The notes under the pieces were generated by a model. It made no database searches. It worked only from the letters and a program-made list of their open reading frames with translations, and was not told the DNA's origin. Below, piece by piece: positions 1 to 64,000 of a stretch of DNA of 64,000 nucleotides. Numbering within the stretch: the stretch's first letter is position 1; every line of letters starts with the position of its first letter. The DNA is from Pseudarthrobacter raffinosi (GTDB lineage: Bacteria > Actinomycetota > Actinomycetes > Actinomycetales > Micrococcaceae). Where the stretch lies: the NCBI RefSeq assembly GCF_023913735.1, contig NZ_JAMXBH010000001.1, positions 248,001-312,000 of the forward strand. The letters run 5' to 3'. The position numbers and the translations under genes are program-made.

Positions 1-364
1 CGAGGCCATCGAAGAGGTCCTGGCCGAGCTTGTGGACCGCTACGGCGAGCCGCCGCTGCCGGTCCAGAACCTCATCGCCGTGGCCCGCTTCCGGGTGGGG
101 GCCCGCGAAGCCGGCCTGTCCGACGTCGCGCTGCAGGGAAACTTCATCAAGTTCTCGCCGGCGCAGCTGCCGGAGTCGAAACTGATGCGGCTGACCCGGA
201 TGTACCCGGGTTCCCAGTCCAAGCCGGCCTTGGACGCTGTGCTGATACCGAAGCCCAAGACGGCAAGGATCGGCGGCCGCGACCTGCAGGACGCCGAGAT
301 CCTGGAGTGGGCCAACGGGGTTATCCGCAACATCTTCTCCGACGCGCCACTGGTGGTGAGTTAG
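1..364 (+). CDS. mfd: Transcription-repair coupling factor, C-terminal fragment
   Basis: The window opens inside this gene. The frame starts at base 2 and 120 codons remain before the TAG at 362-364. The fragment is the C-terminal TRCF domain of Mfd, recognisable from DRYGEPPLPVQNLI and the following LPESKLMRL and WANGVIRNIF segments. Mfd is a cytoplasmic ATP-dependent translocase that dislodges RNA polymerase stalled at DNA lesions and recruits UvrA. In the full-length protein this domain covers the UvrA-binding face. The translocase motifs lie outside the window, so only the tail can be judged; it looks intact. The next gene starts 7 bases after the stop, so the two may be co-transcribed. 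Confidence 0.9.
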   Translation, partial: EAIEEVLAELVDRYGEPPLPVQNLIAVARFRVGAREAGLSDVALQGNFIKFSPAQLPESKLMRLTRMYPGSQSKPALDAVLIPKPKTARIGGRDLQDAEILEWANGVIRNIFSDAPLVVS

Positions 365-370
365 AGCTTG

Positions 371-1192
371 ATGGGAGGACATCACGCCGCGTCGGGGGCC
401 GCGGCGTGGGTAGCTATTGCCTCAACGGGGCCGTACACGCTGGGCTGGTATCCGCTGGACGCCACGGGAATCCTCATCGGCGGGATGGCGACGGCGGGGA
501 CAGCGCTCGTGTGCGACTGGGACCACCGCCACAGCACCGTGGCCAACTCGCTGCCGCCGCTGTCCAACCTGATCGCCGTGGGTATTGAGAACGCCAGCGG
601 CGGGCACCGGCAAGGCACCCACTCGGTGCTCGGTGCGGCGTTCTTCGTGCTGCTGGCCATGATGGCCGGGCAGTTCCAGCTGCAGACGGACTGGGGCCTG
701 CTGTCCGTGGGTGCCGGCCTGCTGTGCATGTTCATGATCAACATTGCGGCCAAGGCGCTGAAGCTGTTTCCCAAGTCGGGATTTATCAGCAACTGGATCT
801 TTGCCCTGGCCATGGCCGGACTGGTGACCTGGTTCGCGCCGGAGCAGTGGACCTGGCTGCCTGTGTCGATGCTGAGCGGGGTAGTGGTCCACATAGTGGG
901 GGACATGATCACCACCGGGGGCGTGCCGCTGCTCTGGCCGATCGTCATCAAGCCACCAAAGTTCCTCCGGAAGCTGCCGGTGCTCAACGACGTCTGGAAA
1001 GCCAACGGCGCCTTTTCCCTGCCGCTGCTGGGCAGCGCAGGTTCCCGGCGCGAGTGGCTGGTGCTGATCCCGGTCAGCGCCTACGCGATGGTGGGCATGT
1101 GCGTCGCGGCCTGGTCGTTGGCGAAAACACATTTCCCAGCCGCCATGGCGATCGGAAATACCGCGGTCAGCCGGCTGCTTGGCGCGGGCTGA
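371..1192 (+). CDS. YdjM-like (DUF457) membrane-bound metal-dependent hydrolase
   Basis: A 273-residue integral membrane protein. The N-terminus MGGHHAASGAAAW, a DWDHRHST segment, GGHRQGTHSVLG and HIVGDMITTGGVPLLWP supply the conserved His/Asp positions of the DUF457/YdjM family of predicted inner-membrane metal-dependent hydrolases. Four or five hydrophobic spans are visible, among them VLGAAFFVLLAMMAG and WIFALAMAGLVTWFA. The substrate of this family is not established. I chose the ATG at 371; a TTG lies immediately upstream at 368 and no clear ribosome binding site separates them. It follows mfd by 6 bases and ends before a strong terminator hairpin. Confidence 0.75.
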   Translation: MGGHHAASGAAAWVAIASTGPYTLGWYPLDATGILIGGMATAGTALVCDWDHRHSTVANSLPPLSNLIAVGIENASGGHRQGTHSVLGAAFFVLLAMMAGQFQLQTDWGLLSVGAGLLCMFMINIAAKALKLFPKSGFISNWIFALAMAGLVTWFAPEQWTWLPVSMLSGVVVHIVGDMITTGGVPLLWPIVIKPPKFLRKLPVLNDVWKANGAFSLPLLGSAGSRREWLVLIPVSAYAMVGMCVAAWSLAKTHFPAAMAIGNTAVSRLLGAG

Positions 1193-1236
1193 CGCGGCCG
1201 GTCCTCGAGCGGCCAGTATCCAGGCGTATGTGACTT

Positions 1237-1279
1237 AAAAGGCTGGGGCCCCGGAAATGATCCGGGGCCCCAGCCTTTT
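1237..1279. terminator. Bidirectional intrinsic terminator, perfect 18-bp stem
   Basis: Arms at 1237-1254 (AAAAGGCTGGGGCCCCGG) and 1262-1279 are exact reverse complements around a 7-base loop AAATGAT. The stem begins with A residues and ends with T residues, so it can terminate on either strand. It lies between the convergent YdjM-like gene and the small membrane gene at 1296-1541. Confidence 0.9.
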
Positions 1280-1295
1280 GAGTTACCGAGGGTGC

Positions 1296-1541
1296 TTACT
1301 TGCCGCCGGCTGAATCGGAGCGACCGGTGATGGTCTGCGGGATCCAGAACGCCAGGAAAAACATGCCCAGGCAGGCGGCCATCGGCCACGGGTTGCCGAG
1401 CGTGAGGAAGGACAGGGAGTAGATGGAGCCCAGGAACAGCGCCATCATGGGTACAAACAGAAGGACGCTGCCCAGAAGGCTGTTCTCGTTCTGGGGGGTC
1501 TGTACCGTGGCGTTGCCGGACTCTGTGGTCTTGCTGGACAT
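1296..1541 (-). CDS. Small membrane protein of unknown function
   Basis: An 81-residue protein with a polar Ser/Thr-rich N-terminus, two hydrophobic spans (about residues 25-45, LLGSVLLFVPMMALFLG, and 50-68, WPMAACLGMFFLAFWIP) and a short charged tail. I do not recognise a family. The start at 1541 is chosen because GAGGAACGA sits just upstream; the open frame runs further up but into the 3' end of deoC without another site. It lies 52 bases downstream of deoC on the same strand and ends at a strong bidirectional terminator, so it may be expressed from the deoC transcript. Confidence 0.6.
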   Translation of the reverse strand: MSSKTTESGNATVQTPQNENSLLGSVLLFVPMMALFLGSIYSLSFLTLGNPWPMAACLGMFFLAFWIPQTITGRSDSAGGK

Positions 1542-1593
1542 TCGTTCCTCCTCGGCCCCGCGGGGCTCAAACTGTGGCGGCTCCGGGCCGGCG

Positions 1594-2319
1594 TCAGTAG
1601 CCGGATGAACCCTGTTCACCCTTGACGATGGCGATGCCGGAACTGGCACCAATACGTGTTGCACCTGCAGCAATCATAGCCTGCGCATCGGCCAGGGAAC
1701 GTACGCCGCCGGACGCCTTGACGCCGAGATCGGGGCCGACGGTGCGGCGCATCAGGGCGATGTCCTCGGCTGTGGCACCCCCGCCGTTGAACCCCGTGGA
1801 CGTCTTGACGAAGTCCGCCCCGGCTTCAACGGACGCCTGGCAGGCAAGAACCTTCTGGTCGTCGCTGAGCAATGCGGTTTCGATGATGACCTTCAGGATG
1901 GCCCCGCCCGCGTGGACCGCGTCCGCGACGGCGGAGATATCGTCCACCAGCGCACCTTTGTCACCGGCGCGGGCGGCCGCGATGTTGATGACCATGTCGA
2001 TTTCGTCCGCACCATCCAATACCGCGCCGCGGGCTTCAAAAGCCTTCACGTCGCTGGGCGTGGCACCCATGGGAAAGCCGATCACCGAGCACGTCAGTAC
2101 CCCGGACCCCTTGAGCGCGGTCTTGACTGTCTTGACCCAAAGGGGGTTAACGCAGACTGACTTGAAGTGGTACTCGGCAGCCTCGGCACACACTTTGAGG
2201 ATCTTCGCTTCGCTGGCCTCGGGCTTGAGGAGCGTGTGGTCGATATAGGAAGCGATGTTGCCCGACGCTGAGACCGTACCGGCTCCAGTCTGGTTGGCAG
2301 GAGTGGCTGCGTTGCTCAT
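1594..2319 (-). CDS. deoC: Deoxyribose-phosphate aldolase
   Basis: A 241-residue class I aldolase that cleaves 2-deoxyribose 5-phosphate to glyceraldehyde 3-phosphate and acetaldehyde, the last step of deoxynucleoside catabolism. The Schiff-base lysine lies in FVKTSTGF (about residue 172) and the second active-site lysine in VKASGGVR (about 202); the upstream [12 protein letters not shown] contributes the catalytic aspartate. I start at 2319 (MSNAAT) because AAAGGA sits 6 bases upstream; an ATG at 2334 has no ribosome binding site. It fits functionally with the purine nucleoside phosphorylase and phosphosugar mutase 7-10 kb away, although it is not in the same transcript. Confidence 0.95.
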
Positions 2320-2354
2320 GATGGTCCTTTCCATGTGGCCTTGTGGGCCGCCGG

Positions 2355-2395
2355 AGCCACGCAGTGCGTGGCTGTTCAGGTGACCATCTTGTCAC
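2355..2395 (-). promoter_or_regulatory. deoC leader hairpin and GTGAC-n6-GTCAC inverted repeat
   Basis: Just upstream of deoC an 8-bp hairpin (AGCCACGC at 2355-2362 and its exact complement at 2366-2373, loop AGT) is followed by GTGAC at 2380-2384 and GTCAC at 2391-2395, an inverted repeat with 11-bp spacing. The second element could be an operator. No regulator can be assigned from sequence. Confidence 0.3.
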
Positions 2396-2420
2396 AGCGG
2401 GTGTCACGGCGGGCGGACGC

Positions 2421-3329
2421 TTACGCGGCCGCAGGCACGCGCTTCGCCGGGCCCGCGGTCACGCCTTCCACAACGCGGGCTGCCAGGCTTTCCGCCGCTG
2501 ATGTAGCCGTCATCAGCTGCGCGGCGCAGGCTCCGGCGGCAGAAGCCGCGGCGACCAGCAGTCCCAGCCGGACGCCGTCGAACGCTGCGGCGTCACCAAT
2601 CGCCCAGATGCCGGAGACCGATGTCCTGAAGTCCTTGCTGATGGCGATTCCGCCGTTGGGGGCGGTGGCGAGTCCGGCGCTGGCGGCGAGTCCGTCGCGG
2701 GCAACCCGCTCTTCGGCCAGGACAACCAGGTCGCCGTTCATGCTGCTGCCGTCCTCGAAGACAACCCCGGAGGCGGTCAGGCCTGAGCCGTGGATGGAGT
2801 GCACCACGGCGGCCGGCCGGACCGTTGTGCGGATGGGCCTGACGCCGCGGGCCCGCAGCACTGCTTCGGCCTGGCCCGCTGCCGCGCCGGTTCCCACAAG
2901 GATTCCCAGTGGCCGCCGGCCCAGTTCCCGCGTCACTTCCTTGACGGCGTCGCCGATCCGGGCGGCGTCGTCGATCGTGGAGTAGCTCAGGCAGCGGCCG
3001 GCGCCCGCCACGGGGGACGCGACGGGCGCTGATCCGGTGGCGATGACCAGTTCGTCGTAGCCCAGTTCCATGCCGTCGGCGGTGGTGACGGAGCGGTTCT
3101 CCGCGTCGATGAAGCTCGCTGGCTGGCCGAAGCGGACGGATACCTGTGGCAGCTCTGCGAGCTCCAGGAGTTCGGCGGGAGCGTCGTCCCGGTTGCTGAG
3201 GACGGTGACGGTGCCGCGGAAGCGTGCACCGTCCAGCTGGCGGACCAGCGCCTGTGCGGCGGGCCCTGCCCCGGCGATGACGATGCGCGGAGCCGGGGAA
3301 ACTGAGGTGGACGGTGCCGGAGCGGACAT
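2421..3329 (-). CDS. FAD-dependent oxidoreductase, NirB N-terminal-like
   Basis: A 302-residue flavoprotein. The N-terminal Rossmann motif is IVIAGAGPAAQALV, the ATGS segment (LVIATGSAP) is at about residue 100, a degenerate second nucleotide fold GILVGTGAAAGQ at about 145, and the FAD-closing motif ISGIWAIGDAAAFDG-like (VSGIWAIGDAAAF) at about 245. This matches the pyridine nucleotide-disulfide reductase half of NirB, 2.4 kb upstream, but there is no Fe-S or siroheme part. It probably feeds electrons to a partner. Start at 3329 has AAAGGG 7 bases upstream. A 204-bp gap separates it from nnaR, so it likely has its own promoter. Exact partner unknown. Confidence 0.7.
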   Translation of the reverse strand: MSAPAPSTSVSPAPRIVIAGAGPAAQALVRQLDGARFRGTVTVLSNRDDAPAELLELAELPQVSVRFGQPASFIDAENRSVTTADGMELGYDELVIATGSAPVASPVAGAGRCLSYSTIDDAARIGDAVKEVTRELGRRPLGILVGTGAAAGQAEAVLRARGVRPIRTTVRPAAVVHSIHGSGLTASGVVFEDGSSMNGDLVVLAEERVARDGLAASAGLATAPNGGIAISKDFRTSVSGIWAIGDAAAFDGVRLGLLVAAASAAGACAAQLMTATSAAESLAARVVEGVTAGPAKRVPAAA

Positions 3330-3456
3330 GTGCTGGCCCTTTTGCTGGCGGCCGCTGGAGCGGCCGGGACTTCGTGATGAATCCCAGCGTAGGCGGCGGG
3401 CTTTTCAGGCGTGTTTCCCCGCTGTTGCTGGGAGAACACCCTTTGTTCGCCAGCGT

Positions 3457-3470
3457 TTACCGGCCGGTAA
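3457..3470. promoter_or_regulatory. 14-bp perfect palindrome upstream of the FAD oxidoreductase
   Basis: TTACCGGCCGGTAA is an exact palindrome in the 204-bp gap between nnaR and the flavoprotein gene, about 130 bases upstream of the latter's start. It is followed by GTAAC and GTGAC. It is a plausible operator, but no regulator can be named. Confidence 0.35.
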
Positions 3471-3533
3471 CAAAACCCGTGACGTACCTCTCCCTGCGCT
3501 CCGGACTGACACAAAGGCGGCCGGAGCGCGTCC

Positions 3534-4688
3534 CTAGACGCGGATCCGGTAACCCCTCTTGACCACCGTCTCCACCAGGCGGCCGTCCGGCAGTGATGAC
3601 CGCAGGCGGCTGACAGTCATGTCCAGGGCGTGGACCGAGCCCTTCAGCTCGAGCAGCTCCGACAGCGATTCCCGGGAAAGCACGGCCCCACCGGCCCCCA
3701 GGAGGGCACGCAGCAGCAGCAGCGGCGCAGGGGCCAGCTCAACCTGCGCTCCGTCGACCCGCAGGCTGCGGCCGCGCAGCTCAAGGTTGCCGGACGCGGT
3801 GTCCAGCCGCCGGACGTGGTTCAGGGCGAGGTGCTCGCACACCAGCCGGATGAGGGCGCCCATCCGGAACCGTTCCGGAACGAGCGGCGAGATACCGGCG
3901 TCGAGCAGGGGCTGGGCCGTGACGGGCCCCACCACTGCCGTGGTGACGTTGATCTTGAGGCTTTCGATGAGTTGCTTGTAGACGCCCATTTCGTGGGCTG
4001 TACTCCACATGGCGTCGACGGCGGGGGCGCTGGTGAAGGTGAGCACGTCCAGGTTGCCGCTGCACACAGCCTCGATGAGGCGCGGAAGCCGGTCTTCGCC
4101 GTCGGGCTTTACCCAGCGGTAGGGGGTGACCGTCAGGACTGTGGCGCCGGACATCCGCAGGCGTTCCAGCTGCCGGACGTCCGTGTAGCCGTGCAGCTGC
4201 ACGGCCACGGTCTTGCCGCGCACGCCTTCGGCGAGCAGCATATCCACCAGCGTTGCGGTGGTTTCGTCGCTGCTGATTCCGACGTCGGCGAGTCCGGCCG
4301 CGCGGACGGCGCCGCGGGCTTTGGGGCCCCGGACGAACATCCGGCAGGCCCCGAGGGTTTCCAGCAGCTGCTCACCGATCCCAAAGGAATCAGCAGCTTC
4401 GCACCAGCGGCGCATGCCGTACGCCGTGGTGGCGATGCACAGGTCCGGGCGTGCGTCGATGATGGCCTTGGTGTCCTCGATGAGGCGGATGTCCTCCTGC
4501 ACCGGGGCGATCTTGAGGGCCGGCGCGTGCAGTACTTCCGCGCCGCGGCGTTCCAGGGCCTCGATGAGGTCCCGGGAGCGACGGTGCGAGGTGACTCCGA
4601 TGCGGAAGCCCTCCAGCGGGGAGTCCGCAGCCTCCGGCCCGGAGGTCTCTTCAAGCTGGGCAGGTTCAGCGGGTGCCAGTGCGGTCAT
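3534..4688 (-). CDS. nnaR: HemD-like protein with OmpR-type winged helix, NnaR-type nitrogen regulator
   Basis: A 384-residue protein with two parts. Residues about 30-270 form a uroporphyrinogen-III synthase (HemD) fold, with GFRIGVTSHRRSRDLIEALE near the start and LDVLTFTSAPAVDAM in the middle. Residues about 290-384 form a winged helix of the Trans_reg_C type, ending LDMTVSRLRSSL and ETVVKRGYRIRV. This architecture is that of NnaR, described in Streptomyces and Mycobacterium as a co-activator with GlnR of nitrate/nitrite assimilation genes. It may also retain or have lost HemD activity. Start at 4688 has AAAGGA 9 bases upstream; an ATG at 4706 overlaps the cobA stop as ATGA. Third gene of nirB-cobA-nnaR. 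Confidence 0.75.
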   Translation of the reverse strand: MTALAPAEPAQLEETSGPEAADSPLEGFRIGVTSHRRSRDLIEALERRGAEVLHAPALKIAPVQEDIRLIEDTKAIIDARPDLCIATTAYGMRRWCEAADSFGIGEQLLETLGACRMFVRGPKARGAVRAAGLADVGISSDETTATLVDMLLAEGVRGKTVAVQLHGYTDVRQLERLRMSGATVLTVTPYRWVKPDGEDRLPRLIEAVCSGNLDVLTFTSAPAVDAMWSTAHEMGVYKQLIESLKINVTTAVVGPVTAQPLLDAGISPLVPERFRMGALIRLVCEHLALNHVRRLDTASGNLELRGRSLRVDGAQVELAPAPLLLLRALLGAGGAVLSRESLSELLELKGSVHALDMTVSRLRSSLPDGRLVETVVKRGYRIRV

Positions 4689-4702
4689 GGGGGTCAATCC
4701 TT

Positions 4703-5737
4703 TCATGAACCGAGCAGCGAGGCCGCCAGCCGGTCGAGGTCGGCGGCGGCCTCAGCATGCCCGCGGTTGGCTTCCGCCACGCGAACCACCTCGCCGATGA
4801 CCAGCACAGCGGGATTGCTGCACCCTGCAGCGGCGGAGGTGATGGTGCCCAGGTCCGCGATGGTGGTGCGCTGGCCGGGGCGGTAACCGCGTTCGACGAC
4901 GGCCATGGGCATATCGGGGCGCATACCGGCTTTGCGGAGCCCGGCCGCGAGCTGGTGCAGGGTGCCGATGCCCATCAGGACCACAATGGTGCCGCCCAGT
5001 CCGACCAGGTGCGTGTGTTCCTTTTCGGTCAGTGGCGCGTGGCCGGAGACCACGGTGAACATGTGGCTGACCTCGCGGTGCGTGACGGGGATGCCGGCGG
5101 CCGCCGGCACGGAGATCGCGCTGGTGACGCCGGAGATGACACGGACTGGCACACCCGCCGCCACGCAGGAGGCAACTTCCTCGCCGCCACGGCCGAAGAC
5201 GTAGGGGTCGCCGCCCTTGAGGCGGACCACGTTGTTGCCGGCGAGGGCACTTTCGACCATGAGCTTTTCGATGTCGGCCTGGCCCACCTTGTGGTGGCCG
5301 GGCTTCTTGCCCACATCCACCAGTTCGGCGGAGGTCAGGTCCGGCAGGTCCTGGCAGGGAGCCAGCCGGTCGAAGAACACCACGTCCGCATCGCGGAGGG
5401 CCTTCACGGCGGCGACGGTCAGCAGCTCGGTGGTGCCGGGTCCGCCGCCCACCAGGGTGACGTGGCCGACCGGTCCGGCGGCCGGCTCGGCCGCCACCGG
5501 GATGCCGGTGGCGGCGCAGCGCTCGAGCAGGGACTCCCAGCCGGGCTGGCCGTCGTCGACCGCCGCGACCAGGAACGGACGCTCGGGGAGCGGGCCGTCA
5601 TGCGCTGCACCCGCAGGGGTGCTGAGGCGGTAGACGACGGCGCCCGCGGCCTCGTAGCGGCGGACCGCCTGGCGGGCGGCGTGGTCGGATCCGGTGACCA
5701 GGACTTCGCGGCCGGTGAGATCAATGCTGAGCTGCAT
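4703..5737 (-). CDS. cobA: Uroporphyrinogen-III C-methyltransferase (siroheme synthesis)
   Basis: A 344-residue SAM-dependent methyltransferase that converts uroporphyrinogen III to precorrin-2, the precursor of siroheme. Residues about 1-90 resemble the Rossmann part of CysG ([20 protein letters not shown]). The tetrapyrrole methylase domain starts at [15 protein letters not shown] and contains [17 protein letters not shown]. NirB needs siroheme, and the gene lies 2 bases after nirB, so translation is likely coupled; GAGG sits 8 bases upstream of the ATG. The N-terminal segment lacks an obvious ferrochelatase part, so chelation of iron must be done by another protein or by an unrecognised activity. 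Confidence 0.93.
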
Positions 5738-5739
5738 GG

Positions 5740-8370
5740 CTATACCTCGTTCTCGGCGCGGGGCCGCATGGGGATGGAGGCGCCGATCAGGACCTTGCCT
5801 TTTTCCTCCGCAGTGGCAGGGCGCATCTGGCCACGCTCGTCGGAAACGAAGGTGATGGAGTCATCCTTCTGGTCAGGCGCGTTGACGAAGGAACGGAACC
5901 GGCGCAGACGCTCGGGGTCCTTCAGGGTGTCCGCCCATTCGTCCACGTAGGTGTCAACGTGCTTGGCCATGGCGGCTTCGAGCTCCTCGGCGATGCCCAG
6001 GGTGTCCTTGACCACCACGTCCTCGACGTGCTTGATGCCGCCGTCGAGCTCTTCCTGCCAGCGCGCGGTGCGCTGCAGGCGGTCCGCCGTGCGGATGTAG
6101 TACATGAAGTAGCGGTCGATGTACTTGAGCAGGGTTTCGTCGTCGAGGTCCTTGGCCAGCAGCTGGGCGTGGGCCGGGGTGGCGCCGCCGTTACCGCCGA
6201 CGTACAGGTTCCAGCCGTCGGCCGTGGCGATAACGCCCACGTCCTTGCCGCGGGCCTCGGCGCATTCGCGGGCGCAGCCGGAGACGCCCATCTTGAGCTT
6301 GTGCGGGCTGCGGAGGCCGCGGTACCGGAGTTCGAGCTGGATGGCCATGGCCACCGAGTCCTGGACACCGAAGCGGCACCAGGTGGAACCAACACAGGAC
6401 TTCACGGTGCGCAGGCTCTTGCCGTACGCCTGGCCGGATTCGAAGCCGGCGTCCACCAGTTCCTTCCAGATTTCCGGCAGCTCTTCCAGCCGGGCGCCGA
6501 ACATGTCGATCCGCTGGCCGCCGGTGATCTTGGTGTACAGGTTGTACTTCTCGGCCACGGCAGCGATGACGCCGAGCTTCTTGGGGGTGATTTCGCCGCC
6601 GGCGATGCGGGGGACCACCGAGTAGGTGCCGTCCTTCTGCATGTTGGCGAGGGCGCGGTCGTTGGTGTCCTGCAGGGTGCCGCGGCCGGCGTCCAGGACG
6701 TAGGCGCTGTTCTGGCTGGCCAGGATGTTGGCGATGGTGGGCTTGCAGATGTCGCAGCCGGCGCCGGTGCCGTACTTGGCCATGATCTCCTCGAAGGAGG
6801 TCAGTTCCAGGACGCGGATGGCGTCGAAGAGTTCCTGGCGGGACAGTTCGATGTGCTCGCAGAGTGCCTTGGAGACCTCGACGCCGGACTTGGTGAGTTC
6901 GGTTTCCAGCAGCTTCTTGAGCATCGGGACGCAGGATCCGCAGCTGGTCCCGGCGCGGGTGCAGCCCTTGAGCTCGCCGAGCTCCTGGACGGGGGCGTTG
7001 CCGTCGCAGGCACCGCACCCGTTGACGGTGTCGCGGATGGTTCCGGCGGAGACGTTGTTGCAGGAGCACAGGATGGCGTCGTCCGGGAGCTCGGTGTCCG
7101 GGGCTTCACCGCCGCCCGCTGCCGTGAGGTACGCGCCGGGCTCGGCGCTGAGTTCGCGGCCCAGGAGCGGGCGGAGGCTGGTGTAGGGGCTGGCGTCGCC
7201 CACGAAGATGCCGCCCAGGAGGGTCTTGGCATCGTCGGTGGTGACGATCTTCTGGTAGACGCCGCGGGCGGGGTCGGCGTAAACGATTTCGAGCGAGTGC
7301 TCGGTCTTGGCGAATCCGTCACCGAAGCTGGCTACGTCCACGCCGGAGAGCTTGAGCTTGGTGGCGGTGTCGAAGCCGGGGAAGGTGGCCTCGCCTCCGT
7401 GCAGGCGGTCGGCCACGATCTCTGCCATGGTGTTGGCGGGGGCCACCAGGCCCAGGCACATGCCTCCGAAGTTGGCCACTTCACCGATGGCCCAGATGCC
7501 GGGTACCTCGGTGGCGCAGGAGTCGTCGATGACCACACCGCCACGCTGGCCCAGGCTGAACACCTGTTCGTCGCCCTCGGCGGCGCGGAAGAGTTCGTCG
7601 CGGGGCCGGACGCCGATGGCGACGATCACCATGTCTGCGTCGATGATGCGGCCGTCCGCCATGAGGACACCGGTGACCTGGCCCTCGTCGTCGGAGAGGA
7701 CTTCGGAGGGGAAGACGCCGCCGTGGACTTCGAATCCCTTGGCCTTGATGAGCCGGCCCATTGCCTGGCCCGCTCCTTCATCCAGCTGCGTGGCCATCAG
7801 CCACTGCGAACCGTCGATGACGATCGGCGTGGCGCCGAGCTGCTCCGTGCCGGCGGCCGATTCGAGTCCGAGGAGCCCGCCACCGATGGTGACGGCATTG
7901 ACCTTGCGGCCGAGCTTTTCCGTGAGCTCGGTGATGGACTTGTTAATGGCCCAGACGTCTTCGAGCGTGCGGTAGACGTGGGTGAGCTCGTTGCCGGGGA
8001 TGGGCAGGCGGGCGGCATTCGAGCCGGTTGCGACCACCAGGTCGTCGTATTCGAAGGTGTTGCCGGCGGCGGTCTCCACCGTCTTGGCTTCGGCGTTGAT
8101 CTTCACCACGCGCTCGCCGGTCTTCAGCTCCAGGGAAGCGTGGTCCCACATCGACGCGGATCCCAGCGTCAGGTCGACACCGGTGTCCGTGAGGGCCTTG
8201 GAGAGCGCTACCCGGTCATAGGGCAGGTGGGCTTCCTCCGTGAGGACCGTGACGTGCCAGCCTTCGAGGCCACGGGAATGCATGGCATCGGCGAAGCGGT
8301 GGGCGGCGGGGCCGCCACCGGCGACGACGATGCGGCGCGTGTTCTCTGTGCTTGAAGTCTGTTCGGTCAC
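5740..8370 (-). CDS. nirB: NAD(P)H-dependent assimilatory nitrite reductase, large subunit
   Basis: An 876-residue protein reducing nitrite to ammonium in the cytoplasm. Order of domains: FAD/NAD(P)H reductase (residues about 10-330, IVVAGGGPAAHRFADA, ATGSNAARLP, VPGIWAIGEVANFGG), a BFD-like [2Fe-2S] domain (about 434-477, CSCNN, CGAC, CGSC), a ferredoxin-like half-domain, and the sulfite/nitrite reductase siroheme-[4Fe-4S] domain with CVGSTWC (about 657) and CARECAE (about 695). All cluster cysteines are present. The start is GTG at 8370 with AAAGG 6 bases upstream. It heads nirB-cobA-nnaR and is divergent from nirD. GlnR-like phased half-sites lie 80-140 bases upstream of its start. Confidence 0.96.
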   Translation of the reverse strand: MTEQTSSTENTRRIVVAGGGPAAHRFADAMHSRGLEGWHVTVLTEEAHLPYDRVALSKALTDTGVDLTLGSASMWDHASLELKTGERVVKINAEAKTVETAAGNTFEYDDLVVATGSNAARLPIPGNELTHVYRTLEDVWAINKSITELTEKLGRKVNAVTIGGGLLGLESAAGTEQLGATPIVIDGSQWLMATQLDEGAGQAMGRLIKAKGFEVHGGVFPSEVLSDDEGQVTGVLMADGRIIDADMVIVAIGVRPRDELFRAAEGDEQVFSLGQRGGVVIDDSCATEVPGIWAIGEVANFGGMCLGLVAPANTMAEIVADRLHGGEATFPGFDTATKLKLSGVDVASFGDGFAKTEHSLEIVYADPARGVYQKIVTTDDAKTLLGGIFVGDASPYTSLRPLLGRELSAEPGAYLTAAGGGEAPDTELPDDAILCSCNNVSAGTIRDTVNGCGACDGNAPVQELGELKGCTRAGTSCGSCVPMLKKLLETELTKSGVEVSKALCEHIELSRQELFDAIRVLELTSFEEIMAKYGTGAGCDICKPTIANILASQNSAYVLDAGRGTLQDTNDRALANMQKDGTYSVVPRIAGGEITPKKLGVIAAVAEKYNLYTKITGGQRIDMFGARLEELPEIWKELVDAGFESGQAYGKSLRTVKSCVGSTWCRFGVQDSVAMAIQLELRYRGLRSPHKLKMGVSGCARECAEARGKDVGVIATADGWNLYVGGNGGATPAHAQLLAKDLDDETLLKYIDRYFMYYIRTADRLQRTARWQEELDGGIKHVEDVVVKDTLGIAEELEAAMAKHVDTYVDEWADTLKDPERLRRFRSFVNAPDQKDDSITFVSDERGQMRPATAEEKGKVLIGASIPMRPRAENEV

Positions 8371-8449
8371 TGTGGGCCTTTCGCATGGGCCGCAGACGGA
8401 ATTCCGCGACCTTCTCTGACGAGGTATGCATTCAGACTAGGTAGTCGCA

Positions 8450-8509
8450 GTTTCGCTTCAGTTTCCCTTTTGTTTCGTAGGCTTAACTTCTGCATCACGA
8501 ACGCGTTTC
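8450..8509. promoter_or_regulatory. Six 11-bp-phased GlnR-like half-sites between nirB and nirD
   Basis: Pentamers start exactly every 11 bases: GTTTC at 8450, 8461 and 8472, TTAAC at 8483, ATCAC at 8494 and GTTTC at 8505. GlnR boxes in actinobacteria alternate GTnAC and GAAAC-type half-sites at this 11-bp period, here read as the reverse complement. The GTTTC-n6-TTAAC pair is close to a canonical box. The array could serve both divergent genes. Confidence 0.55.
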
Positions 8510-8633
8510 CGATCGGGTGAGGTCTCTTTTACGCGCCGGACACATTCACTGCACGCCTTTGAAACACCCGTTGCCTAAATTGTTTGGTACGGCCATAAAG
8601 GTGGCCAATCAAGCACGGGGAGAGGAGCCGGAC

Positions 8634-8996
8634 ATGACGGCAACACTGGAACTTGGGGCGCTCGCCGCCGACACCGCGACGTGGCACCGGGTCTGCGCCG
8701 TAGACGAGCTTGAGCTTGCCTGGGGCGAAGCAGCCCTCATTGAAGGCCGCCAGGTGGCACTCTTCCGGACCGGCCCCAGTGAGGTTTTTGCCGTGGCCCA
8801 CGAAGATCCAGCCACCGGCGCCCACGTGATGGCCCGCGGCATTCTGGGTTCACGCGGCACACGCCCCACCATCGCTTCGCCGCTGCACAAAGAGGTCTAC
8901 GACCTGGAAACCGGCGAATGCTTCGGAACCGCCACCGTGCGCCTGGAAACGTTCAGCACCCGCATTTCCGACGGCTTCATCGAAGTCGCGGTCTAA
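8634..8996 (+). CDS. nirD: Nitrite reductase small subunit, Rieske-like
   Basis: A 120-residue protein of the NirD family. It has the Rieske beta fold (VALFRTGPSEVFAVAHEDPATGA, then TIASPLHKEVYDLETGECF) but not the CxH and CxxH cluster ligands, as usual for NirD, so it is structural or regulatory rather than an electron carrier. The start at 8634 is preceded by GAGAGGAG about 8 bases upstream; the frame is open further up but without a site. In most genomes nirD follows nirB directly. Here it is divergent from nirB and followed 7 bases later by the convergent mutase gene. Confidence 0.9.
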   Translation: MTATLELGALAADTATWHRVCAVDELELAWGEAALIEGRQVALFRTGPSEVFAVAHEDPATGAHVMARGILGSRGTRPTIASPLHKEVYDLETGECFGTATVRLETFSTRISDGFIEVAV

Positions 8997-9003
8997 CGAC
9001 CCG

Positions 9004-10773
9004 TCAGAGCCCGATGGCCTCGCGGACATCGTCGACCACATTGTCCAGGGCAGTCCGGGCTGCCTGCCGGGCCTCCGGCAGCTCGGCCGCTGACTCAACT
9101 GGAAGGATGACTTCCAGGTAGCACTTGAGTTTGGGCTCGGTGCCGCTGGGCCGGATGATGACCCGGGTCTCGTCCCGGGTCAGATACAGCAGGCCATCGG
9201 TGGGCGGCAAGTGCTCGCTCCCTTCGGCCAGGTCCACAAAAGTTTCAACAGCGGACGAACCGAACGAATCGGGCGGGCTCACCCGGAGCCGGTTCATCAT
9301 GGCGTCCAGCAGGCCCAGATCCGCCACCCGGATGCTCAGCTGGTCGCTGGCGTGCAGCCCGTGCTGAAGGTAAAGCTCGTCCAGGGTGTCGAAGATGGTT
9401 TTCCCGACCGCCTTGGCGGCGGCAGCCATCTCCGCGATGAGGACAGCGGCGGAGATCCCGTCCTTGTCCCGGACCAGTCCAGGTGCCACGCAATAGCCCA
9501 GGGCTTCCTCGTAGCCGTAGACCAGCCCGGGCACCCGGGAAATCCACTTGAACCCGGTCAGCGTTTCCTCATGCGCGTAGCCTGCCGCGGCAGCGATGCG
9601 GGAGAGCAGGCGCGAGGACACAATCGAATTGGCGAAGACGCCGGCCCCGTCACCACCGCCTGCTTCAACCGTACTGCCGGACGCTTCGTCAGCGCCAGCC
9701 GCCAGCCGGGCCACAATGTGTGCCCCCAGCAGCGCGCCCACTTCGTCGCCGCGCAGCATGCGCCACGCGCCGGTGTCCGGATCTTTCGCCGCCACTGCAG
9801 CGCGGTCCGCATCCGGATCGTTGGCCAGGACAATATCGGCGTCGACGCGGGCGGCGGTCTCCAGGGCCAGGTCCAGGGCGCCTGGTTCCTCCGGATTGGG
9901 AAAGTTCACCGTGGGAAAGTCGGGATCCGGCTCCGCCTGTTCGGCCACCAGGGTCACATCGGCAAAGCCGGCAGCATTCAGCACCGCCACGGCAGTCTCG
10001 CCGCCGACACCGTGCATGGGCGTCAGGACAATCCGCAGATCACGGGACGGGAAGCGGGCCGCATCGGCGAGTGCCGCCGTCGCGCGTTCATAATCCGCAG
10101 CCACCGACGAGTCCAGGACAGTCCAGCCGTCCGCCGCAAGGGTGATGGATTCCAGTGCGCCCACGGCATCGATCCGCGCGGCGATCCTGGCGTCGTAGGG
10201 CGCCACGATCTGCGCACCGCGGCCGCTGTCCTCCACGGCATGGCGGCCCAGGTACACCTTGTAGCCGTTGTCCTGCGGGGGATTGTGGCTGGCCGTCACC
10301 ATCGCACCGCCGTCGCAATCGAGGGCCCGCACAGCGAAAGCGAGCAGCGGGGTGGGCAGCGCAGACGGCATCAGAAACGTTTCGATCCCGGCGGCCGTAA
10401 AGATGGCCGCTGTTTCCTCGGCGAAGATGTCGGAGTTATAGCGGGCGTCATAGCCGACGACGGCGCGTGGCCGGGTCCCGGGGGCGGCTTCACCCACCGC
10501 CTCAACCAGGAAGTCGGCGAGGCCGGTGGCGGCACGGCGCACCACCACGCGGTTCATCCGGTTCGGCCCGGCGCCGAGGGCGGCGCGGAGGCCTGCGGTG
10601 CCGAACTGCAGGGTGCCGCTGAAGCTGTCGGCCAGCTCCTGTGACGCTGCGGGGGAGCCCTCCTCCGCGAGTTGCAGCAGCTCGGTGAGCTCTGCGGCTG
10701 TGGCGGGATCCGGATCTTTGGCCGCCCATTCGCGGGCTTGGCTGAACAAGGAAGCGGCATCGGAGGACGTCAT
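9004..10773 (-). CDS. Phosphomannomutase/phosphoglucomutase family protein (PmmB-type)
   Basis: A 589-residue alpha-D-phosphohexomutase. The catalytic phosphoserine loop TASHNPPQDNGYK is at about residue 165, the Mg-binding loop NDPDADRAAV at about 315, the sugar loop TGFKWISRVPG at about 410 and the phosphate loop RPSGTEPKLKCY near the C-terminus. It interconverts 1- and 6-phosphates of glucose or mannose, and possibly 1- and 5-phosphates of pentoses. Its neighbour is purine nucleoside phosphorylase, as in mycobacterial deoD-pmmB, which suggests handling of the released pentose 1-phosphate. TAGCGT lies 7 bases upstream of the ATG and there is no ribosome binding site, so the transcript may be leaderless. 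Confidence 0.88.
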   Translation of the reverse strand: MTSSDAASLFSQAREWAAKDPDPATAAELTELLQLAEEGSPAASQELADSFSGTLQFGTAGLRAALGAGPNRMNRVVVRRAATGLADFLVEAVGEAAPGTRPRAVVGYDARYNSDIFAEETAAIFTAAGIETFLMPSALPTPLLAFAVRALDCDGGAMVTASHNPPQDNGYKVYLGRHAVEDSGRGAQIVAPYDARIAARIDAVGALESITLAADGWTVLDSSVAADYERATAALADAARFPSRDLRIVLTPMHGVGGETAVAVLNAAGFADVTLVAEQAEPDPDFPTVNFPNPEEPGALDLALETAARVDADIVLANDPDADRAAVAAKDPDTGAWRMLRGDEVGALLGAHIVARLAAGADEASGSTVEAGGGDGAGVFANSIVSSRLLSRIAAAAGYAHEETLTGFKWISRVPGLVYGYEEALGYCVAPGLVRDKDGISAAVLIAEMAAAAKAVGKTIFDTLDELYLQHGLHASDQLSIRVADLGLLDAMMNRLRVSPPDSFGSSAVETFVDLAEGSEHLPPTDGLLYLTRDETRVIIRPSGTEPKLKCYLEVILPVESAAELPEARQAARTALDNVVDDVREAIGL

Positions 10774-10852
10774 GCGGTCAACGCTATCGTCATTGGTTCA
10801 GGAACTGTGCCTGAACACTCGCCTGTGACAGCGGAAAGCAGCGAAATCCTTG

Positions 10853-10878
10853 CAGGAAATTTTCTGGACAAGTAATGT
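10853..10878 (+). promoter_or_regulatory. Promoter and operator of the Rrf2 gene
   Basis: CAGGAAATTTTCTG (10853-10866) is symmetric at 12 of 14 bases. It is followed by a TAATGT -10 hexamer at 10873-10878, 7 bases before the ATG at 10886. An AT-rich palindrome in this position is what a self-repressing Rrf2 protein would use. Confidence 0.45.
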
Positions 10879-10885
10879 CGCGAAT

Positions 10886-11371
10886 ATGAAACTGGGGCAG
10901 GGCGTTGAATGGGGGCTGCATAGCTGCGTCAACATGTCCTGGACCGCGCCGGGGGAGGCTGTCAGCAGTGCACGGCTGGCAGAGTTCTACAAGCTTCCCG
11001 CCGCGTACCTGAACAAACAGCTCCAAGCGCTGGTGCGGGCCGGGATCCTGACCTCGGTATCCGGCCCGCGGGGCGGATTCTCGCTGGCCAGGCGTCCGGA
11101 GCGGATTTCCGTCCTTGACGTGGTCCTGGCCATCGAAGGAAATGACCATGCCTTCCGGTGCGAAGGCATCGCCAAGGACGCCCCGGGCGGGAGCATGGAC
11201 GCCGACTACGCGCGCACCTGCCTTATTTCGCAGACCATGCGCCACGCCGAAGTCACCTGGCGGACTGAGCTGTCCCGGCAGAGCATTGCCGGGATCGCCC
11301 AGTCCATCGAGCGCCGGTTTCCCGAGGCCCGGGAGTCCACCGTCCTGCAGCTCGTCGGTCCGCGAACCTGA
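10886..11371 (+). CDS. Rrf2-family transcriptional regulator
   Basis: A 161-residue regulator with the Rrf2 winged helix (residues about 1-80; ARLAEFYKLPAAYLNKQLQ is the recognition region, GPRGGFSLARRPERISVLD the wing). Cysteines occur at HSCVNM, FRCEGI and ARTCLI, which differ from the tight CX5-7C pattern of IscR/NsrR. Fe-S binding is therefore uncertain. The start at 10886 is the methionine where the family begins; a 7-base spacing to TAATGT suggests a leaderless transcript. Its target is not evident; the nearest genes are a mutase (divergent) and purine nucleoside phosphorylase (convergent). Confidence 0.85.
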   Translation: MKLGQGVEWGLHSCVNMSWTAPGEAVSSARLAEFYKLPAAYLNKQLQALVRAGILTSVSGPRGGFSLARRPERISVLDVVLAIEGNDHAFRCEGIAKDAPGGSMDADYARTCLISQTMRHAEVTWRTELSRQSIAGIAQSIERRFPEARESTVLQLVGPRT

Positions 11372-11389
11372 CCAGCCCTACAGCAACGG

Positions 11390-11440
11390 GGGGTCACTAG
11401 ACGCCCATGGGAAAGCCTCCATTGGGCGCTTAGTGACCCC
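11390..11440. terminator. Bidirectional terminator-like hairpin
   Basis: Arms 11390-11407 (GGGGTCACTAGACGCCCA) and 11423-11440 pair at 16 of 18 positions around a 15-base loop. It lies between the convergent Rrf2 and purine nucleoside phosphorylase genes. There is no T tract, so it may be a terminator or an intergenic palindromic repeat. Confidence 0.6.
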
Positions 11441-11448
11441 GCGTTGTC

Positions 11449-12267
11449 CTAAAGCTTGGCTATGATCCCAGCCAGCAGTTTGGAAATCCGCGGTCCGGCG
11501 GCCTGGCCGGACCCGATGACTTCCTGGTGGCTGAGAGGCATGGCACTGATGCCGGCTGCGAGGTTGGTGACCAGCGAAATTCCGAACACTTCCATGCCTG
11601 CGTGCCGGCCGGCGATCGCTTCCAATGCGGTGGACATGCCCACCAGGTCCGCGCCGATCCGCTTGGCGTACTGGACTTCGGCCGGCGTTTCGTAATGCGG
11701 TCCGCTGAACTGGGCATAGACGCCTTCCTCCAGCGAGGAGTCCACTTCACGGGCGAGGGCACGGATGCGCGAGCTGTACAGATCCGTCAGATCAACGAAC
11801 GTTGCGCCTTCAAGCGGGGACGTGGCGGTGAGGTTGATGTGATCTTTGATGAGCACCGGGGTGCCGGGCGTCCAGCTTTCGTTCAGCCCTCCGCAGCCGT
11901 TGGTGAGGACCAGTGTCTTGCAGCCGGCAGCGGCCGCGGTGCGGATGCCGTGGACCACGGCGCGGACGCCTTTGCCCTCGTAGTAGTGCGTCCGTGCACC
12001 CAGGACCAGCGCGCGTTTGCCCTCTTTGGTAAGGACCGAGCGGATGGTGCCCACATGTCCTTCCACGGCCGGGGCGTGGAAGCCCGGGACAGTGTCGGCG
12101 GTCAGGGTGGCCGTGGTCTCGCCGATGAGGTCGGCGGCTTCAGCCCAGCCTGAGCCCAGGACGAGCGCGACGTCGTGATTGTCCACCCCGGTCTCCTGCG
12201 CGATGTACTCAGCGGCGGAGCGCGCGGCGGCGAAAGGGTCCGTGTTCTGGAAGTCTGTATTACTCAC
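11449..12267 (-). CDS. deoD: Purine nucleoside phosphorylase
   Basis: A 272-residue trimeric-type (family I, PunA-like) purine nucleoside phosphorylase, which splits purine nucleosides with phosphate into base and (deoxy)ribose 1-phosphate. Visible motifs are VALVLGSGWAEAAD (phosphate loop), GARTHYYEG, VLTNGCGGLN, the GPHYETPAEVQYAKRIGADLV region and the VTNLAAGIS loop. The start is GTG at 12267; TAACTT lies 6 bases upstream with no ribosome binding site, so it may be leaderless. It is divergent from lpdA and next to a PmmB-type mutase, a gene order also found in Mycobacterium, where it is called deoD despite the family I fold. Confidence 0.93.
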   Translation of the reverse strand: MSNTDFQNTDPFAAARSAAEYIAQETGVDNHDVALVLGSGWAEAADLIGETTATLTADTVPGFHAPAVEGHVGTIRSVLTKEGKRALVLGARTHYYEGKGVRAVVHGIRTAAAAGCKTLVLTNGCGGLNESWTPGTPVLIKDHINLTATSPLEGATFVDLTDLYSSRIRALAREVDSSLEEGVYAQFSGPHYETPAEVQYAKRIGADLVGMSTALEAIAGRHAGMEVFGISLVTNLAAGISAMPLSHQEVIGSGQAAGPRISKLLAGIIAKL

Positions 12268-12395
12268 TGGTACAAGTTATCGTGCCGGTGCCGCTGTGCA
12301 CAGTGGCAACAGCGTCGCGCCGGGCCGCAGACGGCACCGTGACGGGCCACTCTTTTATTGGTGGTCCCTGCGCAGATGCGCGAGAATGGTTGATT

Positions 12396-13811
12396 GTGAC
12401 TACGCACCCTGATTTCAGCTCCCCCCGGATCGCAATCCTCGGAGGTGGCCCCGGCGGCTACGAAGCCGCTATGGTCGCTGCCTCGCTGGGAGCGCAGGTC
12501 ACCATCATCGAACGCGCGGGCATGGGCGGCTCGGCCGTGCTGACCGACGTCGTGCCTTCCAAGACCCTGATCGCGACGGCGGATCTGATGACCCGCGTCG
12601 GTGAGGCGGGCGAGCTGGGAGTGAAGTTCGACGTCGACGGTGGCGACTTTGTGCCGGCGATGCGCGCCGACCTCAAACACATTAACGACCGCCTGCTGGG
12701 CCTTGCCCGCCAACAGTCCACCGACATCTCCACTGGGCTGGAGCACCAGAACGTACGCATCCTGCTGGGTTCGGGCAAGCTCCTGGACAACCACACCATC
12801 GAGGTCCTGACCGCTGACGGCACCGAAATCGTGGAAGCGGACACCATTCTGCTGGCCGTCGGCGCGCACCCCCGCGAGCTGCCCACCGCGCGGCCGGACG
12901 GGGAACGCATCCTGAACTGGGCGCAGATCTACAACCTTGACGAGCTTCCCGAGGAACTGATTGTGGTGGGTTCCGGTGTGACCGGTGCCGAGTTCGCCTC
13001 CGCCTACAACGGCCTGGGCTCCAAAGTCACCCTGATCTCCAGCCGCGACCGGGTGCTCCCCGGTTCGGACACCGACGCCGCGGAGGTGCTGGAGGAAGTC
13101 TTCGAGCGCCGCGGTGTGCGCGTCCTGTCCCGCGCCCGTGCCGAAACCGTCGAGCGGACCGACGACGGCGTGGTGGTCACCCTCGGTGACGGATCGAAAG
13201 TCACCGGCAGCCACTGCCTGGTCTGCGTGGGTTCCATCCCGAACACCGCCGGCATAGGCCTTGAAGAGGCCGGCGTGGCCCTCACCGAGAGCGGCCATAT
13301 AAAGGTCGACGGCGTCTCCCGCACCACGGCGCCGAACATCTACGCCGCGGGCGACTGCACCGGCGTGCTGGCTTTGGCCTCGGTGGCCGCAATGCAGGGC
13401 CGGATCGCGATCGCCCATTTCCTGGGCGACAGCGTTATGCCGCTCAAGCTTCACCAGGTGGCGTCCAACATCTTCACCTCACCCGAGATCGCGAATGTGG
13501 GGGTCTCCGAGGCCGAGATCCAGTCCGGCAAATACCAGGGCGACATCGTCAAACTCTCGCTCAAGAGCAATGCCCGCGCCAAAATGCGCAACCACAAGGA
13601 CGGCTTCGTCAAGATCTTCGCGCGTAAGGGCTCCGGCACCGTGATTGGCGGTGTTGTGGTGGGGCCGAACGCTTCCGAGCTGATCTTCGCCATTTCCCTT
13701 GCAGTCACCCAGAAGCTCCACGTCGACGACGTCGCCAACACCTTTACCGTCTACCCGTCGCTGAGCGGGTCCATCTCCGAAGCGGCCCGGCGCCTGCACG
13801 TCCACATGTAG
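12396..13811 (+). CDS. lpdA: LpdA-type NAD(P)H:quinone reductase, disulfide-less
   Basis: A 471-residue member of the pyridine nucleotide-disulfide reductase family. It has IAILGGGPGGYEA (FAD), IVVGSGVTGAEFASAY (NAD(P)H), IYAAGDCTGVLALA and a C-terminal dimerisation domain. The usual redox CysX4Cys loop is replaced by GMGGSAVLTDVVPSK, so neither cysteine is present and lipoamide chemistry is not possible. This fits mycobacterial LpdA (Rv3303c), characterised as a quinone reductase. I start at GTG 12396, which gives the family length; the frame is open 114 bases further up without a site. It is divergent from deoD, as in Mycobacterium. Confidence 0.85.
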   Translation: MTTHPDFSSPRIAILGGGPGGYEAAMVAASLGAQVTIIERAGMGGSAVLTDVVPSKTLIATADLMTRVGEAGELGVKFDVDGGDFVPAMRADLKHINDRLLGLARQQSTDISTGLEHQNVRILLGSGKLLDNHTIEVLTADGTEIVEADTILLAVGAHPRELPTARPDGERILNWAQIYNLDELPEELIVVGSGVTGAEFASAYNGLGSKVTLISSRDRVLPGSDTDAAEVLEEVFERRGVRVLSRARAETVERTDDGVVVTLGDGSKVTGSHCLVCVGSIPNTAGIGLEEAGVALTESGHIKVDGVSRTTAPNIYAAGDCTGVLALASVAAMQGRIAIAHFLGDSVMPLKLHQVASNIFTSPEIANVGVSEAEIQSGKYQGDIVKLSLKSNARAKMRNHKDGFVKIFARKGSGTVIGGVVVGPNASELIFAISLAVTQKLHVDDVANTFTVYPSLSGSISEAARRLHVHM

Positions 13812-13836
13812 CAGGTCCCGCTGGTGGTCGAGCCCC

Positions 13837-13858
13837 GGTGGTTGAGCTTGTCGAAACC
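13837..13858 (+). repeat. Dispersed repeat, GGTTGAGC...GTCGAAACC family, copy 1
   Basis: GGTGGTTGAGCTTGTCGAAA plus CC. The reverse complement of the same element occurs at 31609-31633 and 33623-33646. A partial upstream match (GGTGGTCGAGCC) precedes this copy. It lies 26 bases after the lpdA stop. Confidence 0.8.
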
Positions 13859-13908
13859 CGAGGGACTCGGCAGTCTCTATCGCTGGCATTCTCCGGTAGC
13901 GTGGCCGC

Positions 13909-14094
13909 ATGACTACAGCACTGGAGCGGCCACGCCGCGGAAAAATCATCGGCGGCGTATGCGCCGCCCTTTCAGCCCGATTCGGGATCCCTAAGTTCCT
14001 GGTCAGGCTCGGCTTTGTGATCTTTGGCTTGGTGGGGATAGGCGAGCTGGTCTACATCGCGCTGTGGATCATGATTCCGAAGGCTCCGGCCTAA
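13909..14094 (+). CDS. PspC-domain small membrane protein
   Basis: A 61-residue protein that is almost entirely a PspC domain: RRGKIIGGVCAALSARFG, then a hydrophobic span FLVRLGFVIFGLVGIGELVYIALWIMIP. PspC domains are associated with envelope-stress responses and often act as small inner-membrane sensors, but a role for stand-alone versions is not established. TAGCGT lies at 13897-13902, exactly 6 bases before the ATG, with no ribosome binding site, suggesting a leaderless transcript. Confidence 0.85.
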   Translation: MTTALERPRRGKIIGGVCAALSARFGIPKFLVRLGFVIFGLVGIGELVYIALWIMIPKAPA

Positions 14095-14122
14095 AGACCG
14101 CCCGGATTCCCGGCCTCGACGC

Positions 14123-14818
14123 CTAGGCCAGGGCGTAGGGCGGCACGGTGCTGCCGGAAGTAAAGGGGGTGAACCAGCCCTCGATACGCTGCTTCCCGGC
14201 GTCTATTTCCGGGATGTCGGGGCTGTCCGAGTAGAGGGCTGGACTCTCCGCCTCCTCCAACAGGACTTCCTCGACCTGAGCACGCCAGTCTTTCGGGAGG
14301 TCGAGTTCATAGATGTCCTCGGTGATTTCCGCCTGATCGAGCAGGCAGTGGACGGCGAGCTCTGCTGCGAGGCATCCGGGGGCTGTCCAGCCGCGGACCA
14401 GCGATGCCGTCACATCGGAAGCGACCACGAGGAACTTCCGGGTAAACGTCGCGTCGTAGCTGGTGGCGAACTGAGGCGGCAGCGAGGACAGCACAGCGGA
14501 ACCGGCGACGTCGGACGAAGTGACGGCATCCAGTGCGGTCATGGTCCCGAGATCGCGGAAGAGCTGGTCCACAAGCAGGCCCGACGAGTTCCACAGAAGG
14601 CCTGCCAGCAGGAGTGTCTGGCTCACAGCGGTTTTCCGGTCTTCCGGCGAGACAGCCGCCATTTCGTCCAGGTCTTCCGGCTCGAACTGCAGCCTCTGTT
14701 CCGGCGTCAAGTCATCCGGGTGCGGATCAAGGCCCAAGAGTTCCAGGCTCAGTCCGGTCAGCTTCCCGGCGTCGGCCAGCAGTTCTTCGGTGATGTCGTC
14801 TTCTTCGTCGGCATTCAT
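14123..14818 (-). CDS. Conserved protein of unknown function, acidic
   Basis: A 231-residue acidic protein with no signal peptide or membrane span. It starts MNADEEDDITEELLADAG and continues with predicted helices. Hydrophobic stretches such as AVSQTLLLAGLLWNSSGLLVDQLF look like buried helices rather than membrane segments. I do not recognise a family. The start at 14818 is favoured because TAGCAT sits 7 bases upstream (leaderless pattern); an ATG 7 codons further up (14839) is the alternative. The reading frame stays open upstream into the oxidoreductase gene, but that part is in the antisense-like GC frame and lacks a start. It is 80 bases downstream of the nitrate reductase flavoprotein gene. 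Confidence 0.6.
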   Translation of the reverse strand: MNADEEDDITEELLADAGKLTGLSLELLGLDPHPDDLTPEQRLQFEPEDLDEMAAVSPEDRKTAVSQTLLLAGLLWNSSGLLVDQLFRDLGTMTALDAVTSSDVAGSAVLSSLPPQFATSYDATFTRKFLVVASDVTASLVRGWTAPGCLAAELAVHCLLDQAEITEDIYELDLPKDWRAQVEEVLLEEAESPALYSDSPDIPEIDAGKQRIEGWFTPFTSGSTVPPYALA

Positions 14819-14898
14819 GGCCCCGATGCTACCTGCCATCCGTTCCGGGTCCGATTCCGTGACGCGCACACGTCCGGGCTTCCTGGCTTCAGGACAAG

Positions 14899-16461
14899 TC
14901 AGGCGGCGGGAGCCGCCTGGAAGTGTTTTTCGATGAGCCCCTTGATGTCCTCGTGGCAGCCGCCGCAGCCGGTGCCGGCGCGGGTCGCCTTGGACACCTC
15001 GGCCACGGTGGAGCAGCCATCCGCCACGGCACCCTGGATCTTGGTGCCGCTGACTCCGGCGCAGCGGCACACGGTTCCTTCCGGATCGGCGGGACCGGAC
15101 GCGGCCAGCTGGTCCGGGCCATCGAGCCGGAGCAGCAGTGACCTGTCGGCCGGCAGTTCGGCACCGCGTTCGAACAGTCCCACGAGCTCGGCGGCGGTCC
15201 GCGGCATACCCACGGCCACCAGGCCTTCCAGCACTCCACCGCGGGTGGTCATCTTCACGTAGCGGCCGTGTTCGGGATCGGCCCACTGGGCGATCTGAAG
15301 GCGCTGCCGGCCGTTCACGGCGCCGGCGGTGAGAACGTCTTCATCCCACGGTTCGGCACCGTTGTCGCCGGCCACAGCCATGTTCATTCCACGTGCCTTC
15401 AGCACAATCACGCCGGCCTGTTCCTGGGGCAGCTCCTGCAGCGCGTCGGCCTCTTCCTGCGTGCCGTTAGCCAGCAGCGTCAGGTATTCGGCCAGCCATT
15501 CGGCCTGCCGCCATCCGGGTCCCACCAGACCGGACGGGCCTTTGGCGGTGCGGCACTCGTTGCAGGCCGGATCCGGGCAACGGACCTCGGCGCAGTCGCC
15601 GATCGCGAAGATGTGCGGCTCGTGGTGGGCACGGAGCCGGTGGTCCACCAGGATGCCAGCACCAACGGACAGGCCGCAGCCTTCGGCCAGCTCGGTCCGG
15701 GGACGGACGCCGCAGGAGAGGACCAGGAGGTCGCCGTCGATCGCCGAACCGTCATTGAGCAGCAGTGCCGAGAATCCGCCGTCGGGCGCGTTGTGCTCCA
15801 CCCCGGTGGACCGGGCGTTGCCGGCCATCCGCACGCCGCACCGGCGCAGGCTGGCCGCGAGGACCGCGCCGCCGCCCCGGTCGATGTTGCGTCCCAGCGG
15901 GTGCGGCCCGTTGTGCACCACCGTAACCGTGGCGCCTTCCTCGGCAGCCGCGAGGGCTGTCTCGAGGCCCAGGACGCCGCCGCCCAGCACCACAACTCGC
16001 TTGCCGCCGTCGACCGCTGCGCGCAAAACCGAAGCGTCGCGGAGATCCCGGAGCGCGGTGACGCCCGCAGGGAGGACGGGGGAAGCCGGATCCGGGTTGA
16101 TGCCGGTCAGGTTGGGGATGACGGGCCGGGAACCCGTGGCGAAGACCAACCGCTCATAGTGGGCGGAGGTCCCGTCTGTAAGGATCACCTGCTGTCGGGC
16201 CCGGTCCACGCGGCGGACCCGCACGCCGAGCCGGACGTCCACACCGTCGGCGGCCAGGGCTGCGGCGTCGGAGAGGGCCAGGGCATCGGCGGTGGTGCGT
16301 CCGACGCCGAGGTCGGCCACCAGTACACGGTTGTACGCGGCCTCGGCTTCTTCGCCCACGACTGTGAGGCTGACGTGCCCGTCGCGGACCGCGGGCAGCA
16401 GTTCATCGATCAGGCGGGCAGCCACGGGGCCGAAACCAACAATGACAATCTGCTCACTCAT
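14899..16461 (-). CDS. FAD-dependent electron-transfer subunit of assimilatory nitrate reductase
   Basis: A 520-residue flavoprotein with an N-terminal FAD/NAD(P)H module (IVIVGFGPVAARLIDEL, FATGSRPVIPN, VVVLGGGVLGLETALAAA, IFAIGDCAEV), an insert with four cysteines (CPDPACNEC and nearby), and a C-terminal BFD-like [2Fe-2S] domain (VCRCAG and GTGCGGC). It resembles the reductase half of NirB and NasB-type proteins that pass electrons from NAD(P)H to the catalytic nitrate reductase. The start at 16461 overlaps the nitrate reductase stop as ATGA, so the pair is translationally coupled. Expected to be cytoplasmic. Confidence 0.82.
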   Translation of the reverse strand: MSEQIVIVGFGPVAARLIDELLPAVRDGHVSLTVVGEEAEAAYNRVLVADLGVGRTTADALALSDAAALAADGVDVRLGVRVRRVDRARQQVILTDGTSAHYERLVFATGSRPVIPNLTGINPDPASPVLPAGVTALRDLRDASVLRAAVDGGKRVVVLGGGVLGLETALAAAEEGATVTVVHNGPHPLGRNIDRGGGAVLAASLRRCGVRMAGNARSTGVEHNAPDGGFSALLLNDGSAIDGDLLVLSCGVRPRTELAEGCGLSVGAGILVDHRLRAHHEPHIFAIGDCAEVRCPDPACNECRTAKGPSGLVGPGWRQAEWLAEYLTLLANGTQEEADALQELPQEQAGVIVLKARGMNMAVAGDNGAEPWDEDVLTAGAVNGRQRLQIAQWADPEHGRYVKMTTRGGVLEGLVAVGMPRTAAELVGLFERGAELPADRSLLLRLDGPDQLAASGPADPEGTVCRCAGVSGTKIQGAVADGCSTVAEVSKATRAGTGCGGCHEDIKGLIEKHFQAAPAA

Positions 16462-18683
16462 GAGGCCTCCGATGTCTGAAGAACACTGTTCTGAAGTCCG
16501 GTTGCGACCGCCCGGACCCACACCTTGTTGAACTTGAATTCGGGCATCCCGGAGATGGGATCCGTTGCCGCCTCGGTGAGGCGGTTGGCGCTTTCGAGTT
16601 CCGGGAAATGGAACGGCAGGAAGATTGTCTCGGGCCGGATCGCGGTGCTGAGTTCCGCCCTGCAGAACACCTCGCCGCGTTCATTGGCCACCGAGACAAA
16701 GGCGCCTTCGGTGATGCCCATGGCGGCCGCCGCGGCGGGGTGGATCTGCATTTTCGCTTCGGGCTGGGTGGCCAGCAGCTCGGACACCCGCCGGGTCTGC
16801 GTCCCGGACTGGTAGTGCTCCAGGAGGCGGCCGGTGATGAGGGTCATGGTTTTCGCGCCCGGGTCCGGGTTGGGGGCCGGCGTACGACGACGCCGGGGCG
16901 TCACCGGGGTCATGACCGCCTTGCCGCCGGAGTGGGCAAACGTGTCCAGGAACAGCCGGGGCGTGCCGGTGCTCCCCACGGGGTACGGCCAGTAGGCGGC
17001 TTCGCCGCGGTCCAGCATCGCGTAGTCGATGCCGGAGTAGTCGGCGTGCCCGCCGGCGGAGGCCAGCCGCAGTTCCTCAAAGACTGTTTCCGGATCTTCG
17101 CTGTACGTGGACGGGGCCTCGAGCGCTTCTGCCAGCCGGGCCATGATCCACAGTTCGCTGCGTGCGCCGGCCGGCGGCTGCAGGGCCTGGCGGCGGCGGA
17201 GGACGCGCCCCTCGAGGTTGGTGAGCGTGCCCTCCTCCTCGGCCCACTGCAGGACCGGGAGGATGAGGTCGGCTTCGGCGGCGGTCTCGGACATAAAGAA
17301 GTCGCAGACCACCAGGAAGTCCAGGCTGCGGAGCCCGGCGATGACGGCGTTTGCATCGGGGGAGGCCACCGCGATGTTGGAGGCGTGCACAAAAAGGCAC
17401 CGGACGCCGTCGGGCTGTCCCAGCGACTTCAGCAACTGGACGGCGGGCAATCCCGGCCCAGGAATGGTTTCCTCCGGGACGCCCCAGACGCCGGCCATGT
17501 GGGCGCGGGCGGCGGGGTCGGTGATCTTCCGGTAGCCGGGGAGCTGGTCGGCCTTCTGGCCGTGCTCGCGGCCGCCCTGGCCGTTGCCCTGGCCGGTGAG
17601 GGTGCCGTAGCCGCTGCGCCGTGAGCCGGGCAGGCCCAGGAGGAGGCTGAGGTTGATCGCGGCGGTGGCGGTGTCCGTGCCGTCCACGTGCTGCTCCACA
17701 CCGCGTCCGGTAAGGATGTAGCTGCCGCCCTTGCCCGCACCGTCGGCGAGCCTGCGGGCGGTTTCCCGGATGAGCTCCGCCGGGACGCCGGTGAGGGACT
17801 GGACGCGTTCGGGCCAGAACGAGTTGACGCTGCGGACCACGGCCTCGTAGCCGGTGGTGCGTGCCGCGATGAAGTCGTCATCTGCCAGGCCTTCGTGGAT
17901 GATCACGTGCGAGAGGCCCAGCAGGAGGGTGAGGTCGGTGCCCGGCAGGGGCTGGAGGTGAAGGCCGCCGCCGTCGGATGTGAACTTTGCCGTGGCTGAA
18001 CGGCGCGGATCCACCACGATCAGCCCGCCGGCGTCGCGGGCTCCCTGGAGGTGCTGCACAAACGGCGGCATGGTTTCTGCCACGTTGGAGCCGAGCATCA
18101 TGATGGTGCTGGCCGAGTCCAGGTCTGCCAGCGGAAACGGGAGGCCGCGGTCCAGGCCGAAGGCGCGCATCCCGGCGGCCGCGGCGGAGGACATGCAGAA
18201 GCGGCCGTTGTAGTCGATGCGTGAGGTGCCAAGGGCCACGCGGGCAAACTTGCCCAGCATGTAGGCCTTCTCGTTAGTGAGGCCACCGCCGCCGAAAACC
18301 CCGACGGCGTCCTTTCCGTAGCGTGCCTGTGTGTCCTTCACGGCGGTGGTGACCAGCGCCAGGGCCTGGTCCCAGCCGATGGGGCGATGGACGCCGTCGG
18401 CGCCCTTGAGCAGGGGTTCGGTGACCCGTCCGGGGTGGTTGAGGAGCGTGGCTGAGGTCCAGCCCTTGCGGCAGAGGCCGCCCCGGTTGGTGGGGAAGTC
18501 CCGGCCGCTCACTTCGAGGAGGGGGGCCTTCAGGGTGGCGTCCGCAGCGGCCAGCGCTGCGGATTCAGCCGGCACGGGGACTGACCCCGGCTTGGAAGCC
18601 GGGGTCAGTCCCGCTGGTGACGTGAGCGTCATGGCGCACTGCAGGGCGCAGTAAGGGCAGTGCGTGTCGGCGCTTTTGGTCAT
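16458..18683 (-). CDS. nasA: Assimilatory nitrate reductase, molybdopterin catalytic subunit
   Basis: A 741-residue molybdopterin oxidoreductase that reduces nitrate to nitrite. The N-terminal [4Fe-4S] site is CPYCALQC (residues 9-16) with a fourth cysteine in GLCRKGW. The molybdopterin domain has [14 protein letters not shown]-type residues and [10 protein letters not shown]; the C-terminal MopB domain holds [15 protein letters not shown] and [12 protein letters not shown]. There is no twin-arginine signal, so it is cytoplasmic and assimilatory. The start at 18683 lies 1 base after the narK stop; an ATG at 18704 would overlap narK by 20 bases. Middle gene of narK-nasA-reductase subunit. Confidence 0.92.
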
Positions 18684-18684
18684 G

Positions 18685-20157
18685 TTAGACGTGTCCCATC
18701 GCATTTCGGTTGGCGTTGCGGATGTAGCAGAACCAGCAGACCGCCAGCATTACTGCATAGGCTCCGACGAATCCGTAGAAGGCCGGGGTGTAGGAACCGC
18801 TGGCCGTGTTGGAGGCGTTCAGGACCTGCGGGATGACGAAGCCGCCGTAGGCGCCGATGGCCGAGATCAGTCCGAGGGCCGATGACGCCAGCCGCTGGGT
18901 TTCAACAGTGCTGGCACCGGACTTCGCAGCCCGGCTGGACGTTGCGAAGATGATGGGGATCATCCGGTAGGTTGCGCCGTTGCCGAAGCCGCTGGCCGTG
19001 AAGAGCATCAGGAAGAGGATGAGGAACAGCCAGAAGTTCTTCAGCGGCAGGGTCCAGATCATGGTCAGGGTGATGACGGCCATGGCGGCGAATGCTGCCA
19101 CGGTCATCCGGGCCCCGCCCATGCGGTCAGCCATGCGTCCGCCGTAGGGGCGGGCGAGTGAACCGACCAGCGGGCCGAGGAAGGCCAGCGAGAGTGCCAC
19201 GGTGCCGACTCCGATGGAGGAGAACGCCGGGAAGTAGTCCTTGATGAGCTTGGGGAACACGCCGGCGAAGCCGATGAACGAACCGAAGGTGCCGATGTAC
19301 AGCAGTGCCATGATCCACAGGTGCGGTTCCTTCAGTGCCGCGACCGAGCCGGCCACGTCACCCTTGGCACTGGTGAGGTTGTCCATGTACTTCCAGGCAC
19401 CGAAGGCGGCGATCAGGATGAAGGGGATCCACATCCAGCCGGCCATCGGCAGGTTGACGCTGCCGACGGCGAGCAGGGTGATCGCAATCGGGACGGCGAG
19501 CTGCGCGACGGCAGCGCCCATGTTGCCGCCGGCGGCGTTCAGGCCAAGGGCCCAGCCCTTCTCCCGTGCCGGGTAGAAGAACGTGATGTTGGCCATGGAG
19601 CTGGCGAAGTTGCCGCCGCCGAAGCCAGCAAGTGCTGCCACGAGCAGCATGACACCGAACGGGGTTTCCGGATTGGAGACGCAAAGTCCCAGTCCGACGG
19701 CGGGAATCAGGAGCAGGAGCGCGGACACGATGGTCCAGTTCCGGCCGCCGAAGCGGGGAACCATAAAGGTGTAGGGGATCCGGAGGGTGGCGCCTACCAG
19801 GCTCGGCATGGAGATCAGCCAGAAGATTTCCGAGGTGGTGAACGTGAAGCCGGCTGCCGGCAGCTGGACCACCACGATGGACCAGAGCTGCCAGACCACA
19901 AAGCCGAGGAACTCGGCGAAGATGGACCAGTTCAGGTTGCGGCGGGCGATGGCCCGGCCGGCGGACTCCCACTGCTCTTTGTTCTCGGCGTTCCAGTTGG
20001 CGATCCAGCGGCCAGGGCGGAATTCAAGGGCGGGGGCGTCGGTTGTACGGGTGGAGGGCTGCGCGCTGGCGGATGAGGACACGCCTCCGTGCAGCGGGTC
20101 GGTGTCTATATCTACGGAATTGCCGGTGCCGGCATCTGCGTTGCGGTCAACAGTCAC
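18685..20157 (-). CDS. narK: Nitrate/nitrite transporter, MFS NarK type
   Basis: A 490-residue major facilitator with about 12 membrane spans. The nitrate signature region GFGGGNFASSMANITFFYPAREKG in the first half and GFGNGATYRMIPIIF in the second are those of the NarK/NasA family. It imports nitrate for the reductase encoded 1 base downstream. The start is decided by a strong AGGAGGT placed 5 bases before a GTG at 20157; an ATG at 20172 would put that ribosome binding site inside the coding region. The N-terminus is a soluble, low-complexity stretch of about 70 residues. It heads a three-gene operon. Confidence 0.93.
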   Translation of the reverse strand: MTVDRNADAGTGNSVDIDTDPLHGGVSSSASAQPSTRTTDAPALEFRPGRWIANWNAENKEQWESAGRAIARRNLNWSIFAEFLGFVVWQLWSIVVVQLPAAGFTFTTSEIFWLISMPSLVGATLRIPYTFMVPRFGGRNWTIVSALLLLIPAVGLGLCVSNPETPFGVMLLVAALAGFGGGNFASSMANITFFYPAREKGWALGLNAAGGNMGAAVAQLAVPIAITLLAVGSVNLPMAGWMWIPFILIAAFGAWKYMDNLTSAKGDVAGSVAALKEPHLWIMALLYIGTFGSFIGFAGVFPKLIKDYFPAFSSIGVGTVALSLAFLGPLVGSLARPYGGRMADRMGGARMTVAAFAAMAVITLTMIWTLPLKNFWLFLILFLMLFTASGFGNGATYRMIPIIFATSSRAAKSGASTVETQRLASSALGLISAIGAYGGFVIPQVLNASNTASGSYTPAFYGFVGAYAVMLAVCWFCYIRNANRNAMGHV

Positions 20158-20206
20158 GGTGGACCTCCTCATGGGGGATGTTGTTCTTCCACGGTAGAGA
20201 ACGCGC

Positions 20207-20244
20207 GTTTCGTGGACAGTCGCGGTATGTTAACGCGCTGTGAC
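20207..20244. promoter_or_regulatory. Possible GlnR box upstream of narK
   Basis: GTTTC at 20207, GTTAA(C) at 20229 and GTGAC at 20240 start at multiples of 11 bases from each other; the position at 20218 does not match. GTTAA-n6-GTGAC is a fair but degenerate GlnR box, 70-90 bases upstream of the narK start. Confidence 0.35.
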
Positions 20245-20316
20245 ATTTGCCTATCGGCAGCCGGCCCGCAGCGTGAGGGAGTGTTAACGGACCGAAGGAT
20301 GAGACATGTGCCACTA

Positions 20317-20369
20317 GTCCACATGATGGACCTTTTGTCCATTGACTGGACGGCTGGAACTAGTATCGA
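20317..20369 (+). promoter_or_regulatory. Four-half-site operator overlapping a promoter
   Basis: GTCCA (20317-20321), TGGAC (20327-20331), GTCCA (20337-20341) and TGGAC (20347-20351) lie exactly 10 bases apart in alternating orientation. A -35-like TTGACT (20342-20347) falls between the third and fourth, with TATCGA (20364-20369) 16 bases on as a candidate -10. A protein bound here would cover the promoter of the MHS transporter. Confidence 0.6.
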
Positions 20370-20429
20370 ACTCTAACTACTGTGCGCCGGGTCTCACCAG
20401 GCCCGGCCGGTTCTCAGGAAAGTGTTCAT

Positions 20430-21842
20430 ATGTCATCTACGCAAACCACCGCGGAGCAAGGATCCCCCAAGGCGGTGAACTCACGCGGCCGCGTGATTGT
20501 GGCCAGCCTGATCGGCACCACCGTTGAGTTCTACGATTTCTACGTCTACGCCACCGCCGCCGTGCTGGTCTTCCCGGCGCTGTTCTTCCCCAACCAGAAC
20601 GAGACCACCCAGCTGCTCAGCTCCTTCGCTGTCTTCGGGGTGGCCTTCGTGGCCCGCCCGCTGGGATCCATCGTCTTTGGCCACTTCGGCGACAAGTTCG
20701 GCCGCAAGGGCACCCTGGTGGCCTCGCTGCTGACCATGGGCATTGCCACCTTCCTGATCGGCTGCCTGCCCACTGCGCTGGTCCCGGGCTGGCAATTCTG
20801 GGCTCCGGCACTGCTCGTTGTTATGCGCTTCGCCCAGGGCCTCGCCCTCGGCGGCGAATGGAGCGGCGCGGCCCTGCTGGCCACCGAAAACGCCCCGGCC
20901 AACAAGCGCGCCATCTACGGCACGTTCCCGCAGCTCGGTGCACCCATCGGCTTCATCATCGCCAACGTGATCTTCCTGGTGGCCAGCTATACACTGACAC
21001 CGGCCGACTTCCTGGCCTGGGGCTGGCGCGTGCCGTTCCTGCTCAGCGCCGTCATGGTGATCATCGGCCTGTACGTCCGCCTCAAGCTGATCGAAACGCC
21101 TGCCTTCACCAAGGTGCTCGAATCCAATGAGGTGGCCAAGCTGCCGCTGGCCCGGGTCTTCAAGACCAGCTGGCGTCCGCTCATCCTGGGCACGTTCATC
21201 ATGCTCGCCACGTACGTGCTCTTCTACCTGATGACCACGTTCACGCTGACCTACGGCACCCGTGCCTCCAACGTGGATGCCGCCAGGGCTGCGGCCGAGA
21301 AGGCCGGCAAGCCGATGTCCGAGGCCGCCGCGGCAGCATTTGTTCCCGGCCTGGGCTTCACCCGCAACGACTTCCTCTGGATGCTGATTGCCGGCGTTGT
21401 CTTCTTCGGCATCTTCACCCTGGTTTCCGGACCGCTGGCGGAGAAATACGGCCGCCGCAAGATGCTGCTGTCCGTCACCGGCGGCATCTTCGTTTTCGGC
21501 CTCCTGTTCGTCCCGCTGTTCAGCGGCGGCTTCGTGGGCACCATGGCCCTGTTGGTCATCGGCTTCTCCCTGATGGGCCTCACGTTCGGCCCCATGGGTG
21601 CGCTGCTGCCGGAACTGTTCCCCACCAATGTGCGCTACACGGGATCCGCCGTCAGTTACAACGTGTCCAGCATCCTGGGTGCTGCCGTGGCTCCGTTCAT
21701 CGCCGTCGCGCTCTGGGAGCTGGCCGACGGCAGCCCGGTCCTGGTGGGTGTCTACCTGACCGCGATGTCGGTGCTGACGCTGATTGCGCTGTTCGTGAGC
21801 AAGGAAACCCGCGACCTGGACTACGAGAACAACGTAGCCTGA
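20430..21842 (+). CDS. MHS-family metabolite:proton symporter
   Basis: A 470-residue major facilitator of the metabolite:H+ symporter (ProP/KgtP/ShiA-like) family with about 12 spans. Family marks are SLIGTTVEFYDFYVYATAA at the first span, GHFGDKFGRKGTL in loop 2-3, RFAQGLALGGEWSGAALL in span 4, and the duplicated GPLAEKYGRRKML in loop 8-9. The substrate cannot be told; organic or aromatic acids and osmolytes are typical. AGGAAAG stands about 7 bases before the ATG at 20430. It is a single gene divergent from narK, followed by a hairpin, with a four-part operator over its promoter. Confidence 0.88.
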   Translation: MSSTQTTAEQGSPKAVNSRGRVIVASLIGTTVEFYDFYVYATAAVLVFPALFFPNQNETTQLLSSFAVFGVAFVARPLGSIVFGHFGDKFGRKGTLVASLLTMGIATFLIGCLPTALVPGWQFWAPALLVVMRFAQGLALGGEWSGAALLATENAPANKRAIYGTFPQLGAPIGFIIANVIFLVASYTLTPADFLAWGWRVPFLLSAVMVIIGLYVRLKLIETPAFTKVLESNEVAKLPLARVFKTSWRPLILGTFIMLATYVLFYLMTTFTLTYGTRASNVDAARAAAEKAGKPMSEAAAAAFVPGLGFTRNDFLWMLIAGVVFFGIFTLVSGPLAEKYGRRKMLLSVTGGIFVFGLLFVPLFSGGFVGTMALLVIGFSLMGLTFGPMGALLPELFPTNVRYTGSAVSYNVSSILGAAVAPFIAVALWELADGSPVLVGVYLTAMSVLTLIALFVSKETRDLDYENNVA

Positions 21843-21884
21843 GGCCCCGCCGTCGGGCGTTCCAGCCCGGTTGCTGACAGAAAT

Positions 21885-21923
21885 GCCCGGCGTGTTCCCC
21901 GTTATTGCGGGGAGCGTGCCGGG
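21885..21923 (+). terminator. Terminator hairpin after the MHS transporter
   Basis: GCCCGGC (21885-21891) pairs with GCCGGGC, and the inner TTCCCCG pairs with CGGGGAG around TTATTG. It lies 43 bases after the stop and is followed by CTTGCTGT rather than a full T tract. Confidence 0.65.
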
Positions 21924-21994
21924 CCTTGCTGTGTCCGGACGGGACCAACCGCGGAGGAACGCACGGCGGCGGCGCTCGCCACCCGTCCGCAGGC

Positions 21995-22726
21995 TCAGTT
22001 GGCGTAGCGGTCCACGAAGTTGCGGAGGATCTTCATGGGCTCGGTGGCGGTGTACGTCCGCGCGTCCGCCATGAGTTCCTCGGCGGACTCCGGCGGGAAG
22101 TAGCCGGCGTGGCGGTAGATGTCGATCCGGGTCACCAGGCCCTCCGCGTCCAGCTCAGGGTGGAACTGCGTGGCGTACAGGTTCTGCTTGATGCGGAACA
22201 TGTGGACGGGGCAGGCCTGGGAGGATGCCAGCAGCACCGCGTGGGAGGGCAATCTGGTGCAAGCCTCCTTGTGCCCGGTGAAGGCGGTGAAACGCCGTGG
22301 CATCCCGTACAGGAGCGGATCCGTGAGCCCCGCCTCCGTCAGCTCGATTTCCACCCCGCCCAGCTGTTCGCCGAAGGTCCTGTCGATCAGGGCGCCCTGG
22401 TGCCTGCCCAGAGTCCCCACCCCGTAGCATGCGCCCAGGAATGGAAAGTCCTGGGCCACGATCCGGTCCAGCAGCCCGGCCAGTTCCCGCTCCACCCGGT
22501 GCTGGGTTTCGCTCTTGTGGTCTGCCGGATCGCTGGACGTGAAGGGACTGCCGCCCACAATCACCGCCGAGTAATCGTTCAGGTCCAGTTGCGGCAGGGG
22601 AGCGGCCTCAAGCCGGACACGCCTCAGCTGCGAAGGGGTCAGCCCGCCATACGTCAGGTACGCCTCATACTCTTCCTCGGCGGCGGCGTCTTCAGCCCGG
22701 GTGGCAAGGAGGAGGAAAGGCTTCAC
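21995..22726 (-). CDS. Class I glutamine amidotransferase-like protein
   Basis: A 243-residue stand-alone GATase1 domain. The nucleophile elbow is FLGACYGVGTL (Cys about 100) and the His-Glu pair lies in YATQFHPELD. It resembles GuaA-type amidotransferases and stand-alone gamma-glutamyl or GMP-synthase-like hydrolases; no synthetase domain is adjacent. It would release ammonia from glutamine, or cleave a gamma-glutamyl compound, in the cytoplasm. The start is GTG at 22726, inside a short inverted repeat CACAC-n5-GTGTG. No ribosome binding site is obvious. Its neighbours give no firm hint of the substrate. Confidence 0.85.
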   Translation of the reverse strand: MKPFLLLATRAEDAAAEEEYEAYLTYGGLTPSQLRRVRLEAAPLPQLDLNDYSAVIVGGSPFTSSDPADHKSETQHRVERELAGLLDRIVAQDFPFLGACYGVGTLGRHQGALIDRTFGEQLGGVEIELTEAGLTDPLLYGMPRRFTAFTGHKEACTRLPSHAVLLASSQACPVHMFRIKQNLYATQFHPELDAEGLVTRIDIYRHAGYFPPESAEELMADARTYTATEPMKILRNFVDRYAN

Positions 22727-22827
22727 ACGCTAAGTGTGCCTTTCGCCCCAGCTCAACGCCAGAGGACGCAGCGCCAGCCTGCGGTTGGCGCCGGAGCACA
22801 GCCCCGGCGCCGTAGGCACGACTGCTG

Positions 22828-23268
22828 TCAGTGGCTGGCAGGCTGCGCGAAGGATCGCCGGGACTGCGGCTGCGCGGCCGGGTCTGCGTGGCGGTGGACC
22901 AGCTTCCAGTAGCCTTCTTCGCGCCGGAAGATGCTGGTCACACGGAGCGCGAATTCCTCTGGCGCTGCGGCGCTCTCCAGCCGGGCACGGAAGTGTTCCG
23001 TTTCCACCAGGTAGGCCGTGTCGCGTGCGGTGTAGGACGTGATGGTGTCGAACCCGAGCATCTCGCCGTCCTGGAACTGCCGGGATGCCTGGTCCAGCCG
23101 GGCCTCCACCTGGGCCCAGCCACGTGCGATGCCGCCGAACGGGTTGGCCAGCGTGACGTCGTCGAGCCTGGAATACAGGTCCTTGACGGCACCGGGATTC
23201 CCGCGGGTGATTTCCGGAACCGCCAGGTGGTAGCGGTCTACTTCTTCTTCAAAACTGGGTGCGAGCAT
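22828..23268 (-). CDS. SnoaL/NTF2-like protein
   Basis: A 146-residue protein with the SnoaL-like (NTF2 superfamily) layout: an N-terminal helix (LAPSFEEEVDRYHLAVPEI), a conserved ANPFGG segment, then alternating beta strands ending in the typical GYWKLVHRHAD. In this superfamily small cone-shaped proteins act as isomerases, hydrolases or ligand binders, and the function here is unknown. The start at 23268 has GGAGG 7 bases upstream; the frame is open above it without a site. It lies 19 bases downstream of accA3 and may be read from the same transcript. Confidence 0.75.
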   Translation of the reverse strand: MLAPSFEEEVDRYHLAVPEITRGNPGAVKDLYSRLDDVTLANPFGGIARGWAQVEARLDQASRQFQDGEMLGFDTITSYTARDTAYLVETEHFRARLESAAAPEEFALRVTSIFRREEGYWKLVHRHADPAAQPQSRRSFAQPASH

Positions 23269-23287
23269 GGGGTGCCTCCGGCAGGGT

Positions 23288-25102
23288 CTAGTCTTCGATC
23301 GTGGCGATGACGGCGCCGGCCGAAACCGTCTCACCGGCCACTGCGCTGAGTCCGGTGATGATGCCGGAACGGTGCGCGGTCAGGGGCTGTTCCATCTTCA
23401 TCGCTTCGAGAACCACCACCAGGTCACCCTCGGACACAACGTCGCCGTTGGCCACGGCAACCTTGACGATGGTGCCCTGCATCGGGGAGGTCAGCGCGTC
23501 GCCGCCGGCGGCCGCAGCCGCTCCGCCTGAACGGAGGCGTTTCTTGGATTTGTTGGACTTCGCGCCGGCGGCGGAACCCACCCCGATCGAACCAAGGGAG
23601 GCCGGCAGGACAACCTCGAGGCGCTTGCCCCCCACTTCAACCACCACGCGCTGGCGTTCACCGGCGTCGCCACTGGCTTCAGCGGCTCCGTCCGGCGTCC
23701 AGGCGGGAATGTTGTTGACGAATTCGGTTTCAATCCAGCGGGTGTGGATGCTGAAAGGCCCTTCCGCGGGCGCAAAAGCCGGGTCCGAAACTACGGCGAG
23801 GTCGAACGGGATAACAGTGGGGATGCCCCCCACCACCATTTCCTCCAAGGCGCGCCGCGAACGCTGCAGGGCCTGGGCGCGGGTGGCGCCGGTGACGATC
23901 AGCTTGGAGAGCATCGAGTCGAAGTTGCCGCTGATGACATCGCCCTCCTCCACGCCGGAGTCGATCCGGATGCCGGGGCCTGTGGGGTTCTTCAGGGTGG
24001 TGATGGTGCCGGGGGCGGGCATGAAGTTGCGGCCCGGGTCCTCGCCGGTGATGCGGAATTCGAACGAGTGGCCGCGGACCTCGGGGTCGCCGTAGCCGAG
24101 CTCCTCGCCGCGCGCCAGCCGGAACTGTTCGCGGACCAGGTCGATCCCCGTGACCTCTTCGGAGACGCAGTGCTCCACCTGGAGGCGGGTGTTGACCTCG
24201 AGGAAGGATATGGTGCCGTCCTGGCCCACCAGGAACTCGCAGGTTCCGGCGCCGAGGTAACCGGCTTCCTTCAGGATCGCCTTGGAGGATTCGTAGAGGC
24301 GGCGGTTCTGCTCTTCGGTGAGGAACGGGGCAGGTGCTTCTTCAACGAGCTTCTGGTTGCGGCGCTGCAGCGAGCAGTCACGCGTGGAGATGACCACGAC
24401 GTTGCCGTGGGCGTCCGCGAGGCACTGCGTTTCGACGTGGCGAGGGGCGTCCAGGAAGCGTTCGATGAAGCACTCGCCGCGGCCGAAGGCTGCAGTGGCC
24501 TCACGGACGGCAGACTCGAAGAGCTCCGGGATTTCTTCGCGGGTGCGGGCCACCTTGATGCCGCGGCCGCCGCCGCCGAAGGCTGCCTTAATGGCCACGG
24601 GCAGGCCGAACTTGTCCACGAACTCGAGGATTTCCTCGGCGGACTGCACAGGATCGGCGGTGCCGGGGACCTGGGGTGCGCCCACTTTCTCCGCGATGTG
24701 GCGGGCCTGCACCTTGTCGCCGAGGGCCGAGATGGCCTCGGGGGACGGGCCGATCCAGGTGATGCCGGCCGCGATGACCTTGGTGGCGAACTCGGCGTTT
24801 TCGGCGAGGAAGCCATAACCGGGATGGATGCCGTCGGCACCGGACTGGCGGGCAACGTCAATGATCTTGTCCATCACCAGGTAGGACTCCGCGGCGGTGT
24901 TGCCACCGAGGGAGTAGGCCTCGTCGGCCAGCCTGACATGGAGCGCGTCGCGGTCCGGATCGGCGTAGACAGCCACGGAGGCAATGCCCTCGTCGCGAGC
25001 CGCGCGGATGATGCGCACTGCGATTTCGCCTCGGTTTGCGATCAGCACCTTGGTGAGGTTCGATTGCACGGGACTAGCGGACTGCTCCAAATTTGCTGAC
25101 AA
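23288..25102 (-). CDS. accA3: Acyl-CoA carboxylase alpha subunit (biotin carboxylase + BCCP)
   Basis: A 604-residue AccA3-type protein. Biotin carboxylase spans about residues 15-460 ([18 protein letters not shown], the ATP-grasp loop [33 protein letters not shown]). A low-complexity Ala/Gly/Lys linker leads to the BCCP domain with the biotinyl lysine in EAMKMEQ (about residue 568). With AccD and AccE it makes malonyl- or methylmalonyl-CoA. The start is TTG at 25102, decided by GAAGGAGA 5 bases upstream. A 17-bp palindrome TTGTAGG-n3-CCTACAA lies about 92 bases upstream, and a variant lies between accD and the SDR gene. BirA, which attaches the biotin, is encoded 11 kb away. Confidence 0.95.
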
Positions 25103-25193
25103 GGCGTCTCCTTCTTTCCTTCAGGGAGCCTAGCGCGATTTTGTGGGTTCCGCCGATATTACTTGCGGTTTCCGCGTGTAAACGGGCGCAGCT

Positions 25194-25210
25194 TTGTAGG
25201 GAACCTACAA
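25194..25210. promoter_or_regulatory. Palindrome TTGTAGG-n3-CCTACAA upstream of accA3
   Basis: TTGTAGG (25194-25200), GAA, CCTACAA (25204-25210): perfect 7-bp arms. The same motif with two mismatches in one arm is at 35407-35423 in the accD/SDR intergenic region. It lies between maf and accA3, in the accA3 promoter region. A shared acyl-CoA carboxylase operator is the simplest reading. Confidence 0.55.
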
Positions 25211-25231
25211 TTGGTCGGAAAATCGCCGCAA

Positions 25232-25918
25232 TTATTCGGCGGACCACAGGTCCGTGATGCGTACGTTTGCGTGCCCGAGGAGACCGCGCAGCGTGGAGAC
25301 TGACAGCCCGACGACGGCGTGCGGGTCCCCGTCCACCTTCCGGATGAACGCCCCGCCCAGGCCGTCTATGGTGAAAGAGCCGGCGCAGTGCAGCGGTTCG
25401 CCCGTGGCGATGTACGCGTCGATCTCTTCCGGATCCATCTCCGTGAAGTGGACCTCGGCGGAGGCGACCGCCCCGAGCGTGGCGCCGGATCCCGGTGCCG
25501 GGCTGCCGCCGTCGGCCGCTGCGTCGGTGCCTATCTCGGCGGGCTCGTCATCGGCTGCCGTCGCGCGGCAGTCCACCAGCCAGTGCCCGGTGTGCAGGAC
25601 ACCGCTGTTGCCGCTCATCCGCAGCATCCGTTCGCGGGCGACGGCGGCCGTGTACGGTTTGCCGTGCGCCTCGCCGTCGAACTCGAAGACGGAGTCGCAG
25701 CCGATGACCAGCGCGCCCTCCGCTTCCGGCAACGCGGCTACCGCCTCGGCCTTGGCGCGGGCCAGCAGCAGCGCGGTATCGTGCGGATCCGTGACGCCGT
25801 AGCGCGCCTGGACCGCGTCCTCGTCCACGTCGGAGACCAGCACGGAGTGCCGGATACCGGCGTCGGCCAGGAGCTTGGTGCGGGCGGGGGACTGGGAGGC
25901 GAGGATGAGGCGGGTCAC
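25232..25918 (-). CDS. maf: Maf-family nucleotide pyrophosphatase
   Basis: A 228-residue Maf/Ham1-superfamily protein that hydrolyses non-canonical nucleoside triphosphates, linked to septum inhibition in some bacteria. It starts with the P-loop-like MTRLILASQSPARTKLLADAG. The catalytic aspartate is in LVIGCDSVFEFDG, and SFTIDGLGGAFIRKVDGDP is near the C-terminus. An Ala/Gly/Pro insert of about 35 residues (around residues 115-150) lengthens it compared with the usual 190-200. The GTG at 25918 lies 6 bases after TAGGCT, whose TAG is the stop codon of the MMPL gene, so a leaderless transcript from within that gene's end is likely. Confidence 0.9.
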   Translation of the reverse strand: MTRLILASQSPARTKLLADAGIRHSVLVSDVDEDAVQARYGVTDPHDTALLLARAKAEAVAALPEAEGALVIGCDSVFEFDGEAHGKPYTAAVARERMLRMSGNSGVLHTGHWLVDCRATAADDEPAEIGTDAAADGGSPAPGSGATLGAVASAEVHFTEMDPEEIDAYIATGEPLHCAGSFTIDGLGGAFIRKVDGDPHAVVGLSVSTLRGLLGHANVRITDLWSAE

Positions 25919-25930
25919 CGCTTTAGCCTA
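25919..25930 (-). promoter_or_regulatory. Leaderless -10 element of maf, overlapping the MMPL stop codon
   Basis: On the minus strand TAGGCT (25930-25925), AAAGCG (25924-25919) and then GTG. The first three bases of the hexamer are the TAG stop of the MMPL gene. The same arrangement recurs before the DUF885 gene. Confidence 0.5.
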
Positions 25931-28453
25931 GTGGACGGGCTCGGTCAGCTTCTGCGGCTCGTTTTCGCGGCGTTCCAGCCGGGCGCCCTCCACGTCCACA
26001 TCCGGGAGGATCCGGTCCAGCCATTTCGGCAGCCACCAGGTCTTCTCGCCGAGCAGGTACATCACAGCAGGGACGATGGTCATGCGGACCACAAACGCGT
26101 CCAGCAGCACACCGAACGCCATGGCGAAGCCCAGCGGCCGGACCATGGTCAGGTGGCTGAAGATGAAGCCGGCGAACACACTGACCATGATGATCGCCGC
26201 GGCGGTCACCACGGCGCCGGCATGGCTGAAGCCGATGCGTACGGCCTTCTTGGCCGGCGCGCCATGCATATAGGACTCACGCATGCCGGACGCGATGAAC
26301 ACCTGGTAGTCCATCGCCAGGCCGAACAGCACACCGATCAGGATGATCGGCAGGAAGCTCAGCACCGCGCCGGGATTGGCGACGTCGAACACGCCGCCCA
26401 GCCAGCCCCACTGGTAGACGGCCACCACCAGGCCGAACGCGGCGGCCAGGGACAGCAGGAAACCGCCGGTTGCCAGGAGGGGAACCACGATGGAGCGGAA
26501 TACCAGCAGCAGCAGGATGAGGGAAAGCCCGACGACGATCGCCAGGTACGGCGGCAGGGCGTCACCGAGTTTTGTGGAGACGTCGATGTTGCCGGCGGTC
26601 TGCCCGGTCAGGCCGATGGTGACCCCCGTTTCGGCCTGGATCTGGGTGCCGCGTTCGCGGAGTTCGCTCACCACCTGCACTGTGCCGGCCTTGGCGGGCC
26701 CCTCTGCCGGGATGACCTGGAACACGGCGGTGCGGCCGTCTTCACTCAGTGCCACGGGCACTGTTGCCACCACGTTGTCCACGCCCCGGATCAGGTCCGC
26801 GACGTCATACTGCAGTTCCTGGGCCTGGGCTTCGTCCAGGCCGGCCGGGAATTCACCCACCACCACAATGGGTCCGGTGACGCCTTCGCCGAAGCTGCGG
26901 GCGGTGACGTCATAGGCCTGGTAGGCCTCGGAGTCCGCCGGTTCGGAGCCGCCGTCGGGCAGTGCCAACTGGAGCTGCGCGGCGGGCAGGGCCAGCGTTC
27001 CCAGCACGAGTACGCCGGCGACGAGCGCCACGACGGGGTGCCTGGTAACCAGGCCGCCCCAGCCCCGGGTGCTGTTTTCCTCATCCTTGGCCTCGTCGGC
27101 AACCTCGTGGCCGGCCTCGGCGTTGTGGGCCTCGGCCTTGGCCCAGGCCCGCCGGGAAATGATGCGCCGGCCGATCAGGGACAGCAGGGCCGGGGTCAGG
27201 GTGAGCGCCACCAGGACGGCCACCGCGACGGTGCCGGCAGCTGCCAGGCCCATCACGCTCAGGAACGGCAACCCGGGCACCACCAGGGCGGCCAGGGCGA
27301 TGATGACCGTCAGGCCGGCAAAAAGCACGGCGTTGCCCGAGGTTCCGGTGGCGCGTGCCACGGATTCCTCGGGGTCCATGCCTGCCAGCAGCTGGGTCCG
27401 GTGCCGGTTGACGATGAACAGGGAGTAGTCAATGCCCACGGCGAGGCCAAGCATCAGCGCGAGCATGGGGGAGATGGAGCTCATCTCGAAGGCGCCGGAC
27501 AGGGCGAACGTGATGCCCACGCCGACACCGACGCCGATGACGGCCATCAGCAGCGGCAGGCCCGCGGCAATGAGCGTCCCCAGCATCAGGATCAGGACCA
27601 GGGCCGCCACACCGATGCCGATGATTTCGGCCGTGCCGAAGAGTTCTGAAATGTCTTCGGTGATTTCCTTGCTGGCCAGCGCCGTCACGCCCACGGACGA
27701 AGTCTCATGCGCGATGTCCTGGACCTGCTGGCGCACCGCCGGGGTGAGGGCGTTGATGGAGGTGATGAACTGCACCTGTGCCACGGCAGCCTGGCCGTCC
27801 GCCGAGACAAACCGGATCCCGCCGGATGCCTCCGCCTGCCGCTTGCCCAGATCGAGCTTGGCCTTGGCGTCCTCCCACTCCTGTGTGCCGGCGTCGAGCT
27901 GCGCCTGGCCCTGTGCCAGGGCGGCCATCTGCGCTCCGAGCTTGGCCTCGACCATGGCTGGGGTTGCGCCGCCGGCGGCGAGCTGCTGTTCCGCGTCGTT
28001 CAGCTGCGCGGTGCCGGCGTCGAGCTCGGCACGTGAGGCATCGAGGCGGGCCTTGCCCGCGGTGAGCTGCTGCTCGCCGTCGGCGATTTCATGCCCGGCC
28101 TGGTCCAGCTGGGCCTGCGTGTCGAACGGATCCACCGTGGCCTTGACGTCAGGCAGTTCCCCAAGCTTGGTGAGGGAGGCAGTGACGGCGGCGCGGCTTC
28201 CGTCAGTAAAGCCGCCTTCCGGGGCTTCAAAGACGATTGTGGCAGAGCCGCCCGACGCTGCCGGCAGTTCCTGCTTCAGCTTGTCCGCGATCCGCTGCGT
28301 CTCAGTGCCCGGAATCTGGAAGTTGTTGGACAGCGTGCCGTGGAAGGCCGCTGCTGAGCCGCCGACGGCCACGAGCGCCGCGAGCCAGAGCGAAATAACC
28401 AGCCAGCGGTGGCGGTAGGAGAACTTGCCGAGGCGGTAGAGCAGCAGGGCCAT
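25928..28453 (-). CDS. MMPL-family RND transporter
   Basis: An 841-residue RND-superfamily transporter of the MMPL type with 12 predicted spans in two halves. The first half begins LYRLGKFSYRHRWLVISLWLAALVA. The extracytoplasmic loop 1 carries a long Gln/Ala-rich coiled-coil region (about residues 115-215, HEIADGEQQLTAGKARLDAS onwards). Each half has the MMPL-type FLMAVIG/GLAMDYQVFI and GIDYSLFIVNRHR segments that hold the proton-relay aspartates. Such pumps export lipids, siderophores or drugs. It starts 1 base after the TetR gene stop, so the two form an operon and this is the likely target of that repressor. Confidence 0.9.
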   Translation of the reverse strand: MALLLYRLGKFSYRHRWLVISLWLAALVAVGGSAAAFHGTLSNNFQIPGTETQRIADKLKQELPAASGGSATIVFEAPEGGFTDGSRAAVTASLTKLGELPDVKATVDPFDTQAQLDQAGHEIADGEQQLTAGKARLDASRAELDAGTAQLNDAEQQLAAGGATPAMVEAKLGAQMAALAQGQAQLDAGTQEWEDAKAKLDLGKRQAEASGGIRFVSADGQAAVAQVQFITSINALTPAVRQQVQDIAHETSSVGVTALASKEITEDISELFGTAEIIGIGVAALVLILMLGTLIAAGLPLLMAVIGVGVGVGITFALSGAFEMSSISPMLALMLGLAVGIDYSLFIVNRHRTQLLAGMDPEESVARATGTSGNAVLFAGLTVIIALAALVVPGLPFLSVMGLAAAGTVAVAVLVALTLTPALLSLIGRRIISRRAWAKAEAHNAEAGHEVADEAKDEENSTRGWGGLVTRHPVVALVAGVLVLGTLALPAAQLQLALPDGGSEPADSEAYQAYDVTARSFGEGVTGPIVVVGEFPAGLDEAQAQELQYDVADLIRGVDNVVATVPVALSEDGRTAVFQVIPAEGPAKAGTVQVVSELRERGTQIQAETGVTIGLTGQTAGNIDVSTKLGDALPPYLAIVVGLSLILLLLVFRSIVVPLLATGGFLLSLAAAFGLVVAVYQWGWLGGVFDVANPGAVLSFLPIILIGVLFGLAMDYQVFIASGMRESYMHGAPAKKAVRIGFSHAGAVVTAAAIIMVSVFAGFIFSHLTMVRPLGFAMAFGVLLDAFVVRMTIVPAVMYLLGEKTWWLPKWLDRILPDVDVEGARLERRENEPQKLTEPVH

Positions 28454-28454
28454 G

Positions 28455-29144
28455 TCAGAGCCGTTCTTTGTTGAGGTGGGTAGTGGCGGTTGTGGACGTC
28501 GCGGAGGGGCTGGCTGCCGGAACGGGGCTGCCGAAGCCGGAGCCGAGGTGGCCCATGGCGTCAATGAGCAGTTGCCGCAGCACAGCGAGTGATGCGGGGG
28601 AGAGATCGGCGCCGCATCGGGCGAACCACACGTCCATGGCCGCCTTCCCGCAGGAGATGACGGAGCCTGCGAGGGCGCGCAGGTACAGTTCGTCGACGAC
28701 GGCGCCCGGGGTTCCGGCGAAGCGCTCCCGGGCCGCGGTGATGATCTCTTCGGTGCAGTGGTCCCACGCCTCAAGTTCGGACCGGGACAGGACCGCGTTG
28801 TCCTGGGTGAAGGTGAAGAGTTCAGCCAGCGGCGCCACCGTCATGGGGTCGGCCAGCTGCATCAGGGCAGCGCGCGCCGATTCGAGGATGGGCTCGTCGG
28901 TGGGCCGCCGCCGGAACTGCTGAAGGGCGTTGTCCAGGAACCCGTGCGTCATGGAGGCCAGCGCGGCCTCGGTGCTGCTGAAGTAGTTGAAGAAGGTGCG
29001 GCGCGAGACCCCGGCAGATTCGGCGATGTCTTCCACCGTGAAATTCCCGGGTCCCCGGGCGCGCAGCAGGGTCAAAGCGGCATCGGTGATGGCCTGGCGG
29101 GTGGCGGCTTTGTTCAGCTCACGGCGCGAGAGAAGTTCGGGCAT
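28455..29144 (-). CDS. TetR-family transcriptional regulator
   Basis: A 229-residue TetR protein. The N-terminal helix-turn-helix domain is standard (AITDAALTLLRARGPGNFTV, then EDIAESAGVSRRTFFNYFSS). The C-terminal ligand domain is variable and ends in a disordered Ser/Thr/Ala tail. It is the first gene of a pair with the MMPL transporter and probably represses it. The ATG at 29144 has no ribosome binding site. TAGTGT stands 6 bases upstream, and TTGCGC 18 bases further, so the message is probably leaderless; a 16-bp perfect palindrome sits between the two promoter boxes, as expected for autorepression. Confidence 0.9.
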   Translation of the reverse strand: MPELLSRRELNKAATRQAITDAALTLLRARGPGNFTVEDIAESAGVSRRTFFNYFSSTEAALASMTHGFLDNALQQFRRRPTDEPILESARAALMQLADPMTVAPLAELFTFTQDNAVLSRSELEAWDHCTEEIITAARERFAGTPGAVVDELYLRALAGSVISCGKAAMDVWFARCGADLSPASLAVLRQLLIDAMGHLGSGFGSPVPAASPSATSTTATTHLNKERL

Positions 29145-29156
29145 TAAATTACACTA

Positions 29157-29172
29157 CGTGCAAGTTTGCACG
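29157..29172. promoter_or_regulatory. TetR operator palindrome inside the TetR/MMPL promoter
   Basis: CGTGCAA-GT-TTGCACG is a perfect 16-bp palindrome. On the minus strand it fills the spacer between TTGCGC (-35) and TAGTGT (-10, 29156-29151). It is also 132 bases upstream of the divergent secreted-protein gene at 29305. Confidence 0.65.
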
Positions 29173-29304
29173 CCGCGCAAGTTGATTCACAGGAAGATGA
29201 AAGGTTCCCGACAGCTGAGCCTGAACCTGCCGCCGAAGACTGGAAGAGTCCCGTCTGGGACATCTTCACCAGCCGTCACCGGACGGCAGATCCAGGAGAC
29301 AAGA

Positions 29305-29883
29305 ATGGTACGCACAAAGAGAATTGCCCTTGGCCTCACGGGCACCGCGCTGGCCCTTGGCGCCGGGATCGGCGTCGCCGGCATGGCGTCCGCAACCACG
29401 ACGCCGACGCCCACCCCCAGCGCCAGCTCAAGCGCCTCCGCCGACGGGAGCACCGGCACTGCCCCAGCTGAAGGGAAGGGCTTGCGGGGCGGCCATGGCC
29501 ACGGCGGCTTCCGCGGCGTGGACGCAGCGGAACTTGCCACCAAGCTGGGCGTGGACGAGGCCAAGGTGACGGAGGCCCTGAAGGCCTACCGCGAGGCCAA
29601 CAAGCCCACCACCCCGCCGGCCGACGGAACTGAAGGAACCCGGCCGGACCCGGCCGCGAAGCAGGCCGAGCTCGCGAAGTCCCTCGCGGCGACGCTCGGC
29701 ATCGACGAGGCCAAGGTCACGGCGGCGCTTGAAGAGCTGCGCACCGCCGAGCAGGCAGATCGCGCCGCGGCTCTGAAGACGCGCCTGGACCAGGCCGTCA
29801 CCGACGGCAAGCTGACCCAGGCCGAGGCCGACGCCGTGACCAAGGCGGTCCAGAACGGAGTCATCGGAGGTGGCGGCCGCTAA
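29305..29883 (+). CDS. Secreted protein with two helical repeats, unknown function
   Basis: A 192-residue exported protein. Signal peptide: MVRTKRIALGLTGTALALGA and a likely cleavage after MASA. A Thr/Pro/Ser linker and a Gly/His-rich RGGHGHGGFRG follow. Then come two copies of a short helical unit: ELATKLGVDEAKVTEALKAY (about residues 74-93) and AATLGIDEAKVTAALEELR (about 128-146), and a final KLTQAEADAVTKAV. Such LG[VI]DEAKV repeats are common in actinobacterial secreted proteins of unknown role. AGGAG lies 7 bases before the ATG. It is divergent from the TetR gene and ends at a strong terminator. Confidence 0.8.
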   Translation: MVRTKRIALGLTGTALALGAGIGVAGMASATTTPTPTPSASSSASADGSTGTAPAEGKGLRGGHGHGGFRGVDAAELATKLGVDEAKVTEALKAYREANKPTTPPADGTEGTRPDPAAKQAELAKSLAATLGIDEAKVTAALEELRTAEQADRAAALKTRLDQAVTDGKLTQAEADAVTKAVQNGVIGGGGR

Positions 29884-29920
29884 CAAGAGGCCGGGCTGAG
29901 CGAATCCCGGCACAGAATAA

Positions 29921-29957
29921 GGAGAAGTCCCCGGGAGCACTTCCCGGGGACTTCTCC
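29921..29957. terminator. Bidirectional terminator, perfect 16-bp stem
   Basis: GGAGAAGTCCCCGGGA (29921-29936) and its exact complement (29942-29957) flank a 5-base loop. It separates the convergent secreted-protein gene and the DAACS symporter gene. TGTTTG follows on the plus strand. Confidence 0.88.
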
Positions 29958-29979
29958 TGTTTGCTGTTCGAGCTGTGGG

Positions 29980-31443
29980 TCAGGCCTTCGCGTCGGCCAG
30001 TTCGCGTCCGGCTTCCGGAGAGTCAGTACCTCCGGCGATGGCGGAAGGATCCGCGGCGGAGGAGTCGGCGTCGTCGTCCACAAACGGAGTGCCGTTGCGG
30101 GGTGCGTTGTAGAGCGCCTCGTCGAGCATGCCCTGCCGTTTGGCCACGATGGTGGGGACCAGTGCCTGGCCCGCGACGTTGACCGCGGTGCGGCCCATGT
30201 CCAGGACGGGATCGATCGCCAGCAGGAGTCCCACGCCGGCCAGGGGCAGCCCCAGCGTGGAGAGCGTCAGGGTGAGCATTACGACTGCGCCGGTGGTGCC
30301 GGCCGTTGCGGCGGAACCGAGAACCGAGACGAGCGCGATGAGGAGGTAGTGGCTGGCTTCCAGCTGGACGCCGAAGAACTGGGCCACAAAGATGGCGGAG
30401 ATCGCGGGGTAGATCGCGGCGCAGCCGTCCATCTTGGTGGTGGCCCCCAGGGGTACGGCGAAGGAAGCGTAGGCGCGGGGAACACCCAGGCTGCGCTCGG
30501 TGACGCGCTGGGTCAGCGGCAGGGTTCCGATCGAGGAGCGGGACACAAACGCGAGCTGCACGGCGGGCCATACCCCGGAGAAGTACTGCTTCACGGACAG
30601 GCCGTGCGAGCGGATCAGCGTCGGGTAAACCACAAACAGCACCAGGGCCAGGCCCACGTAGATGGCGAAGGTGAACTTGCCGAGCGCGCCGATGGTGTCC
30701 CAGCCGTATACGGCCGCGGCGTTGCCGATCAGTCCCACCGTGCCGAGCGGGGCGATGCGGATGATCCACCAGAGGACCTTCTGGATGACGGCCAGCGCCG
30801 AAGCGTTGAGGTTCAGGAACGGCTCGGCAGCCTTGCCGACCTTGAGGGCGGCGACGCCGACGGCGATGGCAATCACCAGGATCTGGAGCACGTTGAAGCT
30901 GATGGAGGTGCTGACTGTGGTGGCCGCGGTGGCGCTTTCAGTCACGGTGGAGCTGGCACCGAGGCCGAGGAAGTTCTTGGGGAACAGCCCGATCAGGAAG
31001 GACCACCAGTCACCGGACTTGCCGGCGTACTTGGCCTCCTGGGTGATGCCGGTGTTGGCGCCGGGCTGCAGGAGCACGCCGAGGCCGATGCCGATCACGA
31101 CGGCGATCAGGGACGTGATGGCGAACCACAGCAGGGTGTTCCAGGCCAGCTTGGCGGCGTTGGAGACTTGGCGCAGGTTCGAGATCGAGCTCACCACGGC
31201 GGTGAAGATCAGCGGAACCACCGCGGTCTGCAGCAGTGAAACGTAGCTGGAGCCGATGGTCTGCAGCGTGGCGCCGAGACCGTTGGGCTCTGCCTTGGTG
31301 CTGCCCGTGTACTTGGCCAGCAGGCCGAGGCCAAGGCCCACAATGAGGGCGGCGATGATCTGGAAACCGAACGAGCCGGCCCACGTGGGCAGCTGGAAGC
31401 CGGTCTTTCCTGCGGATTCGGGGGTGCGGGTTTGAGTGCTCAC
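29980..31443 (-). CDS. Dicarboxylate/amino acid:cation symporter (DAACS)
   Basis: A 487-residue secondary transporter of the DAACS (GltP/DctA) family. Family marks are the serine-rich hairpin SRSSIGTLPLT, the following PLGATTKMDGCAAIYPA, and DMGRTAVNVAG in the last transmembrane region, which form the substrate and cation sites. It imports glutamate/aspartate or C4-dicarboxylates with sodium or protons. The C-terminal 55 residues are a soluble acidic Ala/Asp-rich tail. The substrate cannot be decided from sequence. It is a single gene between a terminator and a 274-bp gap that holds a dispersed repeat. Confidence 0.9.
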   Translation of the reverse strand: MSTQTRTPESAGKTGFQLPTWAGSFGFQIIAALIVGLGLGLLAKYTGSTKAEPNGLGATLQTIGSSYVSLLQTAVVPLIFTAVVSSISNLRQVSNAAKLAWNTLLWFAITSLIAVVIGIGLGVLLQPGANTGITQEAKYAGKSGDWWSFLIGLFPKNFLGLGASSTVTESATAATTVSTSISFNVLQILVIAIAVGVAALKVGKAAEPFLNLNASALAVIQKVLWWIIRIAPLGTVGLIGNAAAVYGWDTIGALGKFTFAIYVGLALVLFVVYPTLIRSHGLSVKQYFSGVWPAVQLAFVSRSSIGTLPLTQRVTERSLGVPRAYASFAVPLGATTKMDGCAAIYPAISAIFVAQFFGVQLEASHYLLIALVSVLGSAATAGTTGAVVMLTLTLSTLGLPLAGVGLLLAIDPVLDMGRTAVNVAGQALVPTIVAKRQGMLDEALYNAPRNGTPFVDDDADSSAADPSAIAGGTDSPEAGRELADAKA

Positions 31444-31608
31444 CAGAACACGCTAGGCCCGGGTTTCTTATCACGGCGAACAGATGTTGAGAAATGTTAC
31501 GCTGCCCAATCGCGTTCAAAGCCCGGGAATCCCTCTAAATCCGCCGCCCCACAAGGCAATTGTGAAGTTATTCCCAGCCCGGATGTGGCAAGAGTCTCAC
31601 CGAGGAGG

Positions 31609-31633
31609 GGATTTCGACAGGCTCAATCACCGG
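31609..31633 (-). repeat. Dispersed repeat, GGTTGAGC...GTCGAAACC family, copy 2
   Basis: GGATTTCGACAGGCTCAATC followed by ACCGG, the reverse complement of copy 1 at 13837-13858 with three or four changes. It lies in the intergenic gap between the DAACS and DUF885 genes. Confidence 0.78.
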
Positions 31634-31693
31634 TGGGGGCCGCATCCGGCAGCGTGCGTCAGAGCGACGAAGGAGCAGCACGCCGAGGATGCG

Positions 31694-31708
31694 GGCCCCG
31701 CCGGGGCC
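31694..31708 (-). terminator. Short GC hairpin after the DUF885 gene
   Basis: GGCCCCG and CGGGGCC flank a single C, in practice a 6-bp stem with a 3-base loop, 10 bases beyond the DUF885 stop. There is no T tract. A weak terminator at best. Confidence 0.4.
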
Positions 31709-31717
31709 ACGAGAGAC

Positions 31718-33403
31718 CTAAGAGAGCAGCGCCCGGCGGAGGGTATCGAGGCCTACGGAGCCGATGTTCAGCGCTCGCGTGTGGAAGGCCTTGAGGTCGA
31801 AGCCGGGCCGGGTTTCGAGGTCGGCCCGGATCTGTTCCCAGAGGCGCTGTCCCACTTTGTAGGACGGGGCCTGGCCGGGCCAGCCGAGGTAGCGGGTGAA
31901 TTCGAATTTGAGCTGGCCTTCGCTGATGGGCAGGTTTTCCTTGAGGAACTCGTAGCCCGCCTCCGGGGTCCATGTTCCGCTACCCCAGCGTTCGGGGATC
32001 TCCAGTTCCAGGTGGACGCCGATGTCGAACACCACGCGGGCCGCCCGCATCCGCTGCATATCCAGCATGCCCATGTGGTCGCCAGGATCGGCCAGGTACC
32101 CGAGCTCCTGCATAAGCTTTTCGGCGTATAGGGCCCAGCCCTCGCCGTGGCCGGAGGTCCAGCAGATGTTGCGCCGCCACTTGTTCAGCAGTTCCCGCCG
32201 GTAGGTGGCGGTGGCCACCTGCATGTGGTGGCCGGGGACGCCTTCATGGAAGACCGTGGTGGTTTCGGCCCAGGTGGTAAAAGTGTCTTCGCCGGCAGGA
32301 ACTGACCACCACATCCGGCCGGGACGGCTGAAGTCATCCGAGGGGCCCGTGTAGTAAATGCCACCCTCGTCGGTCGGGGCGATAAGGCATTCAAGCTTCT
32401 TCATCACGTCCGGGATCTCGAAGTGCACGCCGGCAAGCTCAGCAACTGCCTTGTCCGAGAGTTCCTGCATCCACGCCTTGAGGGCCTCCGTTCCCTTGAG
32501 TTGGCGGGCAGGGTCGTTGTTGAGGACGTCCTTGGCCTCCTCGACGCTGGCCCCTTGCTTGATGATGGACGCAGCATTTTCCTGCTCGGCGATGAGCCGG
32601 TCGAGTTCCTGGACTCCCCACGCGTAGGTCTCTTCGAGGTCGACGGCGGCGCCCAGGAAGGAGCGCGAGGCCAGGGCGTAGCGTTCCCGGCCAACTGCGT
32701 CCTGCTGCGGCGCGGCAGGGAGCAGTTCCGTGCGGAGGAACTCCGCGAGCTCCCGGTAGGCACGCCGGGCAGCGGCAGCGCCGGCGTCGAGCGTTTCCTG
32801 CGTTTCGCCCGGCAGGGGACCGTCCGCAGTCCGGGCCTCGGTGGTGAGCTTGGCGAAGAAGCCGTCTTCGGCGGCGTATTTGGTGGTCTGCTCGATGACG
32901 ATTGAAACCTGGCGTTCGGCCGCGACCTTGCCCGCGTCCCGGGCCTGGCGCAGTGATTCGGTGTAGCCGCGGAGGGCGCCCCCGACGTTCAGCGCGCGGC
33001 CGGCGATGTGTTCCCAGTGCTCAGCGGTGTCTGTGGGCATCAGGTCGAAAATGGCCCGGATGTCCTGTGCGGGGGAGGCGATGTTGTTCAGCTCCGCCAC
33101 GTCCCAGCCGGACTCGTGGATTTCCAGCTGGAGGCCCAGCCGTTCCCGCATGGCGTCCAGGGTGACGGTATCGACGTCGTCCTGGGGCGCGAGGCCCTCC
33201 AGGGCAGCAAGGGCCTTGCGGGCTTCCGCTGCGAAACCAGCGATGCCGGCGGGGGAGTAATCCGGGTACTCGGTCTCATGCCCCGGCAGCCCCAACTCGG
33301 TGGCAAGCGACGGGTTCAGGCGGATAAGCGTGTCGGTATAGTCATCCGCCACGGCATCGATGGCGGAGTGCGGACGGGCGGCGGGGGCGGCTTCGGTAGT
33401 CAC
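31718..33403 (-). CDS. DUF885-family putative metallopeptidase
   Basis: A 561-residue DUF885 protein. The zinc-binding helix HEGVPGHHMQ (about residue 388) and the downstream GHGEGWALYAEKL (about 417) supply the HExxH-like and glutamate ligands of this predicted metallopeptidase family. There is no signal peptide, so it is cytoplasmic. Its substrate is unknown. The GTG at 33403 lies exactly 6 bases after TAGGCT, and the TAG of that hexamer is the stop codon of accE, so it probably has a leaderless transcript of its own in addition to any read-through from accDE. It ends at a short GC hairpin. Confidence 0.88.
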   Translation of the reverse strand: MTTEAAPAARPHSAIDAVADDYTDTLIRLNPSLATELGLPGHETEYPDYSPAGIAGFAAEARKALAALEGLAPQDDVDTVTLDAMRERLGLQLEIHESGWDVAELNNIASPAQDIRAIFDLMPTDTAEHWEHIAGRALNVGGALRGYTESLRQARDAGKVAAERQVSIVIEQTTKYAAEDGFFAKLTTEARTADGPLPGETQETLDAGAAAARRAYRELAEFLRTELLPAAPQQDAVGRERYALASRSFLGAAVDLEETYAWGVQELDRLIAEQENAASIIKQGASVEEAKDVLNNDPARQLKGTEALKAWMQELSDKAVAELAGVHFEIPDVMKKLECLIAPTDEGGIYYTGPSDDFSRPGRMWWSVPAGEDTFTTWAETTTVFHEGVPGHHMQVATATYRRELLNKWRRNICWTSGHGEGWALYAEKLMQELGYLADPGDHMGMLDMQRMRAARVVFDIGVHLELEIPERWGSGTWTPEAGYEFLKENLPISEGQLKFEFTRYLGWPGQAPSYKVGQRLWEQIRADLETRPGFDLKAFHTRALNIGSVGLDTLRRALLS

Positions 33404-33415
33404 CCCACGAGCCTA
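33404..33415 (-). promoter_or_regulatory. Leaderless -10 element of the DUF885 gene, overlapping the accE stop codon
   Basis: Minus strand: TAGGCT (33415-33410), CGTGGG (33409-33404), then GTG. The TAG is the accE stop. This is the same layout as upstream of maf. Confidence 0.5.
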
Positions 33416-33676
33416 ACCCCGGCTCCGCCTCCAGGCGCCGGGACCCGGCGTCGGGGCGAGCCGCAGCTGCTGGCGGCGCACCCAGTCACGGGCGGTGGGC
33501 TTCCCGTCGGCCACGGCGTCCGCGCTGCCCAGGGAAAGCACGACGGCGGTCAGCGCCGCGAGTTCCTCGGCCGAGGGTTGCCCTTTGACCACAGAGAGCA
33601 CGGGGGCATCGGCGGGCGCATTGGTTTCGACAGGCTCAACCAACGGGGCTCCGACCAGCGGATCTTTCGCGATCAC
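33413..33676 (-). CDS. accE: Acyl-CoA carboxylase epsilon subunit
   Basis: An 87-residue small subunit that stabilises the AccA3-AccD holoenzyme in actinobacteria. The diagnostic part is [20 protein letters not shown] (about residues 28-48), with a downstream W and [19 protein letters not shown]. The first 25 residues are a linker that includes LVEPVETN, which is the translation of a dispersed 24-bp repeat also found at 13837 and 31609. The start at 33676 overlaps the accD stop as ATGA, so it is coupled to accD. The repeat did not break the frame because it lies in the variable N-terminus. Confidence 0.9.
33623..33646 (-). repeat. Dispersed repeat, GGTTGAGC...GTCGAAACC family, copy 3, inside accE
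   Basis: GGTTTCGACAGGCTCAACCA followed by ACGG on the plus strand. Read on the coding strand of accE it encodes LVEPVETN in the N-terminal linker. Intergenic copies are at 13837 and 31609. Confidence 0.8.
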
Positions 33677-35256
33677 AGCGGGATGTTCCCGTGCTTCTTG
33701 GTGGGCAGGCTCGCCCGCTTGTCGCGGAGGGCGCGGAGGCCCCTGATGATCTGGCCCCGGGTATCGGACGGTGCGATGACCGCGTCCACGTAGCCCAGCT
33801 GGGCGGCCTGGTAGGGGTTCAGCAACTCTTCTTCGTACTGGCGGATGACCTCGGCGCGCCGGGCCTCAACGTCCCCGCCGGCCTCCGCAACGGCGGCCAG
33901 GTCGCGGCGGTACAGGATGTTGACGGCGCCCTGGGCACCCATCACGCCGATCTGCGCCGTGGGCCACGCCAGGTTCAGGTCCGCGCCGAGCTTCTTGGAG
34001 CCCATCACGATGTACGCGCCGCCGTAAGCCTTGCGGGTGATGACCGTCAGCTTGGGGACGGTGGCTTCGGCGTAGGCGTACAGCAGCTTGGCGCCGCGGC
34101 GGATGATGCCCTGGAACTCCTGGTCCTTGCCGGGCAGGAAGCCGGGCACATCCACCAGGGTGATGATGGGGACGTTGAAGGCGTCGCAGTTCCGGACGAA
34201 GCGGGCGGCCTTCTCCGAGGCTGCAATGTCCAGCGTGCCGGCGAACTGCAGCGGCTGGTTGGCCACGATCCCCACGGTGTGTCCCTCAACCCTGCCGTAG
34301 CCGATGATGACGTTGGGGGCATACAGGGACTGCATCTCCAGGAAGTGTGCGTCGTCAACGATCTGTTCGATGACTGTGCGCATGTCGTACGGCTGGTTGG
34401 CAGAGTCGGGGACGAGCGTGTCCAGGGCGAGGTCGTCGTCGTTGATCTCCAGCTCTTGCTGGTGCTCCAGCACCGGGGCCTCGGCGAGGTTGTTGGACGG
34501 CAGGAAGTCCAGCAGCTCGCGGACGAAATCGATGGCATCGGCTTCGTCGGAGGCGAGGTACGTGGAGGTGCCTGTGTTGGCATTGTGCTGGCGGGCGCCG
34601 CCGAGGGTTTCCATGTCCACGTCTTCGCCCGTGACGGTCTTGATGACGTCCGGCCCCGTGATGAACATGTGCGAGGTCTTGTCCACCATCACCACGTAGT
34701 CCGTGAGGGCGGGGGAGTAGGCCGCGCCGCCGGCTGACGGTCCCATGATGAGCGAGATCTGCGGGACGACGCCGGAAGCGTGGACGTTATTGCGGAAGAT
34801 GTCGGCAAACATGGCAAGGGAGGCCACACCTTCCTGGATGCGGGCACCGCCGCCGTCGAGGATGCCCACTACGGGGCAGCCGTTGCGCAGGGCGAATTCC
34901 TGGACCTTGACGATCTTCTCGCCGTTGACCTGGCTCAACGATCCGCCGTAGACCGAGAAGTCCTGGCTGTAGACGGCAACGGGACGCCCGTCCACGGTGC
35001 CGTAGCCCGAGACCAGCCCGTCGCCGAGCGGCTTCTTCTTTTCCATGCCGAAGGCGGTGGAGCGGTGCACCGCCAGCGCGTCAAGCTCCACAAACGAGCC
35101 TTCGTCCAGCAGCAGGTCCACGCGCTCGCGGGCAGTGTTCTTGCCGCGTGCGTGCTGCTTCTCGATGGCTTCGGGGCCGGAGGGTTGTTCTGCACGGGCC
35201 TGGCGGTCGCGGAAATCGGCGATCTTTCCCGCTGTCGTTGTCAGATCGTGGCTCAT
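33673..35256 (-). CDS. accD: Acyl-CoA carboxylase beta subunit (carboxyltransferase)
   Basis: A 527-residue carboxyltransferase of the AccD5/PccB type. N-terminal [20 protein letters not shown], the first oxyanion hole [10 protein letters not shown] (about residues 135-145) and the second around [17 protein letters not shown] (about 420) are typical. It transfers CO2 from carboxybiotin on AccA3 to acetyl- or propionyl-CoA. The start at 35256 has CGGAG 8 bases upstream; a TTG at 35259 directly precedes it. It is coupled to accE. A 235-bp gap to the divergent SDR gene carries two palindromes, one shared with the accA3 promoter. Confidence 0.95.
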
Positions 35257-35406
35257 CAAGTGTCTCCGGCTCTGTAGCAGATTGGTGCTGTAACAATGTG
35301 GTGCAGCGTGCGGTGGTAACTGGCAGGTCAGGTGCGGGTTTTAAGTAGATTCCACACAAAAGACGAACCCTGCTGGCTAGTCTAATGACGCATCTGTGTG
35401 GGACGA

Positions 35407-35423
35407 CTGTAGAAAACCTACAA
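35407..35423. promoter_or_regulatory. Second copy of the TTGTAGG-n3-CCTACAA palindrome
   Basis: CTGTAGA-AAA-CCTACAA, followed by TT as in the accA3 copy (25194-25210). It lies 150 bases upstream of accD and 69 bases upstream of the SDR start, so it could act on either gene. One arm matches fully and the other at 5 of 7 positions. Confidence 0.5.
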
Positions 35424-35450
35424 TTTTCCGCACTTTCCAGCGGTCAGCCC

Positions 35451-35472
35451 TATGTTACTCACCAGTAACATA
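35451..35472. promoter_or_regulatory. 22-bp perfect palindrome upstream of the SDR gene
   Basis: TATGTTACT (35451-35459), CACC, AGTAACATA (35464-35472): perfect 9-bp arms. It ends 7 bases before the candidate -10 TACAGT (35480-35485), so it would overlap the promoter of the SDR gene. The size and symmetry suit a TetR-type operator. Confidence 0.6.
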
Positions 35473-35491
35473 CCTCGGCTACAGTGGAGCC

Positions 35492-36379
35492 ATGACTTCC
35501 AGCAACGACGCACGGTCCACTGCCGCAACGCCGTACCAGGCCGCCGGGTCCCTTCGGGGCCGCACCATTCTGATGTCCGGCGGCAGCCGCGGCATCGGGC
35601 TGGCCATTGCCACCCGGGCGGCACAGGACGGTGCCAATATTGTCCTGATGGCCAAGACCGGCCAGCCCCACGCCAAGCTGGCAGGCACCGTCTTCAGCGC
35701 CGCCGAGCAGGTGGAGGCCGCCGGGGGCCACGCCCTGGCAATCGTCGGTGATGTGCGCAGCGACGAAGACGTCGCAGGAGCCGTGGCGGCCGCCGTCGAA
35801 CGCTTCGGCGGGATCGACATCGTGCTCAACAATGCATCCGCGATCGATCTCTCCACCACCGACGACGTGGACATGAAACGCTACGACCTGATGCAGGACA
35901 TCAATGTCCGCGGCACGTTCCTGCTGTCCAAGCTGTCACTGCCCGCCCTGCGCAAATCGGCCCACGCACACATCCTGACGCTGTCGCCGCCCCTGAACCT
36001 TGACCCCCACTGGGCAGGCAGGCACCTGGCCTACACCATGGCCAAATACGGGATGAGCCTCACCACGCTGGGCCTTGCCGAAGAACTCAAGGCCGACGGA
36101 ATCAACGTCAACTCGCTCTGGCCGTGCACCCTCATCGATACCGCGGCCATCCGGAACATGCCCGGCGGCCAGGAGATCGTCCAGGCCGCGCGCGGACCAC
36201 AGATCATGGCCGACGCAGCCCACGCCGTCCTGACCGGCGGCAATCTGGCCGGCGCCGGTGCACCCAGCGGCAACTTCTACACGGACGAACAGGTGCTCCG
36301 CGCGGCGGGTGTCACCGACTTCCGTCCGTACAGCCTCGGGGCCGCGGAGGATCGCCTGGTTCCGGACATATTCCTCTGA
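35492..36379 (+). CDS. Short-chain dehydrogenase/reductase, HSDL2-like
   Basis: A 295-residue SDR. The nucleotide motif is TILMSGGSRGIGLAIATRAA, NNASAI follows at about residue 120, and the catalytic Tyr-Lys pair is in YTMAKYGMS. The segment LTLSPPLNL between strand 5 and the active site is typical of the HSDL2-like subgroup, associated with lipid or acyl-CoA metabolism. The ATG at 35492 lies 6 bases after TACAGT, so a leaderless transcript is likely; a longer frame upstream has no ribosome binding site. It is divergent from accD, which supports a link to fatty-acid metabolism. A 22-bp palindrome overlaps its promoter. Confidence 0.85.
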   Translation: MTSSNDARSTAATPYQAAGSLRGRTILMSGGSRGIGLAIATRAAQDGANIVLMAKTGQPHAKLAGTVFSAAEQVEAAGGHALAIVGDVRSDEDVAGAVAAAVERFGGIDIVLNNASAIDLSTTDDVDMKRYDLMQDINVRGTFLLSKLSLPALRKSAHAHILTLSPPLNLDPHWAGRHLAYTMAKYGMSLTTLGLAEELKADGINVNSLWPCTLIDTAAIRNMPGGQEIVQAARGPQIMADAAHAVLTGGNLAGAGAPSGNFYTDEQVLRAAGVTDFRPYSLGAAEDRLVPDIFL

Positions 36380-36447
36380 GCTGCGGGTTCCAGTCATGTG
36401 GCTGTGGGAACAGCCAGCGGCGGCGCCTGAGTCGATAGGATTCAACC

Positions 36448-37356
36448 ATGGATGACTCACACACCCCAGGAAATCCGTTGGATCGTGGAGCCTTGGCGGA
36501 CCAGGATTTCCTGGCGGCCACCGGCATCGCCAAGGTGGTGGTGGTGGACTCCACCGGTTCCACCAACGCGGACCTCCTGCGCTCGGTGACGGTTGAGCCA
36601 AAGGAGTGGCCGGACCTGTCGGTGTTGACAGCCGAGTACCAGACCGCTGCCCGCGGACGCCTGGACCGGCGGTGGGAAGCGCCGCCGCTGAGCTCCGTGT
36701 CGGTGTCCCTGGTCCTGCGGCCCGCCAATGCCGAGGGCAGGCCCCTGCCCACGCACACGTATTCGTGGCTATCACTGCTGGGCGCGCTGGCGCTGCGGCA
36801 GACGCTTCTTGAGACCGCGGGCCTTCCGGCCGAGCTCAAGTGGCCCAATGATGTCCTGGTCCGTGGCCGCAAGATCGCGGGGATCCTGGCCCAGCTGGGG
36901 CCCATGGGGGACGGTTCTGTTCCTCCGGTCATTTTGGGGACCGGCCTGAACGTGACTTTGACCGCGTCGGAACTCCCGGTGCCCACAGCGACGTCGGTTG
37001 CCCTGGAAGAACCGCTGACTGTTGATCGGACCGTGCTGCTCAAGAGCTACCTCGCCCATTTCGCCGTGCTCTACCGCAGCTTCTGCAATGCCGACGGCGA
37101 CCCCGCCGCCGGGATTGCCGGCGGCCCTTCGCTCCACAAACGGGTGGAGTCCGCCATGGCGACGCTGGGCAAGCAAGTGCGCGCGCAGCTGCCCGGTGAC
37201 CACGAGATCATCGGGCACGCTTCGAGGCTGGACGAGTACGGCTCACTGCTGGTGGTGGATAAGGATCGCCGCGAGCATGTGGTCACCGCCGGCGATGTTG
37301 TCCACCTGCGCCCGTGGACCCCGCCAGGCCAGGGCGCTGAAAGCGGCTATGCGTAA
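36448..37356 (+). CDS. birA: Biotin-[acetyl-CoA carboxylase] ligase
   Basis: A 302-residue biotin protein ligase that makes biotinyl-AMP and attaches biotin to BCCP lysines, here AccA3. Motifs: STGSTNADLLR, the nucleotide loop ARGRLDRRW (a variant of GRGRxGRxW), LKWPNDVLVRGRKIAGIL, GTGLNV, and a C-terminal SH3-like domain. There is no N-terminal helix-turn-helix, so it is a class I (non-repressor) ligase. The ATG at 36448 lies 6 bases after TAGGAT, so a leaderless transcript is likely. Its stop overlaps the start of the PH-domain gene, so the two are co-transcribed. The location near accD matches mycobacteria. Confidence 0.94.
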   Translation: MDDSHTPGNPLDRGALADQDFLAATGIAKVVVVDSTGSTNADLLRSVTVEPKEWPDLSVLTAEYQTAARGRLDRRWEAPPLSSVSVSLVLRPANAEGRPLPTHTYSWLSLLGALALRQTLLETAGLPAELKWPNDVLVRGRKIAGILAQLGPMGDGSVPPVILGTGLNVTLTASELPVPTATSVALEEPLTVDRTVLLKSYLAHFAVLYRSFCNADGDPAAGIAGGPSLHKRVESAMATLGKQVRAQLPGDHEIIGHASRLDEYGSLLVVDKDRREHVVTAGDVVHLRPWTPPGQGAESGYA

Positions 37357-37948
37357 AGGCCTCGTGCCGGGCGAGCAGGTCATTACGATCACCCGCCCGC
37401 AGCCGAGGAAGCTGGTCGGCCCGGCCGCAGCCTTTATTGCCGCACCGGCCGCTGCAGCTTTTGCCAGTGCCTGGACCGTGCGGGGCGAGGCTACCCGGCT
37501 GGTGCCGGTGGCTTCCGCTGACTGGACACCCTGGATCGTCCTTGCATGCGTCTTGGCCGCTGCGTGGATATGGTTGGCATATTGCCTGCCTCGGCTCCTG
37601 CGGTGGCAGGCAACCCGGTACATCCTCACGAGCCGGCGGATTATTGCCCGCTATGGCATGGTGCGGCGCCGGGACGAGCAGGTCAACCTCGCGTCGATCC
37701 GCAACGTGACGGTCCACCAGTCGGTGCTGCAGCGCATATTGCGCTCCGGGAATATATCCTTGGAAACCGGGTACCAAGGTGTGGTGAACATCCAGGACGT
37801 CCCGGAAGCAGTGCGGTTCCGGGACTTCGTGCTGGATGCGATTGACGAACTGCCTGTGGGCGGGGACCCGGGGACTGATGAGATATCGGATTACACAGAC
37901 GAAGTGCTGCCGTGGGAGTTGAGAGAAGGTGGAGACGATGAACGATGA
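37349..37948 (+). CDS. Membrane protein with bacterial PH (bPH2) domain
   Basis: A 199-residue membrane protein. Two spans occur (about residues 24-44, AAAFIAAPAAAAFASAW, and 58-80, WIVLACVLAAAWIWLAYCLP). They are followed by a YdbS-like bacterial PH domain: RYILTSRRIIARYGMVRRRD, INLASIRNVTV-like (VNLASIRNVTV), a LRSGNISLETG strand and an acidic tail. Proteins of this type probably anchor or scaffold at the membrane, but no reaction is known. It overlaps the birA stop by 8 bases and the cyclase start by 11 bases, so the three genes form an operon. Confidence 0.85.
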   Translation: MRKGLVPGEQVITITRPQPRKLVGPAAAFIAAPAAAAFASAWTVRGEATRLVPVASADWTPWIVLACVLAAAWIWLAYCLPRLLRWQATRYILTSRRIIARYGMVRRRDEQVNLASIRNVTVHQSVLQRILRSGNISLETGYQGVVNIQDVPEAVRFRDFVLDAIDELPVGGDPGTDEISDYTDEVLPWELREGGDDER

Positions 37949-39062
37949 GGACCAGCGGGACGAAGCGGACCTGCCGGCTCCCGCCGTGCCCGAAGCCGCC
38001 CACCCGGCGACAGGCACACTCTCTCCGGAACGAGTGGCTGCCAAGGCTCTCGAGGCCCGGCTGTTGGGCGGCGAACGGAAGCTGCGGCGCCGTGAGGTGG
38101 CCGCCGGCGCAGGGCTGTCCCTCCTTTCTGCCCGTAAGCTGTGGCGTGCCCTCGGCTTCCCGAACTTCGGCGACGAAGACGTCGCCTTCACCGAACGGGA
38201 TCAGGCTGCGCTGTCCACCGTGGTTGATCTGGTCCGCACCGGGGTGCTGACCGAAGAGGCCGCCATCTCCGTGACCCGGTCCATCGGACAGATGACAGAC
38301 CGCATGGTGGTCTGGCAGATCGAGGCCCTGGTGGAGGACATGGTCCACGAGCAGGGCGTCACCGACGCTGTGGCCCGCAAGCGCCTGGTGAAGGAACTGC
38401 CCTCCCTGCTGGACGCGCTGGAGGAGATGCTGGTCTATTCGTGGCGGCGGCAGCTCAATGCCGGCGTGCAACGCCTGGCCGTGCGCGCCGAGGCCGGCCT
38501 GCAGGCCAGCGAAGAAGGCCGCGACGGGGACGAAGACGACGCCCCGCTGCCGCTGGCCCGCGCTGTCGGCTTTGCTGACCTGGTTTCGTATACGAGTCTC
38601 TCCCGCCGGATGAATGAAAAGACCCTCGCCCGGCTGGTCCAGCGCTTTGAGAACAAATGCGCCGAGATCATTTCCGTTGGCGGCGGGCGGCTGGTCAAGA
38701 CCGTAGGCGACGAAGTCCTGTATATCGCGGAAACGCCGGCTGCCGGTGCCGAGATCTCGCTGGCCCTGGCACAGGCGTTCACCGAAGACGAGATCCTGCC
38801 GGAAGCGCGGGTGGCGATGGTCTGGGGCAGGATCCTGTCCCGGCTCGGGGACATCTACGGCCCCACAGTCAACCTCGCCGCCCGGCTTACCACGTTGGCG
38901 GATCCGGGAACGGTCCTGATCGACTCCATGACTGCTTCCGCGCTGGACCAGGACAAGCGCTTCATTCTCGTTCCGCAGCCTGCTGAAAATGTCCGCGGGT
39001 TCGGCGAAATCCATCCCGTGCTTCTGGCACGCGGTCAAGGAAAAGGCCTGGTCCTCGACTAG
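37938..39062 (+). CDS. Class III adenylate/guanylate cyclase
   Basis: A 374-residue soluble class III nucleotidyl cyclase. An N-terminal helical region (about 30-190), with a helix-turn-helix-like RREVAAGAGLSLLSARKLWRAL, precedes the catalytic domain (about 205-355). The first metal aspartate is in GFADLVSYTSLS and the second in KTVGDEVLYIA. The transition-state Asn and Arg are in YGPTVNLAARLT. Nucleotide specificity is not clear. I start at the ATG at 37938 (AAGG 8 bases upstream) rather than the GTG at 37929. It ends the birA-PH-cyclase operon. The N-terminal layout is typical of pH- or ligand-responsive actinobacterial cyclases. Confidence 0.9.
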   Translation: MNDEDQRDEADLPAPAVPEAAHPATGTLSPERVAAKALEARLLGGERKLRRREVAAGAGLSLLSARKLWRALGFPNFGDEDVAFTERDQAALSTVVDLVRTGVLTEEAAISVTRSIGQMTDRMVVWQIEALVEDMVHEQGVTDAVARKRLVKELPSLLDALEEMLVYSWRRQLNAGVQRLAVRAEAGLQASEEGRDGDEDDAPLPLARAVGFADLVSYTSLSRRMNEKTLARLVQRFENKCAEIISVGGGRLVKTVGDEVLYIAETPAAGAEISLALAQAFTEDEILPEARVAMVWGRILSRLGDIYGPTVNLAARLTTLADPGTVLIDSMTASALDQDKRFILVPQPAENVRGFGEIHPVLLARGQGKGLVLD

Positions 39063-39284
39063 CCGTTTACCGTCCCCGGCCGCGACCTGCGGGTTTATCC
39101 AGTTGTTGGCGTATCACGCTATAGTCGACCGTGGCGGCGGCCTGTCCCGCAGCGCTAGGGGGGCGCTCCCCATCGCGGCCGCAGCCATGCTTCGGTAGGC
39201 TGACGCGGGGAACAGAGAGCCCGGTATCGGGTCTTTGGGGGGCCGCACTGGGGGCCGCGACACAATTGAGGGATTAGTAACGCT

Positions 39285-39383
39285 GTGACATCACTGCTGG
39301 GGAAATTCGGTCTCAAGAAGCGCCACAACAAGATCGTTACTGGCCACTGCTTCCCGTGCTGGGGCTTTTCGTCACGGGCATAG
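39285..39383 (+). pseudogene. N-terminal stub of a lost gene, probably an Fn3/Ig-like surface protein
   Basis: A 32-codon frame: VTSLLGKFGLKKRHNKIVTG followed by a short tail and TAG at 39381. The first 20 residues (basic, then heading into a would-be membrane span) look like the start of the large fibronectin type III domain proteins that, as I recall, stand before MoxR, DUF58, transglutaminase and FHA genes in related Arthrobacter genomes. After about 39341 the DNA is instead the middle of the transglutaminase gene, in another frame. The rest of this gene is gone. The family assignment is from memory of gene order and is not certain. Confidence 0.5.
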
Positions 39384-41331
39384 CTTTCAGCACCAACGCT
39401 GCCTTCCTCACCGTGGAGCGCGGCATCGATCTCACCGTCATTGCGATTGCCTGGGCCACCTTCCGCCGTGACGCGCTGCGGCGCAGCGACACGCGAAAAG
39501 TCTCAGTCAACCGTCCGCAGACCGATGCGGCCACAGCCCAGCGGGCCAAGCTCCGCCGGCTGGGCACGGCCGCTGCCGTGATCGCCGCAAACGTCGCCAT
39601 TACCGCGGTGGCGGCGCCCCTGGTCACCGCCAGCGGTGACCGCAAGGTCCTGCGCAACGTGGTGGTTCCGCCGTTCGATCCCAAGGACTACGTCACGCCC
39701 CTGGCAAGCTTCCGGACGTTCGTCAAGGACAAGAAAGACGACACCCTGTTCGTGGTCAAAGGACTGCCCCGGGACGGCCGTGTCCGGCTGGGGGCTTTGG
39801 ATGCCTTCAACGGCGCCAACTACAACATGGATCCCAACGGCTCCGGCAGCTTCAGCAAGGTGGGCGACACCGAATCCATCAACACCCTGGCCGACACCTC
39901 CGGCATCGTCCCCTCGAATGACTACTCCATCGACATCACCATCGAGGATTACCAGGGCTACTCCCGGGAGGCCGGAAGACCACCGGCCTGAGCTTTGACC
40001 AGAGCGCCTCCGCCGCGGCGTCGGGCCTGTACTTCAACGCAGGCACAGACACGGCCGTGACCACGCAGGGCCTGTCCAAGGGCGATTCCTACAGCGTCCA
40101 GGTGTCCGATCCCGTGAAGCTCGAACACGGTCAGTTGACACAGTACGACTTCGCGAAGATTACGCTGCCGGACGCCGTCGAGGTCCCGCCGGTGGTGGGG
40201 TCACAGGCCAACGACCTCTCGGCCGATGCGCCCACCGCGATTGACCGGGTCCGCCAGATCGAGGCGCATTTCCAAAAGACGGGCGCCTTCAGCAACGGCC
40301 TGGTGGCTGACGGCCAGCTGCCCAGCGTTTCCGGACACAGCTCGTCGCGGATCAGGAACCTGCTGACCGCCAAGCAGATGCTCGGCGACGACGAGCAGTA
40401 TGCCGTGTCCATGTCGCTGATGCTCCGCCACCTGGGCATCCCGTCACGCGTCGTCATGGGCTTCTACCTCGAGCCGACCAGCCCCGAGAACGGCGCCGGC
40501 GAGGTAAAGGTCACGGGCAAGGACGTCCACGCCTGGGTTGAGGTGGCCTTCGACCGGGTGGGCTGGGTCAGCTTCGACCCCACACCGCCCAAGGACAACG
40601 TCCCCATCCCGCCGGACGCCGACGAGAAGAAAAACAATCCGTGGCTCTTCTGGGGTGCCCTGCTCGGGGCCCTGGGCATTGCCCTGATCCCGCTGTCCAT
40701 CCTTGCCCTGCCGCTGCTGCTGATCGCGCTCCTTAAATCACGACGCCGGAAGGCCCGCCTCACGGAGGGGCACCCGGCCCAGCGTGTGGGCGGCGGTTGG
40801 AACGAGGTGGTGAGCCTCGCCTCGGATTTGGGCGCCGGCATCGACACCCGTGCAACCCGGCGCGAAAGCGCAGTGGTGCTTGCTGACTCGTTCCCGGCCA
40901 CCGGGCAGACCCCCACCATGCTGGCGCACCGTGCGGATGCCTCCATCTTCGGCGCCGGCCAGCCCAGCGAGGAGGAGGTCCGGGAATACTGGACCATCGT
41001 GGACGGCTCGCTGAAGGAGATGGCCGGGACTTTGGGGTTCTGGCGCCGCCAGCAGGCCCGCTTCTCGCCCCGGTCGCTGCTGGCTGATGGCCGCAACGCC
41101 CTTAAGCTGCGCGGTACCAGGCTCGGGCTGGGCCCGCTGGTGCGTCCGTCCGGCCAGGGTTCCCCCGGATGGCGGTCCGCCACCGGTAGGGTGGGGACCG
41201 GCCCGGACGGTGCCGGAACCCCGAATCCGGCAGTTCAGGACAGCGGATCCGGGACGGCGGCGGCGGCTTCCGAGCCTGATGAGTCCACCGTTATGCGGAA
41301 CCCTGGAAGGAAGAACCCCACTGACTCATGA
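39341..41331 (+). pseudogene. Transglutaminase-like (TgpA-type) membrane protein, truncated and frameshifted
   Basis: The sequence enters mid-protein at PLLPVLGLFVTGIAFS, so the N-terminal block of membrane spans is missing. Frame 1 reads to TIEDYQGY (about 39960). From GRKTTGLSFDQSASAAASG the protein continues in another frame (about 39975 on), so a non-triplet indel lies between. The second part has the transglutaminase core (residues GDDEQYAVSMSLMLRHLG, DVHAWVEVAFD, FDPTPP), a membrane span and a cytoplasmic tail. The usual nucleophile cysteine is Asp in GDDEQYA. The frame ends as ATGA overlap with the RDD/FHA gene. Not functional as read. Confidence 0.8.
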
Positions 41332-42803
41332 TGAACGAGGCCGAGCGCTGCCAGCAGTGCCAGCAACTGATCCGGGGCGGCGCCACGTTCTGTCCGGCGT
41401 GCGGTGCTCCGCTGCCCAACAGGGCGGCACGCAGCGGACGCAACGTGGACCATGCACAGCGGGCCATGAAGGAGCGTGCGGCGGCGCACGCCAGCCAGAA
41501 TCCCGGTACTATCCCGGTAGTACAAACGGCTCCAGGGGGAGGAACGGGAATGGCAGCCAATCTTGAGCTTGTTCCGGCCACGGCGGGGAAACGGCTCGGC
41601 GCAGCAGTGCTCGACTGGCTGGCCCCCATCGCGGTCCTGGTGGTGACTTTCGCCATCGGATTCGCGGGAATCACCCGCACCCAAAGCGGCGGCTTCATCA
41701 TCTATGACACCGGTTCGCTGGTGCTGTTCGGCAGCATCGGCCTGGGACTGACGCTGGTCTACCTGGCGGTCCTGGTGGGCATGGAAGGCCGGTCCGGGAA
41801 GACCCTCGGCAACCACGTCATGGGCATCCGCAGCGCTGACAAGGATGGTTACGCCCCCGGCGCCGGGGGAGTGTTCCTGCGCGGCCTCATCACCGGCGCG
41901 GGCATCATCCTGGCGCTCCTGGCCGCCGTGGCCATCGTCATTTTCAAATGGTTCGATGTGGCTGTCTTCATCCTCGGACCGCTGCTTTTGGTCGGCGCGG
42001 TGTGGGCCGTGCTGGTGGTGGTTTCCAACACCTGGGACCGCAACGGCGGGCTCCGCGGCTGGCATGACACCGTGGCCAAAACGCTGGTGTTCGACGTCAA
42101 GGACGGCCGGAACCCCATCACGTCCGGCGGCATCCAGGGCCCGTACAGTTTCGCGCCCCTGGAACTCCCGCCTGTCCAGCAGGTCGCGTCGCCTGTGGCC
42201 GGGGCCGCAAAGCCGCCCCAGGTTGTGTCCGCCCAACAGCCGCCGGTCCAACAACCCGTGCAGCCGTACGCCCCGCAGCCGTACACGGCTCAACCGTCAG
42301 CCGCGCCGCCGTCGTTCGCACCCCAGCCGGACGCGCCGCCGTCGTCCACTCCTTTCCAGCCGCATGTCCCGTACGCGGCCCCTGCCGTTCCCGCGCCGGG
42401 CGCCCAGTTCCATCCCGATGACGACCTCGACCGCACGCAGATGCGCGGCGGCGCAACGAATGCGGCGCCCGTCGCCGTGCTGCGGTTAAAGCTCGACGAC
42501 GGCCGGGACTTCCGTCTCGACCGCAACGTCCTGTTGGGCAGGAACCCCCTTGGCCAGGCGGGGGAGCAGCAGGCCCAGCTCCTGGCGGTCAGTGATCCCG
42601 GCCGCTCGATCTCCAAGACGCACCTCCACCTGCTGACCGACGGTGCCGGCATTTGGGTGACGGACCGGAACTCCACCAACGGCAGCGCCGTCACAACACC
42701 GGACGGACGGCGCACCCCACTGCAGCCGGGCGTGCCCGCTTTTGTCAGCCCGGGATCCACTGTCCACTTTGGTGACCGTTCCTTCCACCTAGGACAAGCA
42801 TGA
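41328..42803 (+). CDS. Zinc-ribbon, RDD and FHA domain membrane protein
   Basis: A 491-residue protein. Order: N-terminal zinc ribbon (CQQCQQ and CPACG, residues about 8-28); RDD membrane domain with three or four spans (about 70-250, AGKRLGAAVLDWLAPIAVLV, GKTLGNHVMGIRSAD); a Pro/Gln-rich linker (about 270-375); and a C-terminal FHA domain (about 385-485, LLGRNPLG, RSISKTHLHL, DRNSTNGS). FHA domains bind phosphothreonine. The next gene encodes a PP2C phosphatase, so the pair fits phospho-signalling at the membrane. It overlaps the transglutaminase remnant and the phosphatase gene by 4 bases each and is itself intact, unlike its neighbours on both sides. Confidence 0.87.
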   Translation: MMNEAERCQQCQQLIRGGATFCPACGAPLPNRAARSGRNVDHAQRAMKERAAAHASQNPGTIPVVQTAPGGGTGMAANLELVPATAGKRLGAAVLDWLAPIAVLVVTFAIGFAGITRTQSGGFIIYDTGSLVLFGSIGLGLTLVYLAVLVGMEGRSGKTLGNHVMGIRSADKDGYAPGAGGVFLRGLITGAGIILALLAAVAIVIFKWFDVAVFILGPLLLVGAVWAVLVVVSNTWDRNGGLRGWHDTVAKTLVFDVKDGRNPITSGGIQGPYSFAPLELPPVQQVASPVAGAAKPPQVVSAQQPPVQQPVQPYAPQPYTAQPSAAPPSFAPQPDAPPSSTPFQPHVPYAAPAVPAPGAQFHPDDDLDRTQMRGGATNAAPVAVLRLKLDDGRDFRLDRNVLLGRNPLGQAGEQQAQLLAVSDPGRSISKTHLHLLTDGAGIWVTDRNSTNGSAVTTPDGRRTPLQPGVPAFVSPGSTVHFGDRSFHLGQA

Positions 42804-43702
42804 ACTCACAGCCCGCCAGTGACCCAGCTGACGCAGACCACGGAACCGGCCTCAGCCTCAGTTACGGCTGCGGAACGGACCGCGGGCTGCGCCGGGAATT
42901 GAACGAGGATTCCTTCATCGCCTCCGACCCCGTCTTCGCCGTGGCAGACGGCATGGGCGGACACGAAGCCGGCGAGATTGCCAGCGGCATGTGTGTGCGC
43001 GCCCTGGCTGCCATGCCGCAGCTCGCTACCGGGGAGCGCAGCATCACGGCGGCAGTGCTCCAGCAATATCTGCTCCGCGCCGACAGTTCCATCCGGGAGG
43101 TGACAGGTGCCCGCGCCGGGACCACGCTCACCGGAGCCGTTGTGGTGGAACAGATGGGCATGCCGTACTGGCTGGTCATGAACATCGGGGATTCCCGCAC
43201 GTACCGGCTGAGCCAGGGGCACTTCGAGCAGGTCAGCGTGGACCATTCGGAGGTCCAGGAACTCGTGGATGCCGGTGAAATCACGCCTGAGCAGGCCACC
43301 GTCCATCCCCGCCGCCACGTTGTCACGAGGGCGCTGGGCACGGGGGACGAGACCGAGGCTGATTACTGGCTCCTGCCCGTGGAGGAAGGCGACCGGATCA
43401 TGGTCTGCTCGGACGGGCTCAACGCAGAGCTGACGGATGAGCACATGTTCCGGATCCTTAGCACCGTGGGCCATCCGCAGGACGCGGTGGATGCCCTGAT
43501 CCAGGCCGCGCTCCGCAACGGCGGAAGGGATAACGTCACCGTCATTGTGGTGGACGCCAGGAACGTGATGAACGACGGCGGCATCGCCACCACGGCGCCC
43601 CGCCCCTCCGCTGATGCCGCGGAAGAGGTCACCCTGCCCCGGGGGCGGATTGTTGACGCCAGCCGGCCGGCCGGCCGGGACGACGGAAGAGGGGAACACT
43701 GA
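42800..43702 (+). CDS. PP2C-family Ser/Thr protein phosphatase
   Basis: A 300-residue PPM/PP2C phosphatase. Metal-binding aspartates lie in FAVADGMGGHEAGE (about residue 50), VMNIGDSRTYRLS (about 130), VCSDGLNAEL (about 205) and GGRDNVTVIVVDA (about 240). It removes phosphate from Ser/Thr, most likely on the FHA partners encoded beside it. The start at 42800 overlaps the stop of the FHA gene as ATGA. No kinase gene is in the window. All motifs are intact although the following FHA-type gene is broken. Confidence 0.92.
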   Translation: MNSQPASDPADADHGTGLSLSYGCGTDRGLRRELNEDSFIASDPVFAVADGMGGHEAGEIASGMCVRALAAMPQLATGERSITAAVLQQYLLRADSSIREVTGARAGTTLTGAVVVEQMGMPYWLVMNIGDSRTYRLSQGHFEQVSVDHSEVQELVDAGEITPEQATVHPRRHVVTRALGTGDETEADYWLLPVEEGDRIMVCSDGLNAELTDEHMFRILSTVGHPQDAVDALIQAALRNGGRDNVTVIVVDARNVMNDGGIATTAPRPSADAAEEVTLPRGRIVDASRPAGRDDGRGEH

Positions 43703-43703
43703 C

Positions 43704-44794
43704 ATGGCCACCGCAACATACGCCGCGGGCACTTGGCTCGGTGTTGTCCGGGCCAACACTGTGGTCCTCCTGGGTCCCGGGACCCCCGCCTGCCCTGGTC
43801 CAGTCCCTGTGGGAACTGCTGGAGCACGCACCGGAAGCCACGAAGTGCTCCACGCCGTCACCAGCAGTTTCGGCGTTTCCCTGGCGCAGATACCGTCGTT
43901 CGGGATAGTGGATTCCGGTGACGCGCTCCGGATCTTCCTCCGCGGCGACCTGGACCTGACCGTGCAGCTGCCCGGCGGCCCGGTGGACCTGAACGGGAGG
44001 GACGTCACCACCTGGACGGAGCGCCGCCTGGACACACCCGAGTGGTACCGCCTCACTGTGGCCGGAAACGGCCAGCCCGGGCCCGCGTTGCCGCTCAGCG
44101 ATGGCGTGGTCCTGCTGGAGTCGCTGACAGTGTCGCTCACCGGAACTCCGGCGGACGAGGTGGCGGCTCCGGCTGGCCACACCCGCTGAGGTCGAGGCAC
44201 CCACCGCTGTCGGCGGCGTCGTCCTCGTAGCGGACGCTGGACCGGTCAATGAAACGGTAGCGGAGCCTGACTCTGAACCCGCGCCGGAAACTGCACCTGA
44301 GGCGGAAGCTGAGCCGGAACCTGAACTTGCACCTGAACCTGCGTCTGAACCAGCGCCGGAGCATGACCGGGAGGTCTAGGCAGAAACGGTGATGGGGCTC
44401 CTGGACGACGACTCCAATTTTGCTGCCGAAGCCCCGGAAGCCGGGCCGGACATGGAGCCCGCCCCGGAACCCACATATCCTGATCAGGTCCCGGCCCACG
44501 AAATGACCGGCAGCTACGACCACCTCTGGGAACGGACTGTTGTCCGCAGCATCGAGGACGCAGCCGTCCGGGACGAACCAGAGGAAGATCACGCCGTCCC
44601 CGCGGCACCTGTTGGCGCGTCTCCGGCACCGGTCGATGCGGCACAGGCGAACGCTCCAGGACAGCCGGAGGCAGCGGCCAGCCTGGCTCCTGCACACCCC
44701 GCCCACGAACCCGCAGGTCCACCTGCCACACCGCCTGCGGCCGCAGCGGCCGCCCGGACGATCGGCGGTCTCATCGACTCGATCCCGTGGCGGA
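43704..44794 (+). pseudogene. FHA-type protein gene, multiply frameshifted and truncated
   Basis: Reading begins MATATYAAGTWLGVVRANTV one base after the phosphatase stop. Between about 43784 and 43846 the sensible protein (PPALVQSLWELLEHAPEA) lies in another frame, so an inserted C in a CCCCC run is offset by a lost base. From about 44173 the coding continues in yet another frame (LATPAEVEAPTAVGG, then a Glu/Pro-rich linker). An in-frame TAG stands at 44377-44379. The frame then resumes (AETVMGLLDDDSN). The C-terminal FHA domain expected in this family is absent; at about 44795 the DNA becomes an FtsK-type gene. Non-functional as read. Confidence 0.75.
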
Positions 44795-45326
44795 CCGGCG
44801 GGACGGTGGCGCTGGTGACCCTGGCGTACGCGCTGCGCCGATCCAATCCGGACACGGAGTTGGTGTACATCGGCTCGCGCCGCTCCGCAGTAGCGTCGCT
44901 GCCGCTCTGGAACCGTTCGGTGGTGGGTGTGCCGATGACCTGGCTGAGATCATCGAGGACCTCACCGAACACTCCTCCGGGAACCCCGGGAAACTGAAGA
45001 TCTTCATCGAAGGCCTGACCGAGTTCACGGATACCGTTGCGGAATCGGGCGTTTCGCAGCTCGTGTCGGCCTCCATCAAGGCCGACCAGTGGGTCATCGG
45101 GGAATCGGAAACGTCAACCTGGTCCTCCGCCTGGTCCCTGGCCCAGCCCTTCAAATCCGGACGCCGGGGCCTGCTCATCAACCCGGGGGACATCGAAGGG
45201 GACAGCCTGCTCAACACGTCGCTGGGCCGGGTCAGTCCGGAGTTCATACCTGGCCGCGGCTACATCGTGGGACGCGGCAAGGCACGGAAACTGCAGATTG
45301 CCCTGCCGCCGGAAAACAGGGGCTGA
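44795..45326 (+). pseudogene. C-terminal fragment of an FtsK/EssC-type ATPase, frameshifted
   Basis: From about 44795 the sequence reads GTVALVTLAYALRRS, the helix after a Walker A site, and NPDTELVYIGSRRS in the frame of the preceding FHA remnant. At about 44925 it shifts frame and goes on with ADDLAEIIEDLTEHSSGN, KLKIFIEGLTEF (Walker B-like strand) and RKLQIALPPENRG to the stop at 45326. This is the last ATPase domain of an FtsK/SpoIIIE EssC-type protein; the Walker A, the first two ATPase domains and the N-terminus are missing. As read it could not hydrolyse ATP. Confidence 0.75.
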
Positions 45327-45448
45327 GCCGTTGCCTTCCACCGGGCCGTAAATCCAACGGATTTGCAGGCCCGTGGCGCGTTGTAGGAGACTACCGGAAA
45401 CACTGTTTCGCCGCGGAAGGGGTGCCGCGCACTGTCGAAAAGGTAACC

Positions 45449-46009
45449 ATGATCCGATCCTCATCCGTGCTCCGCGACGTTTCAGCTGCTGCGGTGGCTG
45501 CGGTGCTGGCGCTCCTGGTTGGCCTTTCTGCGGCGGCCCCGGCGCAGGCCGACGACGGCGAACCGGCACCGGGTTTGTGCATCATTAATTGTGAGCCGGG
45601 CAATCAGAAGCCCGGGCCGACGGACACCTCAACTCCATCCCCGACGCAGACGTCGGCGGCCCCCGTGATCGAGCCCCCGCCGCCGCCGCCCGTGGCGCCA
45701 GCACCGGTACCGGTTGCCACCCTCGCCCCGGAACCGAGCGTTTCGCCGACTGAGGAATCGCCGTCGGCCGCGCCCAGCACCACCATCCCCAGCCCGCCGT
45801 CGTCCGTACCCCCGTCCACGGAATCGAACTGGAACAAGCCAGTCACCAAGTCGGCCAAGCCCACACAGGCTGCCGCCGTTTCCCGGAACGACGGCTCCGG
45901 CCTCTTCGGCGGCCCCGGCCTGCTGGCCATCATGGCGGGCGTGCTGCTGGTGGGAGTCGCCGGCCTCGCCTTCGCCTGGTGGAGCCGGAACCGCCTCGCC
46001 TCACACTGA
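45449..46009 (+). CDS. Secreted, membrane-anchored Pro/Ser-rich protein
   Basis: A 186-residue exported protein. A signal peptide (AAAVAAVLALLVGLSAAAPA, cleavage near AQA) is followed by GLCIINCEPG, a pair of cysteines that could form one disulfide. A low-complexity Pro/Ser/Thr stalk occupies about residues 60-145, and a C-terminal span GLLAIMAGVLLVGVAGLAFAWW ends with a short basic tail. The layout is that of a wall-spanning stalk anchored by its C-terminus, but it lacks an LPxTG motif. AAAAGG lies 6 bases before the ATG. It follows the ATPase remnant by 122 bases and precedes a 54-bp palindrome. Confidence 0.75.
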   Translation: MIRSSSVLRDVSAAAVAAVLALLVGLSAAAPAQADDGEPAPGLCIINCEPGNQKPGPTDTSTPSPTQTSAAPVIEPPPPPPVAPAPVPVATLAPEPSVSPTEESPSAAPSTTIPSPPSSVPPSTESNWNKPVTKSAKPTQAAAVSRNDGSGLFGGPGLLAIMAGVLLVGVAGLAFAWWSRNRLASH

Positions 46010-46034
46010 CCCTGCCAGCCCCGCCCTTCCCAAC

Positions 46035-49301
<3,267 letters not shown>

Positions 49302-49327
49302 CGGTGCTGCCCCACTAACATTGTCAG

Positions 49328-49840
49328 GTGCAATCGCAAATAACCATCCGACCGGCCGTTGAGGCAGACTTCCAGGCCATCGCCACGATCACCGTGGACT
49401 CGTACCTGGCAGCAGGGTATTTCGACAGCGCGGACCATCCCTATATGCAGCAGATCCAGGATGTTGCCGCACGTGCGGCAAAGGCCACGATCTGGGTTGC
49501 CGAGCGGGACCGGCAGGTGGTGGGTTCCGTGACGCTGGCACTGGCAGGTGAACCGTTCGCCGACATCGCCCTGCCGGATGAGCTGGAGTTCCGGATGCTG
49601 GTGGTGGATCCGGCGGTGCAGCGCAGCGGCGCAGGCAAGGCCATGGTGGAAGCCATCATTGAGCATGCGAAATCGCTGGAGGGCATCACGGGCGTGGCCC
49701 TCACCACCGGCGGGACCTGGGAGAGCGCCCATGGTCTCTACCGGAAGACAGGCTTCAAACGAGTCCCCGAGCGTGACTGGCTGATTCCGGGCACCGACAT
49801 AAAGCTGCTGGTTTACCGGCTTGACATCCAGCCAACCTAA
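49328..49840 (+). CDS. GNAT-family acetyltransferase
   Basis: A 170-residue GNAT protein. It starts ITIRPAVEADFQAIATI, has strand 4 as LEFRMLVVDPAVQRSGAGKAM (the acetyl-CoA pyrophosphate loop is RSGAGKA), and ends with TGFKRVPERDW. The acceptor is unknown. The start codon is GTG at 49328, and TAACAT lies exactly 6 bases upstream at 49316-49321, so the transcript is likely leaderless. It stands alone between the phosphatase and RidA genes, all on the plus strand. Confidence 0.87.
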   Translation: MQSQITIRPAVEADFQAIATITVDSYLAAGYFDSADHPYMQQIQDVAARAAKATIWVAERDRQVVGSVTLALAGEPFADIALPDELEFRMLVVDPAVQRSGAGKAMVEAIIEHAKSLEGITGVALTTGGTWESAHGLYRKTGFKRVPERDWLIPGTDIKLLVYRLDIQPT

Positions 49841-49878
49841 AGTGGTGCCGACTCGTTTTCGGCACTGAAAGGCCCACC

Positions 49879-50262
49879 ATGCGCAAAATATTCGGCACCG
49901 GCTCCGTCTGGGAGCAGACCCTCGGCTACTCCCGTGCCGTCCAGGTGGACAACACACTCTATATTTCCGCCACGGCCGCCAGCGGCGAGGACGGCATTGT
50001 GGGCGAGGACTTCTACACGCAGACCCAATACATCCTGCAGAAGCTCGGCGCGGTCCTGGCCGATGCCGGCTTCAGCTTCGAAGACGTGGTCCAGTCCAAG
50101 CTGTACCTGACGGACATCAGCAAATGGGAAGAAGCTGGCCGCGCCCACGGCGAAGTCTTCGGCGAGATCCGCCCCACGCTGGCCCTCGTGCACGTCCTGC
50201 CGTTCCTTGACCCGAAGATGCTCGTCGAAATCGAGCTCGTGGCCCAGAAGAGCGCCAGCTAG
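49879..50262 (+). CDS. RidA/YjgF family protein
   Basis: A 127-residue RidA-like protein of the trimeric YjgF/YER057c/UK114 family, whose best-known members hydrolyse reactive enamines and imines from PLP enzymes. The family layout is clear: ISATAASGEDG (first active-site region), QTQYILQKLGAVLADAGFSF, SKLYLTDISKWEE, and the C-terminal PKMLVEIELVAQ with the conserved Glu. The canonical active-site arginine in R-V-E-I-E is here Leu-Val-Glu, so its activity may differ. A PFLDPK segment replaces the loop. AAAGG is 6 bases upstream of the ATG. Confidence 0.87.
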   Translation: MRKIFGTGSVWEQTLGYSRAVQVDNTLYISATAASGEDGIVGEDFYTQTQYILQKLGAVLADAGFSFEDVVQSKLYLTDISKWEEAGRAHGEVFGEIRPTLALVHVLPFLDPKMLVEIELVAQKSAS

Positions 50263-50298
50263 CGCATCCGCCCGCACCCGCGCTCAAGGGGTGGGGCC

Positions 50299-50961
50299 TC
50301 AGGCCGGCGGGAGGCTGTAGCGGTGTTCCGGGCGTCCGGTGGTTCCGTAGCGCAGTTGGATGTCGACGGCGCCGTCGTCGGCCAGCGAGGACAGGTACCT
50401 TTGCGCCGTGGCCCGGGAAACCCCCACGCGGGTGGCCACTTCCACCGCCGAATACTGTTCGCCGGCAACCAGCGATTCCAACACCGCGGCCTCGGTGGCG
50501 GAGCGGGGTTTGGCCGCCGGCGTCACGTCCCCCGGGATCAGCGCCCGTTTGGCCCGCTCCACGGACCCCTGGTCCAGGGCCCCGGGCTGGCCCAGCAGCC
50601 TGCGGTACCGGGCATACGAACGTAGCTGCTGCGAGAGCGACTCGGCCGTAAAGGGCTTCAACAGGTACCCGAGGGCGCCGCGGCGGAACGCTTTCCGCAG
50701 CGACTCGGCGTCCGATGCGGCACTGAGGATCATGGTGTCCACGTCCAGCTGCTGCAGCAGGTCGAGGCCTGAGGCATCCGGCAGGTAGACATCCAGCAGC
50801 ACCAGGTCCGGGCGGAGGCTGTGGATCGCCTGCAGCGCCAGGGACGCCGACCCCACCGGCGCCAGCGCCAGGAATCCCGCCACCGAATCCACATACGTTG
50901 CGTGCAGCTTGGCCACGTGGAAATCGTCGTCCACAATCAGCACCCTGAAATCCTCAGGCAT
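50299..50961 (-). CDS. CitB/DctR-type response regulator
   Basis: A 220-residue response regulator. The receiver domain (about 5-120) has the acidic pair in VLIVDDDFHVAKL, the phosphoacceptor aspartate in VLLDVYLPDA (about 57) and the conserved lysine in LLKPFTAESLSQ. The C-terminal helix-turn-helix (AVEVATRVGVSRATAQRYLSSL) is of the CitB/DcuR type, which activates transporters for C4-dicarboxylates or citrate. The start at 50961 has AAAGGA 6 bases upstream; an ATG at 50964 precedes it. It overlaps the sensor kinase stop by 8 bases. Confidence 0.9.
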   Translation of the reverse strand: MPEDFRVLIVDDDFHVAKLHATYVDSVAGFLALAPVGSASLALQAIHSLRPDLVLLDVYLPDASGLDLLQQLDVDTMILSAASDAESLRKAFRRGALGYLLKPFTAESLSQQLRSYARYRRLLGQPGALDQGSVERAKRALIPGDVTPAAKPRSATEAAVLESLVAGEQYSAVEVATRVGVSRATAQRYLSSLADDGAVDIQLRYGTTGRPEHRYSLPPA

Positions 50962-52759
50962 CATTGTCCTTTCCAGCTGAATCCTGGGTCCCCGCAGGTG
51001 TCCCGGCGGTGGTCCCGGCCGTTGTGCGTGGCAGGGAAGCCATAAACACGGCACCGGGTCCGCCCGGTGTCCCCGGCTCCAGCAGGCGGACGTCCCCGCC
51101 GCGGCGCCGGGCCAGCTTCCGGGCCAGGGCCAGGCCCAGCCCCTGCCCGCCACTCCGCCCGCCACTCCTTCCACCGGCAGCCGCCGGAGCCGGCACTACT
51201 GGGCCAGCCGCCGTCGTAAATCCCTCGGCGAAGACCGCTTCCGCGTCCGTCCCGGCGGCCAGCCCGTCGCCGGAATCGGCGACGACGATGTGCAGCGTCC
51301 CGCCGTCGTCGTGCGGTTCATCCAGCACCTCCAGCTCCACCCAGCGGTCCGGGGAGGAGCCGGCGACGGCGGCGTTCACCGCGTTGTCGATCAGGTTGCC
51401 CAGTACGGTGGTCACGTCCTGCGGCTCGGTGACCTGGCCGCGGACCAGGGTTTCGGGGCCGATCCGCAGCGTCACGCCGCGCTCGTCGGCCTCCACACCT
51501 TTGGCACCCACAAAGGCCTGCAGGTACGGGTCCTGCAACAGTTCCGCCTGGTCCACCGGGAACTTCAGCGGCCCTGTGGCGGCCAGCCCGGCCAGGTACT
51601 CGCGGGCCTGTTGGTGTTGCCCGATGCTCATGAGGCCGGTGATGGTGTGCAGCTGGTTGGCGAATTCGTGGCGCTGGGCGCGCAGGGCCGTGGACATGGT
51701 GCCCACGGCGTCGAGTTGCCGCGTGAGCTGCTGGAGTTCGGTGCGGTCCCGGAGCATCACCACCCAGCCCAGGTCCTCGCTTCGATGCAGGGCCTTGCGC
51801 GCGCTGGCCACCAGGACACTGCCGCCGGCTACCAGCTCGATGGCGTCCGCCTCCGCAGCGTCCGGCCGGGTCAACGCCCTGAGCTGCTCGGGCACAGGAG
51901 CTTTGGCCCACGGCGTCCCGGAAAGGTCCGGCTGCTCCAAAAGGCGCTGCGCGGCTGCGTTGAACACGCTGATCCTGCCGTCGGCCGAAACGCCGATGAC
52001 GCCGTCGTCCACGCCCTGCAGCACAGCCACCTGGTCGTGGACCAGCGTGCTGATTTCCTCGGGCTCCAGCCCCAGCGTTAGACGCTGGAGCCGGCGCCGC
52101 AGCAGGAACGAGGCCAGCACGCCAGCCAACAGCGCACCTGCGGCGGTCAGGCCCACCGGGCCGATGTCGCGCGCAACGCTTTGGCCCACGCTCTCCATGG
52201 AGTACCCAACGCTGACCTCGCCCACGACGGTGCCCGTGCCGGTGCCGGGTGCGTAAACAGGAACCTTGGCGCCGGCAGACGGGCCCAGTGTCCCGGTGTT
52301 CCTGGTGGTGACCTCCTGGCCGGCGAGGGCCTCGGACGGGTCGGTGCTGACTTTCTCGCCCAGCCGGTCCGGATCCGGGTGCGCCAGGCGCAGGCCGGTT
52401 TCGTCGGTGATCACCACAAACAGTGCCCCGGTCCGGGTCCGGATCGCCTCGGCGGCTGCCATCAGCGGCCCGCCGCGGAGCACGGCAGGCGGGGGAGTGC
52501 CCGCGCCCGCGCTGATGGCCAGCACATCAGCCTGCACGGAAGGATCCGCGGCGACGGCGCGGGCCAGCGTCAGGGCCTGGTTTTCCGCCTCGCGGCCCAC
52601 CCGGTCGTAGGTCAGCCAGGCGTGGACGGCGGCGCTGAGCAGCACCACCAGCAGGACCACGCCCAGCTGAAGGAGGAGGGTCTGCGTGGAGAACCGCAAA
52701 GGCGGTGTGCGTGCAGAACGTGGAATGGTCCTCCCTTCCTCGGGCCCGGGTGTGAGCAC
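50954..52759 (-). CDS. CitA/DcuS-type sensor histidine kinase
   Basis: A sensor kinase of about 601 residues. Order: membrane span (about residues 27-49, LQLGVVLLVVLLSAAVHAWL), extracytoplasmic PAS-like sensor (about 55-195, with VVITDETGLRLAHPDPDRLG), second span (about 199-220, GLTAAGALLAGVLASFLL), cytoplasmic PAS (VDDGVIGVSADGRISVFNAA), the histidine box RHEFANQLHTITGLMS (about 364) and the ATPase domain (NLIDNAVNAAV, ADSGDG, GQGLGLALARK). The start is uncertain: I use GTG at 52759, but AAGGGAGG stands at an odd position before an ATT at 52726. A longer frame to 52915 would overlap the divergent transporter start. It likely senses citrate. Confidence 0.87.
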   Translation of the reverse strand: MLTPGPEEGRTIPRSARTPPLRFSTQTLLLQLGVVLLVVLLSAAVHAWLTYDRVGREAENQALTLARAVAADPSVQADVLAISAGAGTPPPAVLRGGPLMAAAEAIRTRTGALFVVITDETGLRLAHPDPDRLGEKVSTDPSEALAGQEVTTRNTGTLGPSAGAKVPVYAPGTGTGTVVGEVSVGYSMESVGQSVARDIGPVGLTAAGALLAGVLASFLLRRRLQRLTLGLEPEEISTLVHDQVAVLQGVDDGVIGVSADGRISVFNAAAQRLLEQPDLSGTPWAKAPVPEQLRALTRPDAAEADAIELVAGGSVLVASARKALHRSEDLGWVVMLRDRTELQQLTRQLDAVGTMSTALRAQRHEFANQLHTITGLMSIGQHQQAREYLAGLAATGPLKFPVDQAELLQDPYLQAFVGAKGVEADERGVTLRIGPETLVRGQVTEPQDVTTVLGNLIDNAVNAAVAGSSPDRWVELEVLDEPHDDGGTLHIVVADSGDGLAAGTDAEAVFAEGFTTAAGPVVPAPAAAGGRSGGRSGGQGLGLALARKLARRRGGDVRLLEPGTPGGPGAVFMASLPRTTAGTTAGTPAGTQDSAGKDNDA

Positions 52760-52817
52760 AATGCGCAAAATGCTCCGAATAAGCAGTATGCCAATCAATT
52801 GAGCCAAAGGCACGGCC

Positions 52818-52855
52818 GTGACGCCCGCCACCCTAGTGTCTGTAGCACGCGTCAC
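52818..52855. promoter_or_regulatory. Inverted repeat GTGACGC-n24-GCGTCAC upstream of the citrate transporter
   Basis: GTGACGC (52818-52824) and GCGTCAC (52849-52855) are exact complements with centres 31 bases apart, about three helical turns. They lie between the kinase and transporter genes, 36-73 bases upstream of the transporter start. They could be the binding sites of the response regulator. Confidence 0.4.
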
Positions 52856-52890
52856 ACTGCGGTGGCGTTGTTCACAAGAAGGAGCCGGCC

Positions 52891-54393
52891 GTGCTGGTAT
52901 TACTTGGATTCGCAATGATCGCGGTATTCATGGTGCTGATCATGACGAAGAAGTTGACGCCAGTACTGGCGCTGATCATCGTCCCCACCGTTTTTGGCCT
53001 CTTCGCAGGCGCCGGACTGGGCATTGGGGACATGGTCCTGGAGTCAATGAAGTCCATGACGTCCACGGCGGCACTCCTGATGTTCGCCATCATCTACTTC
53101 GGCCTGATGATCGACGTCGGGCTGTTCGACCCGCTGGTGAAGTTCATCCTCCGCAAGCTCGGCAATGACCCCGCCAAGGTGGTGCTCGGCACCGCGATCC
53201 TGGCGGCCGCAGTCTCCCTGGACGGCGACGGCTCCACGACCTTCATCCTCACCACCGCCGCCATGCTGCCGGTCTACCTGCGCCTGAAGATGAGCCCTGT
53301 TGTCCTCACGTGCGTGGCCGGCCTGGCCAACGGCACCATGAACATCCTGCCGTGGGGCGGTCCCACTGCCCGCGCCGCCACCGCGCTCCACCTGGACGTC
53401 AACGACGTTTTTGTCCCGATGATCCCGTCCCTCATCGCCGGCCTGGTAGTGGTCTTCGGCTTCGCCTGGCTCCTGGGCCTGCAGGAACGCAACCGCCTCC
53501 GCGCCACTGAACCGGAAATCTGGGGAACGCCGGACACGGCAGAGCCGTTCACTGCCGAAAAGTTCGACGGCGGCGCTTCCGACGGCGGCACCGCCGCTGC
53601 CTCCGCCGGTACCGGCCGCAGTGGGTCACGTACCCCCGGAACCGGAAGTCCCGCCGTCGGCGGCTACTCTCCGGAAGGTTCGTCAGTGGCTGTCCTGGAA
53701 CGCACCGAAACGCTGGTGGACGAACAGGACGGCGGGCTGGCCGACACCGCCCTGGACCCCAACCGCTCCACGCTCCGCCCGAAACTGTTCTGGTTCAACC
53801 TTGGCCTGACGGTCGCCGTGATGGTGATGCTCGTGGCCGATCTCGTCCCGCTGCCGTTCGTCTTTATGGTCGGGTCGGCCATCGCGCTGGTCGTGAACTT
53901 CCCCAACGTCAAGGAACAGGGCGCGCAGCTCGTGGCCCACTCCTCGTCCATCGTGGCCGTGGTGAGCATGGTGATGGCGGCCGCAGTCCTGACCGGTGTC
54001 CTGACCGGCACCGGAATGGTGGAGGCCATGTCCGCGTGGCTGGTCCAGATCATCCCGACCGAAATGGGACCGTTCCTGGCCGTCATCACCGGCGTCCTCA
54101 GCATCCCCATGACGTTCTTCATGAGCAACGACGCCTTCTACTTCGGCGTCCTGCCCGTGCTCAGCGAGACCGCCGCACACTACGGGATCAGCGCCGCGGA
54201 GATGGCGCGTGCCTCCATCACCGGCCAGCCCTTCCACCTGCAGAGCCCGCTGGTTCCGGCCATCCTGCTGCTGGTTTCGCTGGCCAAGGTGGACCTCGGC
54301 GACCACCACAAAAAGGTCCTGTGGCGCACCGCAGTGGTTTCCCTCGTCATGTTGGGTGCGGGAATGCTGACGGGAGCCATCGGGATCGGTTAG
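52891..54393 (+). CDS. CitMHS-family citrate:metal symporter
   Basis: A 500-residue transporter of the CitMHS family with about 11-12 spans. The N-terminal half begins LGFAMIAVFMVLIMTKKLTP and contains SLDGDGSTTFILTTAAMLP and NILPWGGPTARAAT. The C-terminal half contains SIPMTFFMSNDAFYFGVLP. A central soluble loop of about 95 residues (about 200-290), rich in Gly/Ser/Thr, separates the halves. The family imports citrate complexed with Mg or other divalent metals with protons. The start is GTG at 52891, decided by AAGGAG 6-7 bases upstream. It is divergent from a CitA/CitB-type two-component system, a classical arrangement. Confidence 0.93.
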   Translation: MLVLLGFAMIAVFMVLIMTKKLTPVLALIIVPTVFGLFAGAGLGIGDMVLESMKSMTSTAALLMFAIIYFGLMIDVGLFDPLVKFILRKLGNDPAKVVLGTAILAAAVSLDGDGSTTFILTTAAMLPVYLRLKMSPVVLTCVAGLANGTMNILPWGGPTARAATALHLDVNDVFVPMIPSLIAGLVVVFGFAWLLGLQERNRLRATEPEIWGTPDTAEPFTAEKFDGGASDGGTAAASAGTGRSGSRTPGTGSPAVGGYSPEGSSVAVLERTETLVDEQDGGLADTALDPNRSTLRPKLFWFNLGLTVAVMVMLVADLVPLPFVFMVGSAIALVVNFPNVKEQGAQLVAHSSSIVAVVSMVMAAAVLTGVLTGTGMVEAMSAWLVQIIPTEMGPFLAVITGVLSIPMTFFMSNDAFYFGVLPVLSETAAHYGISAAEMARASITGQPFHLQSPLVPAILLLVSLAKVDLGDHHKKVLWRTAVVSLVMLGAGMLTGAIGIG

Positions 54394-54442
54394 TCTTTAG
54401 CTGCCTGTGGCCGGTCCCCGTGACCGGGACCACGGCACCGAG

Positions 54443-54482
54443 GTGCCCGTCTGACGCCCGCTGGGGGTCGTCAGACGGGCAC
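54443..54482 (+). terminator. Terminator hairpin after the citrate transporter
   Basis: GTGCCCGTCTGACG (54443-54456) and its exact complement (54469-54482) flank a 12-base loop; TGACGTTTCC follows. It lies between the transporter and gatC. Confidence 0.8.
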
Positions 54483-54538
54483 TGACGTTTCCCCACTAGA
54501 CTGGTTCGGAAAACAATCCGAACTTGCAGGGGAGATCC

Positions 54539-54835
54539 ATGGCTGCGATCAACCGTGACGATGTTGCGCACCTCGCGCAGCTCGCTCACATCGAGATGAG
54601 TGCTGAAGAGCTGGACAGGATGGCCGGCGAACTCGCCGTCATCGTTGATTCAGTGAAGTCCGTGAGTGAAGCCGCCGGTGATGACGTCCCGGCAACCTCC
54701 CACCCGATCCCGCTGACCAACGTGTTCCGCGAGGACGTTGTGGGCCACACTTTCACCGCGGAGCAGGCACTCTCGGGGGCTCCGGATTCCGATGAGAACC
54801 GCTTCAAGGTCCCGGCAATCCTGGATGAGGCATAA
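54539..54835 (+). CDS. gatC: Asp/Glu-tRNA amidotransferase subunit C
   Basis: A 98-residue GatC. The typical opening [20 protein letters not shown] and the middle motif [20 protein letters not shown] are present. GatC holds GatA and GatB together; the complex makes Gln-tRNA(Gln) and, where AsnRS is absent, Asn-tRNA(Asn) by amidating the misacylated tRNAs. The start at 54539 has GGGGAGA about 5 bases upstream. It is first in gatC-gatA-gatB, with a 2-base gap to gatA, and follows a strong terminator. Confidence 0.96.
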
Positions 54836-54837
54836 CC

Positions 54838-56397
54838 ATGACTGACACCAACGAACTCATCCGCCTGTCCGCCGCGCAGCTGGCCGGCATGCTGGCCGCG
54901 GGCGAGGTCACCTCCGTCGAGGTCACGCAGGCGTACCTGGACCGGATCGCAGCTGTCGACGGCGGCGAACGCGGCGTGAACGCGTTCCTGCACGTCAACA
55001 CGGAGGAAGCGCTCGCCGTCGCCGCCGAGGTGGACGCCATCCGCGCCGCCGGCGGTGCCGCGGCCGAGGAACTCCACGTACTCGCCGGCGTGCCGATCGC
55101 GGTCAAGGACCTCATCGTCACCATCGGCCAGCCCACCACGGCAGGCTCCAAGATCCTCGAGGGCTGGCACAGCCCCTATGACGCCACGGTGGTCAAGCGC
55201 CTCCGTGCCGCCAAAATGCCCATCCTGGGCAAGACCAACCTGGACGAATTCGCCATGGGGTCCTCCACCGAGCACTCCGCCTACGGCCCCACCCGCAACC
55301 CATGGGACCTGGACCGGATCCCCGGGGGCTCCGGCGGCGGTTCGGCCGCGGCCGTTGCTGCTTTTGAGGCCCCGCTGGCGCTCGGCACGGACACCGGCGG
55401 GTCCATCCGCCAGCCCGGCGCCGTCACCGGCACCGTGGGAGTCAAGCCCACCTACGGCGGCGTTTCCCGCTACGGTGCCATCGCGATGGCTTCCTCGCTG
55501 GACCAGATCGGCCCGGTTTCCCGCACCGTCCTGGACTCGGCGCTGCTGCACCAGGTCATCGGCGGGCATGATCCCTTTGACTCCACGTCCCTGCCCGACC
55601 CCCTGGCAGACCTCGTCGCCGCTGCCCGCGTGGGCAACGTCGAAGGCATGCGGATCGGCATCATCAAGGAACTCCACGGCGAGGGCTACCAGGCCGGCGT
55701 CGAGAACCGCTTCAACGAATCCCTGGAACTGCTGAAGCAGGCCGGCGCGGAAATTGTTGAGGTGTCCTGCCCCAACTTCCAGTACGCCCTCGGCGCCTAC
55801 TACCTGATCATGCCGTCCGAAGCCTCCTCCAACCTGGCAAAGTTCGACGGCGTCCGGTACGGCCTGCGCGTCCTGCCCAAGGACGGGCCCATGACCATCG
55901 AACGCGTTATGGGAGCCACGCGCGCCGCCGGCTTCGGCGACGAAGTCAAGCGCCGCATCATCCTGGGTACCTACGCGCTGAGCGCCGGCTACTACGACGC
56001 GTACTACGGGTCTGCCCAGAAGGTCCGCACCTTGGTGCAGCGTGACTTCGAGGCCGCGTTCGCGCAGGCCGACGTCCTGATCTCCCCCACGGCGCCCACC
56101 ACGGCGTTCAAGCTTGGGGAGAAACTGAATGATCCGCTGGCGATGTACCTCAATGACGTCGCCACCATCCCCGCCAACCTGGCAGGCGTGCCCGGGCTGA
56201 CCCTGCCCGGCGGCCTGGCAGACGAGGACGGCCTTCCCGTCGGCATCCAGCTGCTGGCTCCGGCCCGCGAGGATGCCCGGCTCTACCGGGTAGGCGCGGT
56301 CCTGGAATCCCTGCTTGAGGCACAGTGGGGCGGCCCGCTCCTGGATAAGGCCCCTGCATTGGTCGAGACCCTTGTAGCAGCCAAGGAGGCAAAATAA
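54838..56397 (+). CDS. gatA: Asp/Glu-tRNA amidotransferase subunit A
   Basis: A 519-residue amidase-signature enzyme that releases ammonia from glutamine for GatB. The Ser-cisSer-Lys triad is in VPIAVKDLI (Lys about 92), [13 protein letters not shown] (cis-Ser about 167) and [12 protein letters not shown] (Ser about 188). The glutamine-binding [13 protein letters not shown] follows. A C-terminal extension of about 15 residues is helical. The stop TAA shares its last A with the gatB start (TAATG), so the two are coupled. Length matches the family. Confidence 0.97.
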
Positions 56398-57905
56398 TGA
56401 GCACTGACGCAACCCTGAGCTTCGAAGAGGCCATGGAGAAGTACGATCCCGTCCTGGGTTTTGAGGTCCACGTGGAACTCAACACCAAGTCCAAGATGTT
56501 CTCCTCCGCGCCCAACGTCTTCGGCGATGAGCCGAACACCAACGTCAACGAGGTGGACCTGGGCATGCCCGGCGTGCTGCCGGTAGTGAACAGGGTCGCG
56601 ATCGAGTCCTCGATCAAGATCGGCCTTGCCCTGAACTGCAAGATCGCTGAATCCTGCACGTTCGCCCGGAAGCAGTACTTCTATCCGGACACTCCCAAAA
56701 ACTTCCAGACGTCACAGTACGAGGACCCCATCGCGTACGACGGCTACCTGGACATCGAACTCTCGGACGGGACCATCTTCCGCGTGGAGATCGAGCGCGC
56801 CCACATGGAAGAGGACGCCGGCAAGCTGACGCACATGGGCGGGGCCGCCGGCCGCATCCAGGGTGCCGACTTCTCGCTGGTGGACTACAACCGCTCCGGC
56901 GTTCCGCTGGTGGAGATTGTCACCAAGCCCATCGAGGGTGCGGGTTCCCGTGCCCCGGAGCTGGCCAAGGCCTACGTGGCCGCGGTCCGGGAGATCGTCA
57001 AGAACCTTGGTGTGTCGGACGCGAAGATGGAACGCGGCAACGTACGCTGCGACGCGAACGTTTCGCTGCGCCCGCACGGCCGCGAACGCTTCGGCATCCG
57101 CTCCGAAACGAAGAACGTCAACTCGCTGCGCGCCGTCGAACACGCCGTCCGCTACGAGATCCAGCGGCACGCAGCCGTTCTGGATGCCGGCAACCCGATC
57201 ATCCAGGAAACCCGCCACTGGCACGAGGACACGCGCACCACCACCTCGGGCCGGCCCAAGTCGGACGCCGATGACTACCGCTACTTCCCGGAGCCCGACC
57301 TGGTTCCGATCGTCGCCTCCCGCGAATGGGTGGAGGAACTCCGCGCCACGCTGCCCGAGCCGCCGGCGGCCCGCCGCAAGCGGCTGCAGTCGGACTGGGG
57401 CTACTCGGACCTGGAATTCCGCGACGTCGTCAACGCCGGCGTTATGGATGAGATCGAGGAAACCATCGCTGCCGGCGCCACAGCCACCGTCGCCCGTAAG
57501 TGGTGGATGGGCGAGATCGTTGGCCGCGCCAAGAACGCCGACGTCGATCCCGGCCAGCTGGGCGTCCAGCCCGCCACTATCGTGGAGCTGAACCGGATGG
57601 TCGAGGACGGCAAGATCAACAACAAGATGGCCACCGAAGTACTGGACGGCGTGCTCGCCGGTGAAGGCACCCCGGCGGAGATCGTGGAGAAGCGCGGCCT
57701 CGCCGTAGTTTCCGACGACGGCCCCCTCCTGGAAGCCATCGATGCAGCCCTCGCCGCGCAGCCTGACGTCGCGGACAAGATTCGCGCCGGCAAACTCCAG
57801 GCGATCGGCGCGATCGTCGGCGGCGTTATGAAGGCCACCCGAGGCCAGGCCGACGCCGGCCGCGTCAAGGAGCTGATCCTCTCGAAGCTCGGCGTCGAGG
57901 GCTAA
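56397..57905 (+). CDS. gatB: Asp/Glu-tRNA amidotransferase subunit B
   Basis: A 502-residue GatB that phosphorylates the tRNA-bound carboxylate and transfers ammonia delivered through a channel from GatA. The N-terminal GatB signature is YDPVLGFEVHVELNTKSKMF, and IEEDAGKLTHMGG-type (MEEDAGKLTH), LVDYNRSGVPLVEIVT and MERGNVRCDANVS follow. The C-terminal helical and YqeY-like tail domain (VMKATRGQADAGRVKELI) binds tRNA. All signatures are present. It ends the gatCAB operon and is followed after 19 bases by a 56-bp palindromic repeat. Confidence 0.97.
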   Translation: MSTDATLSFEEAMEKYDPVLGFEVHVELNTKSKMFSSAPNVFGDEPNTNVNEVDLGMPGVLPVVNRVAIESSIKIGLALNCKIAESCTFARKQYFYPDTPKNFQTSQYEDPIAYDGYLDIELSDGTIFRVEIERAHMEEDAGKLTHMGGAAGRIQGADFSLVDYNRSGVPLVEIVTKPIEGAGSRAPELAKAYVAAVREIVKNLGVSDAKMERGNVRCDANVSLRPHGRERFGIRSETKNVNSLRAVEHAVRYEIQRHAAVLDAGNPIIQETRHWHEDTRTTTSGRPKSDADDYRYFPEPDLVPIVASREWVEELRATLPEPPAARRKRLQSDWGYSDLEFRDVVNAGVMDEIEETIAAGATATVARKWWMGEIVGRAKNADVDPGQLGVQPATIVELNRMVEDGKINNKMATEVLDGVLAGEGTPAEIVEKRGLAVVSDDGPLLEAIDAALAAQPDVADKIRAGKLQAIGAIVGGVMKATRGQADAGRVKELILSKLGVEG

Positions 57906-57924
57906 GCCACCTGATTTAACCCAT

Positions 57925-57980
57925 CTGGGTCGCAGTAGATGTCGTTATGAGCGCTCATAACGACATCTACTGCGGCCCAG
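57925..57980. repeat. 56-bp near-perfect palindrome, intergenic repeat copy B
   Basis: Arms of 28 bases with one mismatch and no loop (57925-57952 and 57953-57980). The inner 20 bases CGTTATGAGCGCTCATAACG equal those of copy A at 46035-46088, and GCAGTA/TACTGC flanks are shared. It lies 19 bases after gatB. Confidence 0.9.
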
Positions 57981-58098
57981 TTTGGCGTTTAAGTACTCGC
58001 ATCCGCGCGAAAAAGTACCCGTGTTCAGCGGGGCTTGCCGGTTCTACACTGAAGATCCAGGGCGCCGGAGCCCTGCCCGTGCTGTGGGAGGAATGGCC

Positions 58099-58719
58099 AT
58101 GTCGGTCCAAGAATCTTTGAGAATCCGCAAGGCGCTGCTGGCCGGCGTGGTGGCGTTGGCGCTGACAGGCACAGGAGTCGCCATCGCCTGGTCCGCTACA
58201 GACACGCCGTCGCCGTCAGCCTCCGAACCGGGGAAATCGGACAAGGCTAAAGGCCAGGAGAAGCCGGCCAAGGCCCAGCGCCCGCAGCACCTGCACAGTG
58301 AAAGTGTGGTGAAGAAGGCGGACGGGACGTTCGAAACCGTGCTGACCCAGCAGGGCACCGTGGAGGCCGTCAGCGAAACCTCGCTCACCGTCAAGAGCGA
58401 GGACGGCTTCACCCAGACCTACGCCGTCAACGCAGAGACCAGGATCATCAAGTTCCCTGCCCCGGCCGCGGACGGTTCCCCGGCAACGGGCGACGACGGC
58501 AAACGGCTGAAGCGGTCAGAGGTCACCATCGCGGAAATCGCCACGGGTGAGGCCGTCAGGGTCTCCGGCGTGAAGAACGGTGACAACGCCACCGCCCGGC
58601 AGATCGTGGAGGGCGCCGGCACCGGTCCGGGCCTGGGCATCGGAAAAGGAATGGGCAAGGGGCACGGCCACGGGCTGGGCAAGGGCCTCGGCCACGCCAA
58701 GCGGCTTGCCACCAAGTAA
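58099..58719 (+). CDS. Secreted DUF5666-like protein with Gly/Lys/His tail
   Basis: A 206-residue exported protein. Signal peptide: ALLAGVVALALTGTGVAIAW. After a charged Ser/Pro/Lys linker comes a beta domain of the DUF5666 type: GTVEAVSETSLTVKSEDGF, then TYAVNAETRI and GEAVRVSGVKNGDNATARQI. The last 35 residues are Gly/Lys/His-rich (IGKGMGKGHGHGLGKGLGHA), which could bind metal ions or nucleic acid or wall polymers. The start at 58099 has GGAGG 7 bases upstream; an ATG at 58093 overlaps that site. Function unknown. Its stop codon lies at the left end of a diverged palindrome. Confidence 0.78.
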   Translation: MSVQESLRIRKALLAGVVALALTGTGVAIAWSATDTPSPSASEPGKSDKAKGQEKPAKAQRPQHLHSESVVKKADGTFETVLTQQGTVEAVSETSLTVKSEDGFTQTYAVNAETRIIKFPAPAADGSPATGDDGKRLKRSEVTIAEIATGEAVRVSGVKNGDNATARQIVEGAGTGPGLGIGKGMGKGHGHGLGKGLGHAKRLATK

Positions 58720-58769
58720 GTAGCGCCAACTGTCGTTCTGAGCCCTGAAAACGACAGTTAGTGCTACTC
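58718..58769. repeat. Diverged palindromic repeat, copy C
   Basis: AGTAGCGCCAACTGTCGTTC...GAAAACGACAGTTAGTGCTACT. It shares AACTGTCGTT and its complement with copy A (46035-46088) but has six or so mismatches between the arms. It overlaps the stop of the DUF5666-like gene and ends 7 bases before the convergent LysR gene. Confidence 0.75.
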
Positions 58770-58776
58770 AGTTGGG

Positions 58777-59688
58777 TTAGCCCTGCTCCACCAGCCCGGT
58801 CATGATCGCCTGCAGCGCCTCGCACACAATCATCACAGAGCGGCGTTTCAGGTTCTCCGGCCGGGCCAGGATGTCGATCCGCCGCCGGGTGCTGATGCCC
58901 TCCAGCGGCCGCAGCACAATGCCGGGGTTGAGCACGGGCCGCGCCGTATGCCGCGGCAGCAGGCCCACCACACCCCCCGCCGCCACCAGCGCGGCCACGG
59001 TGGAGTAGTCGTTGATCCGGTGGACGATGTTCAGTTCCTTGCTGGAGACGGCCGCGACGGCGGACAGGACGTCGGCGGGGGAGTATCCGGTGTGGCTGGT
59101 CACCCAAGGTTCGCCCACGACGTCGGCCGCGGTGAGAGTGCCCTGGCGGGCCAAGCGATGGTCAGCCGGCAACGCAACATCCAGCGGTTCGTGCGCCAGC
59201 GGAATCACCGCAACACGCTCCTCCGGCCAGCGCGGGCTGTGGTCCATCCGGTGCGCCAGCACCAGGTCGTACCGCGCCGTCAGCGCCGGGAAGTCCTGCT
59301 GCGCCACGTCCTCGTCGGAAAGCTGGATCCGCGGCTGGCCGGGCGCGTCCAGCATGCGCGCGAGCGGCGCGAACAGCGCCTGCCCCGCGCTGTGGAAACC
59401 GCTGATGGTCACGGTGCCCACCGGCGAGCCGTGATAGGCGCCGATGGCTGTCCGGGCGTCCGCCATGGCACTGACGACGGCGGCACCGGCGTCGGCGAGC
59501 ACCTGCCCGGCCTCGGTCAGCACCAGGTTGCGGCCCTCCTTCCGGGTCAGCGGAACCTCAACATTGCGCTGCAGGAGTGCCAGTTGCTGGGACACCGCGG
59601 AGGGCGTGACCATCAGCGTCTCCGCCACCGCCTTCACGCTGCCCAGGGCTCCGAGTTCGCGGAGGATTTCCAGCTGATGAATTTCCAT
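58777..59688 (-). CDS. LysR-family transcriptional regulator
   Basis: A 303-residue LysR protein. The N-terminal winged helix is standard (EIHQLEILRELGALGSVKAV, SAVSQQLALLQ). The C-terminal effector domain (about 90-300) is of the periplasmic binding protein type, with VGTVTISGFHSAGQALFAPL at its start. It is divergent from tdh-kbl with a 134-bp gap and so is the likely regulator of that operon, responding perhaps to threonine, glycine or a related amino acid. A pair of CATTAGAG/CTCTAATG inverted half-sites lies in the gap, in line with LysR binding. Confidence 0.9.
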   Translation of the reverse strand: MEIHQLEILRELGALGSVKAVAETLMVTPSAVSQQLALLQRNVEVPLTRKEGRNLVLTEAGQVLADAGAAVVSAMADARTAIGAYHGSPVGTVTISGFHSAGQALFAPLARMLDAPGQPRIQLSDEDVAQQDFPALTARYDLVLAHRMDHSPRWPEERVAVIPLAHEPLDVALPADHRLARQGTLTAADVVGEPWVTSHTGYSPADVLSAVAAVSSKELNIVHRINDYSTVAALVAAGGVVGLLPRHTARPVLNPGIVLRPLEGISTRRRIDILARPENLKRRSVMIVCEALQAIMTGLVEQG

Positions 59689-59702
59689 CCGCCCAGTCTA
59701 TG

Positions 59703-59771
59703 CATTAGAGAACACTTCATCGTCGATTGAGAGAATTCTGCTTGTGCTAATGCTTCGAAATGGCTCTAATG
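59703..59771. promoter_or_regulatory. LysR-type half-sites between the LysR gene and tdh
   Basis: CATTAGAG at 59703-59710 and its exact complement CTCTAATG at 59764-59771 frame the divergent promoter region; GCTAATG at 59746-59752 is a partial third site. The distance suits a LysR tetramer contacting a recognition and an activation site. Confidence 0.4.
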
Positions 59772-59822
59772 AAGGGAGACCACACCCGCTGGCCGCGGGC
59801 GCTGCCAACAGTCAGGAAGCCA

Positions 59823-60869
59823 ATGAAGGCACTCTACAAGTCCGGTGCACACGCCGGGTTCGAGCTGGTTGACCGGCCCGAGCCCGAGGCCGGCCCCAAC
59901 GACGTCAAGATCCGGGTCATAACCACCGGGATCTGCGGCACCGACCTGCACATCCAGTCCTGGGACGCCTGGGCCCAGAGCATGATCGAGGCACCCCTCA
60001 TCGCCGGCCATGAGTTCTACGGTGAAGTGGTGGAAATCGGCGACGGCGTCCGCGACGTCAAAGTGGGGGACCGCGTATCCGGCGAAGGCCACGTGGTCTG
60101 CGGGATCTGCCGGAACTGCCGCGCAGGCCGCCGCCACATGTGCATCCACACCGTCAGCGTCGGTGTGCAGAGGGACGGCGCCTTCGCCGAGTACGTGGTC
60201 ATCCCCGAGACCAACGTCTGGGTTCACCATGACCCCTCCATCACACCGGAACTCGGCGCGATTTTCGATCCGTTCGGCAACGCCGTGCACACCGCCCTCA
60301 GCTTCCCGCTGGTGGGCGAGGACGTGCTCATCACCGGGGCAGGACCCATCGGCCTGATGGCCATCGCCGTGGCCCGCCACGCCGGGGCGCGCAAGATCGC
60401 CATCACCGATGTCTCCCAGCCACGGCTCGAGCTTGCACGCCAGCTCGGCGTGGACCTCACCATCGACGTCTCCACCACGCGCGTCAAGGATGCCCAGCGT
60501 GAACTCGGCATGCGCGAGGGCTTCGACATCGGCATGGAAATGTCCGGCCACCCCACCGCGCTGCCTGAGATGATCAACAACATGAACCACGGCGGCCGCA
60601 TTGCCATGCTCGGCCTGCCCAGCCAGGACATCACCATCGACTGGGGCAAAGTGGTCACGCACATGCTGACGCTGAAGGGCATCTACGGCCGCGAAATGTA
60701 TGAGACGTGGTACGCCATGAGCGCCATGCTCTCCTCCAGCCCCGTGCTGCACGCCGGCATCTCAGCGGTAGTGACGGACAAGCTGCCCGCCGCAGAATGG
60801 GAAAAAGGCTTCGCCACCGCCCGCGCCGGCGTCGGCGGAAAAGTTGTCCTCGACTGGACCGAACTCTAA
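59823..60869 (+). CDS. tdh: L-threonine 3-dehydrogenase
   Basis: A 348-residue zinc alcohol-dehydrogenase-family enzyme that oxidises L-threonine to 2-amino-3-ketobutyrate with NAD. Catalytic zinc ligands are in GICGTDLH (Cys) and GHEFYGE (His, Glu). The structural zinc site is [15 protein letters not shown]. The nucleotide fold has [15 protein letters not shown]. Family marks [10 protein letters not shown] and [10 protein letters not shown] support Tdh. The start at 59823 has CAGGA 6 bases upstream; an in-frame ATG at 59760 lies within the operator region. The product goes to Kbl, encoded 8 bases downstream. Confidence 0.96.
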
Positions 60870-60877
60870 GGAGCACC

Positions 60878-62074
60878 ATGTACACCTCCATCAAGGACCA
60901 GCTGCAGGCTGAGCTGGACGACATCCGCACCGCCGGACTCTTCAAAACCGAACGCAGCATCAACTCCCCGCAGTCCAGCCACATCACGGCAGGGCAGATC
61001 GGCCAGCCCGGCGCCACCGTCCTGAACTTCTGCGCCAACAACTACCTGGGCCTTGCGGACCACCCGGACATCATCGCCGCGGCAAAACAGGCCATGGACT
61101 CGCGGGGCTTCGGCATGGCCAGCGTCCGCTTCATCTGCGGCACCCAGGACCTGCACCTGGAGCTGGAAGCCAGGGTTTCCAGGTTCCTCGGCACGGAGGA
61201 CACCATCCTGTTCTCCAGCTGCTTTGATGCCAACGGCGGCGTCTTCGAATCCCTCTTCGGCCCTGAGGACGCCATCATCTCCGACGCCCTCAACCACGCC
61301 TCCATCATCGACGGCATCCGGCTCTGCAAGGCCCAGCGGTTCCGCTACGCGAACCAGGACATGGCGGAGCTCGAGGCCAGGCTCGTTGAGGCGAAGGATG
61401 CCCGGCGCAAGATCATTGTCACCGACGGTGTGTTCTCCATGGACGGCTACCTGGCACCGCTGGAAGCCATCTGCGACCTCGCCGAGATGCACGACGCCCT
61501 GGTGATGGTGGACGATTCCCACGCCGTCGGCTTTATGGGTGCCACCGGTGCAGGAACCCCGGAGCACGCAGGCGTGTCCCGGCGCGTGGACATCTACACC
61601 GGAACGTTCGGCAAGGCCCTGGGCGGCGCGTCCGGCGGCTACGTGTCCGGCCGCAGCGAAGTGGTGGCCATGCTCCGCCAGAAAGCGCGACCGTACCTGT
61701 TCTCCAACTCCCTGGCCCCCGCGATCGTCGCCGCGACCATCAAGGCGCTTGACCTGGTGGAGAACTCCGGTGACCTGCGGACCCGGCTGTTCGAGAATGC
61801 CCGGCTGTTCCGCCGCCGGATGACGGAGGAGGGCTTCGAACTCCTGGACGGCGAACACGCGATTGTTCCCGTGATGTTCGGGGATGCCGTGATGGCCGCC
61901 AAGGTGGCGGACCAGATGCTCCAGCACGGCGTCTTCGTCACCGCGTTCAGTTTCCCGGTGGTCCCGCGCGGCGCCGCCCGGATCCGCGTGCAGCTTTCAG
62001 CGTCGCACTCAGCGGACGACGTCGATGCATGCGTGGCTGCCTTTGTCGCCAGCCGTGCGGCGGTAGCAGGCTAA
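60878..62074 (+). CDS. kbl: 2-amino-3-ketobutyrate coenzyme A ligase
   Basis: A 398-residue PLP-dependent alpha-oxoamine synthase that cleaves 2-amino-3-ketobutyrate with CoA into glycine and acetyl-CoA. The family signature is [17 protein letters not shown] (about 47-65), [18 protein letters not shown] follows, the cofactor pocket has [10 protein letters not shown] (about 208), and the PLP lysine lies in [15 protein letters not shown] (about 245). The start at 60878 has AAGGAG 6 bases upstream. It follows tdh by 8 bases. Together they convert threonine to glycine in the cytoplasm. A 14-bp tandem duplication (62072-62099) starts with its stop codon. Confidence 0.96.
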
Positions 62075-62099
62075 CCCAGCCGGGTTAACCCAGCCGGGC
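62072..62099. repeat. Two tandem copies of a 14-bp unit after kbl
   Basis: TAACCCAGCCGGGT (62072-62085) and TAACCCAGCCGGGC (62086-62099). The first copy contains the kbl stop. Each CCCAGCCGGG is nearly self-complementary, so the pair could form a weak hairpin. Confidence 0.6.
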
Positions 62100-62155
62100 T
62101 AAACCCCTGGCGGGTGCCCGGCGCGGCCGCAGGGCAACTCTGCAAGGATGGAGCC

Positions 62156-63283
62156 ATGGCAGCACACTACGACGTTCTGATTGTGGGCGGCGGCATCGCC
62201 GGCCTGTCCCTGGCGTCCGCGCTCGCGGGCAGTTGCGGCGTGGCGCTGGTGGAAGCGGAGCAGGAGTTGGCGTACCACACGTCCTCCCGCTCCGCCCGCC
62301 AACTGATCCCGAGTTACGGCCCTGAGGTGGTCCAGGAGCTCACAGTCCGGACCCTGGAGCTGATGGCGGCCCGGGACGCGCAACTGCCGGAACCTGTCCT
62401 GACGCTGCGGAGTTTTATGCTCATCGGCACCGAGGAATCCGTCCGCGCCGAGGCCAGCGGCCACATGAATGCCATCACGCATGAACGGGCAATGGAGCTG
62501 TGCCCTGCGCTGGTCGCCGGGTCCTTCTCCGCCGCAGGCCTGGACACCGGTTCCTTCGGCTGCAACGCCCCGCTGCTGCTGGCCGACCACCGGCATCGGG
62601 CTGAGGCCGCCGGCGCCGACATCGTCACTGGGGCCCGCGTACATTCCGCCCAGCGGCTGGGCTCGGGCTGGGAGATCGGCGCCGGGCAGGAAGCTTTCGA
62701 AGCCGGGGTGCTGGTCAACGCGGCGGGCGCCTGGGCTGATGAAATCGCGGTGATCAGCGGGGTGGAGAAACTTGGGCTGCAGCCGTACCGGCGCACTGCG
62801 GCAGTTGTCGACGTCAAACGTCCCTTGCCCGAGCACAGCCCCATGGTGGCGGCAGCGGACAACTCGTTCTACTTCCGCCGCGAGGGGGAGCACGTGCTGA
62901 TCTCGCCGTCGGAAACGGTGCCCAGCGGACCGGAGGACGCCCGGCCGCGGCCCGGCGATATCGAGCGGCTGATCGTGAGGCTCAACCAGCTGACCACGTT
63001 GGGAATCCGCGGAGTACGGAGCGCATGGACGGGGCTCCGGACCGAGGCAGCCGACGGCGTCCCGGTAGCCGGTTTCGACGCCGAAGCCCCAGGGTTCTAC
63101 TGGCTTGCCGGTCAGGGCGGTTACGGTTTCCAGACCTCATCGGCCATGGCGGAGCTCGCCGCCGCGCAAATCCTGGGACAGGGCGCCGGGCACAGCGCCG
63201 GGCACAGTTCCGGCGCGGCCCACCATCCGGCATCCCGGACAGCGGAGGCGCTGGCCGCCGCGCGCTGGTCCATCCGGCGCTGA
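62156..63283 (+). CDS. DAO-family FAD-dependent amino acid oxidase/dehydrogenase
   Basis: A 375-residue D-amino acid oxidase-family flavoprotein. The FAD Rossmann motif is DVLIVGGGIAGLSLASALAG at the N-terminus; LVNAAGAWADEIA (about 198) and the closing GFYWLAGQGGYGFQTSSAMA (about 310-335) are typical of the glycine oxidase/D-arginine dehydrogenase subgroup. SRSARQLIPSYG after the dinucleotide fold is the type seen in D-arginine dehydrogenase. The substrate is not determined. AAGGATGGAG lies just upstream of the ATG at 62156. The C-terminal 40 residues are a Gly/His/Ala-rich tail. The location after tdh-kbl and before hutI points to amino acid catabolism. Confidence 0.83.
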   Translation: MAAHYDVLIVGGGIAGLSLASALAGSCGVALVEAEQELAYHTSSRSARQLIPSYGPEVVQELTVRTLELMAARDAQLPEPVLTLRSFMLIGTEESVRAEASGHMNAITHERAMELCPALVAGSFSAAGLDTGSFGCNAPLLLADHRHRAEAAGADIVTGARVHSAQRLGSGWEIGAGQEAFEAGVLVNAAGAWADEIAVISGVEKLGLQPYRRTAAVVDVKRPLPEHSPMVAAADNSFYFRREGEHVLISPSETVPSGPEDARPRPGDIERLIVRLNQLTTLGIRGVRSAWTGLRTEAADGVPVAGFDAEAPGFYWLAGQGGYGFQTSSAMAELAAAQILGQGAGHSAGHSSGAAHHPASRTAEALAAARWSIRR

Positions 63284-63295
63284 ACAATGGAACCT

Positions 63296-64000
63296 ATGAG
63301 CACCCTGATCACCAATATCGCCGAGCTGATGACCCAGGACCTGGAACACCGCGTCCTTAGGAATGCCGCCGTGGTGATCGAGGGCGAACGGATCGCCTGG
63401 CTCGGTTCCGCCGCGGATGCGCCGGCGGCCGATGACGCCGTGGACGCCGGCGGCCGGGCCGTGCTGCCGGGCTGGGTGGATTCGCACACGCACCTGGTCT
63501 TCGCCGGCGACCGCACTGCGGAGTTCGAGGCGCGGATGGCAGGGGAGTCGTATTCGGCCGGCGGCATCGCCGTAACCATGGACGCCACCCGGCGGGCCTC
63601 CGATTTCGACCTCACCCGGCTGGCGATGGCGCGCGTGTCCGAGGCCGTATCGCAGGGCACCACCTACGTCGAAACCAAGACCGGGTACGGGCTGGACATT
63701 GAGCACGAGGCCCGGATCGCCCGGATCGCCTCCACCGTCGCAGACGAAGTCACCTACCTGGGCGCCCACCTGGTCCCCGCGGGCACCGATGCGGAGGCCT
63801 ACACCGACCTCGTCTGCGGGCCCATGCTTGACGCCGTCCGGCCCTACGTCCGGTGGGCGGACGTGTTCTGCGAGGAAGGAGCCTTCAACGTCGAGCAGTC
63901 CCGCCGTGTGCTGGAGGCGTGCCGGGCCGCCGGGCTGGGGATCCGCGTCCACGGCAACCAGCTCGGCGAGGGTCCCGGCGTGCAGCTCGCGGTGGAACTC
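63296..64000 (+). CDS. hutI: Imidazolonepropionase, 5' part
   Basis: The first 235 codons of HutI; the window ends inside the gene. HutI hydrolyses imidazolone-5-propionate to N-formimino-glutamate in histidine degradation. The opening TLITNIAELMTQD, the amidohydrolase HxH zinc site VDSHTHLVFAGDR (about residue 63), ETKTGYGLDIEHEA (about 123), YLGAHLVPA and VHGNQLGEG (the next metal His) are all in place and in order. The ATG at 63296 follows the flavoprotein stop by 12 bases with a weak GGAA upstream. Other hut genes would be expected beyond the window. Confidence 0.93.
   Translation, partial: MSTLITNIAELMTQDLEHRVLRNAAVVIEGERIAWLGSAADAPAADDAVDAGGRAVLPGWVDSHTHLVFAGDRTAEFEARMAGESYSAGGIAVTMDATRRASDFDLTRLAMARVSEAVSQGTTYVETKTGYGLDIEHEARIARIASTVADEVTYLGAHLVPAGTDAEAYTDLVCGPMLDAVRPYVRWADVFCEEGAFNVEQSRRVLEACRAAGLGIRVHGNQLGEGPGVQLAVEL

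Follow-up and report, generated by a model that had tools for sequence, protein, structure and literature searches.

A probably recently inactivated envelope-protein and phospho-signalling locus in Pseudarthrobacter raffinosi with a retained PP2C phosphatase gene

The window analysed here is a stretch of 64,000 nucleotides of DNA from Pseudarthrobacter raffinosi, a soil bacterium of the Arthrobacter type, and carries the remains of a large gene cluster between an adenylate/guanylate cyclase gene and ligA (Table 1). In its full-length form the locus encodes, in this order, a giant Ig/FN3 protein, MoxR, DUF58, TgpA, a Zn-ribbon/RDD/FHA protein, a PP2C phosphatase, an FHA protein, a Ser/Thr kinase, a 234-aa protein and an EssC-like ATPase. 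The closed genome G042, with 95-97% identity across the cluster, served as the reference for the window. Compared to G042, about 9.0 kb and about 7.2 kb of the locus are missing, and the surface protein, MoxR, DUF58, TgpA, FHA protein, kinase, 234-aa protein and ATPase genes are broken or removed. The initial annotation, made from the sequence of the window alone, had listed for 39.3-45.3 kb a stub, a headless transglutaminase, RDD/FHA and PP2C genes, a frameshifted FHA-type gene and an ATPase fragment, with two large deletions, several frameshifts and a nonsense codon. Aligning the region to the intact clusters of related genomes, as it had proposed, recovered each of these elements and located the deletions and the small lesions relative to G042.

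Table 1. Features of the locus and its flanks, in window coordinates.
Feature	Position	Strand	State
Adenylate/guanylate cyclase gene, left edge	37929..39062	+	Intact
N-terminal stub of giant Ig/FN3 surface protein	39285..39383	+	Enters out-of-frame TgpA sequence past first deletion
~9.0-kb deletion junction	39338..39343	.	~3-bp microhomology
TgpA/transglutaminase remnant	39338..41331	+	Frameshift and in-frame loss
Zn-ribbon/RDD/FHA gene	41328..42803	+	Frame open; private changes mostly nonsynonymous
PP2C-type Ser/Thr phosphatase gene	42800..43702	+	Open, normal constraint; retained in cluster-less relatives
FHA-type gene, N-terminal part	43704..44803	+	+1/-1 pair, +1, in-frame TAG; FHA domain deleted
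~7.2-kb deletion junction	44797..44803	.	~3-bp microhomology
EssC-like FtsK/SpoIIIE ATPase, 3' fragment	44797..45326	+	Starts at about residue 1307 of 1481; +2 at 44927
Small gene (188 aa in G042)	45449..46009	+	Open; without family match
ligA, right edge	46090..48486	+	Intact

On the left side, the bulk of the FN3 gene is lost in the first deletion, together with MoxR, DUF58 and the TgpA N-terminus. Out of the fn3-MoxR-DUF58-tgm block the window keeps only the fn3 stub, a chimeric frame of 32 residues, and the TgpA remnant, which is without its first ~169 codons. This remnant additionally has a 4-bp frameshift at 39962, where the window differs from 14 of 14 relatives, and has lost 102 bp in frame at 40614-40622.

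On the right side, the FHA-type gene contains a compensating +1/-1 pair at 43783 and 43838, at which 14 and 13 of 14 relatives differ, respectively. Its in-frame TAG (44377-44379) is a serine codon in all 12 alignable relatives, while two of the 14 could not be aligned. Least secure among the lesions is the +1 at 44175: it is supported by 7 of 11 alignable relatives, the other four align differently in this repeat-rich stretch and three are unalignable. The second deletion takes out the FHA domain, the Ser/Thr kinase, the 234-aa gene and about 1300 residues of the ATPase, and the +2 in the remaining ATPase fragment sets the window apart from 14 of 14 relatives.

The second deletion fuses the FHA-type and ATPase coding sequences in the same frame. 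Together with the open RDD/FHA and PP2C genes and with the private changes of the ATPase fragment (6 synonymous, 2 nonsynonymous), which indicate no relaxation, this would suit a streamlined functional module in which the fused or shortened genes are in use. The would-be fusion, however, carries the stop as well as frameshifts on either side of the junction, the short arrangement is absent from all 18 relatives examined, and reduced relatives retain PP2C without the other genes; we consider such a module very improbable.

Both missing segments are kept in all nine closest relatives. As an observation that would speak against decay, the initial annotation had named relatives in which this short arrangement consists of functional genes; none of these nine has the arrangement. 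In 16 of the 18 relatives, G042 included, all ten cluster genes are open at ≥90% of the reference length; the exceptions are G030, which has a broken ligA as well, and G099 for its TgpA. The opposite direction of change, in which the relatives gained the segments and the window is ancestral, has nothing in its favour except size variation among the relatives. What the window retains of the FN3 gene is its 5' end and of the ATPase gene its 3' end, the middle of each being gone, and these gene fragments contradict a gain; moreover, 18 of the family's 32 genera have the marker gene p234. We regard this direction as having next to no chance of being correct.

The damage was said to stop at both edges of the cluster, and the comparison agrees. 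Forty predicted G042 genes find their best match (identity ≥70%) inside the window. Of these, 38 are open there, and the other two are TgpA and the ATPase, both in the cluster; open means a frame over ≥85% of the length, and stops within the first 12% were attributed to misplaced starts. Over 332 kb of the contig surveyed, three non-cluster genes are also split relative to G042, none of them with a kilobase-size internal deletion, and in the reverse survey, with genes of the window's contig compared to G042, 13 of 214 were flagged.

These three split genes, the status of the genome as a 64-contig draft of one strain, and G030 as an illustration of how error-rich deposited genomes can be, would be compatible with deletions and frameshifts that are sequencing or assembly errors. 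Against this stands the concentration of several kinds of lesions in one locus while 38 of the 40 genes are open, which had been judged unlike random error from the outset. Furthermore, the junction overlaps are just ~3 bp long, and TgpA and RDD/FHA are shifted towards nonsynonymous change. The ~9.0-kb segment is found nowhere else in the window's genome save for 70-74% matches to the MoxR part, and the ~7.2-kb kinase-ATPase segment is absent elsewhere in this genome; beyond the MoxR-part matches, the other contigs gave only one 36-bp match. Control searches worked for two of the three queries, with full-length matches at 94-96% in the control genomes G164 and G069. Scanning a genome contig collection, which may omit the window's own genome, for the junction pattern gave no match. 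On this indirect evidence, an artefact is improbable.

Two genes of the cluster are open in the window. The product of the PP2C gene matches Pfam PP2C_2 above the cut-off and scores 205 bits against NF033484, where the cut-off of 230 is not reached. The residue pairs D50-G51, D205-G206 and D244-N245 are identical in 64 of 64 sequences, and we take these conserved Asp motifs to be metal-binding. On these motifs and matches the product is predicted to be a PP2C/PPM Ser/Thr phosphatase of the Stp1 type.

Private changes on the window lineage were counted as synonymous/nonsynonymous (S/N), and dN/dS was estimated by such simple counts. G030 was left out because its frames are broken across the region, including ligA, and the row of the PH gene is not part of the results used. 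For TgpA and RDD/FHA together, S/N is 5/14 in the window and 229/137 summed over eight relatives (p = 0.003), and with PP2C and the FHA-type gene included it is 14/20 versus 349/213 (p = 0.018). PP2C alone shows 6/2 versus 48/14 (p = 1), and the flanking genes 18/1 versus 280/63. The nonsynonymous excess in TgpA and RDD/FHA gives p = 0.08 when only the four short-branch relatives are compared, and G164, whose cluster is intact, also has 3/11 in TgpA. The dN/dS check that had been suggested for the two open genes, done here by simple counts, separates them: RDD/FHA, with 1/6 and thus small numbers, looks relaxed, and PP2C, with 6/2, looks constrained. The two survivors are unlike, TgpA and RDD/FHA leaning toward amino-acid change in the window whereas PP2C does not. 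With its disabling lesions and raised nonsynonymous change, the cluster fits a pseudogene cluster under relaxed selection.

We interpret the window as carrying a large envelope-protein and phospho-signalling locus that has recently been inactivated, in which PP2C is most likely under selection of its own and RDD/FHA is probably functionless, with a probability of roughly 0.86. The best reading is still the one first proposed, in which selection on a membrane and surface phospho-signalling system was lost and the locus then decayed locally; the lesions are absent from the closest relatives. The initial annotation had offered two explanations for the surviving genes, and each seems to fit one of them: a separate role fits PP2C, which is present in 37 of 37 genomes picked as cluster-less, and decay that has just begun fits RDD/FHA, which is probably without function and open only since the decay is young. 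Two deletions with ~3-bp microhomologies, small indels and the stop codon would together have inactivated the locus, and the deletions may have arisen by end joining; a Ku gene is present in the window's genome. The locus resembles ordinary bacterial pseudogene clusters that arise by deletion at short repeats in having deletions, frameshifts and a stop within one dispensable locus.

In all 37 genomes picked as cluster-less, PP2C sits between the cyclase gene and ligA. These genomes were chosen for one weak match to the query, and this choice cannot reveal cluster-less genomes without PP2C; the sole scored genome without a query match is 68% complete, and 27 genomes were left unscored. In the aligned part the lone PP2C is stop-free before residue 254 in 37 of 37 genomes. 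The median dN/dS of 0.169 (292 of 666 pairs, those with dS < 1) indicates that the lone gene is under purifying selection. An own role of RDD/FHA was also considered and was ruled out as the leading reading, as only short pieces of this gene are left among the 37, in G132 and G162.

At least three of the 37, with sisters that bear the cluster, seem to have lost it separately. G132, G185 and G169 pair with such sisters with a support of 0.99-0.998 in a FastTree tree of flank genes, which for the three sisters used upstream flank genes only, and the DNA on both sides of the locus is 84-89% identical to the sister. The kinase-ATPase segment is missing genome-wide in the three apart from weak matches. 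Alternatively, the lone-PP2C state could have spread by homologous recombination over the shared flanks, with fewer retention events than counted. The dS of ligA suggests recombination near the locus, and in the tree of PP2C (~300 aa) G185 and G169 are placed apart from their flank-sisters, so that transfer or fast evolution is possible for these two. The PP2C of G132, in contrast, pairs with that of its sister, and the flank-gene positions, the flank identities and the RDD gene pieces in G132 and G162 likewise argue for deletion in place. Spread by recombination is an unlikely but still serious alternative.

Since members of the genus repeatedly lost the cluster and PP2C stays under purifying selection in the ones examined, an own role outside the cluster is most likely for PP2C. 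The phosphatase would probably dephosphorylate targets of other Ser/Thr kinases. On balance we favour, with some reservation, a wider reading in which the window is an intermediate of a repeated route in the genus: the PFNA/EssC-like cluster is deleted again and again, and PP2C is an unlosable core regulator of the targets of other kinases and only secondarily a cluster member. Gene decay in itself is common, and the same gene outlasting repeated losses is what distinguishes this case from ordinary pseudogene clusters. Its value is that of a natural dissection, in which repeated losses suggest the indispensable member of a kinase-phosphatase-FHA-secretion-like locus, and the testable claim follows that the phosphatase acts outside the cluster. 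We found no paper on the cluster or its loss in Arthrobacter in the open-licence literature.

By domains and gene order, the intact locus resembles the PFNA operon of Bifidobacterium. According to the accessible text on this operon, it comprises pkb2, fn3, aaa-atp/MoxR, duf58 and tgm, the five core genes being common in bifidobacteria, and certain species add prpC, a hypothetical gene and fha (PMC8430577). Common to both, as far as that text describes the operon, are a giant FN3 surface protein, MoxR, DUF58, transglutaminase, PP2C, an FHA protein and a Ser/Thr kinase, and the fn3-MoxR-DUF58-tgm order is present in the relatives G042, G040, G057 and G025 (the MoxR label comes from Pfam on the G030 orthologue). 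By the same account, the pkb2 kinase stands first in PFNA, whereas the Ser/Thr kinase of the relatives' locus lies near the end, downstream of the FHA gene, and the RDD/FHA gene, the 234-aa protein and the EssC-like ATPase go beyond PFNA. The phosphatase described as optional in this locus type in bifidobacteria, where the core is common, is here, on the contrary, the retained part.

A second likeness is to T7SSd and related type VII variants. In the accessible text of PMC11217815 these share with the locus an Ig-repeat envelope protein and an EssC-like ATPase whose N-terminus carries an FHA domain, and in some of them, as here, a Ser/Thr kinase, a phosphatase and FHA proteins occur as linked partners. 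The main text of that paper, as far as it was accessible, makes no mention of MoxR, DUF58, transglutaminase or fibronectin. The ATPase matches YukB and EccC ATPases in the PDB and stays under the NCBIfam cut-offs for EssC/EccC, with 536.7 bits against TIGR03928 (cut-off 778.4). Unlike in type VII secretion, no WXG100 gene lies inside the G042 locus; all 15 genomes searched have WXG100 matches, and both of those in G042 are far from the locus. Weak WXG100 matches were seen in the stretches around the cluster in G130 (below the cut-off) and G099 (27.5 bits, cut-off 27.3).

The gene cluster between the cyclase and ligA sides is decayed locally in the window, as the initial annotation had proposed, and the decay is real and recent. 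The damage lies in one locus: 38 of the 40 predicted genes of the closed-genome relative G042 with their best match in the window (at least 70% identity) are open there across 85% or more of their length, with TgpA and the ATPase as the remaining two. This mechanical gene set did not flag all cluster genes, and the FHA-type gene was checked separately.

In G042, which is 95-97% identical to the window across the cluster, the order is cyclase, two giant Ig/FN3 genes (2085 and 2043 aa), MoxR (labelled by Pfam on the orthologue in relative G030), DUF58, TgpA (872 aa), Zn-ribbon/RDD/FHA (491 aa), PP2C (299 aa), the FHA-type gene, Ser/Thr kinase (598 aa), a 234-aa protein, an EssC-like FtsK/SpoIIIE ATPase with an FHA domain (1481 aa), a 188-aa protein and ligA. 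Compared gene by gene, all ten cluster genes are open (stop to stop) at 90% or more of reference length in 16 of 18 relatives, G042 counted. The exceptions are G030, where ligA is broken as well, and TgpA of G099; for G058, G015, G013 and G177 the DNA fetched ends within ligA and so clips its frame. TgpA carries single frame changes in G099 and locus L207, at about residues 321 and 259, in clusters which are otherwise open, and these are either early decay or sequencing error. The window's genome has 4.58 Mb in 64 contigs, and the named relatives in the PP2C protein search, mostly Arthrobacter, Pseudarthrobacter and Paenarthrobacter, identify the host as an Arthrobacter-type actinobacterium.

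Coordinates of the features described (window positions unless a genome or locus handle is given)
Feature	Position	Remark
Window	G000:C45:248001-312000	
Stub of giant Ig/FN3 gene	39285-39383	aligns with second gene of the G042 pair; two matches also in G058 and G013
Missing segment of ~9.0 kb	39338-39343	alignment with G042
Missing segment of ~7.2 kb	44797-44803	alignment with G042
ATPase fragment	44797-45326	
Stretch with raised dS	44797-48486	ATPase fragment and ligA
Palindrome	46029-46094	near-perfect; between 188-aa gene and ligA
Tandem giant Ig/FN3 surface genes, G042	L039 7264-19810	
234-aa cluster protein	L040 10813-11517	63-94% identity across 77 genomes and 18 genera of the family; no match in Pfam or NCBIfam profile searches
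Partly reduced cluster, Arthrobacter wenxiniae AETb3-4	L250 7298-12523	
Weak WXG100-like frame	G130:C11:210919-211143	stretch around cluster
Weak WXG100-like frame	G099:C1:4907643-4907867	stretch around cluster

The two large deletions, the frameshifts and the nonsense codon of the initial annotation were all found in the alignments to relatives. Both missing segments are kept in all nine closest relatives (G042, G030, G164, G069, G116, G130, G099, G148 and G177). In the window's own genome the missing FN3 part has no match and the kinase-ATPase part a single match of 36 bases; both queries match at full length with 94-96% identity in G164 and G069. The MoxR-DUF58 part, a query without such a control, has three matches of 70-74% there, all to the MoxR end. 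At each deletion about 3 bp are common to both sides of the break. The genome encodes Ku, so end joining is available and may have made both deletions.

Each frameshift and the stop were compared with 14 relatives. In TgpA a 4-bp loss is private against 14 of 14, and a further 102 bp are lost in frame. The FHA-type gene has a first +1 that differs from 14/14 relatives, a -1 that differs from 13/14 and an in-frame TAG that differs from all 12 alignable ones; its second +1 is supported by seven of 11 alignable relatives. The ATPase fragment carries a +2, again private (14/14). A survey of 209 predicted G042 genes along 332 kb of the contig found 172 open, 26 absent or diverged and 11 flagged. 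In the five flagged genes with internal stops, these lie close to the N-terminus, a pattern that misplaced starts would give; a true split between the two genomes affects three genes beyond the cluster. The reverse survey raised raw flags on 13 of 214 genes. The background of frame differences is low, and no second spot of comparable damage was seen in the 332 kb survey.

The initial annotation took the RDD/FHA and PP2C genes to be kept either by a separate role or because decay has only begun. Counts of private synonymous/nonsynonymous changes, taken from the codons that nine genomes share (G030 excluded), lean to relaxed selection on the first and normal selection on the second. RDD/FHA has 1/6 in the window versus 92/75 summed over eight relatives (p=0.05), and together with TgpA 5/14 versus 229/137 (p=0.003). 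PP2C has 6/2 versus 48/14 (p=1) and the flank genes 18/1 versus 280/63 (p=0.22); TgpA, RDD/FHA, PP2C and the FHA-type gene combined have 14/20 versus 349/213 (p=0.018). Against four relatives with similarly short branches the contrast for TgpA and RDD is weaker (56/56, p=0.08); short branches hold more unpurged changes. TgpA in the intact cluster of G164 has 3/11, and the window's ATPase fragment 6/2. Small as they are, the counts speak for relaxed selection in TgpA and RDD/FHA and for normal selection in PP2C.

PP2C is the part spared by the losses examined, a result that goes beyond the initial annotation. Out of 206 genomes of the genus searched, 179 could be scored and 178 had a match; the sole scored genome without one is 68% complete. 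A single match was found in 37 scored genomes besides the window's own. G014 and G146 (63% complete) were removed for a strong TgpA-sequence match, and the remaining 35 with G010 and G019 from an earlier sample form a set of 37 genomes. In all 37, PP2C is present and sits between cyclase and ligA. At E<=1e-6 the fetched stretches (about 12 kb, two up to 15 kb, shorter at contig ends) lack all the other cluster genes, apart from short RDD pieces beside PP2C in G132 and G162. No stop precedes residue 254 in the aligned part of any of the 37; 35 alignments span residues 18-253 completely and two stop at 251 and 252. The dN/dS of these PP2C genes is 0.064-0.353 with a median of 0.169, computed on those pairs whose dS is below 1 (292 of 666).

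On a flank-gene tree with midpoint rooting, built from 80 genomes (37 with PP2C alone, 42 with the cluster, and the window) the cluster state changes at least eight times by Fitch parsimony. Genomes with PP2C alone are sisters of cluster-bearing ones in the pairs G132-G040 (support 0.99), G185-G057 (0.998) and G169-G025 (0.998). By DNA comparison G132 retains the former RDD gene as two pieces, and G169 has about 220 bp that match DNA just 3' of the ATPase gene in G025. In the PP2C tree, G132 groups with G040, and G185 and G169 stand apart from their flank-sisters. The 234-aa protein, used as the cluster marker p234, is found in 77 of the 197 genomes sampled and 18 of the 32 genera of the family; given this spread, loss of the cluster is a better fit than gain. 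The PP2C search led to 80 named loci: the cluster is whole in 59, PP2C stands alone in 14, and seven are in another state, of which three are contig ends and one is Hiyo4. Another of the seven, in A. wenxiniae, is a partly reduced cluster in different surroundings. It has open PP2C and FHA genes together with a C-terminal piece of TgpA, an RDD/FHA gene that is interrupted and a weak piece of the ATPase.

Judging by the domains, the cluster before decay probably encoded an envelope-spanning surface protein with a processing ATPase and a transglutaminase-like partner, probably controlled by the kinase, FHA readers and PP2C and joined by the EssC-like motor. In the window this machine can no longer be built. 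The bifidobacterial PFNA operon, as outlined in PMC8430577, matches the cluster in gene content and core order but differs in the position of the kinase, and the cluster has extra genes. The B. longum prpC gene of that operon is described there with an extra start site of its own; a similar site would make independent PP2C expression easy. The type VII secretion variants, as outlined in PMC11217815, resemble the cluster in having an ATPase with an FHA domain, a kinase, a phosphatase and an Ig protein. By analogy, the locus would work like a phospho-controlled envelope system, with membership in neither system claimed. Profile matches gave no WXG100 gene in the G042 locus. Weak WXG100-like frames lie around the cluster in G130 and G099, and both genomes have comparable weak matches elsewhere.

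At the right edge, the ATPase fragment and ligA have a dS to G042 of 0.21-0.25, against 0.04-0.14 upstream, and the window's ligA is about 60 bp longer than that of G042, with the extra DNA common to G069. The dS rise and the extra ligA DNA possibly reflect homologous recombination. The palindrome accounts for 57 of the 60 matches of a genome search, with hits in either orientation on many contigs. In G030 it is split by an insertion, which holds an IS110-family transposase gene.
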